Assembly (NCBI RefSeq): GCF_964204645.1
Contig: NC_134029.1
Coordinates: 6,776,001-6,840,000 of the forward strand
DNA from: Tubulanus polymorphus
Lineage: Eukaryota > Nemertea > Palaeonemertea > Tubulaniformes > Tubulanidae
Direction of reading: 5' to 3'
Length of the DNA: 64,000 nt
Of this stretch, positions 1 through 64,000 are shown one piece after another; positions within the stretch are counted from its first letter, which is position 1; each line of letters starts with the position of its first letter. The notes beneath the pieces are model-generated. The model was given only the letters and a program-made list of their open reading frames with translations. It searched no databases and was not told the DNA's origin. A program made the position numbers and the translations under genes.

Positions 1-139
1 TGACATTTGAATTCACGCTCATATCATCGTTTGTAATCGATCTGAAGTTCACACATAGGGAATTCGAGTTTGTGTTTACGTTTAGTAGATTGAAATCCAA
101 AAGTTAATAAACACCAACAGATTGTTTTGGCTCTAATAC

Positions 140-1121
140 CTCTCGTAGTGCTCCGTTGAAGAATTTCAATGCGGCAAACGCCTCGAAATTGGGCACAACT
201 GCGATTATCGTACCCACAACTACCATTGCCCACTGGCAACCGAAATGTACAGGTTTTCTTCCAACTCGGTCGGATAGCGCCGGAAAAACGAGGGCTCCTA
301 ATAAAACCCCGGCAACGAACAACGACTGTGACGTCTCCACAAAGTAATTACGGTCACACACAAGATTCCACTTAAATAAAGATATATGTATATAGCACAT
401 CGATATATAATTTACCGTGATGTTTACAAATGAAGAGAAATGTGTTAGGATCGAATGGAAAAATCATTTATCATCAAAAAATCAATATGGTTTATTGAGT
501 CGTAAAAAATTTATACACGATTGAATGTTGCATCCGATCGCTGAATCATAATTTCTAACCTAGGGCTATTAATTCCTTAATTCCGAAACTTGTGTGTCCT
601 TACTAGTAGACATATTTGCTTACCTCTGTAACGATAGTTGATCCAATAGTCGAATCGTAAGTCCATCCATCTGTACAGGATTCTGTCACATTCGTCTCGG
701 ACGAATAATTCGTGTACATTTTGCATTGTGAACGTTCCATTTCTCCGTTACGATTTTCAAACGGGATAGCATCGTTAACCGTCACGTTGTCCGGAAGTTT
801 ACAGTGATGTTCTGGTTCTGCTCCTTTTTTTTATGGTAAATGAAATACCTTTAATCTATTTTGAGCGTGTCGGACTGACGCATCAACATTTTTCGAATTA
901 CGGTCTTAAACCAAGACATTGGATTTCATCACGCATGCATCAATGTAATCTTTCAAAGACTGTGTAGAACACAATAAAATGATATATTTACCTGTGAATA
1001 CTACGATCATCATATGCCAAGTCCCTGATAAGTTGAACGAGATGGAGTATATGACATACATGACCATTCTCCATCGGTTATAGACCCCCAACTTTGACAG
1101 TGCTTTATCCACGTCAAACAT
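140..1121 (-). CDS. SLC22-type organic ion transporter, N-terminal part (gene runs off the window)
   Basis: Major facilitator superfamily transporter of the SLC22 (organic cation/anion/carnitine) group, a plasma-membrane protein. Three exons join in phase: 992-1121 (start ATG at 1121), 624-820 and 140-370, 186 codons in all. Exon 1 begins FDVDKALSKLG, which is the family's cytosolic N-terminus, and then enters the first membrane segment. Exon 2 encodes the large extracellular loop, with cysteines, several N-x-S/T sites and the 'W.YD...ST.V.E' signature. Exon 3 begins WNLVCDR, the hallmark before membrane segment 2, and contains LSDRVGRKP, which fits the MFS loop motif (G-x-L-x-D-R-x-G-R-R/K). 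Splice sites are GT-AG, with phases 1 and 0. The remaining exons would lie left of base 1. Which SLC22 subgroup, and so which substrate, cannot be decided from this fragment. Family call is firm; subfamily is unknown. Confidence 0.88.
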
Positions 1122-1879
1122 ATTCACATTCGATTACGTCCGTTAGAAAAACAAGTGGTTCATATCCTAAAGAAATAGAGCACTTATATATATTTATACA
1201 TATACACCGTTATACATATGTTAATCAATGAGAGGACTTTTAGAAAAAGAACACTGGATAAAAAGTGTTTTTGAATCAGGTTGTCCATTTCGTTTGAGCG
1301 CGAAGAAACCACATTCATTCATGTTGAAGCTTTCAAGTTAACTATCATTTTCGATGTCTCATTTTTCTAACATTCCCTTGGTAGTATATACGTATGAATA
1401 TTACTGTTACATAAGTAGACAATTTATGAGGTTTTATTTCATACTGTGCACTTACGAAAAATAAAGTAACATATAATGAATTCATTCGAAAATATACTGA
1501 TCCAAGAAAATCCAACTTCTCACAATTTTTAAGTATCCAACGTAATCCATGCAAGTAATTGTCATGAAAAGATCTACGCGTCGTTGTTCATTGCTTACGG
1601 TAAACTAAACAAGCCGTCGGTTTGAACATGGACTCTAAAACGAAGAAGAAAGAACCGACTAGAACAGAGATAAATGTCCTGTAAGATTTATGCTTTCTCA
1701 CATTCTATTCAATGTCGGGTTTGTTCGTGAAATTGCTATTTGTTAAGCGTTAAGAAGCCAAACAATAAAGACGCACCACCAGTCCGAGTGTGACTTCTTA
1801 TTCTGAAATGAAATGTACTTATTAGAAACACGAATTCTAGTAAAATGTTTTACTGTGATACGAAATCACGCCATAAAAA

Positions 1880-2165
1880 CCGTTATAAACATTGACAACT
1901 ACTATGCTCCGGGGCTCTGTTTGAGTCGATGTGCACTACGTCATCAATATTGGCGTTTCAAAATAGAAATTTCAATTGAGAATTTAGGCGTTCATTTTGC
2001 GATTAAACATATACTTCGTAACTGTTATTTTCTACCTATAAATGTTCATGTCTTTTTGATAATTGATTTTTCGGTCGATATGCACTACGTCATCAATATA
2101 TCGTGGCTTGATTGGTTGCCGGTGAATTCAATTCAATTATCGATACATCCAAATTCAATAACTTA
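1880..2165 (-). repeat. Dispersed repeat family with TGATGACGTAGTGCAC motifs, copy 1
   Basis: Read on the minus strand, this segment matches 39950-40215 along its length: both contain two TTGATGACGTAGTGCA-type blocks about 150 bases apart, with matching sequence between and around them. A third, more diverged copy lies near 30820-30950. The shared order of blocks shows these are copies of one element of about 280 bases. No terminal repeats or coding capacity were recognised, so the class is unknown. Confidence 0.6.
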
Positions 2166-3429
2166 ACTGATTCTTAATATTATGTTGTTTATATCATATC
2201 ATTTATTGTCGATAACATTAAGCAATATATGTGTGTTATTTTTCAAGGCGTCGATAAGCTTTCAAGTTAGTTCTCCTGTTATCTATAAGTATGGATAGCT
2301 TTATCTAGCTGCTGCTCAGCTAGGAGAGATGTGAGAGATATAAATTCTGATTTTAGTTACTTGCTATACACCCGTTATTGCAGACACGCAAAACTGCTAA
2401 TGATACAGGTGAAACTTATTGAAATATGAACGATATCAGCGCAGTCTTTCGACGGAAGATAAACCAAGTGTTAAACCTATAAAGGCATCAGGCATCTGAC
2501 CTGAATAAATACTCGAAAGTAATACTTACGTTTTATGTGGCCGATTATGTATTTAATACAGTATAGAATGTGATATAATGACAATAATATTCCTATTAAC
2601 GAACAAAAGGTTAGTTCGTATAAACGCCATATTGGTTTCAAGGTCGGATTATTTCCACTGTCCTTTTTCACATTAAATTACATATCTATTTCGTCCTGTC
2701 TATCAATTGAACTCATCCGAAATCAATTGTTTGTTTCTCGATTATGAAAAGATGATCATAACTTTTTTTATCGTTGAATAGGGATTGACCCTGTTATTTC
2801 TATTGGTAGATTTCGTTTGATTTGTTTTGATTCGGTGTCCCTTACAAACCTGCCACACCTGCCGGGAACGAAAAAGGGAGTTTGATTTTGAAATCGATGT
2901 ACAGATATAGTTGTGTGATCGGCGGTCGAATTTAAGAAGTGCGTAATTAGAAATTTCCGTTCCGGTTCGTTCAAACGATCCTCCAATCAGAACTGGCAAG
3001 CGACTGTGGGGTTAGTACATCGAGCAACAGCCAGTTCAGACAGACGATTTTACTGAAGTCGCGTGACTTTTACATATTCATAACATAAACATGGCTTATC
3101 CACATTTATCGCATAATTATTACAAAATATCCTCGAATTTCATGGTAGAAATCTAGATATTCTAAGCTCTAGAATTTTAAGTATTTGAAAAAGATAGAAT
3201 AAGAACTCTAGCATTGCATCCTGTGGTTAAGTGAAAAGTTGAGCTTCGCGCACCCGTTTGAAAATCTGAGTAGTTGAAGTTGAGTTGAAGTTGGAAATAC
3301 AGTTGGATTGTTTTAGATATCATACTTGAGTGTTGAGTAGAATAGTTGCAGATCATGTTAAAAAATTTACTTGATTAAGATGATAATTAAAACACATTAC
3401 TTACTGGGTGACACGTGAGAAAACCGCGA

Positions 3430-3660
3430 CCACCATCTGCGCACGGAGACGCGTATATAATATGACATACAATATACTTTACTTCTATTGTAGCACTGTA
3501 TAGAATAACGAGAACAGAGATTTGGTGTAATTACGTATTTTGATATACTAATAAGCGAGAACTTGGGCTACTGTACGACTATCAATCACGCAGTAATGAA
3601 ATGTCATAATTTGAACCCGAATTCCAAACTGCCTTTTTCCGTCACGTTGATGAGGGTAGA
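3430..3660. repeat. Flank module A, copy 1 of the GPCR-cluster duplication
   Basis: Contains GAACTTGGGCTACTGTACGA and neighbouring sequence found again at 6780-6965 (same orientation) and 10400-10562 (inverted). These modules sit on the far sides of the duplicated GPCR genes, so they are most simply explained as parts of the duplicated segments rather than as a separate transposon. Confidence 0.6.
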
Positions 3661-3783
3661 AGTCATTGATACCGAAGGTTGCTAGATATTTTTTGCTAAC
3701 CTATTCACGAATGTACGGACGGGCATTGCGGTTAACATGAAATGTATCTCGAAATTTTTACTTAGAAAAAATATAAAGACATT

Positions 3784-3962
<179 letters not shown>

Positions 3963-4289
3963 ATCACGCCTTTTTCGCGGTTTGTACACCAGTGAAATGA
4001 ACCATTTTCAACAAATTGGCATAAAAACCGAAAATGTATGATATTGTATTTATTATCATATTCATAAAATACTGACTGCTTTGAAATAACAGTTACGTAG
4101 CTTGTATATAAATAAAACCAGCTCTAAAAGCGATAAGACAATCAGGATTAAGGATTAAAAACGCAGAAAATTTATACATCAAATAAAAATGACAAGTGTT
4201 TTCGGTATCTTCTATACCATCCCACTAATTATTTCTAACCCCTTTTTTCACTATTTTGGGCACAGTTTCTGTCTCAGGTTATTGTTATC

Positions 4290-4670
4290 ATTATAGGCAA
4301 AGTAGCAAATGTATTGAACATCATGGAGGTATTACTGTAACTCAGCTTGTGCTAGCCGGTAAAATTCGTCTCCATTCGAAAAATGATATTCCCAGATTTC
4401 CGCACTCTCTTGGCGGACAGTATAAAATACTGAAATTGTAGAGCTCGTGAAATTTTAAGGGCAGTTAAGGAGTAAATAGCTAAATCGATAATGTGAAAGA
4501 TAATCTTACCTCTGCAAAACGCGTTATAATGATGAATATTGATGTTTGATTCACAGTATTTGAAAGTGTCCGAGGTAATTTCTCTACAATTATTGTGGTG
4601 TAAATTTGCGCAGTGGATTGTTGAAAAACAGAAATTAAAAAGTCTGAATGAAAAAGAAAAAAAAATCAAG
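4290..4670 (-). pseudogene. Decayed 5' fragment of a third GPCR copy plus its upstream flank
   Basis: On the minus strand about 4290-4385 aligns with the first codons of the receptor at 5331-6353: a conserved N-I-x-F-R-M-E-T-N-F-T start is readable, followed by diverged sequence matching the coding region into membrane segment 1. The stretch 4386-4670 matches the upstream flank of the intact copy (6354-6690), including the shared block TAAAATACTGAAATTGTAG. The rest of the receptor is missing and the reading frame is lost after a few codons. It therefore looks like the stump of a tandem duplicate, not an exon of a working gene. Confidence 0.65.
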
Positions 4671-5330
4671 TCATCGTTTAACTTTCTATATCTTTAGTTG
4701 GAAAATAATTGAACTGGAATGTTAGCTTTCCACTCTCCCATTTGAGAGAATCTAACTATTTGAATTCGAGGAGTAGGTTAAAAGTACGATCGAATATCAT
4801 ATATGAGTGACCTACGATAAAAGAAAGATGCAAGAACCAACTTTCTGTGTCATGTGATGAGAAAATAACGTGAATACTATCCGCACATGGGGAAAATTTG
4901 GACCCAAAACCCCCAACAGTCTTTTAATTCGTCAAGCTAAATCTCTTTTTCTGTTAAGTTGAAATACCAAGATATCGTAAAAACTAGGGTTGCGCTTTCT
5001 ATATATGTCGTTTCTTGTTTGTAAGCTTCAAGTTTATTTTGTAGTATTATATACTATATGATGTAATGTTTAATTCAAATTTGTTCTGAAATAAAGTAAA
5101 TTGAAGTGGAGTAAAAATTGACATTTTCATTTTGCCACTTCTCCCCTCTTTACTACACGATTCACCATCGTCTGGCACATGCTACGTTTCGTTGGTCAAC
5201 CCGGTAGCGCCTACATCGGCAAGATGAATAATCTTCAGAAAATGGATATGAAAGCTAAATGTTGAAATTTGAAATAAACATGGAAAATTTATTTGTAAAA
5301 CAGAAATAATGTTTCGATCTGGTATTTTAT

Positions 5331-6353
5331 TCAAACTAATTTTGCTATTTTGCACCCTAGTTTCCTGCGTACTTCTTGTCTCAGTTTTATACTCGAAATA
5401 CAATATAATACAAAATTGACACACGAATTCATGCACGATAATGTTTGCCCAGTTTTCTCGGCAATTTTTAATTCCTTGATGGGTGGAATAAATAGCATCA
5501 ATAATTTTTTAATTCCGGCCGGAAATTCGAAAACTAAATACGACATAACGGCCGCAAGTGCTAGAAATGAAGCCTGATGTTGGATCATGGCTGGTGATGA
5601 TTGTTTGCTGGAAATCTTATCCCGTTTACGTGTGGCATCCACCAACGATTTAACTATTATCGTATTGGCAATGAACAAAATGATGAAAGGCGAAAAAGTG
5701 ATCATTGACATGTGTATTGCTGAGCGAAACTCGACTCCAGTGCCTGGAATACGTAGAAGACGCAAATATGAAACTTCACTCGGATAAGGGCATTTTGTGT
5801 AGCGGTATGCTACGTCACGGTAGAAAAATCGCCAAAATTGTGTCCCTATAGAAAGAAATATGATAACAACACAAGCTATTAAGCACTCGCGTTTGGAGAC
5901 ATAAGCACGTGCTTTTAACGGGAATACGATAGCAAATGCTCGTTCTAAACTAATCAGAACTGTGATCCAGTTCCTGACCATTTTAGCTATTACAGACGGC
6001 TCCATCGCGACATATGACAGAAAGACACCAACCTCACTGACATTTCTGAAAAACATTTCTCGCGGGGAGTATACCCATTCTACCAAGTATCGAATCGGAC
6101 GCGCGATAAGATAGCAAATAAGTAATACATTTTCCGCTACGGCAAGAACGCGTAATATAGTGAATGTCGGAACTTCAGTGTTGAATGATGATAAAACGTA
6201 CAACGTCAGGAAATTCAGAAAGATGCCAATTATTGTAATGGGTAAAATAGCAAATACATTGAACATCCAGGCAACATTCGTAATGTAATTCAACTGGCAG
6301 TCATTAGTGAAATTCGTCGCCATTCTGAAGTTAATGTTCGATCCTGAAAGCAA
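5331..6353 (-). CDS. Class A GPCR, FMRFamide-receptor-like, copy 1 (intronless)
   Basis: Intronless 340-residue seven-transmembrane receptor, expected at the plasma membrane and coupled to G proteins. Visible features are an N-terminal glycosylation site (NFT), seven hydrophobic segments, ERA in place of DRY after segment 3 followed by IVFPLKA, and NFVLY in place of NPxxY in segment 7. The basic C-terminal tail is short. The 'LERxxAIxxPLKA' run resembles invertebrate FMRFamide/peptide receptors, but the ligand is unknown. The usual cysteine at the top of segment 3 is not seen, although a cysteine is present in the second extracellular loop. The start may be the first ATG or the ATG 11 codons in, because the segment following that second ATG (TNFTND) is shared with the sister copy. 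I count 15 substitutions plus a changed C-terminus relative to the copy at 8728-9753. Confidence 0.85.
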   Translation of the reverse strand: MLSGSNINFRMATNFTNDCQLNYITNVAWMFNVFAILPITIIGIFLNFLTLYVLSSFNTEVPTFTILRVLAVAENVLLICYLIARPIRYLVEWVYSPREMFFRNVSEVGVFLSYVAMEPSVIAKMVRNWITVLISLERAFAIVFPLKARAYVSKRECLIACVVIIFLSIGTQFWRFFYRDVAYRYTKCPYPSEVSYLRLLRIPGTGVEFRSAIHMSMITFSPFIILFIANTIIVKSLVDATRKRDKISSKQSSPAMIQHQASFLALAAVMSYLVFEFPAGIKKLLMLFIPPIKELKIAEKTGQTLSCMNSCVNFVLYCISSIKLRQEVRRKLGCKIAKLV

Positions 6354-6779
6354 GCATTCTCCAAACAGTATGTATATAACGATAAAATACTGAAATTGTA
6401 GCGCTCATGCAACTTTGAGGGAAAGGTTAAGAGTAAATAGCTAAATCAATAAGCAAACCCACAGATGATGACTAAATAATTTATTCTAATCTTTCAGTTT
6501 CGAAGTTTTGACTAAAACTAAATCATCAAAAACCGTTCCTCTGCAAAATAAAACGTTTGAAATGAAATATATTGATCTTTGAATTACAGTGTTTGAGGTA
6601 TATCATCCACAATCGTTGTGGTATGTAATATTTTGCGCATTGGATTGTCGAAAAACAGAAAAACAGAAATTCAATGCCTTGAAGTATAGGAAATCAGAAT
6701 CCAGTCATCGAACAATTTCCAGCATCTTTGCTTCGTCTTCTTTATGTTGGAAGTTAACTACATGAACTTGAGGACTGCA

Positions 6780-7340
6780 CATATCACGTACACATACAAT
6801 ATACTTAACTTCTTTTGTGTAACAGTTTAAAATAACACACATAGAGCAGAGATTACGTATTTCGACAATCAATTAACAAGAACTTGGGCTACTGTACGAC
6901 TATCAAAACGCAGTAAAAAATGTCGTGATATGGACCCGGATTCCCGAACAGCCTTTATCCGTCGAGTCGAGGAAGCCGCTTGAACTTGTAACTTGTTTTC
7001 CCGTTAAAAATACAAAAATATGGTAATAAATATGGGTTTTCAAGTTTCTATTTCTTTCATCTAAAGAATTTGATATGTAGTTTTGTATAAATGTATGATT
7101 CAAGTTTTTGGCCATATCATAGATAGTATGTATAATATAATATGTGATTTCAATATTTTCGGAAATTTAATTAAGTTAAGTTAAGTTAAGTAAAAATGAG
7201 TAACAATGGACGAGTTCATTTTGCCATTTCATTGTTCTCTCGACTTACACTGTATGTATTTTGTAAAGGAGTTATTATTTATAGCTTTATTTAATTACGG
7301 TTCGTATACTACGTCACGTTTGCCACATAGTGCCATAAAC
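6780..7340. repeat. Flank modules A and B of the GPCR duplication (left arm)
   Basis: 6780-6965 is module A (also at 3430-3660 and inverted at 10400-10562). 7110-7335 is module B: its reverse complement matches 9885-10145, including the shared blocks GTAAGTCGAGAGAAC and ATGTGGCAAACGTGACGTA, and a weaker same-strand copy lies at about 5035-5215. Order and orientation make 6780-7340 the left arm of an imperfect inverted repeat whose right arm is 9885-10562. Confidence 0.65.
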
Positions 7341-8727
7341 AAATCATTGAATGAATTCAATAAATCATAAAACAAATATGACAATCCAATGTACAGATTT
7401 AGAATTAACATGAGAAACTGTCGCTTTATCTAAAAATTAGAAAAAGAAGGCGGGCTTGATAGGTATTGCTTCATAATAATCTATAATTTTAGTTACCGGT
7501 AGGGGTTTTGCTATTTCAGCCCCAATACGTTTTAGGAATACACTAATTAGTCACGTCCAGCAGACGGTTTTGGTTCTGAAGATACAATTAGTTCACGTAC
7601 TTCATTCAAATTGGTTGGATATAGAAAAAATACAATTGTACATCTTAGGCATATAATAATTGATAGTTCACTCCCAATTTACTAGAATATTTACAAAATG
7701 CCCTAATTCACTAATAGCTAATTTGTATTGACATGATACGCCATCTATATCAAAATTTCAGGGACGCGAAGACCTTGTGGGATTTTTCCAATATATCTTT
7801 CATGGAAGCCCAGAACTTAAAGAATTTATGAACTTAAACAATCTATTACTACAAAATTGACATTTTGTGCCTAATTATCATTAATTAAATTGTCATTGAT
7901 ATTGCGCGTAAGGTGCGTTTTCTATCTAACTGATTTATAGTTGACCTATCGGTCACCAAATTGCCACCTTGATAACATTTATATTGAGGGTTTTTTGCTT
8001 TTTTTCACAGAAAACCCCCATTGCTTTTCCCCGGATTATTATGATCATTATTATTATTTTCCTTCCCCTGGCCTTTCAAAGCAGATAAACCCCAAAAGTC
8101 ACTAAAAGATAACTACTACGGATTTCTACGAAATTTTCTAGGATTTTACTTAAGCCCAATACTTACAGATTTCAAGTGTCTATATTTTGATTGACCCCTC
8201 GGTTCGTGCCCCAGGGGTCGAAAGGTAACATGTCTCCGAATGTCAGATTCTGGATCGAGAGGCCGAAAACCGTTGTGTTCGACATATTTTTCGTTGCATT
8301 AGCAATTCCTCGACGTACTGGACGTCAACATTGTTATCGGTATCTAGACCGACAAAATAGTTAACGCATGTATTTGTAATGAACAGGGCATACTCAAACT
8401 TCAAAAATATCATAGTATTCAACAACGTATAGAATAAGATTTATTCTTTTTTTGAATTCTTTACTTCGATGAATTCATGGAACGATCGACGAACTTTCGA
8501 ATACCATGTATATATCCTAAATTTGTTTTGCAGGGGAAAAGAATTCGTATATTCTTTTGTTACATTTCGGCGATGAACTTTTAAAGTTCGTGAATCTCAA
8601 GTCATTATCCATCGTTATATTACCATGAAACATTGTTTGCAGGCACGATTATCTTTAGCATCATCGATTTAAGTATTATCTCTCCGGGGAGTACGAAAGC
8701 ACTACAATTTCAGTATTCTGTCGTTAT
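7341..8727. other. Spacer between the two inverted GPCR copies
   Basis: No coding region is supported; the one 60-residue minus frame (8243-8425) resembles nothing recognised. The last few dozen bases before 8728 share ACTACAATTTCAGTATT with the upstream flank of the sister gene, so the duplicated unit includes part of the promoter region. A short self-complementary block (GACCCCT ... AGGGGTC) lies at about 8193-8220. Confidence 0.5.
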
Positions 8728-9753
8728 ATGCCGTCCGCAGAGCTGCTTCATTTCGGGAACATTAACTTTAGAATGGAGACGAACTTCACTAATGACTGCC
8801 AGTTGAATTACATTACAAATATTTCCTGGATGTTCAACGTATTTGCTATTTTACCCATTACAATAATTGGAATCTTTCTGAACTTCCTGACGTTTTATGT
8901 TTTATCATCGTTCAACACGGAAGTTCCGACATTCACTATATTACGCGTTCTTGCCGTAGCGGAAAATGTATTACTTATTTGCTATCTTATCGCGCGTCCG
9001 ATTCGATACTTGGTGGAATGGGTATACTCCCCGCGAGAAATGTTTTTCAGAAATGTCAGTGAGGTCGGTGTCTTTCTGTCATATGTTGCGATGTCACCGT
9101 CTGTAATAGCTAAAATGGTCAGGAACTGGATCACAGTTCTGATTAGTTTAGAACGAGCATTTGCTATCGTATTCCCGTTGAAAGCACGTGCTTATGTCTC
9201 CAAACGCGAGTGCTTAATATCTTGTGTTGTTATCATATTTCTTTCCATAGGGACACAATTTTGGCGATTTTTCTACCGTGACGTAGCATACCGCTACACA
9301 AAATGCCCTTATCCGAGTGAAGTTTCATATTTGCGACTTCTACGTATTCCAGGCACTGGAGTTGAGTTTCGCTCAGCAATACACATGTCAATGATCACTT
9401 TTTCGCCTTTCATCATTTTGTCCATTGCCAATATGATAATAGTTAAATCGTTGGTGGATGCCACACGTAAACGGGATAAGATTTCCAGCAAACAATCATC
9501 ACCAGCCATGATCCAACATCAGGCTTCATTTCTAGCACTTGCGGCCGTTATGTCGTATTTAGTTTTCGAATTTCCGGCCGGAATTAAAAAATTATTGATG
9601 CAATTTATTCCGCCCACCAAGGAATTGAAAATTGTCGCTAAGACTGGGCAAACATTATCGAGCACGAATTCGTGTGTCAATTTTGTATTGTATTGTATTT
9701 CGAGTAAAAAACTGAGACAAGAAGTACGCAGGAAACTAGTAGGGTGCAAATAG
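8728..9753 (+). CDS. Class A GPCR, FMRFamide-receptor-like, copy 2 (intronless)
   Basis: Intronless 341-residue receptor, inverted relative to its near-identical sister at 5331-6353. It shows the same seven hydrophobic segments, ERA after segment 3, an HMSMITFSPF run in segment 5 and NFVLY in segment 7, and the same absence of a segment-3 cysteine. By my count 15 residues differ over about 325 shared positions. The tail differs because a 3-base insertion (a valine codon) is followed by an earlier stop. Nucleotide identity in the middle of the gene is almost complete at silent sites, while the ends and flanks are clearly more diverged. The upstream residues MPSAELLHF are not conserved, so the ATG of METNFTND may be the true start. 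Probably a functional paralogue with the same or a related peptide ligand; the ligand is unknown. Confidence 0.85.
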   Translation: MPSAELLHFGNINFRMETNFTNDCQLNYITNISWMFNVFAILPITIIGIFLNFLTFYVLSSFNTEVPTFTILRVLAVAENVLLICYLIARPIRYLVEWVYSPREMFFRNVSEVGVFLSYVAMSPSVIAKMVRNWITVLISLERAFAIVFPLKARAYVSKRECLISCVVIIFLSIGTQFWRFFYRDVAYRYTKCPYPSEVSYLRLLRIPGTGVEFRSAIHMSMITFSPFIILSIANMIIVKSLVDATRKRDKISSKQSSPAMIQHQASFLALAAVMSYLVFEFPAGIKKLLMQFIPPTKELKIVAKTGQTLSSTNSCVNFVLYCISSKKLRQEVRRKLVGCK

Positions 9754-9879
9754 TAAAAATAATTGAATGAAAATACGTGGGTTGTTTCTATACGATGAAT
9801 AAGTTTCCCATGTAGATTCTAAATTTCTACATTGGGTTATCATATTTATTTGATGACAATTATTTTCATTCCGCTTACA

Positions 9880-10562
9880 TATATAGGCGCTATGTGGCAA
9901 ACGTGACGTAATATGCGTCAGACGAGGGTATTATGAACCTTAATTAAGTACAGCTATATTAACTCCTTTACAAGATATTTTACAAGATCTCCTTTACAAG
10001 ATACTTTACAAGATAAAACAGTGTAAGTCGAGAGAACGGGTAAAGTGAAATCGTCCATTGCTACTCCATGATACAGAGGAAGGGTATAATCCACTTAACT
10101 TACATTTCAGGAAATCAAATATCATATCATTCTATCCATGATATGACCAAAACATGAAACATATACCATTTATATGTTGATCAAATCACATGACATAATG
10201 ATCCTGACCGAAACGAAGCTTAACGATACAGATGAGGCCTGGGCTAAGAACTTCTTTAACAATTTGGGGTATACTGTATTCTTAAAAAATCGTGAGAAAC
10301 TATCTTCAATAAAACCCAAATTCATACGAGATTTTGGTATTTCTAACGGAGAAAACGAATCACAAGTTTACTTTCCTCAACTCGACGTGTAAAGGCTTTC
10401 GAGAATTCGGGTTCAAATGATGATCAAGACATTACATTATTGCGTGTTGATATAGTCTTACATTAGCCCAAGTTCTTGCTTATTGATAGTCGAAATACGT
10501 AATTACGCCGAATCGCTGTTCTACGTATATTATTTAGTACCGTTACACAAAAGAAGTAAAGT
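9880..10562. repeat. Flank modules B' and A' (right arm of the inverted duplication)
   Basis: 9885-10145 is the reverse complement of 7110-7335, and 10400-10562 is the reverse complement of 6780-6965. Module A' is interrupted at its end by the transposon at 10571-10984; the left arm keeps the uninterrupted sequence, which supplies a paralogous empty site. Confidence 0.65.
10174..10340 (+). pseudogene. LINE endonuclease-domain fragment
   Basis: The frame reads HDIMILTETKLNDTD, then an FF..LGYTVF.KNR run. This matches the APE-type endonuclease of non-LTR retrotransposons, where 'D-I-x-x-L-x-E-T-x-L' carries a catalytic glutamate. Only about 50 residues remain, with no reverse transcriptase nearby, so it is a truncated relic lying between modules B' and A'. 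The clade cannot be assigned. Confidence 0.6.
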
Positions 10563-10570
10563 ATAATACT

Positions 10571-10984
10571 ACGGAAGCGATAAAGGGCCTCGAGATGTCG
10601 CGTTCCAACTCGACAAGTCGTCATATTTATGTCGACATACCGCGATATATCGCGTCAAGTCGACATAAATATGTCGATATATCGTGACGTTTTGACGACA
10701 TATTTCGTTTTCTCGACCACTTTCCTCGCGACAAGTCGACATATTCACGACGACTTGAAACTCAGTCGTCATTTCACTGGCGTCCTTATCTTACATTTAG
10801 ACGTGTCTTCAAATGACGGCTTGTCCCGTGAAAAATGGGCGAAAAAGCGAAATTTGTCGTGAAATCGTCACAATATGTCGACATATTCATGTCGACTTGA
10901 CGCGATATATCGCGATATATCGACATAAATATGGCGACTTGTCGAGTTGGAACGCGACATCTCGAGGCCCTTTATCGCTTCCGT
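10571..10984. mobile_element. Fold-back DNA transposon (MITE) with 8-bp target duplication
   Basis: A 414-base non-autonomous element. The terminal inverted repeats start ACGGAAGCGATAAAGGGCC and are near perfect for about 50 bases. Weaker complementarity continues to about 190 bases from each end, so the whole unit can fold into one hairpin. The flanking 8-base direct repeat ATAATACT (10563-10570 and 10985-10992) is the target-site duplication. Eight bases fits the hAT group, although the tip is not the usual CA. The interior is built from short palindromes of the GTCGACATA and CGCGATATATCGCG type. It encodes no protein. Confidence 0.88.
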
Positions 10985-11354
10985 ATAATACTGCTTGTGA
11001 TATGTGCAGATGATTTTCCCACTTATCACACAGATAGTTTCTTCTTGGGTTGTTCGTTATCTTATCTCATAGTGTGATATTTAATCATACTCCTAAACTA
11101 TAATCGGAATATAATCCAAATTTACAGCTTCAATCCATTAGAAAGGAGTAATGGAGCCTAGATTTAATTCTTCAATTTGCCAATGACCTACTAAAATGGA
11201 TAAGATCTTTTGAGGATAATGGAAGTCAAATGGTTTTTAGCTAGTATCAAAAATATACTGAAGAGATGATCATGGTTTGATCCTGGGGGAGATGTATCAT
11301 GTTTGGAAATTTAGACGTACTGATTACAATGCACATACATTAGACACTGCTGCG

Positions 11355-11362
11355 TATAAAAG
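11355..11362 (+). promoter_or_regulatory. Candidate TATA box upstream of the third GPCR
   Basis: TATAAAAG lies 70 bases before the start codon of the receptor at 11432. No other recognisable core element was fixed. A possible splice acceptor (TTTTAG) just before the ATG leaves open that transcription starts further upstream with a 5' UTR intron. Confidence 0.45.
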
Positions 11363-11431
11363 GTCTGACATCAAACCAATGAAAAGAGTCGAGGGTTAAT
11401 TTGTCAGTGTGTATTCATTTTAGTTCCAATT

Positions 11432-12511
11432 ATGACAACCAGTATTGCAGTTTGGAAAGAAGTACCGAACAACTCGACGGTAACTGACGTAGCGGTAACT
11501 ACGACAGAACTACCTTGGTGGCCATGGGACAGATACATTACTATCATGGCAATCTGGACAGCTTGGTCTATGGCTTGTACTTTGTTTTTTGGAACGGTCG
11601 GAAATCTTTTCTCGGCGGCACTTCTCTTCAAATACCGCAGTAAACCTCAAGCATGTGCCGTCTATTTGATTCCGCTCGCGTTGAGTGATCTAATGTTCGT
11701 CTGCTCCGAGGTTGTTGCCCAAATGCTCAATCAAACGCGTATGCACTTCCACATACGATTGAAACATTTGAATGGTATTCGTTATTGGAATGATGCTTCG
11801 TGCGCATATTTCAAATACGTTCCCTACGTCACTGAGTTCATATCGCCGTGTATCATGTTAATCATAAGTCTCGAACGCTGCGTCGTTATCTGGCGACCAT
11901 TTATCAACGTCAGCACAACGTTTCGTCGGGCTTGTGTTGGTCTCGCCGTCATCATACCATCTTCTTACAACTTCTATCAAATCTTAATCATTTCGAGAGT
12001 TGAGTACACCGTGCTTGGCATTACCTTCGTGAGTTGCCGGAATATGAAAGGCCCTGGGCTTTCCAGGTTAGCGTACTTCGAGAAAATGATTGAATCAATT
12101 TACATCCGAAGATATTTCATGACCTCGTCGCTGGCATTAACCAACGTTATAACGATATTCGGTCTACTTCGTGCCACGTACGAGCAAAACCGGGCCAAAC
12201 TCTCCTCCTCCAGTCAAAATCAGCAACGGTCGAAGGTGATAAAAGCTAGTAAACATCTGATCGTTTTGTCTGTGTTATACGGAATTCTCTACCTGGCAGA
12301 ATCGACGCCGTACGCCCCAAGCTCGAGTTCATCTTTTGCCCACTTGGCCAGGCTGAGGTTTGCCGCCACATGGCTATACCATTGGTCGTTTGCGATGAAT
12401 TTCTTAGTCTACTTTTTCAATTTGGAGTTTTTCCGAGCGGAGGTAATATTCATCCTGAGTTGTGGATGGATCGACAAACGTAAAACTTCAGCGCAAAGGC
12501 AGCAGCGATAA
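11432..12511 (+). CDS. Class A GPCR, divergent peptide-receptor-like (intronless)
   Basis: Intronless 359-residue seven-transmembrane receptor. The N-terminus carries an NST glycosylation site. Segment 1 contains the expected GN pair (TVGNLFSAAL) and segment 2 an LALSDLMF motif matching the class A LxxxD signature. A cysteine sits at the top of segment 3 (DASCAYF) and its likely partner is in the second extracellular loop (FVSCRNM). ERC replaces DRY, and segment 7 ends with NFLVYFF in place of NPxxY. A serine-rich stretch sits between segments 6 and 7. It is clearly a different subfamily from the inverted pair at 5.3 and 8.7 kb, although all three resemble invertebrate peptide or FMRFamide receptors and are clustered. 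The ligand is unknown. The start is the first ATG of the frame, 77 bases after the TATA-like box begins. Confidence 0.85.
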   Translation: MTTSIAVWKEVPNNSTVTDVAVTTTELPWWPWDRYITIMAIWTAWSMACTLFFGTVGNLFSAALLFKYRSKPQACAVYLIPLALSDLMFVCSEVVAQMLNQTRMHFHIRLKHLNGIRYWNDASCAYFKYVPYVTEFISPCIMLIISLERCVVIWRPFINVSTTFRRACVGLAVIIPSSYNFYQILIISRVEYTVLGITFVSCRNMKGPGLSRLAYFEKMIESIYIRRYFMTSSLALTNVITIFGLLRATYEQNRAKLSSSSQNQQRSKVIKASKHLIVLSVLYGILYLAESTPYAPSSSSSFAHLARLRFAATWLYHWSFAMNFLVYFFNLEFFRAEVIFILSCGWIDKRKTSAQRQQR

Positions 12512-12668
12512 TGCAATATCCGTGTAATAAATATTTGCATTCCATCAAAAAGAGGTTTGTCATGCAATCGCCACTAATCACATTTTCAATTAGTGTTGTC
12601 TTTTCGGGATTCATCCAAACATCAAGGTATTGTCTGCTTTATGTTATCAACCTAATCTACCTCGATAA

Positions 12669-12782
<114 letters not shown>

Positions 12783-12784
12783 GT

Positions 12785-15652
12785 TGATTCAAGTAATGTC
12801 GTAATTTTCAAGCTTAAGCCCCCGGGTTAACGTTGATACCGGTCTATGAAACAAGATCCCGGTGAATTACCACACCATGTAGACATGTACCACACCATGT
12901 AGACGGTTGTACCGTGCTAATATGCGCTATGGGAACAAACCCTCCCTTGAGAGTTACCGGCAAACATTATCGCGCCCAGAAGCTCAAAACATACGTCTCA
13001 CGCGTGTCATGTTTACGGTCAACGGTGACTTTTACTTCGATAAGCCGCTTGCGCTTGGCGGCCAATATGACGCGCGGTGGCTTTTGTCCACATGTCATTT
13101 ACTAATACACGCATGTAATGTCGTCGGAAATTCATGAATTTTGCCGTCATTGATTACGCCAAACAATCATTGTCTTTATTACGATTTTTTTGCACAGGAT
13201 TCCATTATGACATTGCAAGATCAAACAAAGGAAACAAAATAATGTAACATGTCGCATTGGAAAATATACTAGAGAAGACTCCTCTCAACTCGAATCCTAT
13301 GAAGTCGAAAATCCGTTCAACTGCAAATCTAGAAAGTTTTTTTTCTTCTGTCTCTTATGTTAAACCATATTCAAATTCACTCTAATCGAAATTTCTCAAC
13401 TCGAATATTCGTTCGAATTCGTTCGACAAAAATTACGTTCAAACTGCTCTAAACTTGAATATCTTAACGACCTCCCGGCAGCAACAGCAATTACTGGTTA
13501 AAACATGCATGTGTTTACTGCTTTGAATAGCAGGCTACCGGTAGTAGACAATACATCGGTCATGGAGACATTCGGTCATTTGTACTACACAATCTCCAGC
13601 TTGGTTAGCGATCCTAAATACCCGACAATTAACTGCCCGTTGCCCGTTCAGCACTCAAAAAAGTTCACTACGGTAATTTCATGATCGTTCATAGTTCTTC
13701 GCACCAAGTAAATTTACGTTTATCTTGCATCTTATTGTCAAACAAGCCATGTAGGATCGAATGTTTTATTGAGGTTCAATTTCCAATGATTTTTTACCAA
13801 ATTCGTCAAAGCCCCATCTCGAATTCCGCTTAACTCGATGATATTTTCTGGTCCCAATGAATTCGAGTTGAGCGGCGTCTACTGTATCCCAAGTAACTAG
13901 CTTCGTAAAAAAATATCAAAGATTTCTCAAGTGATCAAATTCTTGAACATATTTTCGTTTTATTCCACGAATCCAAATGCGCGCACTACCAGCAGGCACG
14001 CAGTCAGTTGATAAGAGATTTTAAGGATCACCGACAATATCGCCGAAGAACGATTCTAGACCCGATATCGCCGGCTTGATTACATACAATTACCGCTGCA
14101 GCTCACGAATGCAGACATACAGAGATGATAAAGCCATAGTGTATAATATATTTGCTCGGTCGATGACAAAACACAACGACCATAAATTGCAAGTCAACTA
14201 ACGATTAAAGGGCAAAATAGTTTGCCCCTGAGGACGAAAGAACAGAATTTTCTATCCACAGTATATATCATGTATATAATTGACTAAGAACTCGCATTTC
14301 TGCTACAAAGTAATACAACAGGTAAATATATACAGAATGGACGTACGTTGTACATAATTATGTAGATAAAACGTATTCAATTACGATGGACGGCAGTGAA
14401 ACAAGCAACAATCAATATCCAAAAATTCGCGAGTTCTACAATATGCCCCCAAACACAGAAGTTAGAAATAGATGATCGAACCACCTTTAATTATTTTTTC
14501 CCAAGAAAATTATAGGGAACAATTGTAAAAATATATCAAAGGTTGCAAGGCAACTTTGCATTCAGTTCCACGGTTTGATGTTTAAGGGTCAAGTTAAGTT
14601 CAGTAAATATTTGCCAGTGCAGTTCACTTATCATAAACTCTGCAATTTCGCATTTAATTCACCACCGTGGAACCACCTGCAGAATATCATAACATAGAAC
14701 TAACGCAACAGTACTTGAACACTTTCGTAGATAGAAAAATATAAATACATAAATCCCTGATCAATTCAGATAAAAGCTAGCATTCCACTATAGGTCTTTA
14801 AGTATGTATGGTAGAAAAACTACAAGCTGGACTGTTCGCATAATATGTCAAGATTTTTGCCATTTTCACCTAGGATTTAATTTCATAATGCTTAAAGTGT
14901 CCACATACTGGAATGTATGGCTTAGAAATCGGTATTATATTGCATAAATTCCTGGGCCCGGTTTTATAGACTGGTATTATCTTTTACCCTGGTTCTAACA
15001 CAATTGAAAAAGAATCGAGTTAACTCCTAGGTTAAAGATAATACCAGTCTATAAAACCGGGCCCTGGGTATTTTGAGATCAGCCCATGCAAAAGATAAAA
15101 CGGTAGACTCTGCTTAAGTTTGGACCATGAAAACTGGTCCAATTTTGGCAATACTCAAGTCGGATGGGTTATACATGTATTGGTAATTCTAGACTACTGT
15201 ATAAACAGACTATATATCGAAGTAAAATAGCACCCGAATTTTCGACAACAAACAACACAGGGTAACATGATACAAACATTTACCAACAAATCATATCATT
15301 ACACGTATTACTAATTCATATAAGAAACAAGCTACAGGCAACAATAGTTCTCGGGATTGCATTTTGGATATGTTGTATCAAGGCAAATAGTTAAATTCTT
15401 TGTACCCAACTTTCATCAAGATCAACTCGCAATAAACGAAGCTAATGTCATCGAAATACCGTACAACAGACAACCAGGACGAAAATAAGGGTCTCGGAAG
15501 CTCGAGAAACAAAAATCAACACAGTGGAAAAGCAAGAAAATATTGAACAGAATACGATAGCTTAAGACACCTTTTCGCCTGGAATATTTGTAATTATATT
15601 TTCACTTAGCAGTAACTATTCACAGGGTTTCGTGAAACAAGTTTTTTTCTCA
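12785..15652. other. Intergenic between the third GPCR and the STXBP4 3' end
   Basis: No gene supported. It holds a short duplicated 20-base unit at 12868-12905 (ACCACACCATGTAGACATGT-like), an element-like stretch from about 13265 to 13886 whose ends share CTCAACTCGAAT-type inverted sequence, and the compact MITE at 14954-15063. The STXBP4 3' UTR presumably enters from the right, but no unambiguous polyadenylation signal was fixed. Confidence 0.45.
14954..15063. mobile_element. Compact palindromic MITE
   Basis: About 110 bases forming an inverted repeat: the left arm starts GGGCCCGGTTTTATAGACTG and runs almost perfectly into its right partner for about 40 bases around a short loop. No coding capacity. 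The tip resembles the GGGACCAGTTTTATAGC end of the element at 54934-55152, suggesting related families. Confidence 0.8.
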
Positions 15653-15978
15653 TCAGTATAAAACGCTTGTGGCCGATAGACGATTATGCTTTTTCTTCCG
15701 GGCCGCTTCCCGGCGTTCATCCTCCGGGAACAGCAAGGCGACGCCTTCACTGACGGGGTGATAGTCACTAGCCGAAGTCGGTCTTCTGCCGTTGGTATGA
15801 TTTGACGGTGGGGGAAGCGTGACGGAGCGATTCGCATCTCGACTAGTTGTATTCAACAGTGTTTGTTTATGCCTGGTTACCGCCGGTGGCACCACCGCGG
15901 GACGCGCTAGGCTTTGCGACGACGAACTCTGGCGCGGTTTCGAAGCAAATTTTTGTCCGGGTGCGGCGACGGCGAACA

Positions 15979-26992
<11,014 letters not shown>

Positions 26993-27615
26993 GTTCAATT
27001 TCTCTGAAATGAAATCAACACGATAAACGATGATGTACAGACGCGTCAGAGCCTCAAAAATCTAAAACGTTCAAGTTCATGAGAACTGTATTAGATAATG
27101 CGTAAAAAGGGAAAGGACAATGCCAATGGGCAAGCCAGAAGGCTGTACTGAAGTGGAAGCCGATTGTCTACAAAAAGATAATGATGACACAGGCGCGTTG
27201 GAAGCAATTTTTAATGCCGATTTTGGACAGGTTCTACATATTACTGCGGCGAATTTACTTAACTTTTTTCAAAAAGATGGTATTCAAAGAAAAAAACTTC
27301 ATTCAATAAATTATTGCCGCGGCTATCGCCGCTGCAGTCACTGCACTACCAACTCCAACGTGACAGTGTCATAATGATATCGTATTCGCGACCAGGTAGA
27401 AGGCCGATCATCAGTGACGATGTCAGTATGTAACTCTGAATTCATTGGCAAAATACCCATCCATGTCCTACTCTCAAACACCCTATTCAATCATAGGCTT
27501 ATTATATTTGAAAAAGTGGCTATATTTACGACGGTTTTATATTGAATTTAGGATTATGGTCTAGAGAGGAGAGGATTAGTGTCAAGAGGGTGAGAAGAGG
27601 GTCCGTTTTTACCCC

Positions 27616-27841
27616 CTAGGAATAGGATTAGGGTAAGGTGAGGCTATATGTAGTTAAAACATCCGACTGATTTTCAGCGAGCTCAGTGGTCTAGTGGTAT
27701 GATGCTGTGCTAGTAAATTACTAGCCCGAGTTCGAGTCTGGCACTATCCGCTCTATTTTTCTCTAACTCTATTCTCAACACTTGAATTTTCTAAGTCGCA
27801 CACCCTAGTGCGCATGCGCAACGTGAATTAGCCAATCAGAA
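27616..27841 (+). mobile_element. tRNA-derived SINE, copy 1
   Basis: Carries RNA polymerase III promoter boxes: box A TGGTCTAGTGG at 27687-27697 and box B GTTCGAGTC at 27730-27738, in a tRNA-Gly/Glu-like head. The same leader (GGCTATATGTAGTTAAAACAT), tRNA part and tail (CTATTTTTCTCTAACTCTATT, ending near GCCAATCAG) occur at 52218-52441 (inverted) and partly at 51740-51905. A GATTAGGGTAAGG tract sits at its 5' end, matching TTAGGG-like starts of the other copies. Confidence 0.82.
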
Positions 27842-28659
27842 TGAAACGTCGTAAATATAGCTGGTGTCGTCCGTCTACGGCGTCGTCAAAATAGCCTGTG
27901 CATATATTTGACGCTTTCATGCAGGATGTTGGTTTAGAGGCCCAACAAACCCTGCTGATAGTGATACCACCAAAGTGAAGAACGTTCAGTACTCTATAGT
28001 ATTTATAAATGATCTGATTATTCAATTAAATTTAAAGAAAAACTAAAAAGCCAAAAGGTTGACACAAAACTAAAATTCACATAATAATAGGCCATAGACA
28101 GTAATAATAAATAGTATGAAAGCCACACTCTGACAAACGTGGTGAACAGATGATACGATAAAAACCCACTATTTACAAATTAAAAGAATTCTAAAATCGA
28201 GAATTTATTTATTGATACATTACATAGTATTACTACACAATCTAAAATATAAGAAAACGACGTTTCGATCTCCTAGTCCTAGAGAATTAGAATTAAGCCT
28301 CACCCAATTAATTATCTCTCATTGGGGATATATACACACAATTACTCGATTTAAGGGTTACACCCAGGGAATTTTTGTAATACACTCGAGTAGTAAGTAG
28401 TTGACAGCAGCTGCGTTTGAATTGAATCAATATAATTCAATTCAATTCAATTGGTATATCTCCACCAGATGGCGTACATTCTCAATTCAATTAAATTTGC
28501 TATATTGAAATTTATACGAAGCAAGAATAAATCACATGAGGTTAACAACCATCAAACATTTAAAGGCAAATAGATTTCGAAAATACAAAATGATGAACGC
28601 ATAAAAAGCGGCAAAACGAAAATTTTTGTGAAAAAATTAGCACCGGATCGTGCTGCCAC

Positions 28660-29197
28660 CTCTCGATGACCTTATGACGTCATCACGTAAATGATTCTCA
28701 TCCGCCATCATTCATGTCATTTCTTCGTTTTTCGGGAAGTATTCGACAGAGACTGGGCCGTTTAGACGTCATTTCGGGCCGCTATACTCATCGTCCGTAC
28801 GTCAGAAGCGGCTTAGAGATAATATGGATGTAATTTTACGGCGGTGGAATCGATTCTGTTAGCAGGACGTATGTAAAAGGGGCCACTTAAAAAACCTGGA
28901 CGACGAATGAAACGGTTCCCCCAAAAAACCAACCAAGTCGAAAATGGCCTTAAATCTACCTGCGCTACTCGATAATGAAATTGTGTTGTTTTCACACTAG
29001 TGTCGGGTAGTTTTGTCAGTGTCCGAAACATCGCCACTGGTTACTGTTTGGCCTCGAAAACACAAACATACACATAACAATAACAAAAACGACAGCTCCA
29101 CCAGCAGCCTTAAAAAAGGAATAACGGAACGTTCGTTTTTTTATCATCATTCATCGACAGAGTATACCGCCGTGGAATAGGCTTATTTATTGACAAT
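28660..29197. promoter_or_regulatory. Candidate bidirectional promoter for STXBP4 and UBL3
   Basis: The region has more CpG than its surroundings and lies between the divergent 5' ends. A full CRE palindrome TGACGTCA is at 28675-28682, a second GACGTCAT at about 28766-28773, and a CCGCCAT block (YY1-like) at 28702-28708. These sites suit a housekeeping CREB/ATF-responsive promoter. The transcription starts themselves are not visible. Confidence 0.4.
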
Positions 29198-32100
29198 ATG
29201 GGCTCGAGAACAACAGGAATTCCTACTGACAAGGTAAAGATAAGATTACATCCTCGATTGACGTGACTTTTAGTTTATTGTATTATTATTGTAAAATCCT
29301 CTTCTATACGTGCTTAAATGTGGTGTGTGGGAGTGTGAGGTAATTTGTGCACCTCCCCAAGGACACTCAGTAACTTTTTTTTACAGATTAAGAAGGATGA
29401 CAGTTTTGTAGTTGAATATCTCCTGTGTTTAACACCAGGGACAGTTGCAGTCATGGATATTATACAGTCAGGACTTAGATTTAGTCTGAGACTAACTTAA
29501 CTTCTAATTGTCAATGTAACAACTGGAGACCTGTCTTCAGATTTTAAGATCACTTTCGGGACTTACGTCACCACTGCAACTGGGCCCAAAATTTGGAACA
29601 CGCAAAAGCAATATTCTAAAATACTTATGAGCATTAGAAGTGACATGACGGTACGTGTATTCGATAACGAAAAGTTGTGGTTTGTCGTCATCAGTTCTGG
29701 TTTTTGGGGCTAACCAAATTCGACTATGCTCCAGATCCTGGCTAACCAAATTCGACTATGCTCCAGATCCTGACGTGAATCCAGGTGGTCTAAGGAGACA
29801 TCCATTATTCAAGGGCACATTTTGGTAAAATCTAAAAGGGAAATCTAAAGGGCTTCCAGAATGAAGCTTTTCTTAGTAATTTTCCCTCGAATATCTTTGT
29901 CAGTACCTTATGCCTCTGTGGGATCCACCCCATATGTGCTAAGTTTGTCTAAAACCCGATTTCAACTTAAAAGTCACTTCTAACTTCAACTGGTTAGAAG
30001 CTATGGAATATAATGGTATTGTTCTTGCTTTGTTGGACAATTTCAAGATTTTTAGAGCCAAAATTGGGACGTGAAGTCTTCACAATTTTACTCTCACTGG
30101 TACCTAAGATAGTACATGTACCTATCAACATTTCAATTTTGGTTTTGCTGTACCATGATATTGAGGCACCTATTAGTCTGTAAGAATGGCCGTCATGCTC
30201 TCCTTTTGACCGAAAAATTATTGAGTAGGCCTAGTGCTCTTCATCATATTGTGTGAGTTTTGACAGCAACGTCAACTTATGGCTTCTTTCAGTCAGGTGA
30301 GCTGGTATTGATTAAAATATCAGTGTGTTCTGATGGAGCTGCGAAGGAGGCCGGAGTCCGGTATTGGTTATTATATGTGTCGGTATGTGGCCAGCGATGA
30401 GAGTGAATTGCTGTAATCGTTGACTTCCCGTCTACCTCTGGATGACGCTTTGGACCTTTTTGTCTCGGATTCGGGTCACGCCGTGGCGATATCTCGTCAC
30501 TTGTCCATTATCTGTCTCAGACGCATGCCCTATCGGCAATGCGATCTGTTCTATATGCTCGTTTGAGACACCCTGAGTGACTAGTCTTGGCTAAGCTAAG
30601 CTAAGCAGGAATTACGTGATTCGTGTAGTGTTGTCCACATGTTGGTTTTAGAGGGGCTTGAATTTTGGTTTGAAGTCTCTCCTTCGAAATATTGACGATT
30701 AACCTAATTTTCAGTGCAATCTGACACTGGCACATTAACTATTGAACTCATATATTACATAGGCCCTAAGAATTAGATATGAAATACATTTGATTAGGAA
30801 AATAAACGTCAATTCACTAATCGTTATTTCCAAACGCCAACATTGATGACTTATAGTGTATATCAACACATACAGAACCCCTTATATAACACATATACTA
30901 GGTATCAATACATTATTGTCACGGTTTTTGCGGCGTCAAAAAAGCAATAATCAGTATATTGATAGAACAGTGACATCAATTTATACAGGGGCAGTAGATT
31001 TTTTAACTGGGGTAAATCATGTAAAATGACTGTGCTGACCACCCCTCTGAAACTTCTTATGGAGAACACTATCTTGGAGACATGCCTAGCATGAATCGAG
31101 AATTGATTCGGGGCCTATACGCTTACCGCTGGTGCTCGTCTTCCGGCACTTGTTCTGTCTAAACGGGCGGCGTATAATAGATTTATATGTATCTGGTATT
31201 GAGGGGGAGAGATCAGCTGAAGTTTAGCGTGGTCGGGGGTTACTATTGACAACAACGCTCATTGCTGCGCGCACACGAGTGTAGGGGCTAATAGGAAACG
31301 AGAGAGAGAGAGAGTTTCGAGACAAGAGACATAGAGACAATCGCAAATAGAGAAACATAACTGGTTACATAACTCATCTCTCAGTAATATCCGTGTATCT
31401 TCAATATAAGCCGTACACGTAGAAGTGGTCGAGTAGCGAGATTTGGTTAAATGACCTGACTGCGCCTTTATCGTCGTCGTACACCGAAATGAGTATTTTT
31501 TTATTTCGCTTAGGTTTCATTTGAAAAGCCAGATCGAAAAACAAACGAATTTGAAGGCTGGACGGGCGTTTAGGCTAGCTAACCTAGGTGACCCTTGATT
31601 TTTGCGTTGATAATATCATTACCATTACCGCGCGGAAAGTTGTTATTGTCGCAATCCATACGACGGTCAGTGTACTTCGAAAAGGATTCGTTGTCTAGTA
31701 TTAGAATCGGTAAATATTTCTAATAATCCTATCTCGGTAGGAGTCGCGTTGTCCTAATGCGGTCAGAGTGAACACAAGGTGCTGAAGCTGATCCTGAGGC
31801 CAATTGTGAAGGATTTAGTCTCACGATCCCAAAAGGGTATTTTATGTCCGAAAAGACAATATTAGGCACTCCAGCGCTGATATGTACCAATGATCTTTGT
31901 TGAGAAAATGAAAAAGGACACTGAAAAAAAATGATGAACTCATACGCAAAAAAAATGATGAACTCATACGCAAGTCGCACGAGTCCTTCTGGGTTGTTTT
32001 TTCTCTGGCCCTGAGGTGATTTGATTTCTTAAGTTTTTTGCTCGTTGGTACCTGGGAAGCCATGAAATTGAGTATGACCGATATTATCGCGGATTTTTTT

Positions 32101-34665
32101 TCTTAAGGCAACACTTCATTATTTCGTCGTAGCCCGTTCGTTGTATTTTTCGCCGATCTTAAAATGTAATAGAAGGATGAAGAAATTGTCGGTATTCGAT
32201 GAAATCAGTATTTCAGCGCTCTCACGTTAATCCAGCCTGCGCAAAATGGCCAAATTAATCCCTCAACATGACAAATTGAAGTGCTGCAAAGCTTTTCTGC
32301 GAGAGACTCAGTTACGCATCAGTCTTATGCTGTCTCATGTAGTAGTTATAGTAGGGTAGCACACAGTGCAGTGCGACTATGATCAAGAGCTGGATTTTGT
32401 TTTCTCAACAAACTGTAAGTAGTTTCCGTTTTATACTCGACGAAACTTTATGACAAGCGCGAACTCTTGATTATTTCACCGATTCCCGGTTTATAATTGT
32501 TCATTTCTAGATGCTTTTTAGATATACGATAAACTCGACCATTCGCGATTTCGTCGACATCAAATGTTTGTTTTATTATCTCTTTTTTTTTCTATTCGAA
32601 AATGATTTCGATCTTCTATACAATTCATACACGCTCATCGCTTTGTATTTACGGTACATGACGGATCGGGACGAGCGAAACATGGTGCGCTTTTGAATTT
32701 TGAATCATGTACATTCGATTCATCACATTATTTTTATCTTGTCGACAGGTTCATCAATTTCATACTGGTGATCATGACTTCTGCTGCTGTTGTTCATTAA
32801 TTTCTGATATTGTATGTAATATGACGATACACTACGACTGTATATGATCGTGTTTTCACATGATCCCTACGACTCCTTGATTCCTTAAAAACTCCATCTA
32901 AACAGAAGATGCTTTTAAAGGAGCTTGAAACTCCTTTGAATTGAGCAAAATGCCTGAAACTCCTTCAATTTTAAGATATAGGCAATTAGAAATTTTCGTC
33001 TGTTTGTAGTTGTACAGTAGACTATCCCTAAGTCGATACAGTTGGGACCACATTTTCTTTTTTTACCCAATTTGGCAGGACTTTACAAAACTCGGTGGTT
33101 TAGGAAATGAAAATTAAGGTATCGCGCTTCTGGGGGATGAGGGATGTGAAATGTTCACATTGTCAAAGTAGTAGCCACTTCCCTATGGAGATCATGGACT
33201 GATAGGGTAAAGAGAGACCCCCATATTTTCTCGTTGAAATCATCAGCAATGCTGACGTAATATATTTGTGTCCAGGCTCTGAAATCATTCGATCACATTA
33301 ATCTGGGACAGTCTATCCTGTATATCACATGTAGCTATTGGTGTCGGCTTACGTTCACATTGTCAAATTAGTAGCCACTTCCCAATAGTGATAGGCTAGA
33401 TCACACAGGGAACCATAGAGTTAAGAGAGACCTCCATATCTTCTCGTAGATATCATCCAGCTAGGCAATGCAGACGTAACATATTTGTATCCAGGATCTG
33501 AAATCATTCGATCACGTTAATCTGGGAGGTCTATCCTGTATATCTCATGGACGCACTACTGGTGTCGTCTTATGTCGCGCACTTCCTCTCGGTCTCAGTT
33601 CTTATATCCAATTATTGACGCCGTAATAGAATCATTCTCAAGCACGATACACTCGGACTAGGGTAGTGTGTAATCGCTTAATAGACTCAATGTAGCCTTA
33701 ATTTCGGGTTGAATTCTATTCATTGTGTACTGAACTTCTTAATAATATGACTTCTTTAATGAGAAACAATTAGCTACTTTAGGAGTCGACCCTACGATAT
33801 CATGTAAACGGATTTTGGGCACACATTTTATTCGAAGCACTAGTCAATTGAGGCTGAGTGACAGTAGATGCGGTAGACACGAGGCGAAGGTCAAATTTGG
33901 TTCATCATTAGGCCCAAATCAACAATTCGAAGGCTGCTGTCAAATGAGCTCAATTTGGTCCGTGAAAATGGCAGTCTGCCATATTTTACTGCGGGTCAGA
34001 TTATTGCAGGTGAACGCAAACTCGATTCGCTTGGTCAATTTTAGTCTTGAGTCAGTGGATTATAATATGAATGCCCGTTATAGTTATAGTTATAGGCTAA
34101 AAACAATTGATACCTTGTTTCTCCGCTCTGCTGAGCTTAAAAGTTGACCCGACCGGCCGCCTATCTACCCTATACATAACTTTTAAAGAAAATCGTGATC
34201 AATTTTACCATAACATATCGCTATAGAAATGAACTATTAACAAATTTTATCATATTTTACAAAAATGACCCGGCCGCTGCGAAGAAACAAGGTATCATTT
34301 TTGTTTAGCCTTAGGCATGGGCCACATACCATGACGACACGGATCTGATCCGCGCCAGTAACCCAGATTGTGGCTTACAGCGCTGGTGGATCCTCGCTTA
34401 CCGCAGTTGGAGTCGTCCGTTGCCGCAGTAGTATACAGTTACCCAAGTTCTCGTTTTAGTCGGATAGAATTTAATACTTCATCGATTCTAGCGAGTTATA
34501 TCCTTAAGCCAGTTATTATATTTCTATAATCGTTAATAAAATTTGACCTGTCGATTCGCGATTCAGTTCTGCATTTACCTATAAATCCATATCGATCAAA
34601 AAATTGTGCATTAAGAAAAAGTAGTACGTGTCAAGTTATACGTAATGATAACACAGTGTGCTGAT

Positions 34666-34719
<54 letters not shown>

Positions 34720-37700
34720 ATTGATCTTATGAAATCGATCCTATCCATTATACATTCCTATATCTACTTATAAATGAAAAACCCGATAAAGGAATCTTTT
34801 TTGATTCGTTCGGCGACTACGTCTGTGACGAGAAGTACGCGAGATCCTGTAGGGGTAGTGATGAATAGAAGTTGAGAATGGCGGGGGCGCGGGTGGATGG
34901 GGGAGGACGGGTGTGCCGAGTGGAGAAATACGAAGAAGACAAAACGAGTGTGCTGTTACAGCGAGGAATGTTAGGGTATTGGTCCATGGTCTCTTTAGTT
35001 TAAGAGTCCATGATAAAACAGGTGGATAGACAAAGCGAATAGTAGTAGAGAGAGGGAGGGTAAACTGATTGACTGTGGGTGTGTGCAGTGAAGAAATGAC
35101 TCGAACGACGACGTTCATATTTCTCAACTATATATCTAGATATCTCGTCAGCGTTTGTTTACATCTGATCTTATACAAGAACACGCGCGCGTGTGTTTGT
35201 CAGGGGTAAAAGTATAGTTGATGATGGCGGTGTTGCGTGTCGTCGTAGGGTGTGGCTCGAAATGATGGAGACGGATCTGCCGCAAACGGCGTTGCTCGTC
35301 GATCGCTGCTGCAATACCACTGGCGAACTAATACCCGAAAATCAGGTACAATTACGCTTTCGACGGTCGGGGTTTGTTTGTAAAAGGATATATTAGATTT
35401 GCCTGGAAGCTGTATGCTGGGTAGTGATCTATCGGGCCGCTTGAATGTGCCGCCTTAAATGCGATGATTCTGGTTTGAGCTCATCGAATTCATTTGATAT
35501 GACCCTCTCTGTTTTATTAGGCTTTTGTCTTTTTCTTCTGGGGGTCATTGGTGTTTATTCATTTCTAGTTACTAGGATCGATTTCATTTATTGTTATTAT
35601 TCCACGATAAGATACCGAGAATTTATCTTCGGTGTGACGTTTTTGTCTGTGTGGTTTTAACCTGATAAACTTTCCTCCTATACATTAGGTACACGTCGAG
35701 TTATTCGTAAGGTCGCAGGCGATCCGTTAGGCCTATTTACGTTGTTTTGAAACAAAGATTTGGCCGAATTGCCGTCTCGGCACGTTTTATAGTACAGTTA
35801 AGGAGAGACTGCATTAAATTGACATTTAGGTTCTCCATCGTCGTGTCTTCTTCATACCTCTACCCTTTTATTTTACTCCCTTTCTTTTCCCACGCACTGC
35901 CTTCTCTCTCTCATCTTCCTTCTCCTCTCTCCTACCCACTACCTACATGTACTTCTCTTTCCTTTTCGGTCTCACTGTTTATCTCTCCTCCCTCTCTCCC
36001 TCTCTCATTCTCTCCCTCTGCTCTCTCCTCCCTCTCTCATTATTTCTTGTCTCTCCTCCCTCTCATTCTCCTCCCTCCCGCTCCCTCCCTCTCTCCTCGC
36101 TCTCTCTCCCTCCCTCTCTCCTCCATCTGCTTAAGTAAGTATATAGTGGCATGCGCTACTGTTGCTCTCTGTCAGATGGAATTTATCTTCATTCTAATCG
36201 ACAATAATCGATCTAATCAATGTGTCCTTGTACCGAGGCCCGTCGTCATTGCGCTTCCAACGCTATTTGACTGTAGAGACGACCTTAATTTCACTTAGAA
36301 GAAATGTTTCATAACCAGCATCGTACGTAATTCACTTTTCCATGAAGCTACGTCAATTCTTTATACTCGTCACAATGCGGCCACTATTACTTTATAGACT
36401 ACTGACATCCGCATTGTCCGAATTATGATTCCTCGAATTTCGGCACAGAAAATCTCGGAATTCGAACGTTCAGGTTCTAGCGAAAGTATTTATAGGTTTC
36501 GATTTTGCGGCTTTGTTGCGTTGCTAGGAAGAAGCCCGTTTAGCGCATTGATTTTGTTTCATAAAACTTCGAGTAAAACTGCAGGCGAAAGCAGTGCACC
36601 CGAGCAGTAGTTCGTATATAGTAGCGCGCATATAGTAGCGCGCGATCGCAAATCATTCAACGGAAAGAAACAACTGATCTCTTTTCTCTACTCTCGAAAA
36701 GGTCCTCTTTCAATTAGTAACTCGTCTTTGTTTCCATGGCAACCTATATCACATGTTTAAAGACGATTTGGTCGTATAAAAGTAAGCGTGGATTTTTCGA
36801 TCGGGTGTAATTAACGCGACCGGTCGCTTGTTGCGTCGTCGCTCGCCACGGTATCGGCGTTGCGCTGGGATTTCCAGACCTCGTCGTCGAGTTAGTCCCG
36901 GCGTCCGTAGCGCTTCGGGTTACGTAGTGTATTATCACCGTGGCAGTGCGTGTTTCGCATCGGTATTGAATTATCAGCCATACTCCCAGTGCGTGCAACC
37001 CACTAGTATTACGGAAAGCATTGAAATGCGGACACTATGTTCGACTGTGGCAATCGAGAATCCACCAGGTGTAGCTTGTGTGCATTCAGACAACAACTCC
37101 CCGGATTTCTTTTCAGATTCGATTAAAATCTATCCATAATTTCTGAAATTCTTTGAATGATGATAAGTAAAATTCACCTTATATATGAAGCTAATGATCA
37201 TCTGAGTTTGTCAAGAGTGATTTGCCTAATTTCTGATGAGGGAGGCTAAAAATCTGGATGAAAGTTCATTGAAAATGAACTAGATTTTGACAGGGTTGTC
37301 ACACTGATACGCCAGCCATCTAGTGGGATAGTTGGTGGCATGGAGTCCTCATTCTTGTTTGCTAATGACATTCTGTGGCCGAGTTTATGGCGGAGTGGTG
37401 GTTGAGTCGGTGTGTGAGAATGACACGGCGGCGTGAGACTGGAAGTTGACAGTTTCAGAATGACAGTTCACTTTGCGAGAATTGAAGTTGACACGGAGTG
37501 GGAAATTGACAGTACGAATTCGGAAGATGACAGTTTCGAAAATGAAAATGGCAGTCAACTATCAGGGCTGTCGACTGTTCCTGATTTTCGGCATTACTAT
37601 AATGACTTGATTTGTTTGATGCAGAATACAGAGAAATGTGAAAGATTTTATAGAGGGTCTACCTGTTGATTACTGATTAATTCTTCTCTCATATATTTCA

Positions 37701-40700
37701 ATAAAACTTTACTTGAAAAAAATTCAATTTGTCACTGATAGCACTTTTCAGAGGTTGGCAGCTCTGGACTTGCAATGAGAAGGGCAGTGGGATTATTGAT
37801 CCGGTATGAGATGGGAAGTTTAAACTATGCCGGAATAGAAGTTGACCGCTGCTTAAGTGGCGATCGTCAGTTTCAGTATTGAAACTGAAGGTTTAAGACA
37901 AACAAACGGTCGAACTCTACACCGTACTACACTATCTCGTTATAATCATCCGTGTTTCTTGTTTGTTTCAGATCAATTTACGTTTGATATTGGTCAGCGG
38001 TAAAACGAAGGAGTTTCTCTTCTCTCCAAACGACTCGGCTGCCGATATATCGCAGCACGTCTACGATAATTGGCCCGAAGGTACGTACAGCGCGCTCGAT
38101 TTCGAAACCTCGCAATTTCGCCCAATACCCGCCTCTGCCGTTGTGCGGAAAAATCGTAGCCAACCGCGGCGTAAAAAATGTTGGTGTCGATTTTCTCACG
38201 AGGCGGGCGCAGTTTTTGAATCATTATTCTAATCGATAAATTGCGAGAGTTTCTAAATATATGCGTTCAAATTCGCTGTGCACCGGTCACGGTATCACCA
38301 GCCCGCAATCATACGGAGACGATTTTGGCCCGGATCAGACGCGAGTCAAATTTAGCCCTCTCACTCGATGCTAAACATTGCTTTCTAAGCCAAGTGAGTC
38401 ACTGGTCTAATTTGGCACGTGCCAATAATGCTCGTGTGATTGCGGCACATTATGACATGTAGGTAGTATGAGATTTGTTGATCAGATGTTGACCAAGAAA
38501 CTTTTTAACCACCAGAATTGGAGCTCATGAATGCTCATTTTGTGAAATCATTACATGGATGACCACTCGGCCGCTACTGGCTCTGATATCAGTTTTGTTG
38601 CTAGAATTTTCCTCCATGCGAAGACAATGAGTGTATTTCACTTCAATTTCTGAGAAAAAAAGAAAAATTGCGAAGCCTTCATAACAGTTACTCGTTCTTT
38701 TTCGAAATGACCTCTTCCATAAAAGCGAGTATTCGAATATAATTACAGATAAACAGTAGGCCTTTAAATTCAGCGATTGTCCGAAAATGAACGTGTATAT
38801 CTCGCGATATCGTCGATAATGATATCTGCCAGCGATAGAGAGAGAGTGTGTTTCACCTCTGTTATCGGTGGCTAATTAATCATAAGACGTGGAATTTCTT
38901 GTTAAACAGTTATTTCGTGCTATAGCATTAATAGCCGGTCATTCACCGAGCAAATACATGTACACATACACAGTTCATGAGTATCTATTGTCTTTGAATA
39001 ACTGTCTTGGTAATTTGAGAATACGTAATCATTAATATATATATGTTATATTAGACCTGAATGTTTTCTGTATAAATACGGATTTTTATTTCCAAGGACA
39101 TCGGAAATGAATTGTGTTTGTTTATTTAGATATTTTGACCATAACAATTATTAAAAGTTAACTCGATAAAGCCTCATCTAAGAGGCTTTATTACAAAATT
39201 CATCTAAGAGGTCTTTTTTCAGAAAAATTCTGGTTGAGGGGTCCAGATAAACCCAACATAGAAATTGTTGTATTTGTTAGTATTTCCCGCGATCAGCCCC
39301 GGTATATGTATATATCGCTATCATAATATAAGCATTCAATAAACTCTATCTAAAAATAACCGTGACTCTAGCTAACAGTCAACTGAATTGTTCTAATGAT
39401 CAGTCTTTCATGTACCGGGTCTCACGAATCCACAGTTCATTGGTTCAAAATCTTTCCTTAGTTCACTTCGCCATTAACCATTGCCGGCTACTACATTCGT
39501 ACTTACTTCCTGTTCCGTCACCAGCGCTGGCTACGAATCAATCGTGTTCATAGCTGATTCTTCCTATTTACAGTTAGATATTTGCAATCTGGCACTTGGG
39601 AACGACACAGTTCATCATTGACTGGCAAAATGTGAATGAACTCTGTGTCATTCCCCGATGCTCATCGGTCAATTTCGATCAAAGGCTCCAACTACGAAAC
39701 GGCTCCGGTGCCTAACTGCGAGTATTTAGATCCGTATTGGCAATTGGGGGCAGCACCGTATTATCAAGCAGGCAACGAACGCGTTAAAGGGAAAAGAAAT
39801 TGATTTATAGCGGTGCTCACTAGGTTGAGGAACAAGAAAACTAACTTGAAAATTTATTGACGCCTCGAAAAATAACACATAACGTGTATATTGCTTGATG
39901 CTATCTACGATAAATAGTATAGGGCCTAATATAAATGAAGGATCAATAAAGTTATTTTGGATTTGAGCATATCGATAATTGAATTGACCGGCTACCAGTC
40001 TAGCCCTGATATATTGATGACGTAGTGCACACATCCTTGAAAAAATAGTCGATAAAATCTATCAAAAATAAAAATGAGAGTTATGAAATGTATTTAGTTA
40101 CAATATAAACGCCAAAATTGACAAATTGCCATTTTGAAATGCTAATATTGATGACGTATAGTGCACATTGACTCACGCAGAACCCGTGACATATAAACAT
40201 GTTACTGTAATGGTTTTCACGGATCATCCCATCCCATCCTTGTGTATATCTAAATGGAAAGATAGAAATGAAGGGTGTAGTATAATTAGTTAAGTTCGTT
40301 CAATATCATTGCGAAACAAAATTGCGGTTCTACTTTTAGCCTTCGTATGACAAACTGTCATCGCGAAATCGGAAAATTCTGCGCTGCCGTGAATTAAATT
40401 ATCAGCTTTTAACAAGCTTTTCGATCTGTTGCGGAATTTAATGCAGCCGCATACATACATGGCGCTACTTCACCCCTGGTGGCATTTCTACAGCCTCTAT
40501 TAGTGGGCCATCTAAACACCGAAAACTTAAGCGGTGTTTTTGACTTTTTACCCAGTAGATCACACGCTTAAAATCTTTCAAAACAAATTGTTACGGTTGT
40601 AGAAGGAAACACGGCTACTATACCGTTATTCAATAATGAAAATGAAAAAGTCGATCCTATGCCTGAATATTTGATAGTCTAGCTTGGGATTTTTATTGAT

Positions 40701-42603
40701 GTTCCTATTGATGTTTACACTGAAATTGTGTAACACAGTGATATATACTGTCTAGTTGCGCAGTTTCCCTCATATGACAAGGCCCCTCAAATCCTTAAAA
40801 GAGAAATAATTCGAAAATGCAATTTTGAGGGTACAAAGCCTCTCAAAATTTGAGTTTCAGCCCTGAGTAATCAATTTCATTTTGGTTGTTTTTCAGAATG
40901 GGCTGATGAACAGTTACCTCCTCATAATATATTACGGCTTATATATCAAGGTCGGTTTTTACACGGCAATGTCACATTAGGAGGTGAGTATGGACCAGTG
41001 ATATTTCGAAGGGAGTCCGCTGCAGTCGTAGTTCGAGAAGATTACAGTTCGTGAATGCTTGATTTTCATAAATGCTCTATTCGAAAAAATAAACCAAAAT
41101 AGTTTAAGAAAAACATCTTCAGAAACTCAATGTTCAATGATGTATTGTTAGTCGTTTGTATGAAACGTAATTCTTTTGTTCTTCGTATTACAGCGTTACA
41201 GCTTCCATTGGGTAAGACTACAGTTATGCATTTGGTTGCCAGGGAACATTTACCGGAACCAAATAACCAAGGTGCGTTTCGCGTAAATAAACACCCGTCG
41301 TTGTTGAGAATTATAATTATTTCAATGTCTGGCACCTGTTTTTATTCACGTGTGCCTGCGTGCGTGCCTACGCGCATGTGTGTTGTTTTGCTACATAGAA
41401 CTGGATTCTTATTCTTCAGTTCAGTTATAGAACAATAAAACGTTCAAAAGGCAACGCCTGTTTTTCAACTGCCGCCTATCACGAATTTCAACTTGAAGAC
41501 TCATAACTTGTTCACGGAATGAAACCATTTTGACGTTGGCTAGAATCTAAACGGCAGACTCCGTCTCATTCGATATCACTGTCGCCGTGAATTTTACCAA
41601 TGATTTCTTAATCATGACATTGAGGGAAAGTCTCATTAAAAAGGTCTCCGTAAAATTCACCGACACGTGACAGATTTCCAGTGTAAACCGGGTCCGAATA
41701 AGGTGGAATTAGCCGTATAATTTTATGATTGAAATATAGAGACGGCTTAGTTGCCGAGATGAGGGATAATTTCGCATTTTCTCATCGACTGAATGATCGG
41801 GTCAAACGTATACTTAGAACACGACACTCCTTCGTTTTGATTATCACGTATACAATTACCATTGGCTGTCTGTGTGTATGGTTTATTAGGCGATGACTAG
41901 TCAAAACAGAAGAGCTGTCAAATAGAGTTACATGTATCATACTAGCCGCTGACTGATTTATATAATCGGATCGATACTCCTAATAGCAAAAATGTTAGAT
42001 AAGGCAATGTTTACAGTCTGCCAAGTTACCTGGTTGTCGCAAGTCCTGATATGATCTTCTAAGACTGATCTTAAATCTAAGTGTTGATGGCAGCTGGCCT
42101 CCACTGATGTCAATCAGATTGAAATGAGAATAGCTTATCTCAAGGTCGTGTCTTAACTAATGGGGCAATCACAAAAAGCATGGTTAACTTACTAAAATTC
42201 AATTTTAGGTTAAATTTTGACAACTGGCTTCCAGGACCCAGTTCCACGGTTTTGAATTCAGATCGGGATATAAAGAGTTAACTCGTTGTAAATGTAAAAT
42301 TTTGACAACCGGCTTCTTGGTCCCAGTTCCACAGTTCTGAATTCAGATCGGGATATAACAGCTCGGGGAATTAACTCGTTGTAAATGAGCTTATTTCAAC
42401 TCGGAGTTTACTCTTCTACTCGCAATATATGTGGCACTGGGTCTTTGGTAGTTTAGGGTCTAATACAGCGTCGAGCGCGTGTTGTTGTCGAGCACTTATT
42501 GTAAGTAATTTTTACACGTTTTCAAATCGTTTTCGTTTCAGGCCAGTTGAAAAAGGACAAAAACGGAGAAAGCGCGTGTAGCAATTGTTGTACCATCCTG
42601 TGA
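29198..42603 (+). CDS. UBL3: Ubiquitin-like protein 3 (membrane-anchored ubiquitin-fold), 5 exons, 123 residues
   Basis: UBL3 is a prenylated ubiquitin-fold protein at the plasma membrane, implicated in sorting cargo to small extracellular vesicles. Exons are 29198-29233 (M-G-S-R start with A at -3 and G at +4), 37972-38080, 40897-40983, 41194-41271 and 42542-42603. Phases chain 0,1,1,1 and every junction is GT-AG. The ubiquitin fold is recognisable from INLRLILVSGKTKEF through HVYDNWP, NILRLIYQGRFLHGN, VTLG|ALQLPLGKTTVMHL and VAREHLPEPNNQ, very close to the vertebrate protein as I know it. The C-terminus SNCCTIL ends in a CaaX box (C-T-I-L). The terminal Leu favours geranylgeranylation, and the preceding Cys matches the double-cysteine tail of the family. 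Length is normal (vertebrate about 117). Intron 1 is 8.7 kb and may hold a second first exon. Confidence 0.95.
29709..29772. repeat. 32-base tandem duplication
   Basis: Two perfect copies of a 32-base unit beginning GCTAACCAAATTCGACTATG, in UBL3 intron 1. Perfect identity points to a recent duplication or an assembly artefact. Confidence 0.9.
33153..33574. repeat. Tandem duplication of a ~200-base segment
   Basis: The segment starting GTTCACATTGTCAAA at 33153 repeats at 33353, with shared blocks GTAGCCACTTCCC, CTGAAATCATTCGATCAC and TCTATCCTGTATATC in the same order. Copies are diverged with small indels, so the duplication is old. No coding potential; it lies in UBL3 intron 1. Confidence 0.85.
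34092..34313. mobile_element. MITE with GGCTAAA / GATACCTTGTTTCTCCGC ends, copy 1
   Basis: Left end TAGGCTAAAAACAATTGATA and right end GGTATCATTTTTGTTTAGCC are inverted repeats, followed inward by TTGTTTCTCCGC on the left and its near-complement on the right. A second copy begins at 63792 and matches along its length, including GGCCGCCTATCTACCCTATA. About 222 bases, non-coding. Confidence 0.8.
34671..34718. repeat. (AT)n microsatellite
   Basis: About 48 bases of alternating AT in UBL3 intron 1. A shorter tract occurs at 43278-43304. Confidence 0.95.
35262..35345 (+). CDS. Possible alternative first exon of UBL3
   Basis: A 28-codon open segment from ATG (MMETDLPQTALLVDRCCNT, ending IPENQ) meets a GT donor in phase 0, exactly the phase needed to join UBL3 exon 2 at 37972. 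It would replace the 12-residue leader encoded at 29198-29233. A locally CG-rich stretch including ACACGCGCGCGTGTG at about 35180 could be a second promoter. The match of phase alone has a one-in-three chance, so this is only a candidate. Confidence 0.35.
35870..36135. repeat. Pyrimidine-rich (CT/CCCT) tract
   Basis: About 260 bases of almost pure C and T (CTCTCTCCC-type units) in UBL3 intron 1. The Ser/Leu/Pro-rich open frame across it is a composition artefact. Confidence 0.9.
36299..37971. other. UBL3 intron 1, right part
   Basis: No coding exon supported. At about 37440-37570 there is a degenerate array of GAAGTTGACAGTTTC-like and GAGAATGACAG-like units that yields a 78-residue acidic open frame (37433-37669). 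I read it as a decayed minisatellite rather than a gene. Confidence 0.45.
38081..40896. other. UBL3 intron 2
   Basis: Apart from the dispersed repeat at 39880-40215, nothing beyond AT-rich intronic sequence was recognised. Confidence 0.5.
39880..40215 (+). repeat. Dispersed repeat family with TGATGACGTAGTGCAC motifs, copy 2
   Basis: Reverse-complement match to 1880-2165: shared blocks include ATCGATAATTGAATTGA, ATATATTGATGACGTAGTGC and AATATTGATGACGTA with equal spacing. It lies in UBL3 intron 2. The class is unknown; no terminal repeats were recognised. Confidence 0.6.
42230..42443. mobile_element. Duplicated MITE of the CCCAGTTCCACAG family
   Basis: Two direct left ends (GGACCCAGTTCCACGGTT at about 42235 and GGTCCCAGTTCCACAGTTCT at about 42330, each followed by GAATTCAGATCGGGATATAA) and one right end (GGCACTGGGTC at about 42432). 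It looks like one copy inserted beside or within another. It lies in UBL3 intron 4, just before the last exon. Confidence 0.6.
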
Positions 42604-44328
42604 TAGTATGCAACACTGTAATAATAAACGAATCAAAGACGATGATATTTCATGACACACACAACACACACTGTTACTCGTGGCCCACCACACTCTCCTA
42701 TATCGTATTATGTATTTGTATATCTGGATTCGGCTTCATCTCCCCGACCAGTTGCGACCATTTTGAAAGATGATTATCATTGGTTCATCTTCTACCCCGC
42801 GTTGGATGGATACTCGCGATTTCGAACGCTACGCCCGATATCTGCGCGTTCCACATGGACCGGATCCGCGAGTGAATAGACATGGCGCAGTCAGTGAGGA
42901 TGAAAATGTGCAATTCTTTTTAGCGCGGCGCGTTTTTAACTCGTAACTCGTCGCATGGCTCTTTCGATCGGCTGGATTTTATGTCGTTTAAACTCGCGAA
43001 ATATTTTTATTCATAGTTTTTACCGCGGAAAAACAACCGTTGAAAACAAGCCGAAGCCTACCATTGCGAACAATGCGTCGTTCCCTATGAATAATCATAA
43101 TACACTACGTTATTTGCGTACACTATTGTTATAATTATTATTATTATTATATTATTATTAATATCGAGTTCTCTCCGGTAGATACACCATGTCAATGTCG
43201 GACGGATATAGATCAAGTAACACGACGCATTAAGAGGAAATAGCTCAGACTATCGAAGAAATGTAATGTAGTTGATATATATATATATATATACATATAT
43301 ATGAAGTAATATTGTTAAATGGTGCTGCTGGCCGGATCAAACATTTTTCAATCCGGGTCACGACAGGAGAAAGAAAGGATCGTCTGGTGTAAATATATAC
43401 GTGTAGAATTGAATTGACGCGCGGTGAAACGCCATTGAAGGCGCTCCGTAGTGTTATCAGTGTGTGTGTTTTTGGAGTAATACCGACGACGGCAATTCGG
43501 CGGCGGACGCGCGTTGCGCGATGATGATGCCGCGTAAGTCACGCGTTAACGTCGACGGAATAAAAACGCGACGAACGGTTTATTTATTGATGTCGAACGT
43601 AACCAGAAGGCGGACTGGTTTCTCGTGATAATTCGATCGAACGTCGATGATTATATACGATACGCGTTCGATCCGTGTATACGAGATATAAATAATGTAT
43701 AAAAGATTAACTGATTTATTAATTAAGACATTTTATCCAAACACACCCCACCCCATATACCCGAGTCCAACGAAAATCAGCTCACTTATATCGGGGAGGC
43801 TCTCGTGCGCCTCCCTGTTCATCTAGACGAGAACACGCATCTACGATTACATTTCAGTGTTGCCTATTGTGATGTCATATATTCATCATCGCATTCACTC
43901 CTGAGAGCATTATACTGTCTTAGCTGTAAGCCTCTCCCTGTCACGAGCGGAAAAAAAACTTGAGTATAAAACAAAACCTCATCTAAAATCGTTGTTACTC
44001 AAAAAAGATTTCTGACATAATACTGTAAATCATTTTTGGCTATAAGTCCCTGTCAATGGTCTAAATTATTAGGATTTATGGGAGATGAGAACCGTAGCTT
44101 GTAATTCACGTGACATTGGTGGAAACCTAAATGAAATAGGCTTTTAGGGCTTCTTGCCTTGTGATATGTACTTCAAATATATTTCTTTTCAAGGCGTGAA
44201 CAAATCTTTCTCAAAATTTTTTCATACCCGAATAGATCATCGAAAAACATTACGCGCACTCTTGTAACATTGATTGCAACACTGAAATGAAACGAATATC
44301 ACATAAATGAAAAACGTTTTCTTTTCAT

Positions 44329-44363
<35 letters not shown>

Positions 44364-47300
44364 TTGATTAATTGTGTATAAAGTTTTGTGCTGTCCTAAT
44401 ACACTGTACGTACTTGCCTCTTAGTTCATTGAAGAGGCCGACAATTGATCGATAATCATGACTTTGCCTCTGCTGTACAAATTTTTTCACACATTGATAT
44501 AATATCGAGTACTAGTGACGTGCAGGTATGTGAACGTTTCAGTGGGTGTTGAGATATTAAAAAAAGACAAATAATTGGCCTGATGATAAATGACGCTTTA
44601 TCCCCTGTACACTACTACTGTATAGTCGATTGATAAATACTAAACTAACTGTGTGGTTGTCAAGTGAATTAGTGTTTTTTTTCCATTGTGTACATCGCGC
44701 AGACCTCGTGCTCTAATGATAGTGTAATTAATGAATAACGTCGTTTACAAGGAGATTCTATAGATTTAAATAATATCCACGATAGTTTTATGTTAATATT
44801 TTAAAGAACGCTGTTCAGAAAGTACGTACGCAACGACGGTGAGTTCGGGGGCACGGGTGGAACCTGACCGGCGTATTTGTCATATTGGGAAATATTGTCG
44901 AGAATTTTTAAGTGACCTTTAAGTCTACAAATGGCAGCGCCCTTTGAACAGGTAGTAGGCCCTATAGCCATTTTCTTGTATATTCATAATGTTTGATATA
45001 CGTACGTATATTGGGAGGACAAAATTGCATAAGTACTTAACGAACAGTCGTTTATTGCATTATTAAGGTAATACATTCGGGTCTTTTGAGCGGAAGCAAT
45101 TTTGAAAGTTTATATCGATAGAGTTTGTTCAGTTGTTTTATTTCGTATTTAACATGTTCTGTTTTCAAAAGTCGAAAGTTGTAATTAATGAATAAAATGA
45201 TTAATAATGATGTATGATTGATTTATTGTATGTTCCAAAAATTCATAATAAACCGTCTTATATGAATTACAAAATCGGTAGAAATTCTTGAGTCGATAAC
45301 GGATTCTAATCACTGCGCTAGGAGGACCAACCAAAACCAGCAACCGGAAAAACGCAACTGTTTAGAATTTAAGAACATTCTTCACACCGTTCTTTTGGCA
45401 TTATTTGTGTTCGTCCTTACTTTACTCCTCCAAACTAAACCGAAGGTTATTTTCTCAAAAGAGCGAAAAAATTCTCATCGCAAACCCTAGCTAGTCGTAG
45501 ATGGAGTAAGTAGTGGTAGTGTCCATTTGGTTTGAGAACGGTGCGATTCTCTCGTAACAATGGTAGATATTGTTTTACGCTTATGTGACAATCTTGACTC
45601 AGGCAAGATTATTCTTACTATATTGTCATTATTATTGAAATGAAACTAAGGTGTAATGTGTGTGAATGTTGAGTATACGTCGATGAATTTTTATCTTGAT
45701 ATTTTAAAATGCTCTTGGTCTTGCATTAGCGCTCGGCTTGCTTTCTTTAAGCTACACTTGAGTCCCATTTGCGTTTTTAACATCAACACTGATGAATTTT
45801 TCTGCCAAGGAATATTAGAAAACCTTTCATTCATAGCATCTTATCTCTCTCTGTCGTTAATTGATTTAGGCTTTATTAAACATGAATTTAAGACGTTGTT
45901 TTGATTAAGAAGTTTTAATCTGCCATTGGGGTTTTTTCTTGATAAACTTCATGGCTCGTATCGAAGGCTTTTAAATTTTGATGATCGTGAAGAGCTGTAA
46001 TAATTTGAACGTGTCTGGTTTAGAATTTCATAGTTGTCATATGCTTTGGTATTTTTAGACCAGACGTGGTGAATTGTCGCAAACATTGAATGAATCAGCA
46101 TTGATCATTAGGCTAATGTTAAGGGCGTGTTCTTAAATGTATTCTACTACTACTAACAGTCAAAATTTATATATATATAAAATGATAAGAAACACCAAGG
46201 CCATTATTATATTGCTGGCTTTATCATAAAATGTATTGCATATCATTGATATAAAGTATTTATGGTATATGGATATAATGATAATGAATTAAGTGAAGAT
46301 TTATCTGTGATTTCATCATCAGAATGAATAGACGTCAAAATACATCGTTATTAGCATAATATATTTCTGTTCTGTTGTTTACAGCTGATCGACTTGTCTG
46401 TCATCGTTAATTCAGATATTTTCATTCTACTATAGACTCCGCTCAACTCGGGCATTTTGGGGCGTAAATACGAGTCCGACGACTTGAGTGATATCCTTGT
46501 TGGCTATGTATTTCATGAATAGTGTCACAAATAATGTTGAATGGTTATGTGAGTTGATCAGATCTGATTCGAGCGGGTCTTCTGTATCTCGTAATTAAGC
46601 AAAATAGATATGTACAGTCAAACTCCTTTGGGTCGTCGTAGCTTGGACGTGATTATGTAGACAGCTTGCGCTTAGTAAGTTGATGTGAAAATACACAAGT
46701 TTGGACTAAAGAAAAGTGATATAACTGAAGTAAATGCGATGACTTCTGATGATGACTTAAACAACTTTAGACTGTACTACTCAATGATTTTGTAAACCAC
46801 TAGATCCAGTTCACAGTTCTGGGATTTGACTCGGCGGGCAATGAAATTTTAAATCATACAGTGAAATCTTAACTGGGAAATTTGAAATGGCTTTTGAAAC
46901 TGGTGTACAAAGTTGGTCTTGGCCTTACAGAGATAGAGTTAGTTTTTTGTTGGTACCGGTACTGGTATATTACGTAACCCTGGGCATTAATCAATACTAT
47001 TCACTAACCAATGAATAAAATGATTATCTAGTTAAGTTTAGTTGTAATTTTCCAGATTCAAGTACGATCATTAATTTTTTCAATGATTGTGGGGCAAATC
47101 TGGATTGTGAAATAATTCATGAATTAATTATTTTCAGACAAATTGTGCATGTATACACTCACTGCGCGAAATAGTCCTTATGAAAAAGTCTTTGATTTGC
47201 TTTAATTTGTGCTGAATATTATATATTATCAAAATGAATATATTATCTATATTTGAGTAAGATATTATATGTATGATTTATGTATGAAAAATGATGATTA

Positions 47301-48554
47301 TTAGTATTTAGTATTAGTTACATTTTTGTTTGTTTTTTTTTGTGTAAATTATGCTACTTTCAACCCTCCTTTTGTAAAGTATGTACTGTGATGTTTATAA
47401 CAATAATTGATTTGACACCATTATTAGATTAAAGGTCAAGTGCCCTCTAAATAGAATATTGTTATACCTGGTGCGCGTAAGGAGTCAGAAATACAAAATG
47501 CTATGTAGGGTTTTTCATTCTATTCAAGTTTTCTCAGCGATGTGGATAAAAAGCAACAAAAAAAAACTCCGACCACCAACCTTCTGAAAGTTATTCATTC
47601 CAGTTTTTAGGGGGTGTTTACGTACAAGCAGTTTCTGCCAGGTTTCTAATGGTGGTAACCGGTGTATGTGTGAGAGTTTAAGAGTGTACCTGGATATGAC
47701 TGACTAATAATAAAAATCATTTTATCAAAAATGCTTTCGTCATTTCACTTCATCTTCCGCAATGAGGACTGGTTGTAGACCGACTGTAGTGCGCGGATAA
47801 TCAATACAGTAAACCTTGTGTAAGTCAGAGCTTTTGGTACCAAGAAAAATCAGACTACGACTTGAGAATTAATTTCTGTGAACGGAAAAATTAAATCAAC
47901 ATACAACAAATGATTTATAACGAATGATTTAAAAACACTGAAATATTTTAGGTGTAATTTTCTATTCTTATAGTAACCACAACTGACTTTTGGTGAATGA
48001 TTTTGACTAATTCTTTGTTGGGACCAAGAAAAAAGGACTACGAGAGAGTTTGTTTCTGACTTATAAAATACAGCTACAGGTATGAATTTCTTCAAAAGAG
48101 AAAAATTGGGACCATCAATATTCGTCCTTAAAGATAGAGATGGGATAAGTAATACCATAACCTATCTAATGACCGGGAGTTTATGAAACCAGGTGAATCC
48201 GGATTTTCACCGTGACTGGTCATTTCAGGTTTACAAGTGAAATCAAATAATCCAAAGCAAACTGATGCTGTATTATACGATAAATGCCAAGCATAAATAA
48301 TTGTTAATCCACTTTGAACATGTCCGATGGAGCTCTTCCAAAGTTAGCTCACAGGAGGATGGTCAAAAAGCCTTGACATTTTCTTCGGATTATGCAATGA
48401 ACTATCTACACTTAACCCACGCATGTCACTACAGCTATTTCTGTGTTACAGGTCGCTTGGATAACAGGAATCAGACAAATTCACATTTTTGTAATACATG
48501 TTTAAGCAATTTAATATTCCAGAACAATGACATATGAAAAGTTCAGACAATTTT
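42604..48554. other. UBL3 3' region and intergenic space to POLR2M
   Basis: The first part should be UBL3 3' UTR. AATAAA occurs at about 43559, 45191 and 45247, and the true end cannot be chosen by eye. No other gene is supported. The stretch 46436-46595 has diverged inverted ends (CTCAACTCG / CGAGCGGGTCTTCTGTAT) like a relic MITE. The stretch 46803-46880 is a fragment of the CAGTTCCACAG family. 47808-48030 contains two diverged ACCAAGAAAAAxxxGACTACGA blocks, probably another relic. Confidence 0.45.
44329..44361. repeat. (ATG)n microsatellite
   Basis: About 11 units of ATG/GAT downstream of UBL3. Confidence 0.95.
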
Positions 48555-51500
48555 TTAGTCCATGGCTTCCAGATCATCATCGGAGTCGGAAATATCTTTT
48601 ACTTCTCGATATCTAAGAAAACACAAGTCAAGGAAATTTGACACAGTAATTAATGAGAACTTAACTGCTGAGAACGCAGACAAGACTTAGATTTAAGACC
48701 ACACTACTTAAGACCACTCTACTTATGATTTCATGGCTGATCTAAAATCACAACCAAGCAACCGGAAAAGGATACGTCAATTCAGCTGGATTCTTCCTAT
48801 CGGGATTAAATCTGACCATTCTACCAACTCCAGGTATAGGATTAGCTAACCTCTCAGCTGCATGCTTTACAGCAATTTCCTATCAATGAAAGACAGCAAC
48901 AAAGTAATTCCGACAGGAACAAAGCATTCACCATTCATTGATCGATACAGTTACTTACATCTAATTTAGCTTTTTGCGTTATCTGCAATTCAAGAGAATC
49001 GCTCAAAGGTAAATGTACAGCTCGCGTAGTTTGAATGTTTACTAAGGCACCGTCATATTTCTTTGGGCTGAAAAGATGAATGAAATGACTCATATGATTC
49101 CCCGATCTATCAACAGACGTATTGATCAGCCTGCGATAAACTAAATCAATATATTTTGTTGGCGTATCTATCCTTACGTAGATTTCCTTTGGAAATGATT
49201 CAGAAGAGCTTTCAAAACATCGAGGTCGTCAGTAACCCGCGGACGACCTCGAGAATTTGATCCCGGCAGCGCCAATATCCCGACAAATGCTTGTTTCCCG
49301 GTCCGATAGTAACGTTCCAAACTTTCGTAGTTCAAACCGGCATTAGCGATAGCCTCGGCTAGGCCCTCGGTGATCACGTTCTTACTTTCGAGCGAAAAAT
49401 CAAACAATTTTCCGCGCATCGAATTGACGCGTTTACGTTTCTCGAGCAGCCGATCTAAATACTCGGTCGCCGAGGAGCAATCGACGGTCGCGCACCCGCG
49501 AACGACTTCATCCGACGATAACTCCAACGACGAGTCGAATAGAATCCGACGCAGCGAGTCGCAACGCGACTTCGCGTCCCAAATATTCATTTTCCGATAG
49601 AACAAACACGAAAACGCACCCGACAAAGTTGAATCCGTCGTTTTTCCGGACGCTTTGAGACTCGTCAGCAACGGCGTCGAATACGCGAAATAAACATCGG
49701 ACGGCGGGTACAGACCACAAGTTTTGAAATTGTATAACAATGTATTTTGCGACGCGAGCGAACTCGTGCACAGAACCACGGCCGCATCGCCGTCGTTCTC
49801 CGATGAACAAATCGTCTGAATTTCGTCAACGAACCTTTTAAAATCTTTCACCGCCGTGTGCTTGTCTACGGTAACAACGCTTTCCGCGTGTTTCGTCAGC
49901 ACGCGTTGACCTCGTTCGTATTCGATTCGCAAACCGGTGAATTTAGCGATTTGCTTCGACAGGTACGGAGGAATGCAGTAGCGGTTGAACCCTCGCTGAT
50001 CGGGCCCGGTCGCTACTAATTGACAGAGTTCGGTATTGTTTGCACCGACTCCGTTTGATTGAACCTCGTACACTACGAAGCGCTTGTTGGATTTTTCACT
50101 GAGATCGACGCCTTGTGGCTCAAACGGCGCGACATTGAACGGTATATGTTGCTCTAGTTGCGCGATGGTTTCTTCACTCAACTGAGGAATTGAAATATCT
50201 GTAATGAGACAAACCACAATTTAATATCTGATCCTCAGATTCCTAAGTAAGGGCGATTAAATGTGGCCAGATTCAGGGAGGTGGATTTTTGGCATCTTAA
50301 ATGTTTCAATGAGTGCTTCACTTACATATCAAACTCCTACAAAGCAGGCATGAAGTTCAAAGATGCTACTCTATAGGGTTTGGATCTTTAACCTCACACA
50401 ATTAAGTTTGAAGAATACTCGGGAAAATTTCAATTGAATGTATTTTTGTTTTAAGAATATCTATCCTTGTTACAAACTCTCTAGTAGCCTTCCATCAGGT
50501 TTACGGATACTACGGAAACGAATATTGCAGAAGAGTATTCCAAAATTGGTAAAAACCAATAAAAAAACAGCCTTAAGACAGGAGGTTTGGAACTACTCTG
50601 GAATTAAACTAAATATCACAGTATTTAAGACATTTACCTTCGAGGTTTTCTTTCTTTGGTTGATACTCCTCTACATAAGATCCATCTGTGACACCTTTTT
50701 TAAATTCGGTTTTCATATCTGCCACCACAGTTTCAACGCGTAATGTTCTGAAACAAGAAATAATAAATAGCCAAACATTGAACACCTCAATTCTCAAAAT
50801 CTAGAAATCTTCCAGCACCGAGCTCAACTCAATAATGATATAAAACCCCAAAATATGAGACCTTCAGCTTAAGCTTAACTTAGGTCGTATAAGATTGGAC
50901 CTGATCATCGTAACGAATCAGGAACCGATGTTATGAAAACCACCAAAGTAAAAAATGTATAAAAAGCTGACCTATTTGGATGATACAAATCTTTCGGTGT
51001 CGACTTTTCTTCGAACGCCTCCATTTTATTAACGTGATCCAAGTTTTCGGCATTTTTCACTATACGAGTCGATCGCGTCGAAATCTTCTCGCCTAATTTG
51101 TGAATCTGGTCGTCATCGGAAAGGGTCATGCGATCGAATTGTAAACTAGCATCGTCGACTTCGATTTTCTTACGAATTAACGACCGCAATCGTGCGGCAA
51201 AATCCTCCACCTTTCGGCCTTTATCCTTCAGCGAATTCAAGAAGTTTCTGTAACAGAAAACGAAGTGGAGGGATAGATATTTAGCTAATTTAGCATTATT
51301 AAAATCATTGTATTAGGTATAGTGTTAGGAGGCGCTTTTACGAAACTGAATCTTTGTGAATCGATTTAAGTTTCACGTTTACGGCACGCGGTTTAATGAA
51401 TCCGATTTGGTAAATCAACGCTTTTGTGGAAACGGTTTAGTAAATTAATTTATTGAATCGACTAACTTGCTCGGCGAGCAAGTAAGTGGCGATTTAGTCA

Positions 51501-52964
51501 GCTAAATCCAACATGGCGTCCTCTTCGACCGCGGGCTAAAGACATCTATTGCAGACCATCATCTATCAATAATTCGGTCACCATTGACGCCCATTTTCTT
51601 TTGAATCGCGACCTTTAAATTGATAAATTGATTCGATTCATTTACGAAAAACAATTCGATTTACTAATCCTTTCGGTTTCCGACATCGAATTGGATTTAG
51701 CTAAACCGAATCAGATTCAATTTCGTAAAAGCGCCTAGGGTTTCCATTGGGTTAGGGTCAAAAGGTTAAGGTTTAGAGTAGGGCTAGGTTAAGTGCTATA
51801 TGTGGTTAAAACATTCTGTGAGATTCAACGAGCCTCGGTGGTCTAGTGGTAAGACGCTGAACTAGCCCCAGTTCCAATACTGTTCTATTTCACTCAGCAT
51901 TCTCCACAGGCTGGAATCTTTAAGGGACTGCATTCGGTCATTGTTATTGTGTATATGACATGCTGGTTGCTTAAGTAGCAAGGTTTTTGATTCCCCCCAA
52001 AATACAGAAAATTAAGCTAAATTTTGGTGTAATTTCACATTAGCTCAATACATTCTTAAGCAATTATTAGCATATTAACATTGACTCTGGAAGGGGTAGG
52101 AGGTATTTCAATCAAAAGGGGAATTTTATTTTCCGCTGTGGCTACTCGTACGGACCCGTACGGATTACTCTGGAGGCTATTCGTACGGAACTAGGATCTG
52201 TACGCTAATAACTGTCGCTGATTGGCCGATTAACGGCGCGCATGCGTAGAGGTGCACGACTTAGAAAATTCAAGGAAAGTGTGGAGAATAGAGTTAGAGA
52301 AAAATAGCGGATAGAGCGAGAATCGAACCCGGGCCAGTAAATTACTAGCGCAGCATCATAACACTAGACCACCGAGCTCGCTGACAGTCGGTCGAATGTT
52401 TTAACTACATATAGCCTCACCTTACCCTAACCCTAACCCTTCCCGTACACATAATTCCAGAGTTATCCGACGGGTGCGTACGAATAGCCTACGGAATTAT
52501 TCGTACGGGTCCGTAAAGTAGCCACTTCGTTTATTTTCAGAGGGGTACATAAGCCTATGAAAGGGGTAGCCGACCCTCTCAAAACTGTTGGGGAGAACAT
52601 TGCCACTCTTATTTTCTCCACAATTTCCTTGAAGTCATGCTCATTGCGTATGCAAATGAGTCATCAGCAAAATTATAACGTAACAAGAATATGCTGCCTG
52701 GCTGGGCAAGATATCAACTGCAATGCCAATAAATAGTGGTTTACATTTACGTCACAGCATTGCCATTGGTCTTCAGCTTTATGTGTATTTCCCAGTTCAA
52801 AAATGGCAATCTTTGGATTAAATTAAGATGAGTCAAGATGCCTAAAAACTTCACCTGTTATTCAATAGATTTTCTTGTCTTTTCAACAACTCTTCCAATT
52901 CAATTATCGATTTTTCTTCAAGGTTTCCCAAGTATCCCTGTCGCTTTTCTGGTGGTAAAGCCAT
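48555..52964 (-). CDS. POLR2M: POLR2M (Gdown1)-like protein with a large central exonuclease-like insert, 7 exons, 595 residues
   Basis: Gdown1 associates with RNA polymerase II, blocks TFIIF binding and makes transcription Mediator-dependent. Exons (high to low): 52855-52964, 50972-51247, 50638-50747, 49178-50198, 48959-49067, 48776-48879, 48555-48612. All are GT-AG, phases are continuous, total 596 codons. N-terminus EKSIIELEELLKRQENLL then NSLKDKGRKV matches the family's first helix; the end (HAAERLANPIPG, YREVKDISDSDDD) matches its C-terminus. Exon 4 alone adds about 340 residues absent from the vertebrate protein. It begins RFVVYEVQSNG (about residues 205-215) and continues ELCQLVATGP, FNRYCIPP, IAKFTGL, VVLCTSSLASQN and NIWDAKSRCDSLRRIL (about 370-385), the order of motifs in DEDDh 3'-5' exonucleases but with catalytic acids and His replaced. 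Exon 4 length is not a multiple of three, so skipping it would break the frame. POLR2M identity is likely; the exonuclease-like reading is tentative. Confidence 0.82.
51330..51736. mobile_element. 407-base MITE with AGGCGCTTTTACGAAA ends
   Basis: Terminal inverted repeats AGGCGCTTTTACGAAACTGA (left) and its near-perfect complement (right, ending at 51736), with further internal complementarity around the CGATTxxxxTTTACG blocks. It lies in POLR2M intron 1 immediately next to a SINE. No coding capacity. Confidence 0.8.
51740..51905 (+). mobile_element. tRNA-derived SINE, copy 2 (truncated)
   Basis: Leader GCTATATGTGGTTAAAACAT, box A TGGTCTAGTGG at 51839-51849 and a decayed box B (AGTTCCAAT). 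The 3' tail of the family is missing. A GGGTTAGGGTC tract sits near its start. Older and more diverged than the copies at 27616 and 52218. Confidence 0.7.
52138..52525. mobile_element. MITE with GTGGCTACTxxxxCGGACCCGTACG ends, split by a SINE
   Basis: Inverted arms at 52138-52200 and 52442-52525 share GTGGCTACT, CGGACCCGTACG and AGGCTATTCGTACG. The SINE at 52218-52441 lies between them, so the element was about 165 bases before the SINE inserted. It lies in POLR2M intron 1. Confidence 0.7.
52218..52441 (-). mobile_element. tRNA-derived SINE, copy 3, nested in a MITE
   Basis: Minus-strand copy: box A in degenerate form TGGTCTAGTGT and box B GTTCGATTC (complement at 52320-52328). It has the same leader and tail as 27616-27841, and the tRNA head is better preserved (GGCCCGGGTTCGATTC). 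At its 5' end is a run of TTAGGG units (seen as CCCTAACCCTAACCCT at about 52424-52439). Confidence 0.82.
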
Positions 52965-54400
52965 AATTCTGCAGTTTTATAATGACTATACCATGATACG
53001 CAACATAGTCATAGGTAGGTCAAAATATTAGCCTTTATTTAAAAAGAAAGTGTGGATTTTTTGCAATGGCCCTTTTTAGCACAACGACCTTGAGCGGTCT
53101 CGCATTGCATTCCGGTTAGAGGGACACGGGCTCGTCCATCCTCGCTTGCCATACCAGAGGGTCCGGTATCGCTCCCTGATGCTTAAGCTTAGTGGGTTCG
53201 AATCCCTTGATCAGTGACGTTGACGGAGAAGATGGGGCTCGTCGCGAAAGTACGGTCCACTACTTATCGGATGGAAAAATTGCTTATCAAACCCAAAACG
53301 TAGCGTTTTTCCACTCGATCAATATTTTAAAACTTACACAGGAAAGACCCAGTTGTCGATGAGTCGAGTCAATTAATTAAATTTGCCCCACAGAGATCAA
53401 TTCTGGAATACTAAAATGCATAAAATTTATTCCCGAAACCAATTACTTTGCTTTGCTTTATTTTGTGCTGAACATTATATTTGATAATCTCCCTATACCA
53501 GGATTCGACCTCGATTGAAATTCTACACCACCGACATTGTACACTTCGACATTCGCGGCAGCGCGGCAATCCCACTAAATTCGAGGTACACTAACACGCA
53601 GTATCAAAATGGCGTGCTTATACACACAACGACACGAAAAAAACATAACCTCACCTAATTACCAACATAGCCAGCCTTCCTTTTGACCCCTGAAATCAGT
53701 ATTTAAATATTCGGTAAGTGTTGGTTTGAATGGCGATAGATTAAATATTCCATCTCAGGTAACAAGAATAGAGGCATCGCAAATCGTACAATTACTTTCA
53801 ATACTAATACTATACTAGGCCTACTCTACGTACGGGCTACGGCGCACATGGTGGCAGTCAGTCGTCGAGTCAGCCAAGCATGACAAGTCGTACTAGAGTA
53901 GAAACCGAAGAAAAAGAAGCATAGGATGGGCCAGTGAGGAATTTAGAATAGGCCGGTGGCCAGAGAGCCGACATATCGTCATTCCACCCTGATATTTGTA
54001 GACCACTAGGGCTAGGCGCCAGGTTCCCAACTCGCTGGGTTGTAGTTTTTGAATCGATTATTCAAAATGTGAATTAGTTTTGGTTTGTGTTTGAATTCCT
54101 ACTATTCTTTATTCTGTATCATTTTGATACTTTCTGTTTTCGTTCGAGGATGTGTAAAACTATTTTATAAACAATTGACGTTGTCATCCCGACTGGGAGA
54201 ACTGATTACATCAAACAGTGAAAACAGTGTATGTTTTATTTCATCATTTAAGTTTGTTTTCTTCAGTTTCAGAATCAGATAATATGTAAACTGTTCATGT
54301 TTTTTCATTACTTTCTTGTTTATATTTCATGTTTGACTCTGGATGTAAAACCTAGACTGCCGTTAGAAAAACCCAGTGAATTAAGGATCTACAGATTGGA
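52965..54400. other. Upstream region of POLR2M
   Basis: No coding exon supported. It contains the tRNA-like repeat at 53085-53206. Around 53820-53900 base composition becomes more CG-rich and may be promoter. A consensus donor (CTCAG|GTAACA at about 53759) on the plus strand could belong to a divergent transcript. Confidence 0.4.
53085..53206 (+). repeat. tRNA-related (Leu/Ser-like) SINE head
   Basis: A perfect box B context GGGTTCGAATCCC is at 53194-53206, and a Leu/Ser-type TGAGCGGTCT near 53091 could be a box A relic. The spacing is too long for a working tRNA and no cloverleaf acceptor stem closes, so it is read as a SINE-like relic rather than a tRNA gene. Its family differs from the SINE at 27616. 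Confidence 0.45.
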
Positions 54401-54436
54401 GCGAAACAATTTAATTTGTAAGTTTGAATTTTCAAA

Positions 54437-54857
54437 GGACAACAAGGAATCAGTGTTTCACAATCAGACTTTTTTGGTTTCACACCGGACATCAGGAATC
54501 ACTCTTGGATTCAGCACAGGACAACTAGGCATCAGTGTTTCACAATCAGACTTTTTTGTTTTCGCACCGGACATCAGGAATCACACTTGGATTCAGCACA
54601 GGACAAAAAGGAATCAGTGGTTCACAATCAGACTTTTTTGGTTTCACACCGGACATCAGGAATCACTCTTGGATTCAGCACAGGACAACTAGGCATCAGT
54701 GTTTCACAATCAGACTTTTTTGTTTTCGCACCGGACATCAGGAATCACACTTGGATTCAGCACAGGACAAAAAGGAATCAGTGGTTCACAATCAGACTTT
54801 TTTGGTTTCGCACCGGACATCAGGAATAACTCTTGGATTCAGCACAGGACAAAAATA
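54437..54857. repeat. Minisatellite of ~82-base units in an alternating A/B order
   Basis: Five tandem units containing TTCACAATCAGACTTTTTT, spaced about 82 bases (54466, 54549, 54631, 54713, 54795). Units alternate between two versions (TTTGGTTTCACACCGG with ACTCTTGG, and TTTGTTTTCGCACCGG with ACACTTGG), giving a 164-base higher-order period. The open frames across it come from the repeat; 82 is not a multiple of three, so frames change at each unit. Confidence 0.95.
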
Positions 54858-54933
54858 ATCACTTGTGGAAATTCAAGATAAGTTACATTTACATTTATCT
54901 TTTTTTATTTAACGGTTGTTGAATTGATTTTAA

Positions 54934-55152
54934 GGGACCAGTTTTATAGCGTTTGTTAAAAACCATGTTTTGAAATGAAATCACAGAAACCTGTTGCATT
55001 TATTCAATTATTTTGTATTTCTCTATATTGGTTAATATTTGGCTACGGATTAGTTCATGGTTGGGATTGTTATTTCAGTTTAAGCGGGTTTACAGGTTTT
55101 CTAAGTTGTGATCAACTGAAATGTTATTTCTAATCAATATGAAACTGGTCCC
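54934..55152. mobile_element. MITE with GGGACCAGTTT ends
   Basis: Inverted termini GGGACCAGTTT at 54934 and AAACTGGTCCC ending at 55152, about 219 bases, no coding capacity. The tip resembles the MITE at 14954-15063. Confidence 0.6.
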
Positions 55153-55225
55153 TGATGTCAATAATACAACTATTATCAATCATAATCCTTCGTGACAATC
55201 AGATGTACATCTTAAGGAGTTAAAA

Positions 55226-55415
55226 TTCCTGTAGATCAAACTGCCGTATGGATTTCATACTGATTGAATAGTTACAGATACATGTAACATTATGTACAGA
55301 TACAGAGTACAGATCAGTGCATTTAATTTCATCCTGTGATTGAGCAGTGATTTAATGTTCTCTCATCTTCACTAGATTCCCGTCCGTCTAACTAAACATC
55401 AGAACATTTCAACTC
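55226..55415. repeat. Left arm of a ~190-base inverted duplication
   Basis: Reverse complement of about 59462-59650: shared blocks include CAGATACATGTAACATT, GTACAGATACAGAGTACAG and CATCTTCACTAGATTCCC. The arms are diverged by scattered substitutions. Each is directly followed, reading outward from the same end, by a G/C-asymmetric minisatellite. Confidence 0.85.
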
Positions 55416-55429
55416 ATCTAACCGCGGGG

Positions 55430-55690
55430 TTCGGGGAGGGTGGGTAGGGTTGGGGGGAGGGATGGGGTAGAGGGTTGGGGGGAGGGATGGGGTCAGGGAG
55501 AGCGGGAGGGAAGGGTAGAGGGAGGGCGGGAGGGATGGGGTCAGGGAGGGTGGGAGGGATGGGTCCGGGAGGGTTGGTGGGTCGGCGTCAGGGAGTGAGG
55601 GTGGGATGTAGGGGTGGTGGTAGGACTTTGGAGGGAGGGGTATGGGGTGAGGGTGTAGGTAGGGGTGGTTTAGGGTCAGGTACAGGTTTA
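55430..55690. repeat. G-rich minisatellite (GGGAGGGATGGGGTCAGGGA type)
   Basis: About 260 bases of guanine-rich degenerate units with runs of three to six G, able in principle to form G-quadruplexes on the plus strand. The Gly/Arg-rich frame starting here is a composition artefact. Confidence 0.9.
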
Positions 55691-56640
55691 GTCGTAGTTA
55701 TTTTTAGTCTTGAAGTTCAGGATATATCAGAAAATGTTTCCCATCTTTTTATTTATTATAAGAAAGGATTCTTCATTATGAAACACGTCATGCAGCTACG
55801 GGCTGGAACATGTCAAGATACAGTTGTTATAGGCCTACAACAAGCTGTATATCCACTGGCCAATTGGACCATTTCTATTTTAACTGATTGTTATTTTTAT
55901 GCGAGTGCGCACGTAATTGCACGTCACTTCTCTCAATCGTCAAGAGACAATATTGCCCCCAGATTTTTAATTGCGTTGTTTCAATTTTTACGGCCAATAT
56001 TTGTTTTAAGGTGGTCACGAATGAGTGTTATTTTTTGAATGATCACAAACTGCTCCTTAGCTCCGATCAAAATACGGTTTAATGAACAATTCTATTAGGC
56101 CTACTGTTGATATCTGGCAGTTACTGCTTCTTTTTGAATACATGTCCAGCTGGAAGATGTATTTTATTTTCTTACTGTAAATACTGGCTCTAGTTAAAGA
56201 ACTGTAGCCTGACGACTTACAAAATTGTTGAAAATTGTCGAGAAGCAGTCACATTCATTGCTGCAACCTTTTCTACTGTAGATTCCTAGACAGAGAGGTA
56301 CTCTTCATTTTTTGAAGAAGAGTATATAGAACTCATTTAGAATTAGTGATATGTTTTGTAATCACTTCTATGGATTTTCAGACACACGTCATTTGCCTTC
56401 AGCAGTACTTGGCACAGTTTATCACTATTTATAGAGATAGATATCCTTTATAGTTAGTTATCCTTAATAATTAGTTATCCTCCTAGCATTTTCATAAAGA
56501 TGGGACACATTTTCTGAAATAAACTGTACAATTTATAGGTGGGTACAAAGATAGACACAGAGAGACTATTGTTCTATTATTATATTCATTTTGGAATAGG
56601 ATATTCTATCTATTGATGACAACCGGTATATTTCTACCTG

Positions 56641-56909
56641 CAGAGCCGTCGGAAGGAATTTTTCAGTGGCGAGGCTTATTTCTGAAGGGTGGTCTGGAGG
56701 CCGTCCCTTAGAAAAATTTTGAAAATTCAATCGCCGGAGATGCGTTTTGGGGCCATTTCACGGTCTCATTCACAGAAGCATGAGAAGTCGTGAGCCAACC
56801 ACCTAGTACAGAGAACGACGAGTTGCTACGCGGTGCAGCGTGATTTTGAAAAAATTTTGTTAAGCAAATTAGTGGGGCGGCTTTGGCCGCCCCTATTCCG
56901 ACGGCCCTG
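56641..56909. mobile_element. hAT-like MITE with CAGRGCCGTCGGAA ends
   Basis: 269 bases. Termini CAGAGCCGTCGGAA and TTCCGACGGCCCTG are inverted repeats; a second pair GGGGCGGC/GCCGCCCC lies at the right end. The CAG tip suggests the hAT group; no clean 8-base target duplication was seen. Confidence 0.7.
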
Positions 56910-58172
56910 ACCTGTGACTTAGAATTCTTTTCTAGACATAATTTAAGGGGCTGCGAACTGATTATACTTATATCGGAATATGTTTTAGTGAATTTAAAGT
57001 CGTAAAAAACTTTATAACAGATGATATTCAACCAGATGTAGTTTTCACAGTTGGGCTACCGCAACCTAAATGCATTGTAGTAGTTACAGATCTGAGATTA
57101 TTTAAAGTCAGTGTTTGAGGTTTTTGAGAAACCTTACCTGGTAAGCATTATTTAAAATCGATTTATAGTGATTCACTTGTAGGAAACGCGTTCGCTTAAT
57201 TTCATTAAAACCATTTTAACGTTGAATACAGATTATTCTCACAACACTGGGTGTATATCTCGACATGTATTTTGACATTTTTCACGATCATATCAGTCTG
57301 AAAGTTATTCCATCCTTCACGGTTTAATTATTTTAAATTTTACTAGTGCTTGATCAATTTGTCAGTTTATAGCTTTTAGACTTGCATCATTTGACATGTA
57401 GACTCAAATTATTGAATAATTTCTGACTTTCTGACTCAATTAGTACAAGATTTTGAGCCCATTCAGTGTGTACATAAAATTCATGACCTTATACAAGTGA
57501 TGGGTGATTAGTACAATATATTCCTCTATTCAACATATGCAACACTCAATTATTTTATGTACGTTTTCTTGTTCAGCAGTGACAATTTGATGGTTAAAAA
57601 CTGCTCCACGTATATGAAAATTGATCTCTAGCCTTTGTATATACATTCTAGTTACTATCAAACTTTGCTTAATCAAAACTGACTTGCCTTTAACGAGGGC
57701 CATGAGCCAAATTATCATGTTATCAAACCAGAGCCATGAGCTTTATTTACCCTCCATGGTCACCGAATCAGAACCATAGACCAAACTGTCTCTTTGGTCA
57801 CCAAACCAGGGCCATGAACCAAACTTTGACTCTAGGCACCAAACCAGGGCCATGAACGAAAAGTTGTACAAGTTATTTTTGTTGCCTTCGTTACTTATAT
57901 TTGAGAATGAAATGATTTATTTGGAACTAATGCAGAGTTAATTAAAGATTCAGCCGTATCATTGTTGCTGCTGCTGGTGCGGTTGCTGCTGCTGTTCTTG
58001 CTGCAACTAACACAAATTTTTGCCGCTGTCTCTAAAAGATTAAACTTGAACCCAGTCGGAACTGATGAGAGTTCTAGTGAGACAACAAGTAAGGAAAAGC
58101 CATATGAAAAGAAAAAATATAAAGCGAACGTGTGAGCTTCTAAACACAAAATAAAACAGCATGAAATGCTGA
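56910..58172. other. Unassigned region
   Basis: No gene supported. 57700-57860 contains four or five degenerate copies of a CAAACCAGGGCCATGAACC-like unit of about 45 bases, a small decayed tandem repeat. Confidence 0.5.
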
Positions 58173-58366
58173 TATAAAGAGCGGGGTCTGAGAGCAATTC
58201 GAAGGTTTTTAGTGTCCTGCACGCTTAGAGGGCGGGCAGGGGTCTATACCTACCTCGACTCCAAAAAAGAAAAAATATAAAGAGTGGGGTCCGAGAGCAA
58301 TTCGAAGGTTTAGTGTCCTGCACGCTTAGAGGGCGGGCAGGGGTCTATTCCTACCTCGACTCAAGC
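58173..58366. repeat. ~103-base tandem duplication
   Basis: Two copies, each starting TATAAAGAG and containing GAGAGCAATTCGAAGG, GTCCTGCACGCTTAGAGGGC and CTACCTCGACTC. They differ at only a few positions. GC-rich against its surroundings; no ORF or known RNA was recognised. Confidence 0.9.
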
Positions 58367-59210
58367 ACTGAAAGTCAGAGAAGAGAGAGTAAAAATGAAA
58401 AATGGCTGGAGTGTGATTTGTTCCGCTGGGTTCAAGCGTAAATTTGTTAAGACAACGGATTATTTATGACGTATATATTTTGTAAACACCAGCACTTCGT
58501 AATCAATGATTGATAAATCTTATGAATAGGATTCGATAAAACAACTTGCTTAAAACCTTTACTAGAGAATATAAAAATAATCTAACAACCATCTAGTCCA
58601 CAATGGTTTCATTATAAGAGTGATCGCATGTTGAATTCGTGAAGCGACATGAAAAGCGTTAATTGTTTTGATCTCAGCCACATCATTCATGTCCTTGGTT
58701 TGTGTTTTCCCTTCTCACAACATTTTGTGAGTGCAGAGGTTTGGTTCGGGCTTATTTCCTTGGTTCGGGTGAACCCTCCATATACCACCCCTCCCTAACA
58801 ACAATATTAGTTAAGTTCCTAAGGTTTGGCATGATGTTTTGGAGATGTAACCTCACAACTCAAACTCACTGCAATTTGATAAAGATCTGTTGATAGACAA
58901 CTGTTGCAACTTGCCGTGAAAAGATTTATTGTGAGTACTCATTGTGGGGAGTCGAAATAATGGGAATGAATTCGATGAAATTGAAAAGAAATAATCTGTA
59001 AAATGAAGCCATATTATTTTCAAGACTGAACTAGGCATATGATCATTGGAGATCATCTGAATGCCTCCAAAATTGTTGAGAAAGTATCCGTGAGTCCCGT
59101 CAATGATGCAATTGATTAAGGGTTTCGATTTATATATGAAATTGATATGATCTTGAAAAATGGCAAATCGTTTTGTAGTTTTTGTACAGATGAGTGGTGT
59201 CAGAGGAGAC

Positions 59211-59455
59211 AGGAGGCACGATTGGAAGGCATTGAGGGAGGCTAGGTGGGAGGGCATTGAGGGAGGCTAGGTGGGAGGGAGGCTAGGTGGGAGGGAGGCT
59301 AGGTGGGAGGGAGGCTAGGTGGGAGGGAGGGAGGGAGGCTAGGTGGGAGGGAGGTAGGGAGGCTAGGTGGGAGGGAGGGAGGGAGGCTAGGTGGGAGGGA
59401 GGGAGGGAGGGAGGGAGGGAGGGAGGGAGGGAGGGAGGGAGGGAGGGAGGGAGGT
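59211..59455. repeat. Purine-rich minisatellite (GGGAGGGAGGCTAGGT)
   Basis: GGGAGG units with interspersed GCTAGGTGGGAGGGAG, ending in a pure GGGA run of about 60 bases. It directly abuts the right arm of the inverted duplication (59462-59650). Confidence 0.95.
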
Positions 59456-59461
59456 GAGTTG

Positions 59462-59650
59462 AAATCTTCTGATGTTTTAGTTAGACGGATGGGAATCTAG
59501 TGAAGATGAGACAACTTTAAATCACTGTTCAATAACAGGATGAAGTAAATGCAGTGATCTGTACTCTGTATCTGTACACAATGTTACATGTATCTGTAAC
59601 TGTTCAATCAGTATGAAATAAGTACAGCAGTTTAATCTACAGAAAATGCT
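59462..59650. repeat. Right arm of the ~190-base inverted duplication
   Basis: Reverse complement of 55226-55415; the G-rich array lies on its left side. Confidence 0.85.
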
Positions 59651-59720
59651 GTACTGTTTCTAGTTGATGGGAGAATTTTGAGAGATGTTACATTCTGCTC
59701 CATTGTCATTGATTATTGTT

Positions 59721-61640
59721 TCTTTTTCTTTTCAGAATGAAATAAACGCAATAGAATTCACTATTTAAACGGGCTCATTTAAAAGTTAAGTACAAAATTA
59801 GTAATGAATTTCTCTACACAATTCTCCACAGTCTCTGTTAATATTTTGAATTACTTTTGAACTAATAAAGCTACTGTTTTACTCTCATTTACAGGATGAG
59901 ATAAACACAGCAGCCGCAGCTACTTAACTCACCAGCAGCACTACCATACGGTAGCAGCAGAAAACCTTGAAATTCATTATTCTTAGAGAACTATTCTATA
60001 TAGATTATTCTATCTGTTTATGTTTCCAGTATTCAATCACTCAAAGATCACTGCTTAGTTTGAAGTGAGTTTTCAATCGTTAAAACTCATTTATTTCCTG
60101 ATCAAAGTTAGAATTATCAAGGTCTTTATGTTTTGCATACATATTTTCAGTGAGCAGATCTATGGAGGTTTTGGCACCCAACAGTCAACCTCAAATACTG
60201 TTGGCTTAAAAACATTGACGAAAATGGTGAGTTTTTGATTTGGTTTGAAACTGCACTTATATCATAACAACTTGACTGACAATTTCTAACATTAATATAT
60301 TTCATTTTAGGAGCTGAAATAAGTGGAACCCATGAAAGAATCTGTGAACAGTTAACATTGGAAATTCACTTAACATTTGCAAATGATGGACATTGCTTTA
60401 TATCCTTAAAACAAGTACCGGTAAATATCTCTACAGATTCCAGTCTCTTAAGCAAATTTATAAAATTGGAAATTTTATTCTAGGCTCCAAAATGAAGCTG
60501 AACTTGCAGTAAACGTTGCGATCTAAAAGTCAAACACAAGTCAAAAGTGGTGAGTATTATATCGATTTATTGCAGTAATTTGTGGTGATCTTCAAATCAA
60601 GTCATGAAAATGATGTGATCAATCAACGTTGACAGGCATCAACGCTTTACTAGAGGACGCAGTCTAAAGCTACCGTCAGACACCTCAGAAATCTGTTTAC
60701 ACTCAACACATTGTGATAAACTGCTAAACAATCTGGTGGGTTTTCTGTCAATCAAAAACAAACAAGCTGCAGAACTCCTATTTGTATCATTAACTATAAT
60801 TGTCTGGCATAATTTTCTCTTTCAGAAACCGAGGTATTAAACACTCAATGGTGCTGGAGAAATTAAAAATATTCAACTTCAAAGAGTGAAGAAGCTCTAG
60901 TTATTGCTGAAGCTGTTTTTTTTTTTTTCCAAGACAAACTAAGTAATATAACTCTATACCATTTAACCTAGTTCTCGCTTGTTATACAACTGAATGGTTC
61001 AATTATTTGTAAATCTATTTTTTTTTTTTCAGGAAATCATCAGTTCTCTTGACTATATGAGTTTGGAAATGGTGGGTTTTGCTCTAATTCGATGTACTTT
61101 TTTAAATACGTTGCTGATTCTTTTCATAGTTTGATGTTTTTTTGGAGCATGAAATTTGTCCGATAGAACAGTTTGAAATTTGATCAAAGATTGAATAATG
61201 GACGTTGAATTATCTAGAACTACATGTATAAGGTAAATTATAAACTCTAGTTTTATTCATATGTTCAAATTTTTCATGAAAACAAAGCTGTTGATTCAAT
61301 CATATATTTTCAAAGTAATGTTTGCAGACGCAAGTTTTCTCTGTATTCTAGGACGAAGTGGGGACCAATTTGCCATTTAACAGGGACAGCAACCAGCCAT
61401 CTACCTGGAGATTGATACCACTTATTTCACAGAGCTACAATTTTTGAGTTTTAAAGCCAAATGAACAATCATTGTTATATTGTGCCAGCTAGCACGGGCA
61501 GGCTACTGTTGTTCTGTTTGTGATGGTTTAGACTGCTTAGCACATATCCTTGAAAACAATAGAGTCATCCCCTGATTCGCCTCACAAAGCTGTGGTGTCA
61601 TTTCTGCTAATAAATAGCCTGACGAATGGGCATAGAATAT
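59721..61640 (+). ncRNA. Candidate spliced noncoding RNA made of small exon-like segments
   Basis: Several segments are bounded by good splice signals on the plus strand: 60151-60226, 60311-60420, 60484-60549, 60636-60735 and 61033-61071. Each is preceded by a T-rich tract with AG; all are followed by GTGAGT, GTAAAT or GTGGGT. Further acceptors occur at 59735, 59894 and 60825, and AATAAA lies at about 61609. Intervening segments of about 63-90 bases would be very short introns. No continuous reading frame spans them and no box C/D or H/ACA snoRNA was recognised in the introns. It could be a lncRNA or chance; there is no independent evidence. Confidence 0.3.
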
Positions 61641-62718
61641 ATGATTTTAATCCTGCAATATGCATGAGATAAGATGCGTAATTCATTTTATCAAGAATCA
61701 GAATCAAAATAATAAACGCAGATGAAGAAATAACTGGGACAACCTATGCACAAAATAACAAAACCTCTCAACCTAAGCACTTAACATCCTCTTGATTTAC
61801 TTTCTCGATTAACTCGTTTTCTTCTCAATATTCTTCCCTGTTTTAGTTATTTCTTCACACCTGACGATGTTCTCTAGAGAGACTCCAAAATGTTGTGTAT
61901 TCTTATCCTTTTAAATTTTTATATTAGTGGGTTTTAATTTTTACTAAGAATTGAAAGTAAATGAGATTGAATAAATTAAATTAATTTAATTAAGATAAGA
62001 TATAACAGCAAAGCAGGGTTTTCTGACTCACCAAGCTGTTGTCACAATTTAGGGTATAAGAGAAAACCCTAATGAGGTAATTAGAGAAAACCCTAATGAT
62101 GGGCTTTCTGTGATGGATCCAGGGAGTTTGATTGGTCATTCAAAAATGAAACAAAAGACCTGAATTTGTAAATGTTTAAACTTGTGACGTGATATTGTAA
62201 ATGTACATATTTTGACTTTTAACTCCCACAATCAATGAAACCAAAAAGTTGAAATATCGACTGGTTTTCTTTATTATGGGACCATAATATTTCGTGCGAA
62301 CTGCAGACGTTATTGTTTTATTTGAAATAAAGATGAATTTTCTGTGTTGTTCTAGTTGTGATTACAGACGCCAGTGGTTTCACACACTCAGCGCGTCACA
62401 CGTGAATCCCACGGTTTCAGTTTCTTTGAGATAATTTTCTCAAAAAATATTCATTTATTGAGGCGAAAACCCAAATTGAGTGACGTTTTTCTTAGAAACT
62501 GAGCTGAGGGTCCAGTTTCACAACCAATTGCATTCAAACACGTTTTATTTTGAAAAATGTCTGAAGCAACTGCAATATACTGGGCGAACTGGATTAAATA
62601 CCGTACTCGCTATTTAGTGTGCGAAACTGCAGCATCTAAAACTGATTGAAACCTTCGCATCATGAACCAAATCCTATGGGTACGGTTTCATGGTGGCTGA
62701 TTCGGCCATACTAGAAAA
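61641..62718. other. AT-rich region without recognised features
   Basis: No gene or clear repeat was seen. A short direct duplication AGAGAAAACCCTAATGA occurs at about 62060-62100. Confidence 0.5.
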
Positions 62719-62921
62719 ATTCTCTGTACGGCTAGAGCAAAAAAATGTTCGCATTGACCTGTTTTTGGTTTTTCTCGCGCGAGAATTCAAAAAGTTTGGT
62801 TTTCCCGCGCGAGAGAACAAAAATTGGGCCAATGTAAAAAAAAGTTTGTCTATCCAGCCTGCCAAGCTTAAAACGGGCCAATGTGAACATTTTTTATCAT
62901 TGCTCTAGCCGTACAGAAAAT
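62719..62921. mobile_element. MITE with CTGTACGGCTAGAGCAA ends
   Basis: Inverted termini CTGTACGGCTAGAGCAA (62724-62740) and its complement (62900-62916), with near-complementary flanking bases. An internal pair of CTCGCGCGAGAA / CCCGCGCGAGAG blocks is present. About 200 bases. The open frames on both strands reflect its palindromy. Confidence 0.78.
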
Positions 62922-63496
62922 GAACAAAACTGAGTGAATGAAAAAATCACAGTTGTACAAACTGGTTTGATGGGAAACAGTTTTATCTGATAATACATGT
63001 ATTGTATAACATCTATTCACGCGGCGTGGGATTCATTTAGCACGGTAATTCTAATCCTGGTGTGCTAGGGTCAAATCATGGGGAGGACATGGGAAAGGTC
63101 ATTATAGTTTGCTAGTCACATGCGATCTAATGAAATGCTGACAAGAAAATACTGCCCAACTTTTTGAGATATTATTTCCTATGAATTAGTTTCGGTTCGT
63201 TTCTCTTTAAGTTTTGATCAATTATATCAGTTTTTCGAAAAAACATGTGTCCACCATCTTCAAATCGTATCAAATCACCTCTATTTGATTTGACCAATCG
63301 ATTTGAATTTGATAAGCTTACTGTGTTAAATTCAAAAGTTAGACCAAATCAATTTTGATAATCATATGATGATTTGACGTATTCGCCTCTTATCCCGTCC
63401 CTCGGTACGAATCCCGATCAAAAATGATTCGAACTTCAAGCACCTTTGCTTGACAGTGCTTGCTCACCTGTGTGTGTAGCGCTTACTTTGACTTCA

Positions 63497-63560
63497 GGGG
63501 CGGATCTAGGATTTTCCAAGGGGGGGGTGTCCAAAGAAAGGGCACCGCGTACTCCGGATA
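63497..63560 (+). repeat. Left end of a CAGGGGCGGATCTAGGA-type repeat
   Basis: CAGGGGCGGATCTAGGATTT followed by a G run resembles the end of hAT-like MITEs and the GGCGGATCCAG element near 21688. The matching right end was not found, so the extent is unknown. Confidence 0.4.
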
Positions 63561-63791
63561 ACAGATCCCCTAAAATGTTTTCACACGGGTCAAGAGGTGA
63601 ATGAGGATAACAAATTATTGAAATATTGGTAGTTTTAGAATGAACCAATCAATTTAAAAAAGGCTGCCGTACATTTACTCAATTGTTGACAAGTTTCTTT
63701 CACTCTCACAAGGCATTCGGTCATTTCGTGCGTTGAAAAATTTGTTATATAAGCCCAAAAATTTTGGGGTGACAAGATAAAATCCCACTTT

Positions 63792-64000
63792 TTAGGCTAA
63801 AAAAAATTGATACCTTGTTTCTCCGCTCTGCTGAGCTTAAATGTTGACCCGGCCGGCCGCCTATCTACCCTATACATTACTTTTTTTTAAAATCGTGATC
63901 AATTTAACCATAACAGACCCGGCCGCTATGGGAACTGTTTATAAATTTTATCATATTTCACAAAAATGACCCGGCCGCTGCGGAGAAACAAGGTATCATT
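63792..64000. mobile_element. MITE with GGCTAAA / GATACCTTGTTTCTCCGC ends, copy 2 (cut by window end)
   Basis: Same orientation and order as 34092-34313, with matching GCTCTGCTGAGCTTAAA, GGCCGCCTATCTACCC and AAAAATGACCCGGCCGCTGC. The last few bases of the right end lie beyond the window. Confidence 0.8.

Follow-up and report, generated by a model that had tools for sequence, protein, structure and literature searches.

The window, meaning the whole 64,000-nt stretch of Tubulanus polymorphus DNA analyzed, carries on its minus strand (48555-52964) a POLR2M/Gdown1 gene that a splice model resolves into seven exons encoding a 595-aa product, with GT-AG borders at all six introns (Table 1). Assignment of the host gene, already proposed in the original prediction, was borne out by Pfam, where GCOM2, the POLR2M family, matched residues 26-146 (3.4e-10, 40.9 bits versus a cut-off of 27). 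Exons 1-2 aligned with human Gdown1 residues 15-80 (score 129, none of 500 shuffles as good) and placed an LKDKG in exon 2 at the position of the human LPDKG motif. Exons 5-7 aligned with human residues 304-362 (score 80, again 0/500). Once exons 3-4 were removed, both protein ends also matched a PDB chain of human GRINL1A (28jc_M), clearly for the N-terminal stretch (i-E 4e-8) and weakly for the C-terminal stretch by itself (i-E 0.25). By alignment, then, both the conserved N-terminal domain of POLR2M and its acidic C-terminal region with the YREV tail are present.

The middle of the gene behaved differently from its ends. Exon 3 showed nothing above chance against human Gdown1 (451/500 shuffles as good), and neither did the two parts of exon 4 described below (349/500 for the EXO part, 291/500 for the SAM-like part). 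The first 41 residues of exon 4 were considered as a human Gdown1 match and rejected at chance level, with 149 of 500 shuffles as good. In the comparison of the C-terminal region, no counterpart was matched for human residues 197-303. Because both ends match human Gdown1 and exons 3-4 do not, these exons occupy the place of human residues about 81-303.

Further support for the C-terminal exons comes from intron 6, which carries U12-type signals by comparison with the U12 consensus. The window contains a single instance of this donor and branch-site pair, and none turned up in 100 shuffles. The branch site lies about 15 nt upstream of the exon, and the donor is poor as a major-type site (score -4.8). 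Searches of the T. polymorphus genome, 77 contigs totaling 267.8 Mb, gave at least one match each for exons 2 and 4, in both cases the POLR2M gene described here. These counts are lower bounds, as only best-scoring candidates were scored, and with that reading a single POLR2M/Gdown1 gene was detected in T. polymorphus. Elsewhere in the window, two near-identical single-frame genes in opposite orientation (5331-6404, minus strand; 8659-9753, plus strand) have by eye the look of seven-helix receptors, as does a third, different single-frame gene nearby (11369-12511, plus strand). A tandem open stretch of HRTSGITLGFSTGQ-like units with overlapping open frames (54252-54858, plus strand) is probably a minisatellite.

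Table 1. Features of the Tubulanus polymorphus POLR2M locus (window coordinates)
Feature	Position	Strand	Description and basis
POLR2M exon 1	52855..52964	-	Residues 1-37 with the start codon; part of the Gdown1 N-terminal region; splice model
POLR2M exon 2	50972..51247	-	Remaining N-terminal domain; phase 2 at end; splice model and human alignment
POLR2M exon 3	50638..50747	-	Residues about 130-165; phases 2 and 1; splice model
POLR2M exon 4	49178..50198	-	1,021 nt, residues 166-506, phases 1 and 2; putative PXL-like pseudo-exonuclease module
EXO-like subdomain of exon 4	49492..50088	-	Exon-4 protein residues about 38-236 (inferred limits); Plex9-chain profile match and a low-confidence model steered by DEDDh sequences
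SAM-like/PML_C part of exon 4	49186..49386	-	Putative, exon-4 protein residues 272-338; Pfam PF25244, below the curated cut-off
POLR2M exon 5	48959..49067	-	Gdown1 C-terminal region begins; phases 2 and 0
POLR2M exon 6	48776..48879	-	Splice model and human Gdown1 alignment
POLR2M intron 6	48613..48775	-	U12-type; donor GTATCCTT, branch site TTCCTTGAC
POLR2M exon 7	48555..48612	-	YREVKD...SDSDDD tail, then stop; splice model and human alignment

Exon 4 is the large single exon singled out by the original prediction, and its size, its flanking phases and the motifs quoted for it were all recovered. The motifs lie in an open frame of 348 codons (49174-50220), and the exon is bordered by an acceptor ending in tctcattacag and a gtaagg donor. 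Its frame is free of stops, whereas 12-16 stops interrupt each of the remaining five. Simulating 30 sequences of 64 kb with the dinucleotide content of the window gave open frames of at most 180 codons; when the coding-biased dinucleotides of exon 4 itself were used, open frames of up to 447 codons arose, so exon length alone is no proof of coding.

Skipping exon 4 by itself shifts the frame and leads into stops. Skipping exons 3 and 4 jointly keeps the frame and yields an ordinary Gdown1 of 218 aa, since the end of exon 2 and the start of exon 5 are both in phase 2. The earlier description of exon 4 as obligate for the POLR2M C-terminus was therefore too strong. Together, exons 3 and 4 make up a phase 2-2 cassette, an arrangement that lends itself to exon shuffling and alternative splicing. 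The in-frame join of exons 2 and 5 may mark an ancestral intron that received the unit of exons 3 and 4.

Two independent matches point to what exon 4 encodes. A profile built from three chains of Plex9-type exonucleases matched exon-4 residues 41-126 at 15.3 bits, compared with 7.4 bits for the best of 2000 shuffles, -1.6 bits for the reversed protein and 7.3 bits for the next best among 202 open frames of the window. The signal exceeded all 2000 shuffles when TREX1 (11.3 bits) or PML-I (15.9 bits) was added to the profile. The Plex9 profile itself also finds Exuperantia (1.2e-6). Downstream, a Pfam search of exon 4 at E values up to 10 returned one family, PML_C, over residues 272-338 (E 1.7e-4, 22.2 bits). 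The isolated C-terminal piece scored E 8.3e-6 and 26.4 bits, just below the curated cut-off of 27.1, and none of nine reversed or shuffled versions of the exon-4 piece matched. On human PML-I the same model covers residues 777-852, a stretch that falls within the PXL fragment reported as crystallized (PMC12934764, a 2026 preprint). Since the two matches are independent and follow the order seen in PML-I, kinship of exon 4 with the group of PML-I, Plex9 and Exuperantia (Exu) is likely. The proposal of a degenerate exonuclease-like domain of the PML or Exuperantia kind thus stands, and a putative C-terminal SAM-like/PML_C stretch, which it had overlooked, would extend the module. Scanned as a whole at E values up to 10, the 595-aa protein gave matches to GCOM2 and PML_C plus two that were weak and unrelated, with no TRIM part (RING, B-box or coiled-coil).

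The residues around which DEDDh exonucleases build their active site have diverged. Motif I reads VVYEVQ in exon 4 (E45, Q47) versus VFFDLE in Plex9, replacing D with E and E with Q, the two residues originally read there. No acid occurs between exon-4 residues 139 and 167; unless this region is misplaced, the motif II Asp is therefore missing. In motif III, NIWDAKSRC (from exon-4 residue 205) stands in place of NAHDALED. The catalytic His had been described as replaced by Trp; its loss holds in both alignment registers, whereas the Trp is found in one register and a Lys in the other. Exon 4 thus appears to lack the D-E, D, H-D catalytic set. With motif I altered, no motif II acid and the His lost, the module is predicted to be catalytically dead, in agreement with the non-catalytic role first suggested, and a catalytic role is unlikely.

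Comparison with known systems places this module closest to PXL, the domain encoded by PML exon 9. Both are degenerate at the active site, retaining one motif I acid (D614 in PML, E45 in exon 4), and exon 4 would share with PXL an EXO-like fold followed by a SAM-like PML_C bundle. PML-I is reported to keep one of four acids (D614) and to have no nuclease activity (PMC12934764). Sequence likeness is remote, however, and the residues with which PXL contacts RNA were not matched in pairwise alignment. Placement also differs: PXL is the terminal part of a TRIM/RBCC protein, whereas the exon 4 module is internal to POLR2M, flanked by its two Pol II-binding halves. In sequence profiles, the EXO part comes closest to Plex9.1 (PDB 9mrc, 9mrd) and the related chains 9l85 and 9l8b. 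Unlike exon 4, Plex9 chains retain the catalytic D-E, D, H-D residues, and at 189-196 aa they are too short to include a SAM-like part. Drosophila Exuperantia (PDB 5L7Z, 5L80) is described as having a similar arrangement of a pseudo-nuclease EXO domain with a SAM-like part (PMC12934764), in a different host protein.

Several findings would fit the view that exon 4 is a Gdown1-specific domain with no exonuclease kinship, its motifs and weak profile matches having arisen by chance. Exon 4 was missed by bacterial and viral DEDDh profiles, by a PML-I-only profile and by the Pfam RNase_T and Exu (RNase H-like) models. Direct comparison with PDB sequences gave nothing significant, NCBIfam gave a single meaningless match at 0.08, and PADLOC gave no match. 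Single-sequence AlphaFold2 produced a weak and uninformative model of exon 4, and a model of the EXO part steered by DEDDh sequences was of low confidence. Structure comparison did not place PXL of PML-I among the 50 matches listed, which excludes nothing. Chance would nonetheless have to account for two independent matches in one exon in the PML-I order, neither of which was reached by controls (0/2000 shuffles for Plex9, 0/9 for PML_C), and we consider it highly improbable. Least probable of the explanations considered, and very much so, is that exon 4 represents an unrelated nested gene, an intronic pseudogene or a decayed insertion not translated with POLR2M. Its higher GC content (0.50 versus 0.35-0.43 in the other POLR2M exons), the lack of a detectable human Gdown1 counterpart for exons 3-4 and the related zebrafish Plex9.1, reported as a separate, stand-alone and active exonuclease (PMC12934764), are in keeping with such an origin. 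Yet exon 4 is open throughout with phase-matched splice sites, its loss alone would break the POLR2M frame, and it has no Met within its first 203 residues, the earliest possible start being residue 204. A crude word comparison of its flanks revealed no target-site duplication, and the genome search yielded no parent copy. A search of the T. polymorphus genome with PML_C found exon 4 alone, one for the Exu RNase H-like family gave nothing at E 0.1, and one with a Plex9-type chain, run without a positive control, also gave nothing. Pattern matches to exon 4 in viral (3) and bacterial-archaeal (42) contigs were not confirmed, so at that sensitivity there is no sign of such an origin.

A further possibility, unlikely but deserving more weight, is that the locus encodes alternative isoforms and not one fusion: an ordinary 218-aa Gdown1 from exons 1-2-5-6-7, and a form comprising exons 1-2-3-4 with retained intron 4, in which a Gdown1 N-terminus would be followed by a C-terminal PXL, placed last as in PML-I. 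Besides the in-frame skipping of exons 3 and 4, this is suggested by readthrough beyond exon 4, which reads TCT ACG TAA and reaches a stop at most 4 nt from the exon end, overlapping the donor; retention of intron 4 would therefore end the protein directly after the PXL-like module, and the PML_C match itself stops 3 residues ahead of the exon end. Among the five major-type donors, that of exon 4, with C at -1, is also the poorest (1.3 versus 2.2-4.2 in a simple base-frequency score). On the other side, the minus strand from 50200 has no AATAAA or ATTAAA until 48515, beyond the POLR2M stop, intron 4 is just 110 nt long with an acceptor of 13/15 pyrimidines, and the exit phase of exon 4 equals the entry phase of exon 5, a one-in-three coincidence. 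With these alternatives weighed, a POLR2M gene fused in frame with a PXL-like module is very probable, and a Gdown1 bearing a PXL-like nucleic-acid-binding module in its linker is, on balance, the reading we favor as probable overall.

In human Gdown1, the conserved N-terminal domain, with its LPDKG motif, is reported to block TTF2 and the C-terminal domain to block TFIIF, and tight binding to Pol II to require both (PMC4007455). The human protein is also described as being kept cytoplasmic through export and anchoring signals (PMC9728996) and as associating with Pol II apparently mostly in mitosis (PMC13232147). Tubulanus Gdown1 resembles it in the N-terminal domain with a DKG motif and in the C-terminal YREV tail, and differs where unmatched human sequence gives way to exons 3-4 and the PXL-like module. 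If expressed as one protein, the fusion would carry a two-exon unit, phase 2 at both ends, between its N- and C-terminal Pol II-binding halves, and this unit would encode, in order, a DEDDh-type EXO fold stripped of its metal-binding residues and a SAM-like bundle. The Gdown1 halves would most likely still dock on Pol II and block TTF2 and TFIIF as in human. PXL is reported to bind but not cleave (UG)n RNA and G-rich ssDNA, and Exu also to prefer (UG)n (PMC12934764). By analogy with human PML-I PXL and Drosophila Exu, the linker module may bind single-stranded G/U-rich RNA or ssDNA uncut, so that nascent RNA or exposed DNA might retain Gdown1 on the polymerase, free it or set its position there. 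Tethering of Gdown1-Pol II through nucleic acid in this way is a tentative proposal, somewhat short of even likelihood. Skipping of exons 3 and 4 would return a conventional 218-aa Gdown1 that lacks the module.

No description of a POLR2M-exonuclease fusion was found in the literature searched, as judged on titles and the starts of abstracts, and the architecture appears new, as first suggested, although its component parts are known. PXL at the end of PML-I is described as a nucleic-acid-binding pseudo-nuclease that alters transcription by means said in the preprint to be not yet known (PMC12934764). A PXL relative inside a Pol II-bound regulator would tie the fold directly to the polymerase, would show that the Gdown1 linker is able to carry a folded sensor, and as a natural POLR2M-PXL fusion would allow testing of what such modules do in transcription. 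More speculatively, and we regard it as rather doubtful, Gdown1 may have gained a phase-symmetric PXL cassette in some animal lineage and become an RNA- or ssDNA-sensing Pol II subunit, with skipping of exons 3 and 4 as the switch of the sensor. If so, a pseudo-exonuclease would sense structured G/U-rich nucleic acid or the emerging transcript and determine whether Gdown1 remains on Pol II, and PXL would be a portable transcription-control module common to several proteins and no peculiarity of PML.
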